Origin: Psychrilyobacter atlanticus DSM 19335
Lineage (GTDB): Bacteria > Fusobacteriota > Fusobacteriia > Fusobacteriales > Fusobacteriaceae
Reading direction: 5' to 3'
Assembly: GCF_000426625.1 (NCBI RefSeq)
Contig: NZ_KE384547.1
Span: 170,986-234,985, forward strand
DNA length: 64,000 nucleotides
In this document: one piece after another, positions 1 through 64,000 of the stretch
Numbering within the stretch: the stretch's first letter is position 1
Layout of the letters: the number at the start of each line of letters is the position of its first letter
Notes under the pieces: model-generated
What the model was told of the DNA's origin: nothing
Seen by the model: only the letters and a program-made list of their open reading frames with translations
Database searches by the model: none
Made by a program: the position numbers and the translations under genes

Positions 1-112
1 AAAAACATTATTATATAGTTTTGAATGTTTAACCGTAAAGGTCATCACCAAAACACTAAGATTTATTTAATAAATCAAGGGTTTTGCGATAACAATATTC
101 AATAAGAAAGTA

Positions 113-231
113 AGCTTGGTAAGAAAAGCTACGGGGGTACACCTGGTCACATTCCGAACCCAGAAGTTAAGTCCGTAAACGCCGAAAGTACTTAGGGGGC
201 AGCCCCTTGGGAGGATAGGAACTTGCCAAGT
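113..231 (+). rRNA. rrf: 5S rRNA (rrn copy 1, operon enters from the left)
   Basis: The sequence is identical to the 5S genes at 17266-17384 and 43089-43207, and its ends pair (cttggtaag with cttgccaag). The preceding 112 bases match the 23S-5S spacer of the third rRNA operon, so the window opens just after a 23S gene. Ends are set by the terminal stem and are good to a few bases. Confidence 0.95.
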
Positions 232-265
232 CTTTTTTATTTTTTGAAGAAATTCAAAAAGCTGA

Positions 266-300
266 AGGAGTCATCAACTAATATTGATGGCTCTTTTTTT
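266..300 (+). terminator. Terminator of rrn copy 1
   Basis: An inverted repeat (gagtcatcaa / ttgatggctc) is followed by seven T. The same hairpin ends the other two rRNA operons. Confidence 0.9.
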
Positions 301-730
301 ATGTATACTATCAAAAATAAAGTTTCAACCCTTAGTATTTTAAGTAGGAGGATTATAAATTTCGATTAGAATCTTAGGAAATATGTGTAATCTGCAATAA
401 AAAGAAAAATCTGATTATTACTACTTCTGTTTCTTTTTTTAAGAGAAACCAAAAAATGAAAATGCGAGTAAAAAAAAGTATCCAAAAAGTGCTAGAAGTT
501 TATATGTTGTTTTAGTAGAGTAAGCCACAATCGTTATTGTAGGAATAGTATAGCTGCTATAAATTCAGGTTGAGATTTTAACAAAAAATAAAATATTTTA
601 TCTGTGAAAACTAGAGCTTTTTAGTGTATCTCGATAGAGATCCGTGTTCAAAGGATTTAAAAGAAAGAAATAGAACGCGAACACTGTTGCATACACTGAA
701 GGAACTTTGATGATTACGGATTTATAACTT
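301..730. other. Gene-free spacer with decayed repeats
   Basis: No convincing reading frame was found. The stretch around 655-730 resembles 43340-43410 behind rrn copy 3 (shared words such as gcatacac, gaaggaact and gatgattac). Short phrases like tgtgtaatctgc at about 384-395 recur near 43445 and 57911. It looks like a decayed duplicate of rrn-flanking DNA plus remnants of a dispersed repeat. Confidence 0.5.
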
Positions 731-767
731 AAAAAGAAGCCATCAATAAATTGATGACTCCTTTTTA
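731..767 (-). terminator. Terminator of the grd operon
   Basis: On the minus strand an inverted repeat (aggagtcatcaat / attgatggctt) is followed by a T run, 50 bases past the grdD stop. The A run on the other side makes it potentially bidirectional. The stem resembles the rRNA operon terminators. Confidence 0.85.
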
Positions 768-816
768 GGTTAAACACTGGTCTAATAGTTGCAGTTCATT
801 TCACTGAGATTAAATA

Positions 817-1986
817 TTAGCAGCTAGTTTTTTCTACTGCGATATATTCATTTTCTCCTAAGATAACAATTGCTTTCTCTTTGTTAGCATCATTAACTAA
901 GATGATTGGTCCTGTACAACCCATTCCTGCTTCTGCATAGATCCCATTTCTCATAAGTTCTAATGCTGCATCATCTAAGTCCATAATATCTATTCCTGAT
1001 ACTTGCGCTGTTACTACTTCTTTTTCTGGTTTTACAAATTCTTCTACTGGTTTTTTAGGTGCTTCAACAAAACTAGCTAAGATATCTTCATATCCTGCTT
1101 TTTTTATCATCTCATATTCTTTGCTTACGATTGCAGCAAGATCATTTTTTCCTAATAGTGCAGCATATTTTATTGCTCCTTCTACTACAGGTACTCCTGA
1201 TGCTCTAGATAAGATTAATATAGTTCTCTTCATATCAAATGATACTCCTGGACCATATCCATATCCGTTTGCTTCATAAGATCCACCTGTTGAGTAAGAA
1301 GAAAACATCTTCATAAGAATATTTCCTGTTAAACTATCAGTTACCATTACATCTGATGATCCCATTAAAAGGTCATTTCCTCTCATGATTGTTCCACCAT
1401 CTGCTCTTCTAGATTCACCAAAGTTAATTGCGTAACCATTGTCAGCTAATTTTCTAAGAGATCTTTCTACAGCTCTTGAGCTGTCTACATTTAAGATTCC
1501 AACAGTAGGATTAGCTATTCCAATTGCTTTAGCTGTTGCTATTCCATAAAGTGAGTTCTTAAACATAGCTTCTGTTCTGTTAGTAGCTGATGTTCCTGTT
1601 GTAGTTCCTATTAACATATCGTTTCCAAAAGCAGGTGTTACTACTCTACCTATTGTAGAAGTTCCTATTGGGAAACTGTAGTGCATAGTTACAGCTGAAT
1701 TGATCTCTTTTGCGTCGATTAATTCTTCCATTCTTTTATGCGCTTCTGCTTCTGTATTAGCTTCTACAACTCTTAAAGCTGTCTCTACTTTAGGTCCGAT
1801 TAAAACTACATCAAAGTCACCACTTAAAGCTGCTTTTTCAGCACCTTTAACGATGTTTTCTACTCCGTGCTCACTACCAATTGTAGTTATTCCTACACAG
1901 ATTTTCTTTCCAAATGACCCTGTTTCCATGGCATTGGCTATATCTAAAAAGCTTTCACCTATCATTTTTTTAATATCTAAAGACAT
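817..1986 (-). CDS. grdD: Glycine reductase component C, alpha subunit GrdD
   Basis: GrdD is the subunit of protein C that, with GrdC, takes the carboxymethyl-selenoether from GrdA and releases acetyl phosphate by phosphorolysis of an acetyl thioester. The 389-residue length fits the family. Near the C terminus a Gly-Met-Gly-Cys-Thr-Gly-Pro segment places Cys357 where the acetylated cysteine of characterised GrdD is expected (family knowledge). The start follows a G-rich ribosome site, and only 13 bases separate it from the grdC stop, so translation is probably coupled. It is the last gene of the operon, followed by a terminator. The enzyme is cytoplasmic. Confidence 0.95.
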   Translation of the reverse strand: MSLDIKKMIGESFLDIANAMETGSFGKKICVGITTIGSEHGVENIVKGAEKAALSGDFDVVLIGPKVETALRVVEANTEAEAHKRMEELIDAKEINSAVTMHYSFPIGTSTIGRVVTPAFGNDMLIGTTTGTSATNRTEAMFKNSLYGIATAKAIGIANPTVGILNVDSSRAVERSLRKLADNGYAINFGESRRADGGTIMRGNDLLMGSSDVMVTDSLTGNILMKMFSSYSTGGSYEANGYGYGPGVSFDMKRTILILSRASGVPVVEGAIKYAALLGKNDLAAIVSKEYEMIKKAGYEDILASFVEAPKKPVEEFVKPEKEVVTAQVSGIDIMDLDDAALELMRNGIYAEAGMGCTGPIILVNDANKEKAIVILGENEYIAVEKTSC

Positions 1987-1999
1987 ATAACTAACCCCC

Positions 2000-3535
2000 T
2001 TAACCTAAGAATTGAGAGGCAAAGTTTTTCATAGCTTCTGCAATCATTGTATTGATTTCATCTTTAGAAACTTTTCCTGCTTCCTCTGTAACACCTGTGT
2101 TTCTCTCTACCATGATAGATACACCATCGAATAAGTTAGTCATTCTTCCTAAGAATAATGATCCTTTTCCTACTACCATTACTCTGTTTAACTCACCTGT
2201 AGTTAATTCATCCATAGCAAATCCTAAGTAAGGTACTCCTGAAGGGATATGACCTTGTGTAGGTGCCCATCCAACCATTCCGTTATTTACAACGAAATCT
2301 TTCATAGCTTTCTTTTCGATATGTCCTTTCTTAACTCCACAAGCTCCGATCATCTTGTAGTTTCCTTCAGGTACATCTCCTGCTCCTGCTGGTTTTGTAA
2401 CATCTGGGTTTTGCATCTCTACTGAGTACTTATCTACATCTGTGATTTTTAATCCAGCTCTTTCTAATGGCTCGATTACTAATGATGAGATAACTGCTTG
2501 AGGTGAAGATCCTGTTCCTACAGTATGTCTACCTACGAAATCAGTATTGATTACTGGACTAACTCCGTCATTTTCAGAGATTAAGATAGCAAATGCTCCT
2601 AATGTATCCTCTAAGATAGGTAAGTCTTTTTTAACATGGTCTTTACCGTTCATTCCTAATTTTGCTGTAGCTCCACCTGCAACTACTACAACGTTCTTGT
2701 ACGTTCCAGCTTTTACTAATGATGCTGCGTTTATTAATGAATGAGTAGGTGCTGCACAGAATCCTCTAAGGTCTGATCCAGTTGCATTTACTGCTCCAGA
2801 TGCTTCTGCGATAGCTTTAGCGAAGTTTCCTCCACCTCTTTGGTTCATATCTCCACAAGCTTCTTCTGAACATTCGATTACATAGTCGATAGTTGTAGGA
2901 TCGATGTTGTTTCTTGCAATTAAGTTTTTAAATGCTAAGATTCCAGATGCTTTTACAACTAAGTTTTCAAATATTACATGTGAACTTAAGTTAGAGTCTA
3001 CATCATGAGCTCTCTTAACACATCCAACTAATTTATCTTCATGGTATAATCCTTCTGCTCCCTCTTCATTTACTAAAGCTTCGATTACAGAGAAATCATG
3101 ACCTTTGCTTAATTGAGCTTCGTCAGCTTCAGAATAGAACTCATAGTTTCTATATGCTTCTACTGCGTCAGCTAAGAATGCTGTTTCTAATAATACTAAG
3201 TCGAAAACGTCAGCTAATTTAACCATTACGATAAATTCTTTTTGAGCTAAGATCTCTCCGAATTTACCTTTGTTTGAAGAACCTTCAATATTTTTACCTA
3301 CGAATGGCATTCCAACTTCTTTTAATTTTTCAGGAGTCATATTTCCAATGTAAGTTTGGTTAGGTCCGTAGTTTACTACTTCTTCATAAGTTCTATAACT
3401 GTTTCTGATATTTTTTAAATATTCAGAATCCGGGTTAGTATGTTTTTCAACTGTTTGTGTAGTTCCATTGTGTAAGATCATGTCTGGAGTATGCACTAAA
3501 CAATATGCTGCTCCTTTTAAAACTGCAAAATTCAT
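2000..3535 (-). CDS. grdC: Glycine reductase component C, beta subunit GrdC
   Basis: This 511-residue protein is the larger subunit of protein C, a relative of the FabH/thiolase-like condensing enzyme fold. With GrdD it converts the GrdA-bound carboxymethyl group to acetyl phosphate. The N terminus (MNFAVLKGAAYCLVHTPDM) and the central Asp-Leu-Arg-Gly-Phe-Cys segment are typical of GrdC. The ribosome site GGAGGA sits 7 bases before the ATG. It follows grdB after a 90-base gap and precedes grdD by 13 bases, which is the usual grdB-grdC-grdD order. Confidence 0.95.
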   Translation of the reverse strand: MNFAVLKGAAYCLVHTPDMILHNGTTQTVEKHTNPDSEYLKNIRNSYRTYEEVVNYGPNQTYIGNMTPEKLKEVGMPFVGKNIEGSSNKGKFGEILAQKEFIVMVKLADVFDLVLLETAFLADAVEAYRNYEFYSEADEAQLSKGHDFSVIEALVNEEGAEGLYHEDKLVGCVKRAHDVDSNLSSHVIFENLVVKASGILAFKNLIARNNIDPTTIDYVIECSEEACGDMNQRGGGNFAKAIAEASGAVNATGSDLRGFCAAPTHSLINAASLVKAGTYKNVVVVAGGATAKLGMNGKDHVKKDLPILEDTLGAFAILISENDGVSPVINTDFVGRHTVGTGSSPQAVISSLVIEPLERAGLKITDVDKYSVEMQNPDVTKPAGAGDVPEGNYKMIGACGVKKGHIEKKAMKDFVVNNGMVGWAPTQGHIPSGVPYLGFAMDELTTGELNRVMVVGKGSLFLGRMTNLFDGVSIMVERNTGVTEEAGKVSKDEINTMIAEAMKNFASQFLG

Positions 3536-3625
3536 CTTTTATTCCTCCGATTTTTATTATATATTTATATTGCTATTAAAAAATAAGGGAAAGAGACAAT
3601 AACTCTTCCCCTTATTTAAGTTTAA

Positions 3626-4918
3626 TTATTTAACTTGGAATACTGTTTGTTCAGTAACTTCAGTAGTTAAAGAAGCTAAAGCTGTTTTAACTATGTCTTT
3701 TCTTATTTTCAATTGGTCTTCCGCACATAATGCAGGGTCTCCAAATGGATGTGGAATTGCTATTGCAGGAACTATTCTGTTAGCTCCTACTGTTAGAGAG
3801 ATAGGAACTACAGTACAAATATGTACTACAGGTATTCCACTTTTTTCTATTTCTTTTACCATCGTTGCACCGCAACGAGTACAAGTTCCTCATGTAGAAG
3901 TTAGGATTACTCCGTCTACTCCTGCAGCAACTAGTTCTTTTGTGAATTCAGCTGCGAACGCTTTAGAGTTCTTTACTGAAGTTCCGTTTCCTGTTGTAGA
4001 ATAGTAGTAAGGATGGATAGATCCGATTACTCCTTCAGCTTCAAATTGTCTTAAAGCATCTGTAGGAACTACTACGTTTGGATCGTCGTTAGCATATGTA
4101 GGGTCGAATCCTCCATGAGCAGTTTCTCCCATGTTTTCTAATTCATATCTACCATATTTTTGAGCTGATGAAGCTTCAATTCTATCAGGGTTTCCAGAAG
4201 GAACCATTCCACCAGAAGTAACTAATGCTATTTTAGCAGTTGATAAGTCTTTGATTGCCTTTCCAGGTTCAACATTATCAAATAATGGCATTGGATATTC
4301 AGTTACAAATTCCTCACCTTTTAATTTATTTACTAACATATCTACTGCTCTTTCAGCACCGACCTTTTCAGCGAAGTAATTCTGTCTTACTCCTCTTACA
4401 TGGTATCCTTCTTCAGCTGGAGATCCAATAACTTCTTTCTTACCTAACTTTAAAGCAAGAGCTGCTAATGGCTTTATAGCCTTTCTCATTCCTGCTGCTG
4501 AGTTAGTTGTAGAAACAATATGAAGATCTTTTCTGTACATATCTACACCAGGGTTCTCAATGTACATAGCAGTAACTACAGGAATTCCTAATTCCTCTTT
4601 TACAGCTTTTGCGATAGTTCCACAAGCTACTCCGTATCTTCCTGCGTTGAAAGCAGGTCCTGCGATAAATAAGTCAGGCTTTGCAGCTTTTACCATTTCT
4701 AATATTTCTTTTGTAGCTTCTTCTACATTCTCATTTAAATAAGAATCTCCACAAATTACTGTTCCTACGATTTCTGCTTCTTCACCAAATTGTTGCATAA
4801 GAGCTGAACCAGGACCTACAATTTCATTTCTGAATTCAGGTTTGATATCAGCTTTTTCTTCTCCACCAATTCCGGCGAAGAATTGATTTATATAGTGAAC
4901 TACTTTTATTTTATTCAT
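3626..4918 (-). CDS. grdB: Glycine reductase component B, selenoprotein subunit GrdB (UGA read as Sec)
   Basis: GrdB is the substrate-specific selenoprotein of glycine reductase protein B, which with pyruvoyl-carrying GrdE activates glycine. The frame is interrupted by TGA at 3890-3892. Reading it as selenocysteine joins both halves into 430 residues, close to the family length of about 436. Sec343 begins a Sec-Gly-Thr-Cys-Thr-Arg-Cys-Gly-Ala-Thr motif, the known UxxCxxC redox site. A perfect 6-bp stem with loop GGT lies about 12 bases past the UGA, as expected of a bacterial SECIS. Automated calling would split the gene into 342- and 78-residue pieces. A GGGGG ribosome site precedes the ATG at 4918. 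Confidence 0.95.
3863..3877 (-). promoter_or_regulatory. Candidate SECIS hairpin in grdB
   Basis: On the minus strand the coding sequence CGTTGC-GGT-GCAACG forms a perfect 6-bp stem with a 3-base loop, just downstream of the UGA codon. Bacterial SECIS elements are coding-region hairpins at about this distance, bound by SelB, often with G and U in the loop. The hairpin is visible; SelB recognition is inferred. Confidence 0.7.
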
Positions 4919-4962
4919 TCAAATCCCCCGTAATTAAGACTATCTTGCATCGATATTGTATT

Positions 4963-4986
4963 ACTAGGGATTATTAAATCCCTAGT
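4963..4986. other. Perfect 10-bp hairpin in the grdA-grdB spacer
   Basis: ACTAGGGATT and AATCCCTAGT flank the loop ATTA. No T run follows on the minus strand, so it is not a classical terminator of grdA. It would lie in the 5' leader of a transcript started at the promoter at 5032-5063 and could stabilise mRNA ends or mark a processing site. Confidence 0.6.
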
Positions 4987-5031
4987 TTATATTATAAATT
5001 TTTGATAATTGATTTTATTAAATTTGTTTCT

Positions 5032-5063
5032 ATTATATAGGCTCACCTGAGCCATATGTTCAA
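5032..5063 (-). promoter_or_regulatory. Candidate internal promoter before grdB with a central inverted repeat
   Basis: Minus-strand TTGAAC (5058-5063) and TATAAT (5032-5037) are separated by 20 bases. That spacer contains GGCTCA-n2-TGAGCC (5040-5053), nearly centred. An over-long spacer with a dyad between the boxes is the layout of promoters remodelled by MerR-family activators. The sequence is visible; the regulator class is inferred. Confidence 0.5.
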
Positions 5064-5205
5064 TGGATTTTTTCTGAGAATTATTTTGATTAAAGATTTG
5101 GTGTGTGCCTTGCATAAGGACACGGTTTCTGAATATGATCTCTTAGTTTTTTAGTTATTTTTTTATTGCTATTGTTGGTTCAGTTATTACAAGTTTTGCG
5201 AGAAA

Positions 5206-5682
5206 TTAAAGGTATTTACAACCTTCTCCTCTGATTTCGTTCATTTCTTCTACGATTTCTTCTACTTCTAATACCATTTCCATCATTCCTACTTGCTCTT
5301 CAAATTTGTCTGCATCTACAGCACCTTTGAATTGATCTTCTAATACGTGGAATACTGTTAATCCTAACGCTTCGTTAGCTAGTACTCCTGAGAATGTAGG
5401 GTCTCCCATTGTTACTGTTTCTGCAGCTAAGCCAGATGCCTCTGCCTCTGCTGCTCCTAATATAACTACTAAGTTTTCTGGTCCATATTCAGTTGCGAAA
5501 TCTTTAATTCTTTTTTGATTCTCTAAATCCATTGCTCCAGCAGCCGTTCAGACAAAGCATTCTGTAGAAGCAAATATTACTTCTACGTTTGCCATTGTCT
5601 CAGCGCACTCCTTTATAGCTTCTCCAGGTACACCGTCTCTATCTCCGACGATGATCAATTTTTTATTTTCATAATTAAACAT
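5206..5682 (-). CDS. grdA: Glycine reductase component A, selenoprotein GrdA (UGA read as Sec)
   Basis: GrdA is the small selenoprotein that carries the carboxymethyl group from protein B to protein C and is re-reduced by thioredoxin. The annotated frame must extend past TGA at 5548-5550 to the ATG at 5680-5682, which has an AGGAGG site about 6 bases upstream. This gives 158 residues, the normal family length. Sec45 lies in Cys-Phe-Val-Sec-Thr-Ala-Ala-Gly-Ala, the known CxxU redox motif of GrdA. Reading from the next ATG would give only a 108-residue fragment without the active site. The gene lies 67 bases after grdE; a 287-base structured spacer separates it from grdB. Confidence 0.95.
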
Positions 5683-5749
5683 GTGATGCCTCCTAATTGT
5701 TTTATTTATTTTTTAAACGCTATTCTTATAGAAGTTTTATTAATTAAAA

Positions 5750-7036
5750 CTAGTACATTTTAGCTGTTAATTTGTTGAATCCTAATTCGTTTGTTGCACC
5801 AGTGATTATTTGGATCTCAGCTTCGATAGTTCCGTCAGCTTTTAATGAACCGTCAAATCCACCTGATAATGTATCAGTGTAGTCTAACATTCCGATAACT
5901 TTGTCCATTGGAGCTAAAGTTATCATTTGGTTAGCGTTTCCACCAGTTATTACTGCGTTAGCTGCTACGTCTGCATCTGCTAATGATTGAGATGATCCAT
6001 CTCTACCAGCATACTCGTCAGTAACGATAACTGTTTTAACACCTTGAGCTTCTACTTTCTTACAGTTCATGATTAAGTCAGTATCAGGGTTTCCGAATCC
6101 TTCTTGAGAGATTACTACACCATCTAATCCTAAGTATTTAGTAAATTTAGCTGTCCAGTCAGATGATCTTTCTTTATCTGCTAAGTATACGTTTTCGTTA
6201 GTTATGATGATTCCCATGAAGTTGATTTCTTTTCCATGCTGCTTGTATAAGTTTTTGATGATTGGGTTATTTAAGTGATGGTAACTTGTATTTTTGTCAC
6301 AAGCTGATACACAGTTTCCACTTAAGATAGCTCCGTCCATAACTTCAGTTGGATATAAGATAGTTGGTACTATTTTCTTAGCATCTACACCATATACATA
6401 AGTATCATGTAAAAGACCTTGAGTTTGTAACATGTATACATAAGCTACTTTTGGTAACTCAGGGTACTCGTTAGCTTGCTCTAATAAAGGTTTAGTTTCG
6501 AATACTTCGATATTATCAGGAGTAACGTTTTCTCCTAATTTACCTAAGTGTGCAGCGATTTTTAATCCAGCCATTCTAGCAGCTGCTTCATAAGCATGTG
6601 ACTCGATTCCTTCTTTAGCTTCAATAACCATACATAAGTTATTTAACTTTGAGAAAGGACTGTAATCTGCTGCAACACCAGTCATGTCGATGATTCCTTC
6701 TTGGAATCCAACAATTTTACCACAAGTTACTACTGCAGACCCTTTTAGTACATGAGTTCTACCTTCTCCAACAGTTTTTACATTTGAGATAATTCCAGGG
6801 AAAATACCAGCTTTTCCTCCAACTTTTACTCTAGGCTCAATTACATCTTTAACAGGTGTAATTCTAACACTTTCTCCAGGCTTTGCTAATTCAAGTTTAA
6901 CGTCAATGATTCTGTCATCCTCTAAAACAATTGCCTTAATTTCTTCCGCATTTACATGTAAAACACCGTTTTCTACTTTTGAGACATCTGCAAATTTTAT
7001 ATCTGAAATATTAATTTCTCCTAATTCTAAACGCAA
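5750..7036 (-). CDS. grdE: Glycine reductase component B proprotein GrdE
   Basis: GrdE is a proprotein that cleaves itself into alpha and beta subunits of protein B. The new N terminus at a cysteine becomes the pyruvoyl (carbonyl) group that binds the amino group of glycine. The 428-residue length fits. The Ser-Gly-Asn-Cys-Val-Ser-Ala-Cys-Asp segment puts the expected cleavage residue at Cys242, the position described for the Eubacterium (Peptoclostridium) acidaminophilum protein. It follows trxA by 54 bases and precedes grdA by 67 bases. Confidence 0.95.
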   Translation of the reverse strand: MRLELGEINISDIKFADVSKVENGVLHVNAEEIKAIVLEDDRIIDVKLELAKPGESVRITPVKDVIEPRVKVGGKAGIFPGIISNVKTVGEGRTHVLKGSAVVTCGKIVGFQEGIIDMTGVAADYSPFSKLNNLCMVIEAKEGIESHAYEAAARMAGLKIAAHLGKLGENVTPDNIEVFETKPLLEQANEYPELPKVAYVYMLQTQGLLHDTYVYGVDAKKIVPTILYPTEVMDGAILSGNCVSACDKNTSYHHLNNPIIKNLYKQHGKEINFMGIIITNENVYLADKERSSDWTAKFTKYLGLDGVVISQEGFGNPDTDLIMNCKKVEAQGVKTVIVTDEYAGRDGSSQSLADADVAANAVITGGNANQMITLAPMDKVIGMLDYTDTLSGGFDGSLKADGTIEAEIQIITGATNELGFNKLTAKMY

Positions 7037-7090
7037 ATATCACACCCCCTTAAATTATTATAAAATAAACTTTGATTATTGCCAAAATAT

Positions 7091-7411
7091 CTACTTGATG
7101 TTTTCAGCTAACATATTTTCAATGTTTTTTGCTGTTGCATCGTCTTTTGTTAATTCTGCTACTTTTTCTCCACCTTTATATAAAGTGATTGTAGGTAATC
7201 CTAATACTTTTTGCTTTATTGCCATTCTTCTTGCTTTACTTGTGTTTAATTTTACGAATTTAGCTTTATCAGCATTTTTTTCAGCTATTACTTCTAATTC
7301 AGGTAATAATGCTTGGCATGGTACACACCCATCACTATAATAGTCTACTAATACATAACCTTCTGCATTTAGTACTTCTTCTTCGAATGTTCCCTTATCT
7401 ACGATTAACAT
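7091..7411 (-). CDS. trxA: Thioredoxin of the glycine reductase system
   Basis: This 106-residue cytoplasmic thioredoxin has the active site Gly-Cys29-Val-Pro-Cys32 instead of the usual WCGPC. That variant is known from thioredoxins encoded with grd genes. It should pass electrons from TrxB to GrdA. The start is supported by an AGGAGG-type site, and 13 bases separate it from the trxB stop. No signal peptide is present. Confidence 0.93.
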
Positions 7412-7424
7412 AAATTGATCCTCC

Positions 7425-8366
7425 TTAAAATTTTTCTTCCATATATTTTTCAGCTAACGTTGCTGCGATTGCTCCATCAGCAGTAGCTGTTACTACTTGT
7501 CTAAGTGCTTTAGGTCTAATATCTCCTGCTGCAAATACTCCTTCTACATTTGTTCTCATTTCATCGTCAGTTTTGATATATCCCCAGTCATCCATTTCTA
7601 TATGACCTTTGAATGTATCTGAATGTGGTACATAACCAACAAATGCGAATAATCCAAATGTTCCATCTTCTTCATCTGCTTTGTACTCTGTTAATTCTCC
7701 AGTTTTTAAGTTTCTGAATACTGCTGTTTCTAATATTCCGTCACCTTTTAATTCTTCAACTGTTGAATCCCACATAAATGCTAACTTGTCATTTTTAAAC
7801 GCCTTTTCTTGAATAGATTTAGCTGCTCTTAATTCATCTCTTCTATGTACTATAGTTACTTTTCTAGCAAATTTAGTTAGATACATTGCTTCTTCAACAG
7901 CTGTGTCTCCTCCACCGATTACGAATACTTCGAAATCTTCAAAGAAGTCAGCGTCACATGTAGCACAATATGAAACTCCCTTACCAGTAAATTCAGCTTC
8001 TCCAGGACAACCCATCTTTCTAGGTGTAGCTCCAGTTGCTATAATAACTGACTTAGCTTTATACTCTTCTTTGTCACCTTTAACTATTTTGATGTCTCCA
8101 GAAAAATCTACATCTATTACATCGTCAGCTTTGATCTCTGCACCGAATTCTGTAACTTGCTCTACCATTCTAGCGATTAGAGATGGTCCTGTAGCTTCTC
8201 TTACAGATCCAGGATAGTTTGCTACTTCATGAGTTATAACAATCTGTCCTCCAGTTTTACTTTTTTCCAATACTAATGTAGATAATTTTGATCTTCCTGC
8301 ATATAGAGCTGCAGATAATCCTGCTGGTCCTGCACCTATTACTATAAGGTCGTATATTTTTGACAT
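7425..8366 (-). CDS. trxB: Thioredoxin reductase
   Basis: This is a 313-residue flavoprotein of the low-molecular-weight thioredoxin reductase family. The N-terminal FAD site is Gly-Ala-Gly-Pro-Ala-Gly (residues 11-16). The redox cysteines are Cys134-Ala-Thr-Cys137, followed by the NAD(P)H-binding Gly-Gly-Gly-Asp-Thr-Ala segment. In this operon it supplies electrons through TrxA to glycine reductase. It lies between grdX and trxA, and an AGGAGGG site precedes the ATG. Confidence 0.95.
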
Positions 8367-8395
8367 TGTACCCTCCTAATATATATATATTTTAT

Positions 8396-8776
8396 TTAAT
8401 TATTTTGAGTTATACTTTCGACACCACTAGTAATGATATCGCAATCGATTAATTTGAAGTCACCTATAATTTTGTCTGTCCATCCTCTTCTTAAGACAAA
8501 TTTTTTAGTAGTTATTATAGCATCTTCGATAAGTTTCAAAGAATCAAAGTTTAACTTAGTAGCTTCTTCAGATATTATTATTGATTTAAAAGGTGTTTCC
8601 CCAGGTTTGATACTCCCTGTCAATGGATGGGTTAAAATTTCGTGACCAATATGAACTTTTGATCTTGTGAATTCCATTATTTCTAAAAAGGTAGCATCTT
8701 CATGGTAATCCATAGGGTAAAGATCCTTATATTTTAAGTTAACCGAAGGATTGTTAGTTATTATTCTAAATTTCAT
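8396..8776 (-). CDS. grdX: GrdX family protein
   Basis: This 126-residue cytoplasmic protein has no signal peptide or membrane segment. It matches the GrdX proteins that head glycine reductase operons in Clostridia; their function is not established. Start: the ATG at 8776 has a GGAGG site just upstream. It begins the operon as I see it; trxB starts 29 bases after its stop. I saw no clear promoter in the 50 bases between it and the terminator at 8826-8864, so its expression may depend on readthrough. Confidence 0.85.
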   Translation of the reverse strand: MKFRIITNNPSVNLKYKDLYPMDYHEDATFLEIMEFTRSKVHIGHEILTHPLTGSIKPGETPFKSIIISEEATKLNFDSLKLIEDAIITTKKFVLRRGWTDKIIGDFKLIDCDIITSGVESITQNN

Positions 8777-8825
8777 TTTTCCCTCCTAAACAAGAGTAGT
8801 TGTTCTCTTTTTCACATTTTTTTCC

Positions 8826-8864
8826 AAAAAAATAAAAAGTATTCAATAGATATAGATACTTTTT
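8826..8864 (-). terminator. Terminator behind the tRNA-like RNA gene
   Basis: AAAAAGTAT and ATACTTTTT pair across a 13-base loop and are followed on the minus strand by a T-rich run. It separates the small RNA gene from grdX. Confidence 0.7.
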
Positions 8865-8903
8865 AATTTTTATTTATTTTGATTATATTGATACTTATTT
8901 GAT

Positions 8904-8995
8904 GGAATTATGAGGGAATCGAACCCACCTACAATAACTTAATATTGAAACTCGATTTTAATATCGGTAAGCACACCAGCGTCTTGTCTATTTCC
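8904..8995 (-). ncRNA. tRNA-like RNA with tRNA(Sec)-like architecture; anticodon not assignable
   Basis: The 92-base element ends in a T arm (GTGGG-TTCGATT-CCCTC, one mismatch). It also shows a partly paired acceptor (GGAA with TTCC), a 6-bp D stem with one bulge and the 4-base loop TGGT, and a long variable arm (CAATA / TATTG). Long D stem, 4-base D loop, long variable arm and 92-base length are hallmarks of bacterial tRNA(Sec), and the neighbour is a selenoprotein operon. Against this, the anticodon stem is only 4 bp with a 6-base loop (ATTAAA) and no UCA is presented, and the acceptor has mismatches. It may be a divergent selC, a tRNA pseudogene or a tRNA mimic. The predicted start of transcription coincides with its first G. 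Confidence 0.4.
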
Positions 8996-9001
8996 AATTT
9001 A

Positions 9002-9030
9002 GTTATACTCCTTTTATAAAAAAAAGTCAA
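9002..9030 (-). promoter_or_regulatory. Promoter of the tRNA-like RNA
   Basis: On the minus strand TTGACT (9025-9030) and TATAAC (9002-9007) are spaced by 17 bases. The expected start falls at 8995, the first base of the folded element, which would make the RNA leaderless. Confidence 0.7.
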
Positions 9031-9258
9031 CCACTAAAGTTAATATTTTTACTTTTTGTTTTGTATATAAACACATATTATGTTATTCTAATTTTTTTCA
9101 TTCCCTTATTTAACAAGAGATTCGAGATGGTTAATAACTAAAATGTTGTTAGAAATTAATTTTTTTTATTTTTTGAGATTTTTTTTGAAAATGAGTTTTG
9201 AAACGAAACAAAACAGTTGCTTTAAATACATTGTTTTGGAAAAAAGATTAGAATTTAA

Positions 9259-9287
9259 TTGACAAACGTCCATTAAAAGGTTATAAA
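9259..9287 (+). promoter_or_regulatory. Promoter of the PTS IIC-like gene
   Basis: TTGACA (9259-9264) and TATAAA (9282-9287) are separated by 17 bases. The leader to the ATG is about 137 bases and is closed by complementary ATTCACA (9295-9301) and TGTGAAT (9361-9367). A CAAAACA / TGTTTTG inverted repeat lies just upstream, around 9212-9240. Confidence 0.75.
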
Positions 9288-9431
9288 TTATAAGATTCAC
9301 AATTATTTAAATAATCAAATGGCTCAAAACCAAGGTTTAATAAGAATTATTTTATTTATGTGTGAATTATTCGGATTATAGTGATTTTTTTCACAAATAT
9401 CGTTCAATGTTTTTTAGGGGGAATTTATACA

Positions 9432-10451
9432 ATGGAAATGTTAAAAGGAATGGCACTACTATTATTGGCACTATCATGTTTTTCAGCGTTCAGTCTTAAA
9501 GCACCAAATGGTCAAAAAGCCATGAGTGGTTTAGCAAATGCTGCAGTCGCTACTTTTTTAGTCGAAGCTTTACACAAATTTATTTCAGGAAATATGCTTG
9601 GTATTGCTTTTTTAGGTAATGTAGGTAACATCGTAGGTGGTCTAGGAGGTGTAGCATCAGGAAGTTTGGTTATGTTAGCTCTTGGTATTAATCCTGTGTT
9701 TGCTCTTGCTACTGGTCTCGCACTTTCTGGAATGGGAATTTTAGAAGGATTTATCGTAGGATATGCCCTTTCGTTCTTAGTTCCACTTATAGAAAAACAC
9801 TTACCTGAAGGAGTAGACGTTATTGTCGGCGTACTTGTTTTAGCTCCTCTAGGAAGATTTATCGCAGAAGCAGTTTCACCTGTTGTTACTATTACTCTTA
9901 ATCAATTAGGAGAAATGATATTAAACGCTTCAAATCAATCTCCAATACTTATGGGACTTCTTTTAGGAGGGCTTATTAAGGTTATTTGTACAGCTCCTCT
10001 AAGTTCCATGGCTCTTACAGCTATCTTAGGTTTAACAGGACTACCTATGGGAATAGCGTGTGTGGCTTGTTTCGGTGGTTGTTTTGCAAACGGTATAACA
10101 TTCTACAGACTTAAATTAGGAAGTAAAAGTAAAGCTATCTCAATGATGTTAGAACCTCTCACACAAGCGGATATAGTTACAGCTAACCCAGTTCCTATAT
10201 TCAGTTCCAGTTTTGTTGGTGGAGCTCTTGCAGGTTTATCTGCTGCATATTTTAATATTATTGCTGATGCTCCTGGAACTGCATCTCCTATTCCTGGTTT
10301 ACTCACTCCATTTGCATTTAATCCAGCTGGAACTGTTGCGTTAGCTATGTTCTTTGCGATGATCGGTGGTATAGCTGGTGGATTTATAATGTCGACACTC
10401 TTCCTTGCAATTAAAGACAAGAAAGAATCAAAAAGTATGATACAGGCATAG
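9432..10451 (+). CDS. PTS EIIC-like membrane transporter (PTS_EIIC_2 type)
   Basis: This 340-residue, highly hydrophobic protein has about eight to ten membrane segments and Gly-rich loops. It resembles the PTS_EIIC_2 family of stand-alone IIC-like permeases, whose substrates are mostly unknown. I chose the ATG at 9432, preceded by AGGGGG at 9416-9421; an in-frame ATG at 9381 would add 17 residues but has no ribosome site. No IIA or IIB gene is nearby. It lies head to head with the tRNA-like RNA and grd operon, and tail to tail with the riboswitch at 10756. A role beside glycine metabolism is possible but not shown. Confidence 0.8.
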   Translation: MEMLKGMALLLLALSCFSAFSLKAPNGQKAMSGLANAAVATFLVEALHKFISGNMLGIAFLGNVGNIVGGLGGVASGSLVMLALGINPVFALATGLALSGMGILEGFIVGYALSFLVPLIEKHLPEGVDVIVGVLVLAPLGRFIAEAVSPVVTITLNQLGEMILNASNQSPILMGLLLGGLIKVICTAPLSSMALTAILGLTGLPMGIACVACFGGCFANGITFYRLKLGSKSKAISMMLEPLTQADIVTANPVPIFSSSFVGGALAGLSAAYFNIIADAPGTASPIPGLLTPFAFNPAGTVALAMFFAMIGGIAGGFIMSTLFLAIKDKKESKSMIQA

Positions 10452-10671
10452 TTAATCATAATCTATTGAACTTTTACATTAGAGATAATGTTTAAGTTTG
10501 ATAGGTTATTTTTTTTTGATAGACCATTACATTAGTAGTTTTTATTATTTAGTTTTTTACAAATTTATAAAAGCTAGATTGAAAAAATGAAAGCCTTCTA
10601 GAGTCAACTGAGGGATCATAATTTTATAGAATTTATAATATTTAAGTTTTGTTTGAAAAAGAGTGAAACAT

Positions 10672-10698
10672 CAAAAAAGGTCATACTATTGTATGACC
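10672..10698 (-). terminator. Terminator following the glycine riboswitch
   Basis: GGTCATAC-AATA-GTATGACC is followed on the minus strand by six T. It lies about 60 bases past the second aptamer, the usual place for a riboswitch expression platform. No minus-strand gene begins after it. Confidence 0.9.
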
Positions 10699-10755
10699 TC
10701 TGAATTAAGAATTGGTTAAAATAAAAAAATAAACTTTTCATGTTTTTTTATATTT

Positions 10756-10933
10756 CCACTGTCCTTTTACCTGAGAGATTCGCCTAAATTAGGTTTGCTC
10801 CTTCGGTGACTTATTTAAAAGTCTCTCCAGAGGTTCGTCCAGTAGGTGTACTTATTCACTCATGAGTGAAAACCTGAAAGTTTTACTTCTTCGGTGCTCT
10901 AATTTTCTAGAGTCTCTCCACATACCTTCGTCC
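10756..10933 (-). ncRNA. Tandem glycine riboswitch
   Basis: The minus strand shows two consecutive aptamers of the glycine riboswitch. The first (about 10850-10933) has GGAGAGAC, CACCGAAGAAG and TTTCAGG. The second (about 10756-10848) has GGAGAGAC, CACCGAAGGAGCAAA, CTCTCAGG and AAAAGGACAG. Tandem glycine riboswitches normally bind glycine to turn on degradation or transport genes in cis. Here the RNA runs into a terminator and then antisense to the PTS IIC-like gene; the next minus-strand gene, grdX, is about 1.9 kb away. Confidence 0.93.
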
Positions 10934-10964
10934 GATTTTGTATTCAATTGTTTTATCTAGTACT

Positions 10965-10993
10965 AATTTATTACATTTATCGTGTTTTGTCAA
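10965..10993 (-). promoter_or_regulatory. Promoter of the glycine riboswitch transcript
   Basis: Minus-strand TTGACA (10988-10993) and TAAATT (10965-10970) are spaced by 17 bases, with the start predicted near 10958, about 25 bases before the first aptamer. Confidence 0.75.
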
Positions 10994-11021
10994 CATTTTA
11001 TTTTATTTTTTCATTTTTTAT

Positions 11022-11067
11022 TAATCGCGATTAGTAAATTTTACAAAAAACATACTAATCGCGATTA
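11022..11067. promoter_or_regulatory. Twin palindromic operators TAATCGCGATTA
   Basis: The 12-bp palindrome TAATCGCGATTA occurs at 11022-11033 and 11056-11067. The second is embedded in a perfect 16-bp palindrome (11054-11069). Centres are 34 bp apart, close to three helix turns. They lie 30-75 bases upstream of the -35 box of the riboswitch promoter, a position that suits a dimeric activator or repressor. The regulator is unknown. Confidence 0.65.
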
Positions 11068-11099
11068 GTTTTATTTACTATATATATGCAACCGCAATT

Positions 11100-12190
11100 A
11101 ACATGGCGTGGAGACACAATTTTAGATTTTACTTTTGATAACAATTTTATAAATTTATTTTAAACAAAGGAAGGTCGCTTAATTTTTAATATTAGTTTAA
11201 TCTCAGATATAAATTAATTTTTTGTTGATTCACGTTGATTTTGTAGATCTATTATAGGAAGAATATTTAGAATTTTAAAAAAATATACAACTTTAAACTT
11301 TTATGAAACTCGAAAAAAATTACTTATGATGTTAATAATGTATTAAATAAATATTAGAATAGAAATATGTTAAGGTTTGTTAGAATTAAATAAAGTGTTT
11401 TGTTTGGTAGTGTATAAATAAAAAGAGTGGATTACGAGAAGTGTATTATTATATATATATTTAAGATTATTAATCGGTTTTGATTTAGTTATAGAAGCTG
11501 AAGTAGCATATTTATAATCCGTCACTGTTTAGAAAAACTATATTATGAAATTAATCAACGATCAATTAACAATATTATAATCTGAATTATTATAGAGATC
11601 ATTTGTGAAAGATATTTATAAAATTGGAAAACAAGATAGTGTTGATATGAAGGTGAAAGATGAGGGGGGGGTTGTTTTAATGATTCGAGTCATGGTGTTT
11701 TATCCAGTTTTAATATTATTTTGTATTCTCCTTAAATCCTTTTATTATAATTATAGAGAAAAAGGTTTGGAGTTGATCTTTAATTAAAAGTCTTGGCACA
11801 ATTTTCTAAAAGTTTAAATTAAGTATTGTATATATAATAATACTTTTTATAGATATATCGTTATGACTTAATAATTTCTTTGTTTAGGGGGGGATTAGAG
11901 TTACGTTTTTCTAGATTTTAAAATTGATATTTAAAATCAATTTAATTATCTTTTAAATCTTCACTATTAAGAAAAAAAGTATTAAAACCTTTTGTTACTA
12001 CTAAAATAGTGTAGGACTATATTTAGAATGGAAATGGTCTTAAAAATTTTTTAATAATTTTCAAAGTTGATAACACATGCGTTTTATCGGTTGTAGATCA
12101 ATAAAATAGGTTGTTGTAGAGGTGTGGTTGGTGTTTTATCCACGTTTTAGTAATTGTTTTGGAAAAATACAATAAAAAAACAAAATAATC
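11100..12190. other. AT-rich stretch without a convincing gene
   Basis: About 1.1 kb of very AT-rich DNA lies before rrn copy 2. It contains two unusual G tracts (eight G at 11664-11671, seven G at 11887-11893), one small possible frame at 11680-11787, and the A/T-rich UP region of the rRNA promoter near its end. It may be decayed coding DNA. Confidence 0.5.
11680..11787 (+). CDS. Possible small membrane peptide (35 aa)
   Basis: The frame starts at an ATG about 8 bases after a GAGGGGGGGG tract that could serve as a ribosome site. It encodes a peptide with one hydrophobic segment (Val-Phe-Tyr-Pro-Val-Leu-Ile-Leu-Phe and onward), then a charged tail. No family is recognised. Coding nature is doubtful, because the region is AT-rich and otherwise gene-free. 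Confidence 0.2.
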   Translation: MIRVMVFYPVLILFCILLKSFYYNYREKGLELIFN

Positions 12191-12191
12191 C

Positions 12192-12220
12192 TTGACGAAA
12201 AGCTGTAAACGCGGTATACT
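12192..12220 (+). promoter_or_regulatory. rRNA promoter, copy 2
   Basis: TTGACG (12192-12197) and TATACT (12215-12220) are 17 bases apart, preceded by an A-rich UP-like block. The same block and boxes occur before copy 3 at 37941-37969. Confidence 0.85.
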
Positions 12221-12429
12221 TCTTCTTGTGCATCAGAGAAACATCTTTGAAGCCGACTAAAGGACATTAGCAATTAAATAGAGAAAGAAAGTGTAAATTA
12301 AAAACTCAATTGTCGTTTAAAACTTTGTTTTAAACAATCGATTAAGGTGTACAGTGGAATGAACCACTATAAAAATAATTATCTTTTAATAGATAGCTAA
12401 ACTTCATTTATGAAGTTAGGATATAAATT

Positions 12430-13948
<1,519 letters not shown>

Positions 13949-14234
13949 CTAAGGAGCACTTTATGAGATCAGTTTACTGATCTATATAAAGAATATTTAC
14001 GCGTCTCTTTCTCTATTTATTTGGTAATGTTCTCTTTTTTGAGAGAAAATACCAGTTGGACATTGAAAACTATATAGTAATGAAATAATAAATTAACAAT
14101 TTTATTAGATCTTCAAGTTATGTGAGAGCATAACGATAATTAACGAAGAGTTAGAAATAACTGAACGTAAATTAGATTTCAAAAATTCTAAAAACAAATT
14201 AAGCAAAAAATATTAAAATTCTATTTTAATAATA

Positions 14235-17178
<2,944 letters not shown>

Positions 17179-17265
17179 AAGTAAAATTGATTTAGAAGAA
17201 AAGAGTTAATTTAAAAAACATTATTATATAGTTTTGAATGTTTAACAATATTCAATAAGAAAGTA

Positions 17266-17384
17266 AGCTTGGTAAGAAAAGCTACGGGGGTACACCTGGT
17301 CACATTCCGAACCCAGAAGTTAAGTCCGTAAACGCCGAAAGTACTTAGGGGGCAGCCCCTTGGGAGGATAGGAACTTGCCAAGT
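17266..17384 (+). rRNA. rrf: 5S rRNA (rrn copy 2)
   Basis: It is identical to the other two 5S copies. The 23S-5S spacer of this operon lacks a 60-base block that is present in copies 1 and 3. Confidence 0.95.
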
Positions 17385-17408
17385 CTTTTTTATTTTTTGT
17401 AAAAACAT

Positions 17409-17484
17409 GCGCCACTAGCTCAGCTGGTACAGCACTCGACTTTTAATCGAGTTGTCACAGGTTCAAACCCTGTGTGGCGCACCA
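17409..17484 (+). tRNA. tRNA-Lys (anticodon TTT), co-transcribed with rrn copy 2
   Basis: A cloverleaf with anticodon loop CTTTTAA and encoded CCA lies 24 bases after 5S and before the operon terminator. It equals the tRNA-Lys at 23127 except for one base in the D stem (CAGC instead of GAGC), which leaves a C-C mismatch. Confidence 0.93.
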
Positions 17485-17499
17485 TAATTTATATAAATA

Positions 17500-17533
17500 T
17501 CGGAGCCATCAATTAATTTTGATGGCTTTTTTT
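17500..17533 (+). terminator. Terminator of rrn copy 2 and tRNA-Lys
   Basis: GAGCCATCAA and TTGATGGCTT pair and are followed by seven T. It has the same design as the terminators of the other rRNA operons. Confidence 0.9.
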
Positions 17534-17645
17534 GTTATTTTATTTTTTATAAAACTTGAAAAAAGTAGTAGCTTAGTTTATACTTAAATACAATGTGAAA
17601 AAATAAAAAAATGTTTTTAAATGACAAAAAAAGGATGATTTTAGG

Positions 17646-18797
17646 ATGACGAAGCATAAAAAAATATTGATAGTTATGGTAATTATATCTATTATAGGGA
17701 TAATTTATACATCGCTGGCAGTAAATAAGAATTTCGGAGTGCAGAAATATTTTAACTACGAATTTGTAGATGGGGAAGTTTTATCCATAAAGGAAGAAAC
17801 TATAAATCCAGATCCATTGATCCCTGGAAGATATGTTGGGAAACAAAAGATAGAGGTTAAAATATTAGAAGGACTCCATAAAGATCAGGTATATAGTGTG
17901 ATAAATGTATTGAGTAACAGACATAATATATTTGCTAAACCAGGAATGAAAGCTATATTCACAGTTAGAGAGAAAGACGGAAAGGAACATGTATGGTTCT
18001 ATAACTATAAGATGGATCGGTATATTTATGTGTTGATTGGCTTATTTTGCTTGAGTTTAATTGTTTTTGGACGTTTAAGCGGAATCAAATCAATATTGTC
18101 CCTTGTGTTTACAGGAGTAGTTATAATATTCATTCTCATACCTATAATATTTCGAGGTGGTAATCCCATCCCCTGGGCAATATTATTATGTTCAATAATA
18201 ACAGTAGTAACATTTTTGTTGATAGGTGATTTTAATAGAAAAACTTATTCGGCTATACTTGGAACTATTGCAGGGGTGATGATCTCTGGAATAATCTCCT
18301 ACATTTTTGGAAATTTAGCTAAATTGACAGGAATCCATATGGAAAAAGGTGAACAAATTTTATATCTGGCTGCAGATTATCATGTGAAGATAAACGGTCT
18401 TATGTTTACCTCTATATTGATAGCATCTTTAGGGGCTATCAATGATGTGGCTATGTCAATTGCATCATCATGTAATGAGCTATGTAAAAGAAACCCGGAT
18501 ATTCACCTAGATGATCTCTTTATGTCACTTATGGATATAGGAAAAGATATAATGGGGACTATGACCAATACATTAATTTTGGCATTTACTGGAAGTTCAC
18601 TGAATCTCATGCTTATGATATGGGGATTTCAGATGAATACTAAACAATTTATAAATATGCCAGTGATAGCAATAGAACTTATCCAGGCTTTATCTGGAAG
18701 TATAGGAATAGTTTTGACAGTTCCTATAACAGCCAGTATTTCTGTCTACCTAATAAGGAAAAAAGGTGGATTATTTTTTAAAAGAGAAAAGAATTAA
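17646..18797 (+). CDS. YibE/F family membrane protein
   Basis: The protein has 383 residues. An N-terminal membrane segment (about residues 7-25) precedes a soluble extracytoplasmic domain to about residue 120. Then come about seven membrane helices with conserved polar patches such as Gly-Ala-Ile-Asn-Asp-Val-Ala-Met and Asp-Ile-Met-Gly-Thr-Met. This fits the YibE/F family, whose function is not established. It ends 42 bases before the nucleotidase lipoprotein gene. No second YibE/F gene is adjacent, although such genes often come in pairs. Confidence 0.85.
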   Translation: MTKHKKILIVMVIISIIGIIYTSLAVNKNFGVQKYFNYEFVDGEVLSIKEETINPDPLIPGRYVGKQKIEVKILEGLHKDQVYSVINVLSNRHNIFAKPGMKAIFTVREKDGKEHVWFYNYKMDRYIYVLIGLFCLSLIVFGRLSGIKSILSLVFTGVVIIFILIPIIFRGGNPIPWAILLCSIITVVTFLLIGDFNRKTYSAILGTIAGVMISGIISYIFGNLAKLTGIHMEKGEQILYLAADYHVKINGLMFTSILIASLGAINDVAMSIASSCNELCKRNPDIHLDDLFMSLMDIGKDIMGTMTNTLILAFTGSSLNLMLMIWGFQMNTKQFINMPVIAIELIQALSGSIGIVLTVPITASISVYLIRKKGGLFFKREKN

Positions 18798-18839
18798 TTA
18801 TGGAATAAAATTTTAATATAGAAAAACAAGGAGGGAAAG

Positions 18840-20852
18840 ATGAAAAAGTTTTTAATGGCAACACTGATAACAAGTATTTTTATGGCTTGTAATTCAAATG
18901 ATGTATCGGTAGAAAAGAAAGAACCGGTAAAAATGGAAATAACTGAGAGGGTAGTAACCCATGAAGTTATAGTTAAGGGTGAGGAAGAGGTAGCTGAACA
19001 AACTATTAGAGTAGCAGCAACTTCAGATGTACACGGTAGAATTTATCCTTATGATTATGCAATAGATGGTAAGGATGACGATGCAGGTTTAGCAAAAGTA
19101 TCGACTGTTGTTAACTCTTTAAGAGCAGAAAACCCAAATATGATATTGATGGATGATGGAGATACGGTTCAAGATAACTCATCTGAATTATTTAATGACC
19201 TTGAGGTACATCCTATGGTAGAAGCTATGAATAGCATAGGTTATGACATTTGGACTTTAGGAAATCATGAGTTTAACTTTGAAAAGGAATTTATAGAAAG
19301 AAATATATCTAATTTTAATGGAACTGTTCTTTCAGCTAACATTAAAAATAAAAAAGATGGATCGAACTATGTAAATCCATATCAAATTTTTAATGTAAAT
19401 GGAGCTAGAGTGGCTGTAATAGGAGTTATCCCTCCATATGTACCTATGTGGGAATCATCTTCTCCTAGTCATTTTAAAGGGTTGGAGTTCAATGAAATAT
19501 TGGAATCTGTCCAAGAAACTGTAAAAGAATTAGATGGTCAATATGATATCTTAGTTGGATCTTTCCATATGGGAAGAGAAGATGAATATGGTGGAGCTGG
19601 AATCTATGATCTAGCTAATAAAGTACCTGAATTTGATGTTATATTTGGTGGACATGAGCATGCTAAATATGTTGAAAATATAAATAATACTCCAATTGTA
19701 GAACCTGGATTTGCAGGTTGGGCAGTTTCTAAAGCTGATATCCATGTAAAGAAAGAAGAGGGTAAATGGGTTGTTAAAGGGATAGATGTAGAAAACATTC
19801 AAACTAAGACAATTGAAGCAGATCAAAAAATATTAGACGAATTTAAATATGTAGATGATCAAGCAAAATCTGTAGCAAATACAGTAATTGGAGAGGTTAG
19901 TGAAACGTTTATAACTAGACCAGATTTCATAACTGGTGAAGACAAGGTAACTACTATGCCTACAGCTCAATTACAGCCAAATGCTGTAATAGATCTAATA
20001 AATGATGTGCAGTTAAAATATGCAGGAGCAGATGTATCATCAGCGGCATTCTTTAAGGCAGAAGCTAACTTAAAAGCAGGAAATTTCCATAATAAAGATG
20101 TGGCTAATATCTATAAATATGCAAATACTTTAGTTGGAGTAAATATGACTGGTGAAAATTTACTTAAATTTATGGAATGGTCTATGTCATATTACAATAC
20201 TTGGAATGAAGGAGATGTAACTATCTCATTTAATGAAGATGTAAGAGGATATAACTATGATATGTTTGCAGGGGTAAACTATAAAGTTGACTTATCTAAA
20301 GACGCAGGGAATAGAGTAGTCGATCCAACGATCAATGGTGAAGCTATCGATCCAGCTAAGATCTATAAGGTAGCAGTAAACAACTATAGATTTGGTACAT
20401 TAACTAAGAACGGATGGGTAAAACCTGAAGATAAATATTATGATTCTTATGAAACTATGCAGGATGCAGGAAGAATAAGAGATTTAATCATCAAATATAC
20501 AAAGGAAGAAAAAAATGGAAAATTAGATCCTATTGTACATAATAACTGGGAAATAATTGGTGTTAAATTAGATTATCCAGAAAGAGATGCTATCTATGAG
20601 ATGATCAGAGAGGGGAAGATAGTTATTCCTAGATCAGCTGATGGAAGAACAGTTAATGTTAAATCTATTAATTTAAAGGATTATGTTGTTGCAGAAGAAG
20701 TTGCATCGTATACAGTAAAAACTGGAGATACTTTAGGAGCAATAGCAAACAAATTTGATCTTAAAGTTCCTGAAATTTTAAAAGAGAATAAAAATATAAA
20801 AGATGCAAATATAATAAGAGTTGGGGAAGAATTAATAATTCCTGCAAATTAA
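18840..20852 (+). CDS. 5'-nucleotidase-type lipoprotein with C-terminal LysM
   Basis: This 670-residue exported protein starts with a lipoprotein signal (cysteine at residue 17, Phe-Met-Ala-Cys). A calcineurin-like metallophosphatase domain follows, with metal motifs Asp-Val-His-Gly, Gly-Asn-His-Glu and Gly-Gly-His-Glu-His. Next are a 5'-nucleotidase C-terminal domain and a final LysM domain (Tyr-Thr-Val-Lys-Thr-Gly-Asp-Thr-Leu). Such enzymes hydrolyse nucleotides or other phosphoesters outside the cytoplasm; LysM would hold it on peptidoglycan. The paralogue at 20918 follows directly. The ATG has a GGAGGG site. The exact substrate is not known. Confidence 0.9.
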   Translation: MKKFLMATLITSIFMACNSNDVSVEKKEPVKMEITERVVTHEVIVKGEEEVAEQTIRVAATSDVHGRIYPYDYAIDGKDDDAGLAKVSTVVNSLRAENPNMILMDDGDTVQDNSSELFNDLEVHPMVEAMNSIGYDIWTLGNHEFNFEKEFIERNISNFNGTVLSANIKNKKDGSNYVNPYQIFNVNGARVAVIGVIPPYVPMWESSSPSHFKGLEFNEILESVQETVKELDGQYDILVGSFHMGREDEYGGAGIYDLANKVPEFDVIFGGHEHAKYVENINNTPIVEPGFAGWAVSKADIHVKKEEGKWVVKGIDVENIQTKTIEADQKILDEFKYVDDQAKSVANTVIGEVSETFITRPDFITGEDKVTTMPTAQLQPNAVIDLINDVQLKYAGADVSSAAFFKAEANLKAGNFHNKDVANIYKYANTLVGVNMTGENLLKFMEWSMSYYNTWNEGDVTISFNEDVRGYNYDMFAGVNYKVDLSKDAGNRVVDPTINGEAIDPAKIYKVAVNNYRFGTLTKNGWVKPEDKYYDSYETMQDAGRIRDLIIKYTKEEKNGKLDPIVHNNWEIIGVKLDYPERDAIYEMIREGKIVIPRSADGRTVNVKSINLKDYVVAEEVASYTVKTGDTLGAIANKFDLKVPEILKENKNIKDANIIRVGEELIIPAN

Positions 20853-20854
20853 AT

Positions 20855-20890
20855 TTAAAAAGGTACAGAATTTATCTGTACCTTTTAAAT
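20855..20890. terminator. Bidirectional hairpin between the two nucleotidase genes
   Basis: AAAAGGTACAG and CTGTACCTTTT flank a 7-base loop, with A and T runs outside. It should limit readthrough from the first nucleotidase gene to the second. Confidence 0.8.
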
Positions 20891-20917
20891 ATATACATAT
20901 ATAAATAGGGAGGAAAA

Positions 20918-22702
20918 ATGATGATGAAGAAATTTGTTAAGATCTTATCGGCAATGATGTTACTTTTAGTGGTGGCATGTGGAAAAACTACAAAAACAGA
21001 TGAACCTAGTAAAGTAGCGGGGGACAAAGTAGATGTAGTGGCAACTGAGAAATTAGTTGTAAATGAAGATGTAGAATTTAAAGTAATGCATGTAAATGAT
21101 ATTCATGGAAGGGTAGATGCAGGTAAATACGACGGAATGGGATTAGCCAGAGTAAGTACTATGGTTAAACAAACTAGAGCAGAAGACCCCAATGTATTAT
21201 TTTTAGATGCAGGAGATACAATTCATGGAACTGTATTTGCAGCTTTAACTAAGGGAGCATCAGTTGTAAGAGTTATGAATGAAATGGGTTATGATGCTAT
21301 GACAACAGGAAATCATGACTATAACTATGGATTGGATAGAATTGAAAAATTACAAAATACTATGAACTTTCCAGTGTTAGTATCAAACCTTACTTATAAA
21401 GATACAGGAGAAAAAGCATTTAAACCATATACAATCAAAACATTACCGAATGGTGTGAGAGTAGGAATCTTTGGTTTAGCAACTCCTGAGACAGCGTATA
21501 AGACTAACCCTACCAATGTAGAGGCGGTTACCTTTGATGACCCTATCGCATCAGCTAAAGAGTCTGTAACGGCTTTAAAAGCTGAAGGAGTGAACTACAT
21601 CGTTGCGCTTTCACATTTAGGTGTAGATGAAGATTCAGTTTATACAAGTATTAAATTAGCTCAAGAAGTAGATGGAATAGATCTAGTTGTTGATGGACAT
21701 AGTCATACTACTCTAGAAGAAGGTATGTGGGTAAAAGATACTCTTATTGTTCAATCAGGATTCTATGATAAGAACTTAGGAGAAGTAACTATTAAATTAG
21801 GTAAAGATGGATCAAAAGTTGAGACAGCGAAATTATTTACTAAAGAATACGCAATGGAAAACGTTGAGGAAGATCCTGCTGTAAGAGCAATTATTGATGA
21901 AGTAAATACAGAGAATGAAAAGATTACATCTGTAGTTGTAGGAGAAACTCCTGTACTTTTAGACGGTGAAAGAAATGATGTAAGAGCTGGTGAAACTAAT
22001 TTAGGAGATATGATTACAGAAGCTATGTTAACAAAAACAGGAGCTGAAGGTGTTATAACTAATGGTGGTGGAATAAGAGCTTCTATCCAAAAAGGAACAA
22101 TTACTAGAGGAGATGTTATCTCAGTATTACCATTTGGAAACTATGTGGTGGTAAAAGAGATAACTGGTCAAGATCTAAAAGATGCTATTGAAAATGGTGT
22201 GCAATCTTATCCAGATGCTAGAGGAGCGTTCCCACATGTAGCAGGATTTACATTTAAATTTGATCCTATGAAAGAAGTAGGAAACAAAGTTTATGATGTT
22301 ACATTTAACAATGGAGAAAAATTAGACCTAACTAGAACTTATAAGATAGCTACAAACGACTTTATGGCTGTAGGTGGAGATAAGTATGCTTCTTTAAAAG
22401 GGAAGAAGACAGTGAACGAATATGAGAGTATTGAAGAGATATTAGGAGAATATATTAAAACTAATGGAATCACTCATACTACTGTAGATGGAAGAGTATT
22501 CGCAGGGAAGGAAGAAATTACTGCAAATATGGATAAAAAATCGAATGATTCAGTATATACAGTAGAATCAGGAGATACATTGAGAGCAATTTCTGAAAAA
22601 ACAGGAATAGATATGGATACAATCTTAAAAGAAAATAAAAAGATTACAAACCCAGATATAATTTTTATAGGAGAAAAAATAGCTTTACCAAAGGCTAACT
22701 AA
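20918..22702 (+). CDS. 5'-nucleotidase-type lipoprotein with C-terminal LysM (paralogue)
   Basis: The 594-residue protein has the same order as its neighbour. A lipobox (Val-Val-Ala-Cys) is followed by a metallophosphatase domain with Asp-Ile-His-Gly, Gly-Asn-His-Asp and Asp-Gly-His-Ser-His. A 5'-nucleotidase domain includes the substrate-loop motif Asn-Gly-Gly-Gly-Ile-Arg, and the C terminus is a LysM domain. The Asn-Gly-Gly-Gly-Ile-Arg motif is canonical here but not evident in the first protein, so the two probably differ in substrate. Together with the Tsx-like porin at 53661 they suggest nucleotide scavenging (inference). The first of three consecutive ATG codons after AGGA is taken as start. 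Confidence 0.9.
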   Translation: MMMKKFVKILSAMMLLLVVACGKTTKTDEPSKVAGDKVDVVATEKLVVNEDVEFKVMHVNDIHGRVDAGKYDGMGLARVSTMVKQTRAEDPNVLFLDAGDTIHGTVFAALTKGASVVRVMNEMGYDAMTTGNHDYNYGLDRIEKLQNTMNFPVLVSNLTYKDTGEKAFKPYTIKTLPNGVRVGIFGLATPETAYKTNPTNVEAVTFDDPIASAKESVTALKAEGVNYIVALSHLGVDEDSVYTSIKLAQEVDGIDLVVDGHSHTTLEEGMWVKDTLIVQSGFYDKNLGEVTIKLGKDGSKVETAKLFTKEYAMENVEEDPAVRAIIDEVNTENEKITSVVVGETPVLLDGERNDVRAGETNLGDMITEAMLTKTGAEGVITNGGGIRASIQKGTITRGDVISVLPFGNYVVVKEITGQDLKDAIENGVQSYPDARGAFPHVAGFTFKFDPMKEVGNKVYDVTFNNGEKLDLTRTYKIATNDFMAVGGDKYASLKGKKTVNEYESIEEILGEYIKTNGITHTTVDGRVFAGKEEITANMDKKSNDSVYTVESGDTLRAISEKTGIDMDTILKENKKITNPDIIFIGEKIALPKAN

Positions 22703-22704
22703 TC

Positions 22705-22740
22705 CTTTAAAAGAAGCCACTTTGTGGCTTCTTTTTTTTT
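22705..22740 (+). terminator. Terminator of the second nucleotidase gene
   Basis: GAAGCCAC-TTT-GTGGCTTC is followed by eight T. Confidence 0.9.
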
Positions 22741-22787
22741 AAAATCAAATATATTTTTCAAAAAAATAAAAAAAGTATGAAAAAGTG

Positions 22788-22816
22788 TTGACGCTTTAAC
22801 TTTATTGTGATATTAT
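22788..22816 (+). promoter_or_regulatory. Promoter of the tRNA cluster
   Basis: TTGACG (22788-22793) and TATTAT (22811-22816) with 17-base spacing lie 28 bases before the first tRNA. Confidence 0.8.
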
Positions 22817-22844
22817 TATTCTTGTCGTGAGAGAACGATAATAA

Positions 22845-22921
22845 CGGAGCATAGCGCAGCCCGGTAGCGCACCTGCCTTGGGAGCAGGGGGTCATAGGTT
22901 CGAATCCTATTGTTCCGACCA
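22845..22921 (+). tRNA. tRNA-Pro (TGG)
   Basis: The cloverleaf has anticodon loop CTTGGGA and an encoded CCA. It is first in a five-tRNA cluster. Confidence 0.95.
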
Positions 22922-22943
22922 TTTAAATAAAATATACCAAGAT

Positions 22944-23021
<78 letters not shown>

Positions 23022-23027
23022 AAATGT

Positions 23028-23104
23028 GGTGGTTGTAGTTCAGTTGGTAGAGCGCCAGTTTGTGGTACTGGTTGTCGCGGGTTCAAGTCCCGTCAGCCAC
23101 CCCA
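23028..23104 (+). tRNA. tRNA-His (GTG)
   Basis: The anticodon loop is TTGTGGT and CCA is encoded. The extra G at the 5' end faces the discriminator C, the identity pair of tRNA-His. Confidence 0.95.
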
Positions 23105-23126
23105 ACATTTAAAAACTTTATATTAT

Positions 23127-23202
23127 GCGCCACTAGCTCAGCTGGTAGAGCACTCGACTTTTAATCGAGTTGTCACAGGTTCAAACCCTGTGTGGCGCAC
23201 CA
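23127..23202 (+). tRNA. tRNA-Lys (TTT), canonical copy
   Basis: The anticodon loop is CTTTTAA and CCA is encoded. The D stem GCTC/GAGC is fully paired, unlike the copy at 17409. Confidence 0.95.
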
Positions 23203-23209
23203 TCCATAC

Positions 23210-23293
23210 GCGGGGGTGGCGGAATTGGCAGACGCGCTAGACTTAGGATCTAGTGTCTTCGACGTGGGGGTTCAAGTCCCCCCCTCCGCACCA
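23210..23293 (+). tRNA. tRNA-Leu (TAG)
   Basis: This is a type II tRNA with a long variable arm, anticodon loop CTTAGGA and encoded CCA. Confidence 0.95.
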
Positions 23294-23306
23294 TATTAAA
23301 GTTTTA

Positions 23307-23340
23307 AACTCTAGAATTTATTCTAGAGTTTTTTTTTTAG
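23307..23340 (+). terminator. Terminator of the tRNA cluster
   Basis: AACTCTAGAA and TTCTAGAGTT are followed by eight or more T. Confidence 0.9.
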
Positions 23341-23392
23341 AGTAGAGATACCTTTTGTTATAAAATTAAAGCCTTATCTAGGAGATGAAAAA

Positions 23393-24124
23393 ATGAGAAA
23401 TATAAAACTTGTCTATCAATATGATGGAAGTGATTTTTTTGGATTTCAAAGACAACCAGATAGACGAACTGTACAAGGGGAACTTGAATCAGGTTTGTAC
23501 AAGATAATAAGAGAAAGGGTAAACTTAATAAGTTCAGGAAGAACTGATAGGGGGGTCCATGCAGTTGAACAAGTTTCTAATTTTGTTACTGACTCTAAAA
23601 TTCCAGCAGAGAGGCTGGTTTACGCTCTTGATAACATCACTCCTAAGGACATTAAGATATTAAAGGTAGAAGATGTAGAAATGGAATTTCATTCCAGATT
23701 TTCGGCAAAGACAAGAGCCTATGAATTTATATTGACTCCTGAAAGAAGTGTGTTTGAAACTAGATATTTAACTGAAGTCAAAGGGAAAATTCACGTAGAT
23801 AAACTATACGATATAATGAAGGTGTTTTTAGGCAGCCATAATTTTGATGGATTTAGAATGACTGATTGTGGTGGGAAGAATCCTGTAAGAGAAATTTTTG
23901 AAATAAGATGTTATGAAAAAGCTGACCATAAGATAGGAATTTATATAAAAGGAAATGCTTTTTTAAAGACACAGATAAGGATAATGGTAGGAAGTTCTTT
24001 GGCGATTTATTTCAATGAAAGACCCTGTGATTATTTGTTAAAAAAATTAGAAAATCCTGACCCTAAAGGTGAAAAGATAGTTATAGATGGATCGGGGTTA
24101 TACCTGTATGAGATAAACTATTAG
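23393..24124 (+). CDS. truA: tRNA pseudouridine synthase A
   Basis: This 243-residue cytoplasmic enzyme isomerises uridines 38-40 in the anticodon stem-loop of many tRNAs. The catalytic motif Ser-Gly-Arg-Thr-Asp52-Arg-Gly-Val-His-Ala is intact, and the length fits TruA. The ATG is preceded by AGGAG at good spacing. It stands directly behind the tRNA cluster but after its terminator. A GNAT gene follows 27 bases later and is probably co-transcribed. Confidence 0.95.
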   Translation: MRNIKLVYQYDGSDFFGFQRQPDRRTVQGELESGLYKIIRERVNLISSGRTDRGVHAVEQVSNFVTDSKIPAERLVYALDNITPKDIKILKVEDVEMEFHSRFSAKTRAYEFILTPERSVFETRYLTEVKGKIHVDKLYDIMKVFLGSHNFDGFRMTDCGGKNPVREIFEIRCYEKADHKIGIYIKGNAFLKTQIRIMVGSSLAIYFNERPCDYLLKKLENPDPKGEKIVIDGSGLYLYEINY

Positions 24125-24151
24125 TTGTTAGTTATTTTAGGGGGATAAAAA

Positions 24152-24598
24152 ATGAAATTTTTAGAGATAAAAGCAAAAGATAAAAAATATATAGAGCAGA
24201 TTATAGAGGTTGAAAAAGAAGCTTTTGGAGTAAGTGGTGGAGTAGATGAATGGATCTTGAAGCCTATTATCCGGTATGGGAAGGTATTTGTCTTAGTTAT
24301 AGAGGATGAAGTTATAGGGATAGCTGAATATATTAGAAATTTCGATGGTGATGAGATGTTTTTATACGGATTTTCTATAAAGAAAGATTATAGAAAATGT
24401 GGATATGGAAAAAAACTCTTGGAAGAATCTGTAAAAATATTTAGAGAAAATAAGATAAAAAAAATAGGGCTGACGGTTTCTTTGGAAAATGAAGGCGCTA
24501 TAGAACTATATAAAAAATTAGGATTTAAGATGGAAGAGATGTTAAAGGATGAATATGGAAAAGGTATAGACAGACTTTACTTCAGCAGGAAAATATAG
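24152..24598 (+). CDS. GNAT family N-acetyltransferase
   Basis: The protein has 148 residues with a GNAT fold. The acetyl-CoA pyrophosphate loop shows as Arg-Lys-Cys-Gly-Tyr-Gly-Lys-Lys-Leu near residue 90, followed by Glu-Asn-Glu-Gly-Ala-Ile-Glu-Leu-Tyr-Lys-Lys-Leu-Gly-Phe. The acceptor cannot be read from sequence; RimI-like protein acetylation is one option. The gene lies 27 bases after truA, with a GGGG-type ribosome site. Confidence 0.85.
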   Translation: MKFLEIKAKDKKYIEQIIEVEKEAFGVSGGVDEWILKPIIRYGKVFVLVIEDEVIGIAEYIRNFDGDEMFLYGFSIKKDYRKCGYGKKLLEESVKIFRENKIKKIGLTVSLENEGAIELYKKLGFKMEEMLKDEYGKGIDRLYFSRKI

Positions 24599-24614
24599 TA
24601 AAAAAATCATTTTG

Positions 24615-24643
24615 TTGACAAAACAATAAAAATATAATAGAAT
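24615..24643 (+). promoter_or_regulatory. Promoter of the perR-like gene
   Basis: TTGACA (24615-24620) and TAGAAT (24638-24643) are 17 bases apart, about 45 bases before the ATG. The start region is AT-rich with partial dyads, so autoregulation is plausible but no clear PerR box is claimed. Confidence 0.65.
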
Positions 24644-24688
24644 TATATATGAAATGATTACAAAATATCAATCTAAAAGGAGGTAGAA

Positions 24689-25111
24689 ATGAAGTTAAAT
24701 ATAGAAAAAATAAGTTCATATTTAAAAAGTCATGATATAAGACCATCTTATCAGAGGATGAAAATTTTTGAGTACTTAATAGTAAATAAAAATCACCCTA
24801 CAATAGATATGATGTATAAGAGTCTTGCTCCAGAAATACCAACTTTATCTAAAACTACAGTATATAATACATTAAATTTATTCGTAGAAAAGAAGATTGC
24901 TATAGTAATTTTAGTAGAGGAAAATGAAACTAGATATGATGCTGATACAAGCATACATGGACATTTTAAATGTGATGAATGTGGAGAGGTCAGTGATCTT
25001 AATATAGGGATGGAGAAGGTAAATATTCCTGAACTTGATAATTTTCAAATAAATGAGCACCATCTTTATTTTAAAGGTGTATGCGGTGAGTGTTTAAAGA
25101 AAAAAAAATAA
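24689..25111 (+). CDS. Fur/PerR family transcriptional repressor
   Basis: The 140-residue regulator has an N-terminal winged helix (residues 1-85, with Leu-Ser-Lys-Thr-Thr-Val-Tyr-Asn-Thr-Leu as recognition region). The C-terminal metal domain has two CxxC pairs (Cys-Asp-Glu-Cys and Cys-Gly-Glu-Cys) for structural zinc. His and Asp residues (Tyr-Asp-Ala-Asp-Thr-Ser-Ile-His-Gly-His) suit the regulatory metal site of PerR. Next to ferritin, rubrerythrin and rubredoxins, a peroxide-sensing role is more likely than iron-sensing Fur, but this is inferred from context. GGAGG precedes the ATG. Confidence 0.88.
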   Translation: MKLNIEKISSYLKSHDIRPSYQRMKIFEYLIVNKNHPTIDMMYKSLAPEIPTLSKTTVYNTLNLFVEKKIAIVILVEENETRYDADTSIHGHFKCDECGEVSDLNIGMEKVNIPELDNFQINEHHLYFKGVCGECLKKKK

Positions 25112-25133
25112 TGTTCGTAGAACAATAAAAGAT

Positions 25134-25168
25134 AATTCTTCATTTTTAATGGGGAATTTTTTTTATTT
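25134..25168 (+). terminator. Terminator after the perR-like gene
   Basis: AATTCTTCAT and ATGGGGAATT form a 10-bp stem with G-T pairs, followed by a T run. Confidence 0.75.
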
Positions 25169-25303
25169 TTTATAAAAGATAAAAGAAGGAAAAAAATGTG
25201 TAAGTTGGTATACAGAGAGGTGCTTTATAAAAAATTAGATTAATTTTAAGAGCGGAAATTTTATTAAAGTTATATTTAGTTTAAATTTTGGGAGGAAATA
25301 AAA

Positions 25304-25822
25304 ATGGCAATGAATAAAAGGATGTTGGAAATTTTAAATGAGCAAATTAATAAGGAGATGTATTCTGCACATCTATATCTATCGATGAATGCTTATCTCG
25401 TTTCTAAAAATTTACCAGGTTTTGCTAACTATATGAGGGTACAATATCAAGAGGAAATGTCCCATGCATTAAAACTGTTTGATTATCTATTGGAAAGGGG
25501 AGAAAGGGCTGTATTAGCTGAGATAGCAGCTGTAAAAGTGGAGTGGAAAGACCCTATAGATGTATTTGAAGATACCTACAAACATGAAAAGTTTATAACT
25601 GAATCTATAAATGAAGTTTTAGGAGTAGCCCATGAAGTGAAGGACTATGCGACTATAAATATGCTTCAATGGTATATAAATGAGCAGGTAGAAGAGGAAG
25701 CTCACGTGTCATCTGTATTGGAGCAGTTAAAGATGGTAGAGGGCAAAGGAACAGGCTTATTTATGCTAGATAGAGAGATGCAAAACAGGGTATTTATAGA
25801 CTCTACACAGGAAAAAGCTTAA
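25304..25822 (+). CDS. ftnA: Ferritin
   Basis: This 172-residue non-haem ferritin forms a 24-subunit cage that oxidises and stores iron. Ferroxidase residues are seen in the four-helix bundle: Glu in Ile-Asn-Lys-Glu-Met-Tyr-Ser-Ala-His, Glu-Glu-Met-Ser-His, and Glu-Gln-Val-Glu-Glu-Glu-Ala-His. GGGAGGA precedes the ATG. It lies between the perR-like regulator and rubrerythrin, which fits a peroxide-response and iron-sequestration group. Confidence 0.95.
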   Translation: MAMNKRMLEILNEQINKEMYSAHLYLSMNAYLVSKNLPGFANYMRVQYQEEMSHALKLFDYLLERGERAVLAEIAAVKVEWKDPIDVFEDTYKHEKFITESINEVLGVAHEVKDYATINMLQWYINEQVEEEAHVSSVLEQLKMVEGKGTGLFMLDREMQNRVFIDSTQEKA

Positions 25823-25890
25823 ATTAGGTTAATTTTATTTTTATATATTATCAATTTATATACAGCTATAAGCTGTAATGGGAGGTATTT

Positions 25891-26463
25891 ATGACAATTA
25901 AAGGTACTGAAACAGAAAAGAATTTATTGAAGTCTTTCGCTGGTGAATCACAAGCTACAAACAGATACAAGATGTATGCTAAGCAAGCTAAAAAAGAGGG
26001 GTATGAACAAATTTCGGCAATTTTTTTAGAAACTGCAGATAATGAAGTTCAGCATGCTAAAAGATTTTTTAGATTCTTAGAAGGGGGAGACTTAGAGATT
26101 ACAGCTGCCTACCCAACTAATCAAGTGGGGACTACTGAAGAAAATTTAAAAAATGCAGCAGGTGGAGAAAATGAAGAATGGACAGAATTATACCCTCATT
26201 TTGGAGAAGTTGCAGAAAAAGAAGGATTTCCTGAAGTTGCAGCAGCATATAGAAGTATATCGGCTGTAGAGAAGGAACATGAGGCTAGATATTTAAAATT
26301 ACTGGCAAATTTAGAAGATAGCAGTGTGTTTAAAAAGAAAAGTGTAGTTAGATGGAAGTGTAGAAATTGTGGATTTGTACATGAAGGGGAGGAAGCTTTA
26401 GAGTTATGTCCTGCATGTCTTCACCCAAAAAGCCATTTTGAGATCAAAGAAAATAATTATTAG
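25891..26463 (+). CDS. rbr: Rubrerythrin
   Basis: This 190-residue peroxide reductase has an N-terminal four-helix diiron domain (two ExxH-type sets, for example Glu-Val-Gln-His-Ala and Glu-Lys-Glu-His-Glu-Ala). A C-terminal rubredoxin-like FeS4 knuckle pair follows (Cys-Arg-Asn-Cys and Cys-Pro-Ala-Cys). It reduces hydrogen peroxide to water in anaerobes, with electrons from rubredoxin. Two rubredoxin genes follow directly. GGGAGG precedes the ATG. Confidence 0.95.
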   Translation: MTIKGTETEKNLLKSFAGESQATNRYKMYAKQAKKEGYEQISAIFLETADNEVQHAKRFFRFLEGGDLEITAAYPTNQVGTTEENLKNAAGGENEEWTELYPHFGEVAEKEGFPEVAAAYRSISAVEKEHEARYLKLLANLEDSSVFKKKSVVRWKCRNCGFVHEGEEALELCPACLHPKSHFEIKENNY

Positions 26464-26530
26464 GAAAAACTTAAATTATAGAGTAATATGATAATAAGTA
26501 ACTTACAACTTAAAACTAGGAGGAATATAT

Positions 26531-26689
26531 ATGGATAAATGGTTATGTATAGTATGCGGTTATGTGTATGATCCAGAGGTTGGAGATCCTGATTCAGGGA
26601 TAGCACCAGGAACAAAGTGGGAAGATGTCCCAGAAGATTGGATTTGTCCTCTATGTGCAGTAGGAAAAGATCAATTCGAAAAAATGTAG
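26531..26689 (+). CDS. rub: Rubredoxin 1
   Basis: This 52-residue redox protein carries one iron on four cysteines: Cys-Ile-Val-Cys-Gly near residue 6 and Cys-Pro-Leu-Cys-Ala near residue 39. The core [11 protein letters not shown] is typical. AGGAGG precedes the ATG. It probably donates electrons to rubrerythrin encoded 67 bases upstream. It is too short for many gene finders. Confidence 0.93.
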
Positions 26690-26722
26690 TTCTATAACTA
26701 TTAATAGAACGTTGGAGGGAAT

Positions 26723-26899
26723 ATGGACAGATGGGTATGTTTGGTATGCGGCTATGTATACGATGAAGAATTAGGGGATCCTGATTCAGGGGTAGCACCG
26801 GGAACAAAGTGGGAAGACGTACCAGAAGACTGGATTTGTCCGCCATGTGCAGTAGGAAAAGACCAGTTTGAAAAACTGGAATTTGAAAAGTCAGAATAA
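26723..26899 (+). CDS. rub: Rubredoxin 2
   Basis: The protein has 58 residues and is a close paralogue of the preceding gene, with the same two knuckles (Cys-Leu-Val-Cys-Gly and Cys-Pro-Pro-Cys-Ala) and a longer acidic tail. GGAGGG precedes the ATG, and 33 bases separate the two genes. The pair is probably a recent tandem duplication within the rubrerythrin operon. Confidence 0.93.
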
Positions 26900-26901
26900 A
26901 A

Positions 26902-26932
26902 AAATGCCTGCAAATTGCAGGTATTTTTTTAT
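26902..26932 (+). terminator. Terminator of the rubrerythrin-rubredoxin operon
   Basis: ATGCCTGCAA and TTGCAGGTAT pair and are followed by a T run. Confidence 0.85.
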
Positions 26933-27080
26933 TTTAAAGTAAAAGAAGTAAAGTTTAGTCATTAAATAAAGTTTTATAACGTTTTAAATGCGAAAATAAT
27001 GTTTTGTTTGCAAACAGTACATTTTGAAGTAGAATTGTGTGTAGAAACAGAATTTTTTTCGCAAAACGTTCGAAAAAAGG

Positions 27081-27109
27081 TTGACTTTTTTTAAAATCTT
27101 TAGTATACT
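27081..27109 (+). promoter_or_regulatory. Promoter of the sRNA candidate
   Basis: TTGACT (27081-27086) and TATACT (27104-27109) are 17 bases apart, close to consensus. A start near 27116 is expected. The gene-free stretch 26933-27080 shows nothing else that I recognise. Confidence 0.75.
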
Positions 27110-27115
27110 TATATT

Positions 27116-27232
27116 AGTTCAAGGGAGACTTTGAACATCCATGTAGAGCTTAAGCCCCCCTTTTTAAGACTATATGTGTCAATTGAATTATTGATGAAAA
27201 AAAGCTTGCATTTGGTAAGCTTTTTTTATTTT
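27116..27232 (+). ncRNA. Small RNA candidate
   Basis: A strong promoter is followed by about 115 bases without a good frame. A 5' stem pairs GTTCAA with TTGAAC (27118-27137), a C-rich single-stranded patch lies around 27156-27161, and the end is a terminator hairpin AAAGCTTG / TAAGCTTT with seven T. This is the anatomy of an independent sRNA. No known family is recognised. Confidence 0.5.
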
Positions 27233-27244
27233 TAATTTATCTGT

Positions 27245-27281
27245 AGCCCTATCTCAAATTTTGAGGTGGGGCTTTTTTGTG
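27245..27281 (+). terminator. Second terminator before the polymerase-like gene
   Basis: AGCCCTATCTCAA and TTGAGGTGGGGCT form a long stem with G-T pairs, followed by six T. It stands only 34 bases before the next start codon, so it could attenuate that gene. Confidence 0.8.
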
Positions 27282-27314
27282 ATAAACTAAAAAAAAGACA
27301 GAAGGAGAAATAAG

Positions 27315-27794
27315 ATGAGGTTTGATTACCAGTTTGCTATGGAAGAGTATGAAAAGGTGAAAAAATACCTAAAAAAATATGATTATAGGTGTGAAGTCAC
27401 TGGGAGTCTGAGAAGAAAGAAAGAAGATATAGGGGATATAGATATAGTCATAGAAAAAAACGAAGATAAAAAAATAGAAATAGAAAATTTAAAAGAGATA
27501 GAAATAAAGGTGCTGGAAATAATTTCTAAGTATAGTGAAGTGGAAAGACGTATAAATCATTATGAGTTTTTATTAAAGAGTGGAATATCTATTCATATAA
27601 TCCCTGAAACCTCAAAACACTTTAACTATACCCTTTGGCACTCTACAGGACCAAAACCTCATGTAAAACTGATAAAGAAAAAGTATGAGGAGAAGGCGAT
27701 GGAGATAGATATGGAAAATACAATAGAAAAAGAAATATATGAAAATATAGATTTGGAATATTTACAGCCAGAGAAAAGATGGGAATTAGTCTAG
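27315..27794 (+). CDS. DNA polymerase beta-like nucleotidyltransferase domain protein
   Basis: The 159-residue protein corresponds to the palm region of family X DNA polymerases without the 8-kDa and fingers domains. It has the motif Gly30-Ser-Leu-Arg-Arg followed by Gly-Asp41-Ile-Asp43, the metal-binding DxD pair. A TGS-like segment (His-Ser-Thr-Gly-Pro-Lys) and the C-terminal Tyr-Leu-Gln-Pro-Glu-Lys-Arg resemble PolX. The expected third catalytic Asp appears to be His94 (Ile-Ser-Ile-His-Ile-Ile-Pro), so activity is uncertain. It overlaps the frame of nth, and a shared transcript suggests a DNA repair role. Confidence 0.75.
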   Translation: MRFDYQFAMEEYEKVKKYLKKYDYRCEVTGSLRRKKEDIGDIDIVIEKNEDKKIEIENLKEIEIKVLEIISKYSEVERRINHYEFLLKSGISIHIIPETSKHFNYTLWHSTGPKPHVKLIKKKYEEKAMEIDMENTIEKEIYENIDLEYLQPEKRWELV

Positions 27795-27865
27795 AATACT
27801 TACAAAGTATTGAAAATATTATAAGAATGAAAATTGGCCAAGAGCCACTAAAAGGAAGGAAAATT

Positions 27866-28534
27866 ATGACGAAAAAACAAAAAGTAAAAAAGATAATAGC
27901 TGTACTCCATGAAAAATTTGGAAATCCAGAGTGTGCACTGAAACATGAGACCCCTTTTGAGTTGTTGGTAGCCGTGAGTCTGTCAGCTCAGTGTACTGAT
28001 AAGAGGGTAAATATAGTGACTGAGGAGATGTTTCGAAAAAAGGGTATAAATACTCCGAAACAATTTGCAGAGATGGAGTTAGAAGAGATAGAAACCTTAG
28101 TCAAAAGTACAGGATTTTATAAAAATAAAGCCAAAAATATAAAGAAAACCAGTGAGATACTACTAGAAAAATATGGGGGAGAGGTCCCGCAAGAGATGGA
28201 TAAATTAGTTGCCTTGGCAGGAGTCGGTAGGAAAACAGCGAATGTTGTCAGAGGAGAGGTGTGGAGGTTAGCGGAAGGAGTAACTGTGGATACCCATGTA
28301 AAGAGACTGACAAATTTAATAGGGCTTGTTAAGGGAGATAACCCTATAATTATCGAAAGGGAATTAATGGAGTTGGTCCCTAAAGAATATTGGATAGATA
28401 TATCTCATTATTTGATTTTACAAGGAAGAGATGTATGTGTGGCTAGAAGACCTCAATGTGGTAGATGTGAAATAAATATTTTTTGTAATTTTGGAAGAAA
28501 AAAATTAAAAAAAGAGGAGAAAAATAACAGCTGA
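27866..28534 (+). CDS. nth: Endonuclease III
   Basis: This 222-residue base-excision-repair glycosylase/AP-lyase removes oxidised pyrimidines. The helix-hairpin-helix Leu-Ala-Gly-Val-Gly-Arg-Lys123 carries the catalytic lysine, and Asp142 sits in Val-Asp-Thr-His-Val-Lys. The [4Fe-4S] cysteines 191, 198, 201 and 207 have the typical 6-2-5 spacing. An in-frame ATG at 27779 would add 29 unconserved residues; I prefer 27866, which has AGGAAGGA upstream. It follows the polymerase-like gene with 71 bases between. Confidence 0.94.
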   Translation: MTKKQKVKKIIAVLHEKFGNPECALKHETPFELLVAVSLSAQCTDKRVNIVTEEMFRKKGINTPKQFAEMELEEIETLVKSTGFYKNKAKNIKKTSEILLEKYGGEVPQEMDKLVALAGVGRKTANVVRGEVWRLAEGVTVDTHVKRLTNLIGLVKGDNPIIIERELMELVPKEYWIDISHYLILQGRDVCVARRPQCGRCEINIFCNFGRKKLKKEEKNNS

Positions 28535-28606
28535 CCACGGATAGGATAGAGATACTAAGGTCTTAAAAGTTTCGATGATCAAACCTTTGGAATACCAAGG
28601 AATATG

Positions 28607-28635
28607 TTGACATAAAAACTAAACAATGGTAATAT
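28607..28635 (+). promoter_or_regulatory. Promoter of nifS-nifU
   Basis: TTGACA (28607-28612) and TAATAT (28630-28635) are 17 bases apart. A short dyad TTGG-AATA-CCAA (28587-28598) lies immediately upstream and could be an operator. Confidence 0.7.
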
Positions 28636-28662
28636 AAGGTATATAGAATAAGGGGTGAAGCT

Positions 28663-29838
28663 ATGAGAAGAGTTTATTTAGACAACAACGCTACAACAAA
28701 AACGGATGAAAAAGTATTGGAAGCGATGTTGCCTTATTTTTGTGAGGTATATGGAAATGCTCACAGTATGCACAGTTTTGGACAAGAGGCTGGAAAAGCT
28801 TTAAATTCAGCTAGAGAAACTATTTCAAATATATTAAAGATAGAAAAATCAGAGTTAATTTTTACTGGAACAGGGGTAGAAAGTAATAATTTAGCCATAA
28901 GAGGTATAGCAAGAGCTTATAGAAGAAGAGGGAATCACATAATTACAAGTGCTATTGAACATCCGGGTGCTAAGAATACATGTCAAGATCTAGAGAGAGA
29001 GGGATTTGAAGTATCTTATATACCTGTTGATAAAAACGGTGTAGTAATTGTAGAGGAGTTAAAAAAAGCTATCAGAAAGGAAACGATCTTAGTTACTCTT
29101 ATGCATGCAAACAACGAAACTGGAGTAGTGCAGCCAATAGAGGAGATATCTAAGATAACTCGTGAGAACAAGATTGTATTTCATACTGATGCTGTTCAAA
29201 CGGTTGGAAAGATACCTGTCTATCCTAAGGAATTAGGAGTGGACCTAATGAGTTTTTCAGGGCATAAATTTAATGGTCCTAAGGGAACAGCTGGATTATT
29301 TGTTAAAAATGGAATCAGATTAGGAAAAGTTATTACAGGTGGAGGACAGGAAAGAAAGATCAGACCTGGAACAACTAACCTGGCAGGTGTAGTAGGAATG
29401 GCTAAAGCATTGGAATTAGCTACTACAAATATGGATGAAAAGATAAAGGAAGAGGAAGAATTGAGAGCATTCTTTGAAACAGAGATGGTCGCAAAAATTC
29501 CAGAAATTAAAATAAATGGTAAAGAAGCAGTTAGGCTTCCAGGAACTTCAAGTATTAGTTTTAGACATTTAGAAGGAGAGTCAATCTTATTAGGACTTGA
29601 TTATAAAGGGATAGCCGTTAGTTCAGGATCTGCATGTTCTTCGGATGATCTGCAGGCTTCCCATGTATTGTTAGCAATGGGGATAGAGGTTGTGGATGCT
29701 CATGGGACTATTAGATTCTCTTTGGGGAAATTTAATACTCGTGAAGATATGGAATATGTAATAGAGGAAGCTCCTAAAGTGATAGAGAAATTAAGAATGA
29801 TTTCACCGCTTTGGAATGAATTTCAACTTGAAAAATAA
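28663..29838 (+). CDS. nifS: Cysteine desulfurase (NifS/IscS type)
   Basis: The 391-residue PLP enzyme takes sulfur from cysteine for Fe-S cluster assembly. Lys202 in Ser-Gly-His-Lys-Phe-Asn-Gly-Pro-Lys binds PLP. Cys325 in Ser-Ser-Gly-Ser-Ala-Cys-Ser-Ser is the persulfide cysteine. It is followed 25 bases later by the scaffold gene, the usual pair. Some such enzymes also supply selenium for SelD; that would matter for the grd selenoproteins but is only a possibility. Confidence 0.95.
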   Translation: MRRVYLDNNATTKTDEKVLEAMLPYFCEVYGNAHSMHSFGQEAGKALNSARETISNILKIEKSELIFTGTGVESNNLAIRGIARAYRRRGNHIITSAIEHPGAKNTCQDLEREGFEVSYIPVDKNGVVIVEELKKAIRKETILVTLMHANNETGVVQPIEEISKITRENKIVFHTDAVQTVGKIPVYPKELGVDLMSFSGHKFNGPKGTAGLFVKNGIRLGKVITGGGQERKIRPGTTNLAGVVGMAKALELATTNMDEKIKEEEELRAFFETEMVAKIPEIKINGKEAVRLPGTSSISFRHLEGESILLGLDYKGIAVSSGSACSSDDLQASHVLLAMGIEVVDAHGTIRFSLGKFNTREDMEYVIEEAPKVIEKLRMISPLWNEFQLEK

Positions 29839-29863
29839 ATTAAAAAATGGGGAGTGACGATAG

Positions 29864-30232
29864 ATGGAATATACAAAAAAAGTAATGGATCATTTTATGA
29901 ATCCTAGAAACGTTGGAGTAATTGAAAATCCTGATGGATATGGAAAGATTGGAAGTCCTTCTTGTGGAGATATGATGGAGATCTTCTTAAAGATAGAAGA
30001 TGGAATCATCAGAGATGTAAAATTTAGAACATTTGGATGTGCATCAGCTATTGCATCATCATCAGTAACTACAGAGATGATCTTAAATAAAACTGTAGAA
30101 GAAGCGTTACAAGTAACTAACAAGGCTGTTGTAGAAGCTTTAGATGGTTTACCGGCAGCAAAAGTACATTGTTCTGTGTTAGCTGAAGAAGCTATAAAAG
30201 CAGCAATAGAAGACTATATGTCTAAAAAATAA
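29864..30232 (+). CDS. nifU: Fe-S cluster scaffold protein (NifU N-terminal / IscU type)
   Basis: The 122-residue protein has the three scaffold cysteines Cys34, Cys59 and Cys103 of the IscU fold, with Asp36 near the first. It receives sulfur from NifS and assembles [2Fe-2S] and [4Fe-4S] clusters. It lacks the central ferredoxin and C-terminal Nfu domains of full NifU. GGGGAG precedes the ATG. It is the last gene of this two-gene operon. Clients in this window include Nth, BioB and the rubrerythrin operon only indirectly. Confidence 0.94.
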   Translation: MEYTKKVMDHFMNPRNVGVIENPDGYGKIGSPSCGDMMEIFLKIEDGIIRDVKFRTFGCASAIASSSVTTEMILNKTVEEALQVTNKAVVEALDGLPAAKVHCSVLAEEAIKAAIEDYMSKK

Positions 30233-30340
30233 TGATTTTATTTTGGGGTAGGAAACTATCCCTTTTTTATTTGATATATGCTATAATATTCTAATCTAAA
30301 AAGCGTATTAATTAATAAAATATAAGAGAAAAAGGATGAA

Positions 30341-31444
30341 GTGACTAAGATGAAAAGAATTATTATAGGAATATATTTAATTGTAGGTATATTGAGTTTT
30401 GGGCAAGGGGATAGATTTGCAGCAAAACTATTGGGAACAGCGGATGGTAAAATAATAAATAGTATCAATGGAGAAAAGATTTACCCGTTGGCTTCTGTGA
30501 CTAAGATGATGACTATATTGGTTACCTATGATGCTATATCTAAGGGCGAGATATCGATGGATGATATGGTAGATATTCCAGAAGAGATGAGAAAAATTGG
30601 TGGGAGCAGAATATGGATGACTGTGGAAGACAGCCTCAGTGTGAGAGATCTGGTCAAAGCAACGGCTATTTATTCTGCCAACAATGCAGCATATTCCCTG
30701 GCTTATTATGTGGGAGGTGGAGATTTAGACAAATTTGTAGAGAAAATGAATGAAAAAGCAGAATCTTTAGGGATGGTAAATACTAATTATTATACTCCGG
30801 CAGGGTTACCTCCTCATATGACGGGAACAGAGATGGATGTATCTACAGTAAATGATATCTATAAATTATCTATGGAATTGTTGAAAAATGATGACTATAT
30901 GAAAATTGCTTCGATGAAGGAAGCTGGTATAAGAAATGGTCAGCAGAGGTTTAAAAGCAGAAATAAATTATTGGGAATAGATGGGATCTATGGGATAAAA
31001 ACTGGACATCATAGTTTGGCAGGGTATAATATCTCCATTGTTTCTAAAAAGAATGATTTAAATATGATAGAGATTGTGTTTGGTTCGCCAGATGAAAAGA
31101 CCCGTGATACAGTTGTGCTAGAAGATTTAGATAAATTCTACATTGATTATGGGTATATAGATCTTTTGGTTCAGGGGGAAAAAATAGGGACACTAAAGGT
31201 TGAAGATGGTGTGGAATCAGAAGTTAATTTTTATGCTGAAAACAACTATACTAAGTTGATGGCTAAAAATAGAAAGATAGAAAAACAAGTGACAATGAAA
31301 AAAGATATAAAAGCTCCTGTTGCAGCTGGAACTGTAGTTGGGGAGTATAGGCTTTTAATAGATGGTAAAACTTATTTAAAAAGTGAACTAAGAATTGATC
31401 ATTCAATTGAAAGAATGGGATTTTTTCAAAGAATATTTAACTAA
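30341..31444 (+). CDS. D-alanyl-D-alanine carboxypeptidase (PBP5/DacA family)
   Basis: This 367-residue exported serine peptidase (from GTG; ATG at 30350 is an alternative) trims peptidoglycan side chains. The N-terminal hydrophobic segment (residues 4-20) is a signal peptide or anchor. The active-site motifs are complete: Ser52-Val-Thr-Lys55, Ser112-Ala-Asn and Lys220-Thr-Gly. A C-terminal beta-rich domain follows, and the tail after residue 350 is weakly amphipathic. A terminator at 31443-31472 ends the transcript. Confidence 0.92.
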   Translation: MTKMKRIIIGIYLIVGILSFGQGDRFAAKLLGTADGKIINSINGEKIYPLASVTKMMTILVTYDAISKGEISMDDMVDIPEEMRKIGGSRIWMTVEDSLSVRDLVKATAIYSANNAAYSLAYYVGGGDLDKFVEKMNEKAESLGMVNTNYYTPAGLPPHMTGTEMDVSTVNDIYKLSMELLKNDDYMKIASMKEAGIRNGQQRFKSRNKLLGIDGIYGIKTGHHSLAGYNISIVSKKNDLNMIEIVFGSPDEKTRDTVVLEDLDKFYIDYGYIDLLVQGEKIGTLKVEDGVESEVNFYAENNYTKLMAKNRKIEKQVTMKKDIKAPVAAGTVVGEYRLLIDGKTYLKSELRIDHSIERMGFFQRIFN

Positions 31445-31472
31445 AAGAGTCTTTAAAGACTCTTTTTTTTCT
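31443..31472 (+). terminator. Terminator of the carboxypeptidase gene
   Basis: AAAGAGTCTT and AAGACTCTTT pair and are followed by T. A second hairpin (AAAAGGAATC / GGTTCCTTTTT) lies at about 31616-31642. Between them I see no supported gene. Confidence 0.85.
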
Positions 31473-31705
31473 AAAAAAATAAATATGCAAGATTGAAAGT
31501 TGAGAGGACATCAAATACAGGAAAGAGATAGGAGATGAATATGGTGGAAAAGGGAATTATAAGAGAAAATAAAATAAATCTAAAATAATACAGAAACTTT
31601 ATAGTGAAATTTGTAGAAAAGGAATCTTTGGGTTCCTTTTTCTATTATTATGTTATAATAGATAGAAGTATAAGTAAAAATTAAAGTTAGAGAGAAGGAG
31701 AAATA

Positions 31706-32590
31706 ATGAAAAAATATATAATAGAGCCAGAATATCATGGATATAAAGTTGGGGATTATTTAAAGGAAGTTTTGGGTTATTCTAGTAGAAGTATGAGGAA
31801 GATCGATATCTTTTTGAATGGGAAAAAAGTGAAGCCCAATAAAAAAGTAAGGAAATTGAATAGGTTATTGGTGAAGGAGCACAATAAAGGAACAAACATC
31901 GAGCCTATCCAAATGGATTTGGATATAGTATATGAGGATAAGAACCTGATTATATTAAATAAGGAACCATATTTGATAGTGCATCCCACTAAAAAGAAGG
32001 TAGATAAAACTCTGGCTCATGGAATAGTGCATTATATGAAGGAACAGACAGGGGAAATTACAGTTCCGAGATTCTATAATAGATTGGATATGAACACGTC
32101 TGGAATTATAGTGGTAGCTAAAAATGGGTTTGCCCAGGCATTTTTACAAAATAAAGAGAAAGCCACTGTGAAGAAGTATTATCAAACAATAGTTAAGGGA
32201 ATAGTTAAAGAAGAAGAGTTTGTTATAGAGGAATCGATTGGTCGTGTAGGAGATTCGCTGAAAAGAGAATTACTTTCAGTAGAAGATGGAGGTCAAACTG
32301 CAAAAACAGGAGTAAAGGTTTTAAAGAGAATGGATGATCAAAACTTAACCCTTCTAGAGGTGGAGTTATTTACAGGAAGAACCCATCAAATCAGAGTACA
32401 TCTATCATCTATAGGACATCCAATATTAGGAGATGAACTCTATGGGGGAATGGTTGATAGTATTAAAAGACAGCTTCTGCATGCTTATAAATTAATCTTT
32501 ACTAACCCAGACACTGGAAAAGAGGAAACTGTAACTACAACTTTACCTGATGACATGGATAGAATTATAAAAGGGGAGGTGATAGGGTAA
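31706..32590 (+). CDS. RluA family pseudouridine synthase
   Basis: The 294-residue enzyme has an N-terminal S4-like RNA-binding region (residues 12-60). The catalytic domain contains the motif Asn-Arg-Leu-Asp128-Met-Asn-Thr-Ser-Gly, where Asp128 is the nucleophile. A C-terminal Gly-Arg-Thr-His-Gln-Ile-Arg-Val-His motif follows. It modifies rRNA or tRNA uridines; RluD and RluC are the nearest types, but the target cannot be read. AGAAGGAG precedes the ATG. Confidence 0.9.
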   Translation: MKKYIIEPEYHGYKVGDYLKEVLGYSSRSMRKIDIFLNGKKVKPNKKVRKLNRLLVKEHNKGTNIEPIQMDLDIVYEDKNLIILNKEPYLIVHPTKKKVDKTLAHGIVHYMKEQTGEITVPRFYNRLDMNTSGIIVVAKNGFAQAFLQNKEKATVKKYYQTIVKGIVKEEEFVIEESIGRVGDSLKRELLSVEDGGQTAKTGVKVLKRMDDQNLTLLEVELFTGRTHQIRVHLSSIGHPILGDELYGGMVDSIKRQLLHAYKLIFTNPDTGKEETVTTTLPDDMDRIIKGEVIG

Positions 32591-32632
32591 AAATAGACCA
32601 AGAATTGTTGCAAAATTAATACTCACGTTCCG

Positions 32633-32662
32633 TTGACAAACTCTAGAAATTTAAGATATATT
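32633..32662 (+). promoter_or_regulatory. Promoter of gap
   Basis: TTGACA (32633-32638) and TATATT (32657-32662) with 18-base spacing precede a 40-base leader with AGGAGG. Confidence 0.7.
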
Positions 32663-32701
32663 TATAGTGTAAAATAAAAAAATCTCAGGAGGAATAAAAC
32701 T

Positions 32702-33718
32702 ATGGCAGCAGTAAAGATAGCGATAAATGGATTTGGTAGAATTGGAAGATTAGCATTCAGATTAATGGCAGATAACCCTGAATTTGAAGTAGTAGCAATA
32801 AACGACTTAACGGACCCTAGAACTTTAGCTTACTTATTAAAGTTTGATACAGCTCAAGGAAGATTCAAAATGGATTCAATTGAAGCTACAGAAAACGGAA
32901 TAGTAGTAGATGGGAAAGAAATTAAAATATACTCTGAAAGAAATGCAGCAGACTTACCTTGGAAAGCATTAGATGTAGATGTAGTATTAGAATGTACTGG
33001 ATTCTATGTATCTAAAGAAAAGTCTCAAGCACATATAGATGCAGGAGCTAAGAAAGTAGTTATCTCTGCACCAGCAGCAGGAGATCTTAAAACAGTTGTA
33101 TTCAACGTAAACGATGACGTATTAACTGGAGAAGAAACTATCATATCTGGAGCTTCTTGTACAACTAACTGTTTAGCACCAGTTGTAAACGTGTTAAACA
33201 AAGAATTTGGATTAGTTAAAGGATTCATGACAACTATCCATGCATATACAAATGACCAAAACATCTTAGATGCACCTCATCCAAAGGATATCAATGCAAG
33301 AAGAGGAAGAGCAGGAGCAGCTAACATGGTACCTACATCTACAGGAGCAGCAGTAGCAGTAGGAAAAGTATTACCTGAATTATTAGGAAAATTAGATGGT
33401 GGAGCAGTAAGAGTTCCAACTGTTACAGGATCTTGTGTTGACTTAGTAGTAGAGTTAGATAAGAACGTAACTGTAGAAGAAATCAATGCAGCTATGAAAG
33501 CAGCATCAAATGAAACTTTAGGATACACTGAAGAGCCAATCGTATCTTCTGACTGTATCGGAATCGAATTCGGATCATGGTTTGATGCTCAATCTACAAA
33601 AGTAATGACTGTAGATGGAAAGCAATTAGTAAAAATCTTAACTTGGTATGATAACGAGATGTCTTATACAGCTCAATTAATCAGAACTTGTAAGAAATTT
33701 GCTCAATTAGCAAAGTAA
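32702..33718 (+). CDS. gap: Glyceraldehyde-3-phosphate dehydrogenase
   Basis: This 338-residue glycolytic enzyme converts glyceraldehyde 3-phosphate, NAD+ and phosphate to 1,3-bisphosphoglycerate. The N-terminal Rossmann motif is Gly-Phe-Gly-Arg-Ile-Gly. Catalytic Cys153 lies in Ser-Cys-Thr-Thr-Asn-Cys-Leu-Ala-Pro. Codon choice is that of a highly expressed gene. A terminator separates it from pgk, but order and distance suggest they are used together. Confidence 0.97.
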
Positions 33719-33736
33719 TTATATAATAGAATAAAT

Positions 33737-33773
33737 AGAATAGCGGGAGCATTGGTTTCCGCTATTTTTTTTA
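33737..33773 (+). terminator. Terminator between gap and pgk
   Basis: AATAGCGG and CCGCTATT flank a 12-base loop and are followed by eight T. Confidence 0.85.
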
Positions 33774-33838
33774 GAGAGAAGTATTATATATCTTAGGCGT
33801 TTAAAGGCAGTAATTATATTTATGGAGGGGTTAAGAGA

Positions 33839-35056
33839 ATGGCGAAAAAAATAGTAAATGAATTAGAGTTAAACGGTAAAAAAGTATTAATGAGAGTGGA
33901 TTTTAACGTTCCTATGAAGGATGGAAAGATCACAAATGATAATAGGATAGTTGCAGCTACTGACACAATTAAATATGTATTAGAGCAAGGTGGAAAAGTT
34001 ATAGCTTTCTCTCATTTAGGAAGAGTAAAAACAGAGGAAGATAAAGCAGGAAAATCAATGGCACCAATAGCTGTAAGATTATCTGAATTATTAGGTAAAG
34101 AAGTTAAGTTTGTTGCTGAAACTAGAGGAGCAGAATTAGAAGCTGCAGTAGCGGAATTAAAAGCTGGAGAGATCATGATGTTTGAAAATACTAGATTTGA
34201 AGACATCGATGGTAAGAAAGAATCTAAAAATGACCCTGAATTAGGAAAATACTGGGCTTCTTTAGGAGACGTTTTCGTAAACGATGCATTTGGAACTGCT
34301 CATAGAGCGCATGCTTCAAATGTAGGAATCGCTTCAAACGTAACAGAATCAGCAGCAGGATTCTTAATGGAAAAAGAAATTAAATTTATTGGTGGAGTAG
34401 TAGATGCGCCGCAAAAACCATTAGTAGCGATCTTAGGAGGAGCAAAAGTTTCTGATAAGATCTCTGTAATCAAAAATTTAATACCAAAAGCTGATAAGAT
34501 AATTATTGGTGGAGGAATGATGTTCACTTTCTTAAAAGCAAAAGGATTAAATATCGGATCTTCATTATGTGAAGAAGATAGATTAGACCTTGCTAAAGAA
34601 TTAATGGAGTTAGCAGGAGATAAATTAGTATTACCTGTAGATACTATTACTTCAAAAGAATTCTCAAATGATGCAGGACATAAAATTGTTTCTGTAAATG
34701 AAATTCCTGATGGAGAAATGGGATTAGATATCGGACCTAAATCAGTAGAATTATTTAAATCTGCATTAGCAGGAGCTAAGACTGTAGTATGGAATGGACC
34801 GATGGGTGTATTCGAAATGTCTAACTTTGCTAAAGGAACTATCGGAGTTTGTGAAGCTATCGCCAATTTAGACGGTGCTATCACTATTATCGGTGGAGGA
34901 GACTCTGCAACAGCAGCAATCGATTTAGGATTTGCTGACAAGTTTACACATATCTCTACTGGTGGAGGAGCTTCACTTGAGTATTTAGAAGGTAAAGTTT
35001 TACCAGGAATAGATTCTATAGCTAGTCACTGTGGTAACTGTAACTGCGGTAAATAA
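33839..35056 (+). CDS. pgk: Phosphoglycerate kinase
   Basis: The 405-residue two-domain kinase makes ATP from 1,3-bisphosphoglycerate. The substrate-binding N-terminal region (Arg-Val-Asp-Phe-Asn-Val-Pro) and the C-terminal nucleotide loop (Gly-Gly-Gly-Asp-Ser) are intact. The length is normal. The C terminus is unusual in ending with His-Cys-Gly-Asn-Cys-Asn-Cys-Gly-Lys, a small cysteine-rich tail that could bind metal or be inert. GGAGGGG precedes the ATG. Confidence 0.96.
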
Positions 35057-35069
35057 TTAAATAGAAAGA

Positions 35070-35098
35070 TCAGGAGGGGGAGAAATCCTCCTCTTTTT
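35070..35098 (+). terminator. Terminator of pgk
   Basis: AGGAGG and CCTCCT pair across a G/A-rich loop and are followed by a CTTTTT run. Confidence 0.8.
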
Positions 35099-35116
35099 AT
35101 ATTCAGTTTTATACTT

Positions 35117-35177
35117 AGACCACTCTTCCTGGTGAGTCTTTCTTTGCTCTAACTATTGATTTTGTTGGAATTATGTC
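35117..35177 (+). promoter_or_regulatory. Conserved upstream element before hpf
   Basis: AGACCAC-CT-CCTGGTG followed after about 30 bases by TTGGAATTAT-TC matches an element at 59928-59983 upstream of rpsL. It may include or adjoin the promoter. The function is unknown. Confidence 0.45.
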
Positions 35178-35218
35178 GTATATTTGTATTACTAGCATGA
35201 GGACAAACTAATAAGGAT

Positions 35219-35545
35219 GTGATTTTTATGAGAACGACAATAAGAGGAAGACACTTAGAGGTAACAGAGGGAATCAAAAATTATGCAGAGAAGAGATTTG
35301 GTAAATTAGAGACGTACTTTAATCATATAGATGAAACTGAAGTTGTTTTAAAATATGAAGATAAAAAAGTATATGGTGTAGAAGTTATTGTAAGTACTAA
35401 GGGGAATAAATATATTGCTAAAACTAAAGGTGGAGAATTATACACTGAGATAGATAAGGCTAAAGAGAAGATAAAAGGTGTATTGACTAAAGAAAAGAAG
35501 AAAATTTTAGATAGTAAAAGGGAAGAGAAGCCAGAAGTTGAATAG
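35219..35545 (+). CDS. hpf: Ribosome hibernation promoting factor, short form
   Basis: This 108-residue HPF/YfiA-type protein binds the decoding centre of the 30S subunit in stationary phase. The beta-alpha-beta-beta-beta-alpha fold and the basic C-terminal helix are visible. It lacks the C-terminal dimerisation domain of long HPF found in many bacteria of similar GC content. The track-supported ATG at 35219 is preceded by AAGGATGTG; the ATG at 35228 (MRTTIRGRHLEV) fits the usual N terminus better, so either is possible. Confidence 0.88.
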   Translation: MIFMRTTIRGRHLEVTEGIKNYAEKRFGKLETYFNHIDETEVVLKYEDKKVYGVEVIVSTKGNKYIAKTKGGELYTEIDKAKEKIKGVLTKEKKKILDSKREEKPEVE

Positions 35546-35554
35546 ATGAAACTA

Positions 35555-35609
35555 ATCTCCTAATTATCAGGGATATAAACACTCTGATAATTAGGAGAAT
35601 TTTTTTAAA
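35555..35609 (+). terminator. Terminator of hpf
   Basis: TCTCCTAATTATCAG and CTGATAATTAGGAGA form a perfect 15-bp stem, followed by seven T. Confidence 0.92.
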
Positions 35610-35638
35610 TTAAGAATAAAATTATGATATAAAATACC

Positions 35639-35667
35639 TTGAATAAAAATAAAAATAATGATATTAT
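35639..35667 (+). promoter_or_regulatory. Promoter of the tyrosine leader region
   Basis: TTGAAT (35639-35644) and TATTAT (35662-35667) are 17 bases apart. The start is expected near 35674, shortly before the first leader peptide. Confidence 0.6.
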
Positions 35668-35701
35668 TTTATAAATAATAAATTGTTCGGAGGAATAAAA
35701 A

Positions 35702-35767
35702 GTGAAAAAATCAAACTTTATTACAACTCTATATTACTATTATTATAGGAAACAGGATTTGAATTAA
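35702..35767 (+). CDS. Tyrosine-rich leader peptide 1 (21 aa, five consecutive Tyr)
   Basis: A GTG codon 7 bases after GGAGGA opens a 21-codon frame, MKKSNFITTLYYYYYRKQ and three more residues. Codons 11-15 are all tyrosine. Tyrosine runs in a short translated leader are the classic sign of attenuation by charged tRNA-Tyr. A strong terminator follows at 35852-35884. No protein function is implied; ribosome stalling at the Tyr codons would report tyrosine shortage. Confidence 0.7.
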   Translation: MKKSNFITTLYYYYYRKQDLN

Positions 35768-35851
35768 TTCTTTAAATTAGAATTATATGCGAATCCATTT
35801 TGTATTACTATAAGTTTAGTGAGATGGATTTGTATCAAGAGATGTTATTTT

Positions 35852-35884
35852 AGTCTATGGGTACTTACCTATAGACTTTTTTTA
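35852..35884 (+). terminator. Attenuator terminator 1
   Basis: AGTCTATGGGT and ACCTATAGACT form an 11-bp stem around loop ACTT, followed by seven T. Upstream AATCCAT (35793-35799) can pair with ATGGATT (35824-35830), a candidate competing structure. Confidence 0.85.
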
Positions 35885-35951
35885 TTATCTGGGAAATCAT
35901 ATTCGCAAAGGGCATCATTAAGAATTATTAAATTAAAATAAGGAGACTGAT

Positions 35952-36014
35952 ATGAAATTTAAATTTAACTACTATTACTACTATTATTTATTAAATCTGG
36001 GTCATCGCGTATAA
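35952..36014 (+). CDS. Tyrosine-rich leader peptide 2 (20 aa, six consecutive Tyr)
   Basis: An ATG 6 bases after AGGAG opens the frame MKFKFNYYYYYYLLNLGHRV and a stop. Codons 7-12 are six tyrosines in a row. It repeats the design of the first leader but not its sequence. Hairpins ATCGC/GCGAT (36004-36019) and GATGCAGG/CCTGCATC (36021-36049) overlap or follow its end, and a terminator at 36075-36105 stands just before the transporter gene. Confidence 0.75.
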   Translation: MKFKFNYYYYYYLLNLGHRV

Positions 36015-36074
36015 GCGATAGATGCAGGTTGATTTTGATGGCCTGCATCTTTAGTAGTTAAACTTTTTTAAGTG

Positions 36075-36105
36075 AAGCTCAAGGTGTAGTCCTTGGGCTT
36101 TTTTA
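36075..36105 (+). terminator. Attenuator terminator 2, before the symporter gene
   Basis: AAGCTCAAGG and CCTTGGGCTT form a 10-bp stem with two G-T pairs and loop TGTAGT, followed by five T. It ends 32 bases before the ATG of the transporter, where a constitutive terminator would make no sense. Confidence 0.85.
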
Positions 36106-36136
36106 TATTGTGTTTTATTGTGAGGAGATGGTTGTA

Positions 36137-37486
36137 ATGGAAAATATTATAAACTTTGTAAACGGAGTTTTATGGGGAAAAAATGTATTGGTTTGGATGT
36201 TGATAGGGGCAGGGCTGTTTTTTAGTATAAAAACAAAGTTTGTTCAATTGAGATTGTTTAAGCATATGATATCTTTGGTAAAGTCAAATAATGAAGAAAA
36301 AAGTGAAGGGATTACATCTTTCCAAGCTTTCTGTATTAGTACAGCTTCCAGGGTAGGAGCTGGGAACTTGGTAGGAGTTGTAGCGGCAGTATCTATAGGT
36401 GGAGCAGGATCTATTTTTTGGATGTGGATAATGGCTGTAATAGGAGCCGCTTCAGCGTTTGCGGAAACTGTTTTGGCTGTTATCTATAGAGAAAAAACTA
36501 AAGACGGGAAATTTGTAGGAGGGCCGGCATTTTTCCTACATAAAGGAGTGGGGAAAAAATGGTTAGGAGTGTTGTTTGTAATATCTGCATTGATATGTTG
36601 GGCAGGAGTAATGCAGGTTGTTTCGAACTCTGTAACAGAATCTTTTAAGGTGGCTTTTGGAATTGATGAACTTATAGTGACTATAATTTTAATAATATTG
36701 ACAGGGGTAGTTATATTTGGAAAAAAGGATAAAATATCTATGCTTTTATCAAAATTAGTTCCTATTATGTCTGCACTATACTTATTAGTAGTGTTGTTTA
36801 TAGTGGTAAAAAATATTGATTTAATACCAGGACTTATAACAGAGATAGTTTCCCAGGCTTTAGGAATTAGGCAGGCAGTAGGGGGGAGTTTAGGAGCAGT
36901 TATAATGATTGGGATAAAGAGAGGGTTATTTTCTAATGAAGCAGGTAGTGGTAGTGCCCCTAGTGCGGCAGCATCAGCGGATGTTGATCATCCGGCGAAA
37001 CAAGGGCTGTTGCAAGCTCTAGGAGTGTTTGTAGATACTATATTAATATGTAGTGCTACAGCTTTTGTAATGTTGTTAGCAGATATAGATAAAACAAATT
37101 TAAAGGGGATGAAGTTTTTACAGGAATCTTTTAGATACCATGTAGGAGATTGGGGAGTTATATTTATAGCACTTATATTATTTTTATTTTCCTTTAGTAC
37201 AGTATTGGGGATCATGTTCTATGCTAAAAACAATATAATTTTTTTATCTGAGAGAGAGATCTTTCAAAATATGTTTAAAGTGTTGGTATTAGTTATGTTA
37301 TTTCAAGGTGGTATTCAACAAAATCTATTTATCTGGTCTTTGGCAGATTTTGGAATAGGATTGATGACAGTAATTAACCTTATAGGTATAGTATTGTTAT
37401 CTAAGGAAGTGAAAAGTTGTCTAGATAATTATGAAGGGGTTTTTTTGAAGAAGCAAAAGGCAGATAAAACTAAAGTTACAATATAA
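36137..37486 (+). CDS. Sodium:alanine symporter (AGCS) family protein
   Basis: The 449-residue inner-membrane transporter has about ten to eleven membrane helices. The AGCS signature region is visible (Phe-Gln-Ala-Phe-Cys-Ile-Ser-Thr-Ala-Ser-Arg-Val-Gly-Ala-Gly-Asn and Phe-Ser-Asn-Glu-Ala-Gly-Ser-Gly-Ser-Ala-Pro). Known members carry alanine or glycine with sodium or protons. The upstream tyrosine leaders suggest that the substrate or regulation involves tyrosine. I chose the ATG at 36137, with GAGGAG 9 bases upstream; a GTG at 36110 would overlap the end of the terminator region. The gene is monocistronic, ending in a terminator at 37600-37640. Confidence 0.88.
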   Translation: MENIINFVNGVLWGKNVLVWMLIGAGLFFSIKTKFVQLRLFKHMISLVKSNNEEKSEGITSFQAFCISTASRVGAGNLVGVVAAVSIGGAGSIFWMWIMAVIGAASAFAETVLAVIYREKTKDGKFVGGPAFFLHKGVGKKWLGVLFVISALICWAGVMQVVSNSVTESFKVAFGIDELIVTIILIILTGVVIFGKKDKISMLLSKLVPIMSALYLLVVLFIVVKNIDLIPGLITEIVSQALGIRQAVGGSLGAVIMIGIKRGLFSNEAGSGSAPSAAASADVDHPAKQGLLQALGVFVDTILICSATAFVMLLADIDKTNLKGMKFLQESFRYHVGDWGVIFIALILFLFSFSTVLGIMFYAKNNIIFLSEREIFQNMFKVLVLVMLFQGGIQQNLFIWSLADFGIGLMTVINLIGIVLLSKEVKSCLDNYEGVFLKKQKADKTKVTI

Positions 37487-37599
37487 AATAAAAAATTTAG
37501 ACTTTTTTAAAACTTACTGCGTCTGATAGGTATAAGCAAATGAAAATAGTAATATTTTTTTCATTTCTTTCTTTCCTTAAAATAAATATAGAAAAATAA

Positions 37600-37640
37600 A
37601 AACCTCCTAACTGTGTGACTATTACAGGTAGGAGGTTTTT
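37600..37640 (+). terminator. Terminator of the symporter gene
   Basis: AACCTCCTA and TAGGAGGTT pair across a 21-base loop and are followed by five T. Confidence 0.85.
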
Positions 37641-37940
37641 ATTTGGAATTTCTTTGATTTTCCTAGAATTTAAAGAGACTGAATTTTGTATATTTTAAAT
37701 TTTTTACCTATTATTGTTGCTCCTTTGTGAAATTTTATAAAATACATTTAATAAAATAACGTTTAAGTTATCGAGTTAAGAGAGAGAATCAGAAAAATTA
37801 GAAATGTTTTTTCATCGGATAACATATCTGTTCTATAGACTGTGAGTCAATAAAAACAATTGTAGATAGAGGCTGTTTAGTTTTCTGATACTGTTTTGCT
37901 AAATGTTTTGGAAAAATATAATAAAAAAACAAAATAAGTG
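37641..37940. other. Gene-free upstream region of rrn copy 3
   Basis: No supported gene is seen. The last 60 bases (TTTTGGAAAAATA, then an A-rich tract) match the region before the rrn copy 2 promoter and are probably the UP element. The upstream part is unrelated between copies. Confidence 0.5.
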
Positions 37941-37969
37941 TTGACGAAAACTTGTAAACGCGGTATACT
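37941..37969 (+). promoter_or_regulatory. rRNA promoter, copy 3
   Basis: TTGACG (37941-37946) and TATACT (37964-37969) are 17 bases apart. From about 38022 on, the leader is the same as in copy 2. Confidence 0.85.
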
Positions 37970-38189
37970 TCTTCTTGTCCGCGAGGGAAAGCGAAAGCGA
38001 CTTGAAGCGAGACAAACAAAAGGACATTAGCAATTAAATAGAGAAAGAAAGTGTAAATTAAAAACTCAATTGTCGTTTAAAACTTTGTTTTAAACAATCG
38101 ATTAAGGTGTACAGTGGAATGAACCACTATAAAAATAATTATCTTTTAATAGATAGCTAAACTTCATTTATGAAGTTAGGATATAAATT

Positions 38190-39708
<1,519 letters not shown>

Positions 39709-39995
39709 CTAAGGAGCACTTTATGAGATCAGTTTACTGATCTATATAAAGAATATTTACACGTCTCTTTCTCTATTTATTTGGTAATGTTCTCTTTTTT
39801 TGAGAGAAAATACCAGTTGGACATTGAAAACTATATAGTAATGAAATAATAAATTAACAATTTTATTAGATCTTCAAGTTATGTGAGAGCATAACGATAA
39901 TTAACGAAGAGTTAGAAATAACTGAACGTAAATTAGATTTCAAAAATTCTAAAAACAAATTAAGCAAAAAATATTAAAATTCTATTTTAATAATA

Positions 39996-42939
<2,944 letters not shown>

Positions 42940-43088
42940 AAGTAAAATTGATTTAGAAGAAAAGAGTTAATTTAGAAAAAACATTATTATATAGTTTTGA
43001 ATGTTTAACCGTAAAGGTCATCACCAAAACACTAAGATTTATTTAATAAATCAAGGGTTTTGTGATAACAATATTCAATAAGAAAGTA

Positions 43089-43207
43089 AGCTTGGTAAGA
43101 AAAGCTACGGGGGTACACCTGGTCACATTCCGAACCCAGAAGTTAAGTCCGTAAACGCCGAAAGTACTTAGGGGGCAGCCCCTTGGGAGGATAGGAACTT
43201 GCCAAGT
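43089..43207 (+). rRNA. rrf: 5S rRNA (rrn copy 3)
   Basis: It is identical to the other copies. The 23S-5S spacer carries the 60-base hairpin block also seen in copy 1 but absent in copy 2. Confidence 0.95.
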
Positions 43208-43241
43208 CTTTTTTATTTTTTGAAGAAATTCAAAAAGCTGA

Positions 43242-43278
43242 AGGAGTCATCAACTAATATTGATGGCTCCTTTTTTAT
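43242..43278 (+). terminator. Terminator of rrn copy 3
   Basis: GGAGTCATCAA and TTGATGGCTCC pair and are followed by T, as after copy 1. Confidence 0.9.
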
Positions 43279-43710
43279 GTATACTATCAAAAATAAAACT
43301 TTAACTCCTCCCGTAGAGCATGTCCATATTTGGTAGTCTCAGAAAGTTTAAAAGAAAAAGAACGCAAATACTGTCGCATACACAGAAGGAACTCTAATGA
43401 TTACAGGTTTATTTTTTAGGTTAAAAACAAAGAAAAGATTTTTTATCTGTGTAATCTACTACAAAAATAGAAAATTTAAAAGTTAGTGTCCCTTTTTTCT
43501 TAGGAGGGAGAGGAAAAGAGAGATAACTTCTAACTCTAAAAAAGATATTTTAATCCATGAAGATCAGAGAATTTTAATTCATATAAATCAGTGTCAAAAA
43601 TGAGTTTCAACCAAGAAAATAAAAAGACAAAGGTAATAATATTTTATGTGATATAATAAATAATAGCTAGATTTTAATAACAATTTATGAGTTTTAAATA
43701 CTTATAAATC
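43279..43710. other. Gene-free spacer behind rrn copy 3
   Basis: No supported gene is seen. 43340-43410 resembles 655-730, and the phrase atctgtgtaatct occurs at 43445-43457. It is best read as a decayed copy of the DNA that flanks rrn copy 1. Confidence 0.5.
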
Positions 43711-43726
43711 CAAGGGAGAAGAGAGA

Positions 43727-45076
43727 ATGGAAAGTAAAAAAAGGTTTTATAAACAATTGATAACTATAGCAGTACCTATAGCTATGCAAAGTATGATCTC
43801 CTCCTCGGTAAATATGGCAGATGTATTTATGATTGGGAAACTAGGCGCAACTAAGTTGGCTGCCTTGGGGTTAGCCAATCAAATAATGTTTTTAATGGCA
43901 CTCCTATTATATGGGGTAAATAGTGGATCGGCAGTTTTTATGTCGCAATTTTGGGGAAAAAAAGATAAAGAAAGTTTATATAAGGTGTTGGGAATAGCTC
44001 TTATAGCTAGTATATTTGTAGGTATAATTTTTTTTGCAGGTGGGCAATTTGCTCCAGAGTTTTTGATAAAGATATATTCTCCGGACATAGAAGTAATAAA
44101 CTTAGGAGCCTCGTATTTAAAGATAGTAAGTTGGTCATATATAATAACAGCAATATCCATGGTGTATGGAATTCAGCTTAGGAGTGTAGGTATCTTGAAA
44201 TTGGGTGTCTCTACCAGTGTAGTCAGTTTGGTAGTTAATGTCTTTTTTAATTATGTATTAATATTTGGAAATTTAGGGTTTCCGAAATTAGGGATAGAGG
44301 GAGCTGCAATAGCTACTTTAATTGCCAGAATTATAGAGATGACAATAATAGTAAGTTTAGTATATAAAAATAAATACCCATTGGCTTGTAAGATAAAAGA
44401 AATGGTAAAAATTGATAGAAAGTTTCTGAAAAAATTCACTCTGACTACTGCACCGGTTATAGCAAATGAGATGCTTTGGGCTCTTGGAATGACTGCTTAT
44501 GCTATGGTATATGCTAGGATGAGTACTGAATCAGTAGCAGTAATAAACATTGTGGATAGTATTGCTAAAATATTATTTACAGGGTTCTTTGGTATTGCCA
44601 GTGCAACAGCAGTAATGATAGGACATAAAATTGGAGAAAAAGAAGAGGAAGAAGCTATTAAATATGCATACCTATTGGGGAAAATATCTGTATATATAGG
44701 GATAGTAACAGGAGTAATCATGGTTATAATCATAAAACCGTTACTAAGTTTTTATAATTTAGAGGTGGAAGTTTATGACTTAGTGGTAAAAACAACTTAT
44801 ATGCTGGCAGTTCTGACACCGTTTAAAAGTTTTACAGCAACTACAGTGGTAGGAATATTAAGGGCTGGAGGAGATGTGAAATATTGTTTGGTCTTAGATA
44901 TAACAGCACTTTGGCTTGTGGGAATACCTCTTGTGATCTATGGAGGATTGACCTTGGGGTTGCCTATCTATATAGTTTATGGACTGGCCGGAAGTGAGGA
45001 AGTTATAAAGTTTATTTTTAGTGTTAGGAGAGTTATTTCAAAAAAATGGATTACAAATTTAGTGGAAAATATGTAG
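43727..45076 (+). CDS. MATE family efflux transporter
   Basis: The 449-residue protein has twelve predicted membrane helices in two similar halves. It begins with Ile-Ala-Val-Pro-Ile-Ala-Met-Gln and has the family-typical Asp-Val-Phe-Met-Ile-Gly-Lys-Leu-Gly segment. MATE proteins export cationic compounds with sodium or proton antiport. Its stop is 9 bases before glpP, so the two may share a transcript. The substrate is unknown. Confidence 0.92.
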   Translation: MESKKRFYKQLITIAVPIAMQSMISSSVNMADVFMIGKLGATKLAALGLANQIMFLMALLLYGVNSGSAVFMSQFWGKKDKESLYKVLGIALIASIFVGIIFFAGGQFAPEFLIKIYSPDIEVINLGASYLKIVSWSYIITAISMVYGIQLRSVGILKLGVSTSVVSLVVNVFFNYVLIFGNLGFPKLGIEGAAIATLIARIIEMTIIVSLVYKNKYPLACKIKEMVKIDRKFLKKFTLTTAPVIANEMLWALGMTAYAMVYARMSTESVAVINIVDSIAKILFTGFFGIASATAVMIGHKIGEKEEEEAIKYAYLLGKISVYIGIVTGVIMVIIIKPLLSFYNLEVEVYDLVVKTTYMLAVLTPFKSFTATTVVGILRAGGDVKYCLVLDITALWLVGIPLVIYGGLTLGLPIYIVYGLAGSEEVIKFIFSVRRVISKKWITNLVENM

Positions 45077-45085
45077 GAGGAAAAG

Positions 45086-45646
45086 ATGGGATTAATTGAG
45101 AAATTGGAGTTGAATCCAATAATAGCGGCAGTAAAAGATGAAAAAACATTGAGAGAAGCCTTAAATAGTGATATAGAGGTAATCTTTCTTTTAAAATCAA
45201 CTATATTAACCATTGAGACAATGGTGGAGAAAATAAAAAAAACGGGTAAGATTGTTTTTGTACATATAGATTTGATAGATGGTATGTCCCCTACAGTAGA
45301 TGCACTTGAATATTTAAATGAAAAGACAGAATTGGATGGAATTATTAGTACTAAATCAGCCTTGATAAAGGAGGCTAAAAAACGAAAATTACTGACAATA
45401 CAAAGATTTTTTATCTTGGATTCTATCTCATATAAAAATAGTTTGAAATATGCTAGGGCAACTAAGCCAGATATTGTAGAAATCTTACCAGGAGCTATGC
45501 CAAAAATAATAAAAAGATTTTTATATAATTATAAATGTCCTCTTATAGCAAGTGGAATAATAATGGATAAAGAGGATGTTATATTAGCTCTAAAAGCCGG
45601 AGCTATAGGTATATCTACAACTAAATCAGACATATGGACTTTGTGA
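45086..45646 (+). CDS. glpP: Glycerol uptake operon antiterminator GlpP
   Basis: This 186-residue TIM-barrel-like regulator binds glycerol 3-phosphate and the leader RNA of glp operons, preventing termination. Family features seen are the N-terminal Asn-Pro-Ile-Ile-Ala-Ala-Val, the central His-Ile-Asp-Leu-Ile-Asp-Gly, and the C-terminal Gly-Ala-Ile-Gly-Ile-Ser-Thr segment. A long-stem terminator in the next leader (45750-45808) is its likely target. AGGAGG precedes the ATG. Confidence 0.92.
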   Translation: MGLIEKLELNPIIAAVKDEKTLREALNSDIEVIFLLKSTILTIETMVEKIKKTGKIVFVHIDLIDGMSPTVDALEYLNEKTELDGIISTKSALIKEAKKRKLLTIQRFFILDSISYKNSLKYARATKPDIVEILPGAMPKIIKRFLYNYKCPLIASGIIMDKEDVILALKAGAIGISTTKSDIWTL

Positions 45647-45690
45647 AATGTTTCATAGACAGACTATACGTATAAAAAAAACACATAAAT

Positions 45691-45719
45691 TTGACAAAAC
45701 AAAAAAATAAAGGTATTCT
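45691..45719 (+). promoter_or_regulatory. Promoter of glpF-glpK
   Basis: TTGACA (45691-45696) and TATTCT (45714-45719) are 17 bases apart. Confidence 0.8.
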
Positions 45720-45749
45720 CTTAGTAGAAAGAAATATAAATCTTAGAGA

Positions 45750-45808
45750 CCGAGAGAAGATTAATTACTATCCTGTTAAAGGGATACATTTTTTAATCTT
45801 CTTTTTTA
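45750..45808 (+). terminator. Leader terminator, likely GlpP target
   Basis: GAAGATTAA and TTAATCTTC pair across a loop of about 28 bases and are followed by six T. It lies between the promoter and glpF, so it must be overcome for expression. Antitermination by GlpP is the expected mechanism. Confidence 0.8.
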
Positions 45809-45871
45809 TTGGGTTTATAATTTGGACGAAGTTTTGGCCGCGGTATCATTATAAATAAAGGGGGTTTGTAG

Positions 45872-46714
45872 ATGAAAAGTAAAGGAATTATAGGTGAATG
45901 TTTAGCTGAATTTCTAGGGACAGGAATTTTAATATTTTTTGGAGTAGGTTGTGTAGCAGCACTAGTAGTAGCAGGTGTTGACATGGGACAATGGGAAATT
46001 AGTATCGTTTGGGGATTAGGTGTAACTATGGCAATATATGTAACAGCTGGAGTATCAGGAGCACATTTAAATCCAGCAGTAACTTTGGCACTAATGACTC
46101 GTAGAGGATTTGAAAAATCTAAGGTTTTACCGTATATTGTATCTCAAATTTTAGGAGCTTTCTCATCAGCAGGGTTAGTTTACTTTCTTTATAGACATCT
46201 ATTTGTAGCTTACGACAAAGCTCATGGAATAATCAGAGGAAGTGTAGAAAGTTTATCTACAGCAGGAATTTTTTCTACGTACCCAAATCCACATATCGAT
46301 AACTTTCAAGCATTTGTAGTGGAAGTTGTAATAACAGCAGTACTTATGATGACAATTTTTGCAGTTGGAGATGACCAAAATGGTGCTCCTAAAGGACATA
46401 CATCAGCGATCTTAGTTGGTATAGTAATTGCAGTAATTGGAGCATCTATGGGACCACTTACAGGATTTGCTATGAATCCAGCTAGAGATTTTGGACCGAA
46501 ATTATTTGCATTTTTCGCAGGATGGGGAAAGGTAGCCTTTACAGGTGGCTTGGCAAATCCATATTTCTGGGTACCAATCTTAGGACCGATAGTTGGGGCA
46601 CAGCTTGGAGGGTTAGTATACGATAAAGTGATTGCAACAAACCTACCAAAGGGTGTTTGTGATTTAGAAAATAAAGAAGAATGTGAGGAAGAAATCGGAG
46701 TATTTAACAACTAA
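45872..46714 (+). CDS. glpF: Glycerol uptake facilitator
   Basis: The 280-residue aquaglyceroporin has six membrane helices and two re-entrant NPA loops: Gly-Ala-His-Leu-Asn67-Pro-Ala and Ala-Met-Asn-Pro-Ala-Arg-Asp. The Asp after Arg in the second loop is typical of glycerol-conducting members. AAGGGGG precedes the ATG. glpK starts 19 bases after its stop. Confidence 0.95.
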   Translation: MKSKGIIGECLAEFLGTGILIFFGVGCVAALVVAGVDMGQWEISIVWGLGVTMAIYVTAGVSGAHLNPAVTLALMTRRGFEKSKVLPYIVSQILGAFSSAGLVYFLYRHLFVAYDKAHGIIRGSVESLSTAGIFSTYPNPHIDNFQAFVVEVVITAVLMMTIFAVGDDQNGAPKGHTSAILVGIVIAVIGASMGPLTGFAMNPARDFGPKLFAFFAGWGKVAFTGGLANPYFWVPILGPIVGAQLGGLVYDKVIATNLPKGVCDLENKEECEEEIGVFNN

Positions 46715-46730
46715 AAAATAGGAGGCTTAA

Positions 46731-48233
<1,503 letters not shown>

Positions 48234-48300
48234 AAAAATAGAATTGTTTAAGCTGACTTTTCTTTAGTAAGAAAAGAGAGAAACAATAATTTATTTAACA

Positions 48301-48345
48301 ATTAAAAGGTGGTTTCTGTATTCTACAGGAATCATCTTTTTTAAA
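48301..48345 (+). terminator. Hairpin between glpK and the dihydroxyacetone kinase gene
   Basis: AAAAGGTGGTTTCTGTA and TACAGGAATCATCTTTT form a long stem with several G-T pairs, then T. It may be a partial terminator or a second antitermination site. Confidence 0.65.
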
Positions 48346-48364
48346 AAAATGGGGGATATATTTT

Positions 48365-50002
48365 ATGAATAAAATATTTTTTAATAAAAAAGAGACTATT
48401 GTAGATGATGCAATTAATGGTTTATTATTAACTAATAAACATAATAATTTAATGAAATTAAATCTTGGAGAAAATATAAGAGTAATCTCTAGAAAAAATA
48501 TAGAAAAAAATAAAGTATCTATTATTTCTGGAGGAGGATCAGGTCATGAACCTGCACATGCAGGTTTTGTAGGAAAAGGAATGTTAAGTGCTGCTGTTTG
48601 TGGAGATATATTTGCTTCTCCTAGTATAGATGCAGTTTTAAATGCAATATTATCTGTCTCTGGAAAAGCAGGTTGTTTACTAATAGTAAAAAATTATACT
48701 GGAGATCGTTTAAATTTTGGTTTAGCTGCTGAAAGAGCTAAAAAAATGGGAATACCAGTAGAAGTAGTAATAGTAAAAGAAGATATTGCAATAGAAAAAG
48801 CAGATCAACCTCGTGGACTAGCAGGGACTCTTTTTATTCATAAAGTAGCAGGATATTATGCAGAACAAGGAGCTTCACTAGAAAAAGTTAAAAAAATGGC
48901 AGAAGAATGCAATGAACGAATCGCAACAATAGGTGTAGCTATCACTAATTGTAGAATTCCAGGGGTAGATTATACGGATAGAATGAAACAAGGGGAAGCT
49001 GAATTAGGATTAGGTATTCATGGTGAACCAGGAATAAATTTACTAAAACATACACAAGCCCAAGAATTGAGTAGAGAGCTTATGGAGAAATTAGAAAAAC
49101 ATAACTCTAAAGATGAAAAATATGCAATACTAATTAACAATTTAGGTGGAATATCTCCTTTAGAGATGAATTTAATTACAAATGATATTTTTAAAGAAAA
49201 ATTCTTTAATTCGTGTGATTATTTTATGGGACCTAATGCTTATATGACATCTATTGATATGAAAGGGTTTTCTATATCTTCAATACAATTGACTGAGGAC
49301 ATATTAGTAGCGTTACAAAGTAAAGTAGAAGTAGAATCATGGACAGGAATTACACCTAAAAGAGTAATTACAAATGAAGAATCACAAAATTTCACAACGA
49401 ATATAGAATATAGGGCTACTAGAAATGAAAACGTAAAAGAAATATTAGAAGCGATATGTCATGCCATTATTAATTCAGAAACAGAACTTAATAGGTTAGA
49501 TAGTTTGGTCGGAGATGGTGATACTGGATCCACATTTAAAAGTGGAGCAAATGAAATTTTAAATTTTTCTAGAAATAATGATCTTCCATTAAATGATATG
49601 GGAATATTGTTTGAAGTAATAGGGGAAAAATTAGCTGTTGTTATGGGAGGATCTAGTGGCGTATTATTATCTATATTCTTTACTGCTTCAGGAGCTGAAT
49701 ATGAAATCACAAAGAATATCTATAAGTCATTACTTAAAGGATTAGAACAAATGAAATTTTTTGGTGGAGCTAATATAGGAGACTGCACAATGATTGATGC
49801 TTTAGAGCCTGCATTATTAGCATTAGAAAAATATGGGATAGATAAAGCTATAGAAGAGGCTAAGAATGGAGCTGATTCAACGTCGAAAATGTTAAAAGCG
49901 AAAGCAGGACGTTCTTCATATGTTAATGAAGAAAACTTAGATGGTGTAAAAGATCCAGGGGCATTAGCAATAGAAAATATATTTACTTCATTAAAAAAAT
50001 AA
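48365..50002 (+). CDS. Dihydroxyacetone kinase, DhaK-DhaL fusion (ATP-dependent type)
   Basis: In this 545-residue protein, DhaK (about 1-330) and DhaL (about 350-545) are fused as in ATP-dependent dihydroxyacetone kinases. The DhaK part shows Gly-Gly-Gly-Ser-Gly-His-Glu-Pro-Ala-His and the His of Gly-Ile-His-Gly-Glu-Pro-Gly that binds substrate covalently. The DhaL part has Gly-Asp-Gly-Asp-Thr-Gly for Mg-ATP. The PTS-linked DhaM is not present. It phosphorylates dihydroxyacetone for glycolysis, matching glpF-glpK and gap-pgk. A GGGGG ribosome site precedes the ATG. Confidence 0.9.
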   Translation: MNKIFFNKKETIVDDAINGLLLTNKHNNLMKLNLGENIRVISRKNIEKNKVSIISGGGSGHEPAHAGFVGKGMLSAAVCGDIFASPSIDAVLNAILSVSGKAGCLLIVKNYTGDRLNFGLAAERAKKMGIPVEVVIVKEDIAIEKADQPRGLAGTLFIHKVAGYYAEQGASLEKVKKMAEECNERIATIGVAITNCRIPGVDYTDRMKQGEAELGLGIHGEPGINLLKHTQAQELSRELMEKLEKHNSKDEKYAILINNLGGISPLEMNLITNDIFKEKFFNSCDYFMGPNAYMTSIDMKGFSISSIQLTEDILVALQSKVEVESWTGITPKRVITNEESQNFTTNIEYRATRNENVKEILEAICHAIINSETELNRLDSLVGDGDTGSTFKSGANEILNFSRNNDLPLNDMGILFEVIGEKLAVVMGGSSGVLLSIFFTASGAEYEITKNIYKSLLKGLEQMKFFGGANIGDCTMIDALEPALLALEKYGIDKAIEEAKNGADSTSKMLKAKAGRSSYVNEENLDGVKDPGALAIENIFTSLKK

Positions 50003-50019
50003 TTTTATTATTTATTTAA

Positions 50020-50060
50020 TATAGAAAGAAACTCCAAATTTTATTGGGGTTTCTTTCTTT
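50020..50060 (+). terminator. Terminator of the dihydroxyacetone kinase gene
   Basis: AGAAAGAAACTCCAA and TTGGGGTTTCTTTCT form a long stem followed by T. Confidence 0.88.
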
Positions 50061-50205
50061 CGTATTAATTTTGTTGTTATGAAATGGCGGGGGATTAGAT
50101 ATATTTTTTTAGGATTAACAGAGAATAGCTATCTGATATAAACCTTGAAATAAATCTACTTTTAGAGTATTCTTATAATCGAGAACAAAAATAAATAGGG
50201 GGAAA

Positions 50206-51276
50206 ATGATGAAGTTGAGAGAATTGATGGAAAAGAAGAATTTAGATGGTATATTGATAACAGATCTAGTAAATTTGAGATATTTTACAGGGTTTACAGG
50301 AACAACAGGGATAGCCCTAGCAACTAAAAAAGGGAAATATTTTTTTGTTGATTTTAGATATGTAGCTCAAGCTAATGAGGAAGTAATTCCTAATGGATTC
50401 GAAGTTGTTGTAATCGAAAGACCAGCAGAAAATAAAATATGTGAAATTTTAAAAGATGAAAATATAGTAAAATTAGGGATAGAAGACGGCAATGTAACGT
50501 TATCTGCATATAATGGATATGTAGAAAAATTTAAAGGTGTAGAATTTATCTCTCTAGGTGATAATTTTACAAGAATTAGAATGGTGAAGACAGAGGCAGA
50601 GATTGAAAATATAAAAATAGCTGCGGATATAGCTGATAAAGCGTTTGCAAAGATACTTCCTTTAATAAAAGAAGGGGCAGTAGAAAATGATATAAAAACA
50701 GAATTGGAATATGAGATGAAAAAATTAGGAGCAGAGGGTCCCTCGTTTGATACTATAATTGCTTCTAATTATAGATCTGCAATGCCACATGGAGTAGCCA
50801 GTGAGAAAAAAATAGACAGAGATGGATTTGTAAAATTTGATTTTGGATGTTTTTATAAGGGATATGCTTCAGATATGACGAGAACAGTTTATTTTGGAGA
50901 TCAGCCTAGTGAGAAACATTTAGACATCTACAATACAGTTTTAGAAGCACAGTTAAAAGCTATAAACGCAGTAAAAGTAGGGATGAGTACTAGAGAATTG
51001 GATAAGATAGCAAGAGATCATATAACATCTAAGGGGTATGGTGAAAACTTTGGTCATGGATTGGGTCATGGAGTAGGATTAGAAATTCATGAACTGCCAA
51101 ATGTATCTGGAAAATCTGAAGACTTTATTTTGGAAGAAAACATGGTTATTACTATTGAACCTGGAGTTTATATAGATGGGTTTGGAGGAGTAAGGATAGA
51201 AGACGATGTAGTAGTAAAAAAAGGTGGTTATGAGATCTTAAACAATACAACTAAGGAATTGATAGTTATTAAATAA
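50206..51276 (+). CDS. M24 family aminopeptidase (Xaa-Pro dipeptidase/aminopeptidase)
   Basis: The 356-residue cytoplasmic peptidase has an N-terminal creatinase-like domain (1-120) and a C-terminal pita-bread domain. Metal ligands are seen in Asp-Phe-Gly-Cys-Phe-Tyr-Lys-Gly-Tyr-Ala-Ser-Asp-Met-Thr-Arg-Thr, His-Gly-Leu-Gly-His-Gly-Val-Gly, Glu-Pro-Gly-Val-Tyr and Glu-Asp-Asp. It cleaves N-terminal residues before proline and fits a peptide-fermenting lifestyle. Two ATG codons in a row follow a GGGGG site; I kept the first. Confidence 0.92.
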   Translation: MMKLRELMEKKNLDGILITDLVNLRYFTGFTGTTGIALATKKGKYFFVDFRYVAQANEEVIPNGFEVVVIERPAENKICEILKDENIVKLGIEDGNVTLSAYNGYVEKFKGVEFISLGDNFTRIRMVKTEAEIENIKIAADIADKAFAKILPLIKEGAVENDIKTELEYEMKKLGAEGPSFDTIIASNYRSAMPHGVASEKKIDRDGFVKFDFGCFYKGYASDMTRTVYFGDQPSEKHLDIYNTVLEAQLKAINAVKVGMSTRELDKIARDHITSKGYGENFGHGLGHGVGLEIHELPNVSGKSEDFILEENMVITIEPGVYIDGFGGVRIEDDVVVKKGGYEILNNTTKELIVIK

Positions 51277-51283
51277 TTAGAAG

Positions 51284-51326
51284 ACTAAAAAGGTTAGGAA
51301 GATTTATATTTTTCTAACCTTTTTAT
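51284..51326 (+). terminator. Terminator of the M24 peptidase gene
   Basis: AAAAAGGTTAG and CTAACCTTTTT pair across a 17-base loop and are followed by T. Confidence 0.85.
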
Positions 51327-51508
51327 TTATTTTAGAAGGATTATTTTTTCGAAAATTTTCCTCACATTTAGATTTAATAGTTATGGTTTACAACTAGTTT
51401 AACATTTTATAATTATTTTATGAAATATTTTAGAATTATATTCCTAAAAAAAATGTGGTATAATCATCTGTAAGCGAGAATAAGAAAACAAATTTGGAGG
51501 GTAGAGAT

Positions 51509-51985
51509 TTGGAAGAAAATTATATAATTAGTAAAGCAATAGAAGACGATATTGTCGGAATATATAATCTACTTCATAGGGAATTTGTAAAAAAATATTC
51601 TCCTAATTCAGAAAAAGAAGAGTTGGAAAAACATAAAAAATGGTATAAATTTTGGATAAAATCGCCATATTATCTTATCTATGTTATAAAAGATTCAAAG
51701 GGGAAAGTCGTAGGTCAGATAAGGTATGAGATAGATGGAGAAATATCTATAATTAGTATATATTTGGATAAAGCAAATAGAGGTAAAGGGCTGGGAAAAA
51801 CATTTGTAGAAAGATCTATTGAAGAGTTAAAAGCTGAAAAAGAAGATGTGGAATTGATTGTAGCCTATATTTTAGAAGAGAATGATATATCTAAAAAGAT
51901 GTTTCTTAACTTTGGTTTTTTATTCAGTGAGAAGAAAAACTATAATGGAATTGAGCATTTAATTTATACGAAAAAAATAAGGTGA
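51509..51985 (+). CDS. GNAT family N-acetyltransferase
   Basis: The 158-residue GNAT-fold protein has acetyl-CoA loop Arg-Gly-Lys-Gly-Leu-Gly-Lys near residue 95 and a Phe-Gly-Phe C-terminal motif. I place the start at TTG 51509, which has GGAGG at 51496-51500; the in-frame TTG at 51494 overlaps that site and is unlikely. The substrate is unknown. No operon partner is evident. Confidence 0.8.
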   Translation: MEENYIISKAIEDDIVGIYNLLHREFVKKYSPNSEKEELEKHKKWYKFWIKSPYYLIYVIKDSKGKVVGQIRYEIDGEISIISIYLDKANRGKGLGKTFVERSIEELKAEKEDVELIVAYILEENDISKKMFLNFGFLFSEKKNYNGIEHLIYTKKIR

Positions 51986-52036
51986 ATTTATACGAAAAAA
52001 AATAGAAATCATAGGGAAATATTGACATAGATAATG

Positions 52037-52065
52037 TTGACAAAAGGTTATAAATAGAATATACT
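52037..52065 (+). promoter_or_regulatory. Promoter and long leader of the cold-shock gene
   Basis: TTGACA and TATACT lie 17 bases apart at about 52037-52065, leaving a leader of roughly 110 bases. Complementary CAGAT (near 52079) and ATCTG (near 52151) could close a leader structure, as in thermosensing csp mRNAs. Confidence 0.7.
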
Positions 52066-52178
52066 TGATTGAAGAAACAGATGGCTTAAAAGCAGAACTT
52101 TCATTAATACCACCAAAGTGTGTTTGTATTTAATGGGATTCTAGGATTCTATCTGAAAAAAATACACGGAGGTACAAC

Positions 52179-52379
52179 ATGTTAAAAGGTACAGTTAAAT
52201 GGTTCAACGAAGAAAAAGGATTTGGATTTATTCAAGGTGAGGATGGAAACGATTATTTCGCACATTTCTCTCAAATCAACAAAGAAGGATTCAAAACTTT
52301 AAAAGAAGGGGAAGAAGTAACTTTCGACGTAACTGAAGGTGCAAAAGGTCCTCAAGCTTCAAACATTGAAGTTTTATAA
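52179..52379 (+). CDS. cspA: Cold-shock domain protein
   Basis: This 66-residue single-stranded nucleic-acid chaperone is one OB fold with RNP1 (Lys-Gly-Phe-Gly-Phe-Ile) and RNP2 (Asp-Tyr-Phe-Ala-His-Phe). GGAGG precedes the ATG. Codon choice suggests high expression. A terminator at 52389-52424 (GCGATAAGG / CCTTGTCGC, then T) follows. Confidence 0.95.
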
Positions 52380-52388
52380 TTGATTGAA

Positions 52389-52424
52389 ATTAAGCGATAA
52401 GGTCTCGGCCTTGTCGCTTTTTTA
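52389..52424 (+). terminator. Terminator of the cold-shock gene
   Basis: AAGCGATAAGG and CCTTGTCGCTT pair and are followed by six T. Confidence 0.88.
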
Positions 52425-52510
52425 TTATATAATTTTTTTATTAAAGAACTTTTGCACAAGTCTGGCATTTAAGTTATAATGAATAAAAATTACTGCCGAA
52501 GGGGGCCGAT

Positions 52511-53593
52511 ATGTTAAGAAAAAAGAACAGACATATATTTAGAAAAATCATTTTAACGTTTCTTGGGATAGTGTTATTATTTGCAATTTATCAATACATG
52601 CAGGTAAGAAGAGAGGTCTTATATAATAGGGAAAATGGACCTAAAGCTATAGCTAATATATTGGATATGGGGATAGAGGAATCTTCAGGGATAATTCTAT
52701 CAGTAGATAAAAAAGATTATTATTGGACCCATGGAGATTCGGTAGATTATGGTGAAACTCCTAGAACCAGTATTCATGGATTCAGGTTTGATAGTACAGG
52801 AACAAGGGATCATCAAGAGGTAATTTTAGATGGAGTAACTAACCTAGACTGGGGAGATATTGCCAAGGATAAAAGAGGAAACTTAATAGTGGCAGATACT
52901 GGAGATAACCTTGTACGGAAAAACTTTGTTTTATACAGATTTAAAGAGCCTAAGTTAGGTCAGAAAAAAGTAGAAAAAAATGATATAAAGAAGATAACGT
53001 TTAGATTCCCAGGTGGGGAAGAACTAAACAATGAAGCTGTATTCTATGGGGATAAGAGTATCTATATCTTAAATAAAGAATATGGAAAAACTGTGATGTA
53101 TCGTTTGATGGATAAAAATATCGATACAAGAAGAGTCAATATTGCAGACTATATAGGGGAATTTGAATTTTTAGGCGGCTCTAGTTTGTCAAACTACATG
53201 GATGCGGCAACTGGTGCTGATATCTCAAAGGATGAAATGACTATGGTCTTCAATACCTATAAAGGGATCTATATGTTTAAAAGAGATAAGAAAAATATTA
53301 ATTTTTTTGACGGTGAAGTATATTACCACCCATTAAAATGGGATTTTAGGATAAATCAATATGAGGCTGTAGCTTTTACAAAGGATGAAAAAAACTTGGT
53401 GTTGACGACAGAACAGGGGAATGTCTATAAAGTAGACGTAGATAATTTTCAGTTGTTAAGAGAAGCGGAATCTACCGAAGCTATTAGAGAAAAATCTATT
53501 GAAATCGGAGGAGATAGACAAGGGATAACATATAAGATAAAGCATATGGTCTATCTGATCCAAGTAATGGTAATGGATATAATATTTAGATAA
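52511..53593 (+). CDS. Membrane-anchored propeller-like protein of unknown function
   Basis: In this 360-residue protein one membrane segment (about residues 12-28) anchors a large extracytoplasmic domain. That domain contains Glu-Ser-Ser-Gly, Trp-Thr-His-Gly-Asp-Ser, Asp-Trp-Gly-Asp-Ile-Ala and Ala-Asp-Thr-Gly-Asp-Asn. I know this pattern from uncharacterised beta-propeller-like exported proteins, but no reaction is established. GGGGG precedes the ATG. It is probably monocistronic, ending in a strong bidirectional hairpin shared with tsx. Confidence 0.7.
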   Translation: MLRKKNRHIFRKIILTFLGIVLLFAIYQYMQVRREVLYNRENGPKAIANILDMGIEESSGIILSVDKKDYYWTHGDSVDYGETPRTSIHGFRFDSTGTRDHQEVILDGVTNLDWGDIAKDKRGNLIVADTGDNLVRKNFVLYRFKEPKLGQKKVEKNDIKKITFRFPGGEELNNEAVFYGDKSIYILNKEYGKTVMYRLMDKNIDTRRVNIADYIGEFEFLGGSSLSNYMDAATGADISKDEMTMVFNTYKGIYMFKRDKKNINFFDGEVYYHPLKWDFRINQYEAVAFTKDEKNLVLTTEQGNVYKVDVDNFQLLREAESTEAIREKSIEIGGDRQGITYKIKHMVYLIQVMVMDIIFR

Positions 53594-53596
53594 AAT

Positions 53597-53634
53597 AGCA
53601 GAAAGGGTGATTCCATGAATCACCCTTTCTGCTA
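53597..53634. terminator. Bidirectional terminator between convergent genes
   Basis: AGCAGAAAGGGTGATTC and GAATCACCCTTTCTGCT form a long perfect stem between the plus-strand propeller-like gene and the minus-strand tsx gene. Confidence 0.88.
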
Positions 53635-53660
53635 TATCTGTATAGATTAATGAAAAATCT

Positions 53661-54494
53661 TTAGAATTTATATCCTATATCGAAGTAGTGTCCAACTCCG
53701 CTAGTGTCTTGTGTTGCACCATTTGTAATTACACCATCGTCGAAGTTAGCCATGTTATTGAATACTTTTAACCCATAACCGATTGCCCAGTCATTGTTGT
53801 GCCAGTAGATTCCATTGTACCATTGTAATGAATCTTTAGTTCTTCCTTCATTTTCAGCAATTTTATCAGCACCGAAGTCATATGTTACATATCCTTGGTA
53901 AGATACAAATGATCCATTTTCAAAGAAGTGTAATGGCTTAAACCAGTTCCATTGTAATGAATATCCGTCCCAGTGACCTTCTGCATTTGAACCAAAATCT
54001 TCTCTTTTATATGTAGATAATAAACTTAATCCAGTAGTTCCGAACCAAGGTACTTCCACATCGGTACCTAGACCAATACCATTATGCCATAAACCACCGA
54101 ATTTACCACTATCTCCAGCTTTGATCCAAGTAGAGATATACCACTCTTTAAACGGCCCGATAGACAGGTCTTTTCCAGTCATCCCGTCGATGGAGAATCT
54201 AGGTTTGATCTCTGCAAAAAAGTTATCTCCGCCATAAGAGTCATTATTTGTAGAACCAAATATATTCTTTAAATCTACATAACCATAAAGGTCCATAACT
54301 CCTTTTCTTCCACCAAATTCTAATTCTAAATAAGTGTCATTTTTTTGTCCACCTGGATTTTTTTGATCTAAACCTTGCATAACTTTAAAGTTGAAAAATA
54401 AGTTGTCGTTCTTATTTACATCTTGAGAATAATGCTCAGCACTGGCAACCATACCGGTTGTCAATAAAGTTAACCCTAATAATACTTTTCTCAT
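53661..54494 (-). CDS. tsx: Tsx-like nucleoside-specific outer-membrane channel
   Basis: The 277-residue outer-membrane beta-barrel has a cleavable signal peptide ending at Val-Ala-Ser-Ala (about residue 19). Alternating hydrophobic strands follow, with a terminal Tyr-Phe-Asp-Ile-Gly-Tyr-Lys-Phe of the aromatic-ending porin type. It resembles Tsx nucleoside channels. Together with the two exported nucleotidase lipoproteins it suggests uptake of nucleosides released from nucleotides. AGGAGG precedes the ATG at 4 to 7 bases. Confidence 0.85.
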   Translation of the reverse strand: MRKVLLGLTLLTTGMVASAEHYSQDVNKNDNLFFNFKVMQGLDQKNPGGQKNDTYLELEFGGRKGVMDLYGYVDLKNIFGSTNNDSYGGDNFFAEIKPRFSIDGMTGKDLSIGPFKEWYISTWIKAGDSGKFGGLWHNGIGLGTDVEVPWFGTTGLSLLSTYKREDFGSNAEGHWDGYSLQWNWFKPLHFFENGSFVSYQGYVTYDFGADKIAENEGRTKDSLQWYNGIYWHNNDWAIGYGLKVFNNMANFDDGVITNGATQDTSGVGHYFDIGYKF

Positions 54495-54561
54495 ATCATT
54501 TCCTCCTAAAAAAATAATAAAACGTTAATGATCCATTAAATATTCTTAATGCTCACTAAAA

Positions 54562-54590
54562 ATTTTACTATATTTTCTATAGATTGTAAA
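54562..54590 (-). promoter_or_regulatory. Promoter of tsx
   Basis: Minus-strand TTTACA (54585-54590) and TAAAAT (54562-54567) are 17 bases apart. Confidence 0.65.
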
Positions 54591-54713
54591 GGAGTGTTTT
54601 GAATCAGAATAAAATGATTTTTAAAAGTGCAAATTATGTTTTGGAGTTATGGTTGATCATACTATTTTTATTTTTTAACTTATGAAAATAATAAAATTGA
54701 AGGTGGTAAAGTA

Positions 54714-54747
54714 AAAAAAGGAAATTCGCAATGAATTTCCTTTTTTT
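54714..54747. terminator. Terminator of bioB
   Basis: GGAAATTC and GAATTTCC pair around GCAAT, with A and T runs on both sides. It serves bioB on the minus strand. Confidence 0.88.
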
Positions 54748-54748
54748 A

Positions 54749-55714
54749 TTATTTCCACATCTTTTTAATATTTTCAATAAATTTAAAATCCTCCTGGGCG
54801 CTCCTACCTCTTACAGTAAGATATCCACCTACTAACATTCCATTAGCACCAGACATAAATGCCATCCCCATAAAGTCCTTTAGAATACCTTCCCTACCGG
54901 CACCAATTTTGATAACTTTATCTCTAAATATTATTCTATATATAGCGATAGTTTTTAAAATCTCATCCATAGCTAAATGCTCACGATCTCCATGAGGAGT
55001 ACCAGGAATAGGATTTAAGATGTTAACAGGAATTCCATTTACTCCTAGCTCTTTCAAGGTATATGCCATGTCAATTCTGTCTTCCCAAGATTCACCCATA
55101 CCGATTATTCCGCCACTACACACATCTAATCCTATTTCTTTGGCAGCTTTTATAGTTTTTAACCTGTTTTCTATTCCATGAGTTGTGGCTACTATTTCAT
55201 TATATGACTTAATAGATGTCTGTAAGTTGCTGTGGAATCTAGTTATTCCAGCTTCCTTTAACTCCATCAACTCTTCTTTAGATAACAACCCGATAGAACA
55301 ACATAGTTCTACATCATTGTCAGCAACTTTAGCAGTTTTTAAAAATTCTTTTATGTCATTATATTCAGTAGTTCCCTTATTGATGCTTCTACCAGAGGTA
55401 ACTACTCCAAATTTTGAGCTGCCTAATTCTTTGGCTCTATTATATTCATCTAAAAGAGTTTCTTTGTCCTTTAGTTCATAACTGGTGATATTGGTGTTGT
55501 AGTGAGCTGACTGAGCACAAAATTTACAGTCCTCCTCACATCTTCCTGATTTTGCATTGGAAATCGTACAGGTATGGATCTTATTTCCGCAATATTTTTC
55601 CCTTATTTCATTGGCTACAGCAAATAATTCCATCATCTTACTGCCACTTATATTAGTAAGTTCCATAGCTTCTTCATATGTAATTTCTCTATTAATAAAA
55701 TCTCTTATATTCAT
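54749..55714 (-). CDS. bioB: Biotin synthase
   Basis: This 321-residue radical SAM enzyme inserts sulfur into dethiobiotin. The [4Fe-4S] ligands are Cys59, Cys63 and Cys66 (CxxxCxxC), followed by Ala-Gln-Ser. The [2Fe-2S] site cysteines and Arg near Cys-Ser-Gly-Gly-Ile and Gly-Ala-Gly-Arg-Glu are present. No other bio gene is in the window, so the cell either encodes them elsewhere or takes up dethiobiotin. It is divergent from the ABC-F gene at 55850. Confidence 0.93.
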   Translation of the reverse strand: MNIRDFINREITYEEAMELTNISGSKMMELFAVANEIREKYCGNKIHTCTISNAKSGRCEEDCKFCAQSAHYNTNITSYELKDKETLLDEYNRAKELGSSKFGVVTSGRSINKGTTEYNDIKEFLKTAKVADNDVELCCSIGLLSKEELMELKEAGITRFHSNLQTSIKSYNEIVATTHGIENRLKTIKAAKEIGLDVCSGGIIGMGESWEDRIDMAYTLKELGVNGIPVNILNPIPGTPHGDREHLAMDEILKTIAIYRIIFRDKVIKIGAGREGILKDFMGMAFMSGANGMLVGGYLTVRGRSAQEDFKFIENIKKMWK

Positions 55715-55849
55715 AATATTATCTCCTATTCTTTATTTAAAACATAAGGAAAGTATAACATAGATGTAAAAATAATAGAAACCTAAATTTATATGATATA
55801 ATGAAATAAAAATATAAAAACTTAAAGAAAGTAAGGGAGAAGAAGAATT

Positions 55850-57748
55850 ATGATACTTAGTGTTACGGATTTATGGAAACAATTTACAGGGGAAGCTTTA
55901 TTAAAAAAAATAAACTTTGCAATAGATGAAAAGGATAAGATAGGGTTGGTAGGAGCCAATGGAGCTGGGAAAACTACACTGATAAAAATCCTTATGGGAA
56001 TGGAAACCCACGATGAAAGTTTTGAAACTAAACAAATGGGTAAAATTGGAAAAAAGGGGAACTTAAGGATCGGCTACCTATCTCAAAATTTTGATTTGAA
56101 TTTGGAAAACACAGTATTTGACGAGTTGATGAGTGTATATTCACATCTGAAAGAGGACTATAAAAAAATTCAAATATTAAATGAAAGACTAGCTACCGAT
56201 ATGGATAATTTTGACAGTATCATGGAGGAATTGGCAAAACTAAACACCAGATATGAGCAAGAGGATGGTTATGTAATAGAATATAAGGTGAAGCAGATTT
56301 TAAATGGTCTGAATTTTCCAGAACATCTATGGAAACAAAAAGTCGATGATCTTAGTGGAGGTCAGCAGTCGAGGGTAGCTTTGGGAAAAATATTATTAGA
56401 TGAACCGGAATTATTGATATTAGACGAACCTACAAACCATTTGGATTTAAACGCTATTGAATGGCTGGAAAGATATTTAAATTCATATAATAAAGCCTTT
56501 ATCTTGATATCTCATGATAGATATTTTTTAGATAATGTAATCAACAGAGTATTTGAAATTGAGAATAAAACTATAAATCTATATAAGGGTAACTTTACTG
56601 AATATACTATTCAAAAAGAAGCATACCTTACAGGGGCAGTAAAAAGGTTTGAAAAGGAACAGGATAAGATAAAAAAAATGGAGGATTATATCACTAAATA
56701 TATGGGTGGTATAAAGACTAAACAGGCATTGGGTAGAAGAAAGCTCCTAAACCGTATGGAAAAGATGGGAGATCCCATTGTAAATATGAGAAAGATGAAA
56801 TTAAAGTTTGAAATAGAAAGAGTTACTACTGATAAGGTAGTAAAAATTACTAATTTATCCAAGGCTTTTGGAGAGAAAGAGATCTTTAGGAATATCAATC
56901 TGGATATATATCGTGGAGATAAGATAGGGATAATGGGACCTAATGGAGTAGGAAAATCTACTATACTCAGGATAATAAATGACTTGGAAAAACAGAGCAG
57001 CGGTAAAGTGGAGTTAGGTGAAAAGTTAGACATTGGATACTATGATCAAAATCATACAGGTTTAGAAGGGAAACAGAATATCTTGGAAGAACTGATGTAT
57101 AACTATCCGTTATCGGAGGAGCAGGCTAGAACATTTGCAGGGGGATTTTTATTCTCAGAGGATGAGATCTTTAAGAGTATAGATGATCTCAGTGGTGGAG
57201 AAAAATCTAGGATAGCATTGATGAAGTTGATCTTGAACAAGCCTAATCTATTGATAATGGACGAACCTACAAACCATTTAGATATCTATGCAAGGGAAGT
57301 ATTGGAAGAATCATTAGAAGATTATGACGGTACTTTAGTCGTTGTATCCCATGACAGACACTTTTTAGAGAGTGTGGTAAATAAAATATACGAGATAACT
57401 CCTACAGGCAGTAATGTGTTCGATGGAAACTACGAAGAGTATATGAAAAAATCTACCGAGCCTAAAAAGGAAAAGGAAGTCAATACAGATTATGAGGAAC
57501 AAAAAAGAAGGAAAAACAGGACATCTAATTTGGAGAAAAAATTTGTAGTGGTTGAACAAGAAATAGAAAAATTAGAGGAAAAAAAGGCTGAAATAGAGGA
57601 ATTACACAATGAAGCTGGAATAAAAAATGAGATAGATAAGTTGATGGATCTCCAGGTGGAATTGGATGAGATGGACGAAAAAATAATGTTAAAGATGGAT
57701 GAGTGGGAAGAGATCAATGAGGAGTTAGAGACTCTGAAAGAAGTTTAA
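55850..57748 (+). CDS. ABC-F family ATP-binding protein
   Basis: The 632-residue soluble protein has two ABC domains and no membrane helices. Domain 1 has Gly-Ala-Asn-Gly-Ala-Gly-Lys-Thr-Thr, Leu-Ser-Gly-Gly-Gln-Gln and Asp-Glu-Pro-Thr-Asn-His-Leu-Asp. Domain 2 has Gly-Pro-Asn-Gly-Val-Gly-Lys-Ser-Thr, Leu-Ser-Gly-Gly-Glu-Lys and the same Walker B. A linker (about 240-320) and a C-terminal coiled coil (about 540-632) resemble Uup/YdiF-type members, which act on ribosomes. Antibiotic protection is possible but not indicated. Confidence 0.92.
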   Translation: MILSVTDLWKQFTGEALLKKINFAIDEKDKIGLVGANGAGKTTLIKILMGMETHDESFETKQMGKIGKKGNLRIGYLSQNFDLNLENTVFDELMSVYSHLKEDYKKIQILNERLATDMDNFDSIMEELAKLNTRYEQEDGYVIEYKVKQILNGLNFPEHLWKQKVDDLSGGQQSRVALGKILLDEPELLILDEPTNHLDLNAIEWLERYLNSYNKAFILISHDRYFLDNVINRVFEIENKTINLYKGNFTEYTIQKEAYLTGAVKRFEKEQDKIKKMEDYITKYMGGIKTKQALGRRKLLNRMEKMGDPIVNMRKMKLKFEIERVTTDKVVKITNLSKAFGEKEIFRNINLDIYRGDKIGIMGPNGVGKSTILRIINDLEKQSSGKVELGEKLDIGYYDQNHTGLEGKQNILEELMYNYPLSEEQARTFAGGFLFSEDEIFKSIDDLSGGEKSRIALMKLILNKPNLLIMDEPTNHLDIYAREVLEESLEDYDGTLVVVSHDRHFLESVVNKIYEITPTGSNVFDGNYEEYMKKSTEPKKEKEVNTDYEEQKRRKNRTSNLEKKFVVVEQEIEKLEEKKAEIEELHNEAGIKNEIDKLMDLQVELDEMDEKIMLKMDEWEEINEELETLKEV

Positions 57749-57944
57749 GAGCTTTTTACCGCGAATGATGTGAAAAGTAATTAAAAATATATAATTAATG
57801 ATTAAGGTCAGAAGATCTTTTGGTAGTGGACTATGTAAATTATAAGAGATTTTCTCTGTGAAATTCTATTTAAAACCTCGGTGAATCTCTTTGTTCAAAA
57901 AGATTGGGATAATCTGTGTAATTCGTGACAAAAGGAGAGAATTT

Positions 57945-58571
57945 ATGAAGAAATTAATATTTATATTGTTATTGTTGGTCAGTACTTTATTCTTTATCAA
58001 AGATGAGTTGATAAGTATTTTTCCCACAGAAATTACGTCAACTTCGAATTTATCTAAAGAAGGGTTGACAAGTATTTCTCCCACAGAAATTACGTCAACT
58101 TCAAATTTATCTAAAGAAGGTTTGGAGACAGGAGATAAACTTCCTGTTATGAACTTATACAATACAAAGGGAGAATTGGAGGGGACTTCGGAAAAATATC
58201 TAGGTAAGATTACTATATATAATTTTGGTGCAAGTTGGTGTCCTCCCTGTAAGGTGGAAAAACCTCTGTTAAATAAATTTTATAACGAAAATAAAGATAA
58301 GATAAATGTAGTATCTATAATGATAGATGACAGTGGAGAAGCAGTAGATAAATTTTTTATGGAAAACCCTATGGATTTTCCTCATTATTTTGACAAAGGA
58401 CAGACCTTATCGAAAAATTTTTTAATAAGAGTTGTGCCTACAACCTATGTAATTGATAAAAATGGAATAATTTTAGAGAGAATCCATGGGGCTTTAGATT
58501 GGAGCCAGTTAAAGGCAGAAGATTTGGAGGAATTGATTTGGCCAGTTGGTAGTACAGCAGGTGTGAATTAG
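57945..58571 (+). CDS. TlpA-type thioredoxin-like protein with a tandem repeat in its linker
   Basis: The 208-residue extracytoplasmic protein has an N-terminal hydrophobic anchor (residues 3-18). A 19-residue unit then occurs twice (about residues 22-59, containing Pro-Thr-Glu-Ile-Thr-Ser-Thr-Ser-Asn-Leu-Ser-Lys-Glu-Gly), before the thioredoxin fold with Trp-Cys99-Pro-Pro-Cys102. It should reduce or isomerise disulfides outside the cytoplasm. The next gene encodes a CcdA-type electron carrier, its natural partner. AAAGGAGAG precedes the ATG at 57945; an upstream in-frame ATG at 57891 lacks a site. Confidence 0.9.
   Translation: MKKLIFILLLLVSTLFFIKDELISIFPTEITSTSNLSKEGLTSISPTEITSTSNLSKEGLETGDKLPVMNLYNTKGELEGTSEKYLGKITIYNFGASWCPPCKVEKPLLNKFYNENKDKINVVSIMIDDSGEAVDKFFMENPMDFPHYFDKGQTLSKNFLIRVVPTTYVIDKNGIILERIHGALDWSQLKAEDLEELIWPVGSTAGVN
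58008..58121 (+). repeat. 57-bp in-frame tandem duplication
   Basis: 58008-58064 and 58065-58121 are near-identical 57-base units, differing at about four positions. They encode the doubled linker of the TlpA-type protein. Confidence 0.93.
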
Positions 58572-58590
58572 TAAAAAAAGGAGAAAAATA

Positions 58591-59319
58591 ATGGAAATAA
58601 ATATATTGATAGTGTTCCTTGCTGGAATGGGAACTTTCCTAGCTCCCTGTATAATCCCCTTGGTGCCCAGTTACCTTTCATACATAAGTGGGATAGTATT
58701 AGGAAAAAAGCATGGCGGTAAGCAGAAATTTAAAGTTATCCTTCATACATTATTTTTTATACTGGGATTTGGAACTGCCTTTTCAGCTTTGCAGATATTA
58801 TTATTTAATTTTACCAATCTTGCTAGTAGACTTATTGGAAACAATATATTAAATATGATTTTTGGTGGAATTATTGTAATTATGGGTATGCATATGATAG
58901 GTATTTTTAAGATAACTAAGCTGTACTCTGAAAAGAGGATGAATTTTAGCTTTATTCGGAGAAATATAGGGACATCATACCTCTTTGGGTTTGCATTTGG
59001 ATTTGGATGGACGCCTTGTATGGGACCTGTTCTATTTACAGTTATGTCATATTTGGCAGGTGCTGATACTGTATGGATGGGAACACTATATATATGGACC
59101 TATACTTTTGGGCTGGGAGTACCTTTTATGATTTTTGCACTATTTATGGATAAAACTAATAAATTGGACTTTATAAAGAAGAATTTTTTATTCTCAGATA
59201 AGGTAAGTGGGGTAATACTTATTGTAATGGGAACACTTTTGGCTATGAATAAGATGACAATCTTTCTTAGTTGGGGATTCAGAGATGAAATAGTGGAGTT
59301 TTTGAGGAAAGTATTTTAA
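58591..59319 (+). CDS. ccdA: CcdA family thiol-disulfide transmembrane protein
   Basis: The 242-residue protein has six membrane helices and two conserved cysteines: Ala-Pro-Cys-Ile-Ile-Pro-Leu-Val-Pro in helix 1 and Thr-Pro-Cys-Met-Gly-Pro in helix 4. They move electrons from cytoplasmic thioredoxin to outside partners. It starts 19 bases after the TlpA-type gene, so the two form an operon. AAGGAG precedes the ATG. No cytochrome c genes are nearby, so a general reductive role is more likely than cytochrome maturation. Confidence 0.92.
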   Translation: MEINILIVFLAGMGTFLAPCIIPLVPSYLSYISGIVLGKKHGGKQKFKVILHTLFFILGFGTAFSALQILLFNFTNLASRLIGNNILNMIFGGIIVIMGMHMIGIFKITKLYSEKRMNFSFIRRNIGTSYLFGFAFGFGWTPCMGPVLFTVMSYLAGADTVWMGTLYIWTYTFGLGVPFMIFALFMDKTNKLDFIKKNFLFSDKVSGVILIVMGTLLAMNKMTIFLSWGFRDEIVEFLRKVF

Positions 59320-59410
59320 ACTAAAAAAAATTCGAATGAGTATATTATGCAAGCTATTTTTTCTAATTTAATTATATAATTCAGGCTATATATAAAAGAG
59401 GAGGGGTTTT

Positions 59411-59872
59411 ATGACTATAGAGGTTATAGAAAATTTAGAAATTAAAAGGAAGGTTGCTTTAAAGATCTTGAAAAATCTTTATGAATGGTTTGGGAAAGAA
59501 GAATCTTTGTTGAATTATGTAGATAATTTAGAGGGGAAGAAATTTTATTTATTAAATCTAGAAAAAGAAAATATAGGTTTTTTTTCAATTAAAAGAAACA
59601 ATAAATATACAGCAGAGCTTTATGTAAATGGAATATTAGAGGAATATCACAATAGAGGATATGGAAAAATGGTGATGAAAAAAATAGTAGAAGACTTGAA
59701 AGAAGAGGGGTATAAATTCCTTATGGTGAAAACAGTAGGAGAGTCATTAGTTAATGAAGCTTATTCAAAAACTAGAAAGTTTTATAGTTCAGTAGGGTTT
59801 CTTCCATTAGAAGAAATTAAAGAAATATGGGGAGAAAATAACCCTTGTTTAATTATGGTAAAAAATATTTAA
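59411..59872 (+). CDS. GNAT family N-acetyltransferase
   Basis: The 153-residue GNAT-fold protein has acetyl-CoA loop His-Asn-Arg-Gly-Tyr-Gly-Lys near residue 83 and a C-terminal Arg-Lys-Phe-Tyr-Ser-Ser-Val-Gly-Phe segment. AGAGGAGGGG precedes the ATG. The acceptor is unknown. A terminator hairpin (AAGAGCTGGGATA / TATCCTAGCTCTT) follows at 59890-59918. Confidence 0.82.
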   Translation: MTIEVIENLEIKRKVALKILKNLYEWFGKEESLLNYVDNLEGKKFYLLNLEKENIGFFSIKRNNKYTAELYVNGILEEYHNRGYGKMVMKKIVEDLKEEGYKFLMVKTVGESLVNEAYSKTRKFYSSVGFLPLEEIKEIWGENNPCLIMVKNI

Positions 59873-59888
59873 AAAAATATAAAAACAT

Positions 59889-59922
59889 TTAAGAGCTGGG
59901 ATATTTATCCTAGCTCTTATTT
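59889..59922 (+). terminator. Terminator before the str operon
   Basis: AAGAGCTGGGAT and ATCCTAGCTCTT pair with one G-T and are followed by ATTT. Confidence 0.75.
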
Positions 59923-59927
59923 AATAA

Positions 59928-59983
59928 AGACCACACTACCTGGTGGTTCGTAATTCTAGCCTTGTTTTCATTGGAATTATATC
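59928..59983 (+). promoter_or_regulatory. Conserved upstream element before the rpsL promoter
   Basis: AGACCAC, CT, CCTGGTG and, after about 30 bases, TTGGAATTAT-TC match the element at 35117-35177 before hpf. It lies just upstream of the str operon promoter, so it could bind a regulator of translation-related genes. Confidence 0.45.
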
Positions 59984-59993
59984 AAAAAAAGTA

Positions 59994-60022
59994 TTGACGT
60001 AGTTTTAAAACTCTGATATACT
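59994..60022 (+). promoter_or_regulatory. Promoter of the str operon
   Basis: TTGACG (59994-59999) and TATACT (60017-60022) are 17 bases apart, matching the rRNA promoters in both boxes. Confidence 0.85.
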
Positions 60023-60093
60023 TATCTAGTTGTGAAATAAATTAATTTTCAAATTATTTAGATAATGAGAAAAAAAAGAAAAGGAGGGTAAAG

Positions 60094-60462
60094 ATGCCTA
60101 CTATTAACCAATTAATAAGAAAAGGAAGAAAGACTTTAGAGTCTTCTAAAACATCACCAGCATTAAAAGGAAACCCACAAAAAAGAGGAGTTTGTGTAAG
60201 AGTTTATACTTCTACACCAAAGAAACCAAACTCAGCTTTAAGAAAGGTAGCCAGAGTAAGATTAACTAACGGAATCGAAGTTACTGCTTACATTCCAGGA
60301 ATCGGACATAACTTACAAGAGCATTCAATTGTTCTTTTAAAAGGTGGAAGAACAAAAGACTTACCAGGGGTAAGATATAAAGTAATTAGAGGAGCTTTAG
60401 ATACTGCAGGAGTAGCAGATAGAAAGCAATCAAGATCTAAGTACGGAGTAAAAAAAGGATAA
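60094..60462 (+). CDS. rpsL: 30S ribosomal protein S12
   Basis: This 122-residue basic protein of the decoding centre has the conserved loop [11 protein letters not shown] with the wild-type lysine at the streptomycin-relevant position. The PGVRYK segment is also unchanged, so no streptomycin-resistance substitution is evident. GGAGGG precedes the ATG. It heads the str operon. Confidence 0.98.
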
Positions 60463-60465
60463 TAA

Positions 60466-60963
<498 letters not shown>

Positions 60964-60964
60964 G

Positions 60965-60991
60965 AACTAAGTTGATTTTAACTTAGTTTTT
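60965..60991 (+). promoter_or_regulatory. Hairpin between rpsG and fusA
   Basis: AACTAAGTT and AACTTAGTT pair around loop GATTTT and are followed by five T. It could act as a weak terminator that lowers fusA relative to the ribosomal proteins, or as an mRNA processing site. Confidence 0.6.
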
Positions 60992-61030
60992 CATATATAT
61001 ACGTATAAACGTTCGAGGAGGAATACCAAA

Positions 61031-63109
61031 ATGGCTAGAGAAATTTCTTTAGATCAAACTAGAAATATTGGAATCATGGCTCATATCGACGCTGGTAAGA
61101 CAACTACAACAGAGAGAATCTTACTTTACACTGGTGTAACTCATCAAATTGGAGAGGTACATGACGGTGCAGCTACTATGGACTGGATGGAACAAGAGCA
61201 AGAAAGAGGAATCACAATCACTTCAGCAGCAACAACTTGTTTCTGGAGAAATCATAGAGTAAACATCATCGATACACCTGGACATGTGGACTTTACTGTA
61301 GAAGTAGAAAGATCATTAAGAGTATTAGATGGAACAGTTGCAGTTTTCTCTGCAGTTGATGGAGTACAACCACAATCTGAAACAGTTTGGAGACAAGCTG
61401 ATAAATATAACGTACCAAGAATGGCTTTCTTTAACAAGATGGACAGAACAGGTGCAGACTTCAAGATGTGTGTAAGTGACATCAAAGAAAAATTAGGATC
61501 TAACCCAGTTCCTGTACAATTACCAATTGGTGCAGAAGATGAATTCGAAGGAATCATCAACTTAATCACAATGAAAGAAATGAAATGGCCTTTAGATACT
61601 AAAGATGGTCAAGACATGGAAATTGTTGACATCAGAGCTGAATTATTAGAGGAAGCTGAAGCTGCTAGAGAATTCATGATCGAATCTATCGTTGAGACAG
61701 ATGACGTATTAATGGAAAAATTCTTTGGTGGAGATGACATCACAGTTGCTGAATTAACAGCTGGATTAAGAAAAGCTACGATTGCAAATGAAATCGTTCC
61801 TGTAACATGTGGAACTGCATTTAAAAATAAAGGAGTTCAACCATTATTAGACTTAATCATTGACATAATGCCTTCACCAGTAGATATCGGTGCAATCGCA
61901 GGTACTGACGTTAAAGATGAAACTATTGCAATGGAAAGAAAGCCTGGAGACGACGAGCCTTTCGCTGCGTTAGCATTTAAAATAATGACTGACCCATTCG
62001 TAGGAAGATTATCTTTCTTCAGAGTATACTCTGGAACTTTAGCAAAAGGTTCATATGTATTAAACTCTGTAAAAGGTAAAAAAGAAAGAGTAGGAAGAAT
62101 CCTTCAAATGCATGCAAATAAAAGAGAAGAGATAGAAATGGTATACTGTGGAGATATCGCAGCAGCAGTAGGTCTTAAAGATACTACAACTGGTGATACT
62201 CTATGTGATATGGCTAACCCTATCATCTTAGAAAGAATGGAATTCCCTGAGCCAGTTATCTCAGTAGCTGTTGAGCCTAAAACAAAGGCTGACCAAGAAA
62301 AAATGGGTATCGCTTTAAGCAAACTTGCTGAAGAAGATCCTACTTTCCAAGTTAAAACAGACGAAGAAACTGGACAAACTATCATCTCTGGAATGGGTGA
62401 ACTTCACTTAGATATCCTAGTTGATAGAATGAAGAGAGAATTTAATGTAGAATCAAACGTAGGTAAACCACAAGTTGCTTACAGAGAAACTATAACAACT
62501 GAAACTGATACTGACATGAAATATGCTAAGCAATCAGGTGGAAGAGGACAATACGGACACGTTAAGATCAGAGTATCTCCTAACCCAGGTGAAGGTTTCG
62601 TATTCGTTAACAAAGTTACTGGTGGAGCAATCCCTAGAGAATATGTTCCTGCAGTTGAAAAAGGTTGTAGAGAAGCACTTGAAGGCGGAGTTATCGCTGG
62701 ATATGCAATGGAAGATGTTAAAGTTGAGTTATATGATGGATCTTACCATGATGTAGACTCGAACGAGATGGCATTTAAAATTGCAGGATCAATGGCAATG
62801 AAGAAAGCAGCTAGAGAGTGTAACCCAGTTATACTTGAACCTATCTTCAAAGTTGAGATCACTACTCCTGAAGAGTACATGGGAGACTTAATCGGTGACG
62901 TTTCTTCAAGAAGAGGAGTTGTTCTTGGAATGACTGAAAGAGCTGGAGCTAGAATCATTGAAGCTGAAGCACCTTTATCTGAAATGTTCGGATACTCTAC
63001 TGACTTAAGATCTAAATCTCAAGGAAGAGCAAACTATGCAATGGAATTCAAGAAGTACTTACCAGTTCCAGCAGCTATCCAAAAAACAATAATGGAAGAG
63101 AGAAACTAA
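61031..63109 (+). CDS. fusA: Elongation factor G
   Basis: This 692-residue translocase GTPase has the G motifs Ala-His-Ile-Asp-Ala-Gly-Lys-Thr-Thr, Asp-Thr-Pro-Gly-His-Val-Asp-Phe and Asn-Lys-Met-Asp. Domains II to V follow in the usual order. The length is standard. Codons are those of a highly expressed gene. GGAGGA precedes the ATG. Confidence 0.98.
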
Positions 63110-63182
63110 TATTTCTTCTTCAATAAAATAGAGTAATGCACTTGAATTAATAATATTATTATTGACGACTATAACAGCTGAG

Positions 63183-63203
63183 TGTCTGGGTTTCCAGACA
63201 TTT
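63183..63203 (+). promoter_or_regulatory. Hairpin between fusA and tuf
   Basis: TGTCTGG and CCAGACA pair around loop GTTT and are followed by TTT. The T run is too short for a strong terminator; partial attenuation or processing is possible. Confidence 0.5.
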
Positions 63204-63251
63204 CAGGGTAATTTAAAATAAATAAATTAAAATTTTTAGGAGGCTTTAACA

Positions 63252-64000
63252 ATGGCAAAAGAGCAATTTGACAGAAGTAAACCACATGTAAATATCGGAA
63301 CAATAGGTCATGTAGACCATGGAAAGACAACAACGACAGCAGCGATCTCAAAAGTATTATCTGATTTAGGATTAGCTAAAGCAGTAGACTTCGCAAACAT
63401 CGACCAAGCACCAGAAGAAAGAGAAAGAGGAATCACTATAAACACAGCTCATATCGAATATGAAACTGCAAACAGACATTACGCACATGTAGATTGTCCT
63501 GGCCATGCTGACTATGTTAAGAACATGATCACAGGAGCAGCACAAATGGATGGAGCTATCTTAGTAGTTTCAGCAGCAGACGGTCCAATGCCTCAAACAA
63601 GAGAGCATATCTTACTTTCTAAGCAAGTAGGAGTACCTTACATCATCGTATACTTAAACAAAGCTGACATGGTAGACGACGAAGAATTATTAGAATTAGT
63701 AGAGATGGAAGTAAGAGAATTACTAACTGAATACGGATTCGACGGAGATGACTCTCCAGTAGTAATAGGTTCTGCATTAGGAGCATTAAATGGAGAGCAA
63801 CAATGGGTAGACAAAATAATTGAATTAATGGCAGCGGTAGATTCATACATACCAACTCCAGAAAGAGCAATTGACCAACCATTCTTAATGCCAGTAGAGG
63901 ACGTTTTCACTATCACAGGTAGAGGAACAGTAGTAACTGGAAGAGTAGAAAGAGGAGTAGTAAAAGTAGGAGAAGAGATTGAAATCGTAGGAATCAAAGA
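63252..64000 (+). CDS. tuf: Elongation factor Tu (cut by the window end)
   Basis: The first 249 of roughly 394 codons are present. G motifs Gly-His-Val-Asp-His-Gly-Lys-Thr-Thr, Asp-Cys-Pro-Gly-His-Ala-Asp-Tyr and Asn-Lys-Ala-Asp-Met are visible. It delivers aminoacyl-tRNA to the ribosome. Sec-tRNA for the grd selenoproteins would instead need SelB, which is not in this window. AGGAGG precedes the ATG by 9 bases. The reading frame remains open at base 64000. Confidence 0.98.

Follow-up and report, generated by a model that had tools for sequence, protein, structure and literature searches.

Sequence evidence for a double tyrosine leader-peptide attenuator before an AGCS symporter of Psychrilyobacter atlanticus and for a codon-swappable attenuator family

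INTRODUCTION

The enterobacterial his leader, like those of trp, phe, and thr, combines a run of cognate codons in a short leader peptide with a chain of alternative helices that ends in a terminator. Segments B to F of the his leader are resembled by the chain of segments 1 to 5 in units of the type described here. These units differ from the enterobacterial ones in that they are directed at tyrosine, stand in tandem, are unrelated in sequence, and have control codons that pair with segment 3. Attenuators whose leaders hold 3 to 5 His codons also precede his operons of Firmicutes (doi 10.1186/s12864-022-08796-y); they are likened to the present units by their leader codons and differ in serving His only. 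Two leader open reading frames within one mRNA leader are known from Salmonella mgtCBR, where they answer different signals, ATP and proline (doi 10.1111/j.1365-2958.2012.08188.x), whereas both leaders of the present locus would read tyrosine. Aromatic codons occur in the attenuator leader aroR (Phe-Tyr-Phe) before aroF of Corynebacterium glutamicum, which differs from the present locus in being a single unit and is, according to a review, responsive to Phe and not to Tyr. The upstream frame of Acholeplasma aroF is also thought to read Phe.

A further relative is the RNA class RF04312, or "trpB motif," which was published as a strong orphan riboswitch candidate by authors who noted that a classic attenuator was not excludable (Narunsky et al. 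2024, doi 10.1093/nar/gkae248); its name appears in no other paper of the literature searched. Like the present units, it consists of a hairpin (P1) and a terminator (P2), with an antiterminator (putative in the present units) located on the right shoulder of P1, and occurs in Firmicutes and Fusobacteria before amino-acid genes. It differs in having been published without a leader frame, and the two units of the P. atlanticus symporter locus give no RF04312 match up to an E value of 5.

No pure Tyr leader attenuator was found in the literature searched, in agreement with a preliminary description of the locus, made from its sequence, which knew of no double Tyr-leader system. The locus seems to be the first with a pure Tyr leader and also the first in which two leaders directed at one amino acid stand in tandem; this priority is uncertain because most subscription journals fall outside that literature.

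RESULTS AND DISCUSSION

Two Tyr-run leaders and two terminators precede the symporter gene

The window, that is, the whole 64-kb stretch of DNA analyzed, holds two units in series upstream of a symporter gene (Table 1). Each unit has a leader frame with a Shine-Dalgarno (SD) sequence and a cognate codon run, and an intrinsic terminator lies between leader and gene. Both SD-equipped Tyr-run frames and both T-tailed hairpins of the preliminary description were thereby recovered, and the hairpins are the sole terminator-like sites in 701 bp, where shuffled sequences gave an expectation of 0.1. Its assignment of the downstream gene to the AGCS family (TC 2.A.25) was borne out by scores above cut-off for PF01235 (458 bits) and TIGR00835 (450 bits). 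The promoter placed before leader 1 stood in part: a pair resembling its −35 and −10 elements is visible in relatives, and its 9/12 match is not above chance in a scan. An Rfam scan of this region up to an E value of 5 returned chance matches only, with neither a T-box nor RF04312 among them.

A double Tyr leader-peptide attenuator before the symporter is strongly supported by these sequence features and by the comparisons below. We consider it very likely that the AGCS symporter is controlled by a series of two transcription attenuators, both ribosome-mediated and specific for tyrosine, and that the symporter is most likely a tyrosine importer.

Table 1 Features of the tandem units and of the related tyrS unit (positions in the 64-kb window unless a contig is given)
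Feature	Position	Strand	Remark
Candidate sigma-70 promoter (TTGAAT-N17-TATTAT, TG before −10)	35639..35667	+	Similar −35/−10 in relatives
Shine-Dalgarno of leader 1, GGAGG	35689..35693	+	
Leader peptide 1, MKKSNFITTLYYYYYRKQDLN, GTG start, Tyr codons 35732-35746	35702..35767	+	Tyr run kept in relatives
Unit 1 segment 1 (GGATTTG), overlaps end of leader 1, pairs with 35790-35796	35755..35761	+	
Unit 1 RNA switch, model R1 match	35784..35885	+	42.1 bits
Unit 1 hairpin 2:3 (35787-35799 with 35823-35835), exclusive with 1:2	35787..35835	+	
Unit 1 candidate antiterminator 3:4, short (GTATC 35832-35836 with GGTAC 35860-35864)	35832..35864	+	Family-level test
Terminator 1, 11-bp stem 35852-35877 then T run	35852..35884	+	6/11 pairs changed on both sides
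Dispersed genomic repeat piece between units, probably outside the switch	35892..35917	+	11 places, 0 controls
Shine-Dalgarno of leader 2, AAGGAG	35940..35945	+	
Leader peptide 2, MKFKFNYYYYYYLLNLGHRV, ATG start, six Tyr codons 35970-35987	35952..36014	+	
Unit 2 segment 0, start of Tyr run, would pair with 36052-36062 if untranslated	35964..35974	+	
Unit 2 segment 1 (AATCTG), pairs with CAGGTT 36025-36030	35994..35999	+	
Unit 2 RNA switch, model R1 match	36019..36108	+	43.3 bits
Unit 2 hairpin 2:3 (36020-36030 with 36040-36050)	36020..36050	+	
Unit 2 antiterminator 3:4 (CTGCATC 36043-36049 with GGTGTAG 36083-36089)	36043..36089	+	
Terminator 2, stem 36074-36101 then T run	36074..36105	+	
Shine-Dalgarno of symporter	36122..36127	+	
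AGCS (Na+/alanine-type) symporter, 449 aa, proposed tyrosine importer	36137..37486	+	PF01235, TIGR00835
Tyr5 attenuator unit before tyrS (L109)	G000:C2:2230799-2230886	-	

The tandem arrangement is conserved in two genera

The double arrangement also occurs in two congeners, G007 and G002, and in Propionigenium maris, whose symporters are 96%, 90%, and 79 to 80% identical to that of the window. The two genera share both leaders, their SDs, the P1 hairpins, and the terminators, and compensated changes distinguish the window from P. maris; the P. maris leaders read MNNKNFVTTSYYYYYRNQDLN and MFRTNYYYYYYYKSDLDYAI, and at the position of the unit 2 antiterminator GGTCTGTAT is paired with GTGCAGACC. 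In terminator 1, the count of pairs changed on both sides, taken over 12 distinct unit 1 sequences, exceeds that of all 500 shuffles and of all slid versions. Ten further Fusobacteriaceae genomes hold a single Tyr5 unit before symporters 58 to 61% identical, with leaders that include MKQKIVFNTNAYYYYYLT and MGSNLQFFIRNAYYYYYKNKDWC. In line with the pattern that the preliminary description proposed to look for in the upstream regions of relatives, the Tyr run and the RNA are retained while the rest of the leader peptide has diverged. Its doubled Tyr attenuator is also supported by the covariation, by a third Tyr5 unit before tyrS, and by the family-wide match between leader codons and genes.

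Among the R1 matches listed (see below), tandem pairs were found nowhere but before the AGCS symporter. The AGCS relatives L077, L078, L088, and L091 lack a Tyr leader, as do more distant AGCS genes. Orthologous symporters without a Tyr leader in genus g13 (L077, L088, L090, and L091) have another T-tailed hairpin just upstream.

The same RNA occurs with other codons before other amino-acid genes

A scan of the window's own genome recovered the third Tyr5 leader, MKFNDNQTYYYYY, with a hairpin and terminator before tyrS (TIGR00234). The same genome encodes an HHHHH leader before a HisJ-like ABC binding protein, a TTTT leader before thrS, and an NNNNN leader, MFKLTVISKNNNNNMRGFVY, upstream of a same-strand asnA-like gene (L124, − strand, G000:C2 near 303.5 kb). 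In P. maris, nine Asn codons precede asnA (L178).

Across the Fusobacteriaceae, leader codons match the regulated gene for His, Tyr (tyrS), Thr (thrS and asd), Asn (asnA), Pro (putP), aromatic amino acids (aroF), and Met (metN). When leaders were picked by SD alone, all 55 of 55 units, not all of which were chosen blind, had codons fitting the downstream gene, mostly in runs of 3 to 6; the Pro and Trp leaders among them hold just one to three cognate codons. The His-type ABC binding proteins in this comparison were assigned by family resemblance, none scoring over the NCBIfam cut-off for histidine. Because the 55 units were not all blind, 20 further units were fetched by the RNA model only, and in 19 of these the leader clearly matches the gene, one example being MMM before metN. 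The remaining unit (L276) has an HHHHH leader, with hisG about 1.1 kb farther on.

The covariance model R1 was built from 18 units before other genes, 16 of them Fusobacterial and none an AGCS unit. It finds both window units (Table 1), no other match in the 64-kb window exceeding 26.8 bits, and its units are present in 54 of 61 Fusobacteriaceae genomes. In the R1 alignment of P1 and terminator, 19 of 26 pairs have changed on both sides, a result seen in 0 of 500 shuffles. A single modular attenuator would serve much of the amino-acid regulation in Fusobacteriaceae.

Several units bear on individual genes. A Met-run leader, MRNFEFRQLNIMMMLWKGL, stands with the same RNA before metN in G007 (L271, G007:C2:206244-206340). 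Tyr or mixed Trp/Tyr/Phe leaders were seen before TrpX-like ABC binding proteins (L211, L228, L229, and L205), the next gene of L228 being unassigned; the proteins behind these leaders may be tyrosine or general aromatic transporters. The mixed aromatic leaders FWYFYYF and WYFYYYF precede DAHP synthase (L141 and L181) and might sense the three aromatic amino acids simultaneously.

The leader points to tyrosine as the probable cargo

Small amino acids are the substrates for which the AGCS family is known, and tyrosine is our best guess for the cargo of this symporter because elsewhere the run corresponds to the amino acid of the gene product itself. A comparison of its pocket with that of the solved AgcS (6cse) was uninformative on cargo. 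The position of W370 is Ile in the Tyr-leader symporters; its replacement was rejected as a cargo marker, and the position does not discriminate, because leaderless Fusobacterial paralogs also lack Trp there. Tyr attenuation could be real and the symporter nonetheless carry alanine, glycine, or a wider range of aromatic or neutral amino acids, with tyrosine starvation acting as a proxy signal. Family membership favors such a substrate, as does the finding that pocket positions of the leader-bearing clade are not clearly different from those of the leaderless paralogs; the agreement of codon run and product in the other units argues against it, and we regard it as unlikely, though the most serious of the alternatives. 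The leader has a practical use: a codon run that specifies the amino acid allows substrates to be predicted for poorly annotated transporters, among them an AGCS protein that would otherwise pass for an alanine carrier.

Proposed alternative helices and the contribution of each unit

Each unit is proposed to contain six interacting segments, namely, 0 (the control codons), 1 (around the leader stop), 2, 3, 4, and 5. With ample Tyr-tRNA, the ribosome would reach the stop codon and mask segment 1, so that 2:3 forms and the terminator 4:5 ends transcription. When Tyr-tRNA is short, the ribosome would stall on the Tyr run, masking segment 0 and leaving segment 1 to form 1:2; segment 3 would then be free to pair with 4, and RNA polymerase would read through. 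In an untranslated leader, 0:3 and 1:2 would sequester segment 3 and the terminator would form. Tighter control than with one unit is expected, because the polymerase must pass both terminators.

Partners of the same locus pair more strongly than shuffled partners across 48 non-redundant loci, among which some kinship of units remains in the statistic. The energies (own locus versus shuffled, in kcal/mol) are −12.7 versus −7.8 for 1:2, −17.5 versus −11.1 for 2:3, −12.3 versus −8.6 for 3:4, and −15.6 versus −11.1 for 0:3, the own-locus strength being reached by 0 of 5,000 shuffles in each case. Shuffling solely among units of one amino acid gave the same outcome. The control pairs 0:4 and 1:4 showed no excess over shuffled partners, and 0:2 was marginal. 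The covariation score of the 3:4 columns is moderate, being reached by 9 of 500 shuffles.

When the 55 units were folded, 2:3 was weaker with a stalled ribosome than with one at the stop codon in 50, and 3:4 was stronger in 43. The fraction of 2:3 pairs was 0.36 with the ribosome at the first control codon, 0.79 at the stop, and 0.44 with no ribosome; the corresponding numbers of antiterminator pairs were 3.67, 1.82, and 0.85. A his-type chain of alternative helices is the best candidate mechanism for the switch of this family. In the window units, minimum-energy folds exchange 1:2 and 2:3 with no clean antiterminator gain. Unit 2 forms 3:4 both stalled and at the stop, before the 3′ terminator arm emerges. 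Stalling gives no 3:4 gain in unit 1, the weaker of the two, whose antiterminator is short and whose 0:3 pairing is weak.

These weak 0:3 and 3:4 pairings of unit 1 would suit a locus in which one unit functions and the other is a decaying duplicate, and single units suffice in most relatives. Such decay is improbable in light of the joint retention of leaders, SDs, P1 hairpins, and terminators in two genera, the compensated changes relative to P. maris, and the similar R1 scores of the two units. A recent duplication was rejected as the origin of unit 2, the units being alike only in the Tyr run and short matches.

Link to the orphan RNA class RF04312

Among 80 relatives, RF04312 gave full-length matches up to 52 bits and none over its gathering cut-off of 59 bits. 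Unit 1 of P. maris was matched at full length (41.4 bits) and the tyrS unit at 30.1 bits, both below the cut-off. Full-length matches were obtained for His, Tyr, Thr, Pro, and aro units of Fusobacteria; the best Fusobacterial matches follow leaders with codons suited to the gene downstream. Homology with the window units runs via intermediates, since R1, built from such units, finds both. Apart from P. maris, an initial set of 24 genomes, of which almost all were non-Fusobacterial, yielded little for RF04312. Chance-level matches without a matching leader on inspection (L159, L167, L168-L173, L176, L179, and L184) were dropped.

Over the cut-off, RF04312 was found in 8 of 300 Bacilli genomes sampled, with nine matches, all behind an SD-equipped leader that has one or two Trp codons, mostly as WQxW. 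Seven of the nine precede a TrpX-type binding protein (TrpX NF041285); for the other two (L196 and L200), no downstream gene was called within the sequence retrieved. Since the members over the cut-off all carry Trp leaders, RF04312 is most likely a ribosome-mediated attenuator.

The published ranking of related RNAs as a strong riboswitch candidate (doi 10.1093/nar/gkae248) invites the reading that the RNA of the window binds tyrosine or a related ligand and that the short frames are incidental. We find this very improbable: nearly every unit examined has an SD-equipped leader with codons matching its gene, pairing of the codon region with segment 3 exceeds that of shuffled partners, and a single scaffold, with no obvious ligand pocket, covers at least seven amino acids.

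Attenuation by the ribosome is the reading that we prefer for the wider class as well. The RF04312 scaffold is probably one ancient ribosome-mediated attenuator common to Bacilli and Fusobacteria, in which the leader codons and their pairing segment have been swapped for specificity (Trp, His, Tyr, Thr, Asn, Pro, Met, and mixed aromatic). Two Tyr versions stacked before one symporter in Propionigenium and relatives would gate it by tyrosine more strictly, possibly with ultrasensitivity, and the leader could be read as a label of the transporter substrate. Such an attenuator would explain how a published orphan RNA class, earlier ranked as a riboswitch candidate, works, and the evidence that this class is a codon-swappable attenuator is the wider value of the locus. 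Through its swappable codons, the scaffold is also a natural starting point for designing amino-acid sensors.

Chance expectation and minor features of the locus

TAY5 runs by themselves show no enrichment in this AT-rich genome (19 versus 17 in a reversed control), and for this reason the case for an attenuator rests on context. The combination of SD, start, and Tyr5 gave dozens of matches in 61 Fusobacteriaceae genomes, some of them simple repeats or inside genes, and the reversed pattern gave 0. When a single blind leader-picking rule was applied to 74 control T-tailed hairpins, a leader with an SD match of at least 5 and a run of at least 4 was found at 5, all true attenuators, two of which are those of the window. 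That AT-rich sequence yields TAY runs and T-tailed hairpins without function, as the lack of enrichment of bare runs might suggest, is refuted by conservation and covariation, with the controls also against it, and is scarcely credible here.

The spacer between the two units contains part of a dispersed repeat, GGAAATCA...CGCAARGGGCATCA, which has 11 genomic places and none for the control. The element CGCAARGGGCATCA resembled an RNA motif, a candidate that was rejected in favor of the dispersed repeat. The repeat is absent from G002 and P. maris; G007 has a different remnant, another part of the repeat (GCTTG-TGGATGCAACGTCA-GTTGCTTTTTTA), at the same spot, and both parts also occur before tyrS. 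Downstream of the symporter, around 39034-39602 of the window, short frames resemble rRNA sequence read as protein, and an rRNA operon probably lies there. A 16S gene is also found near the G007 copy.
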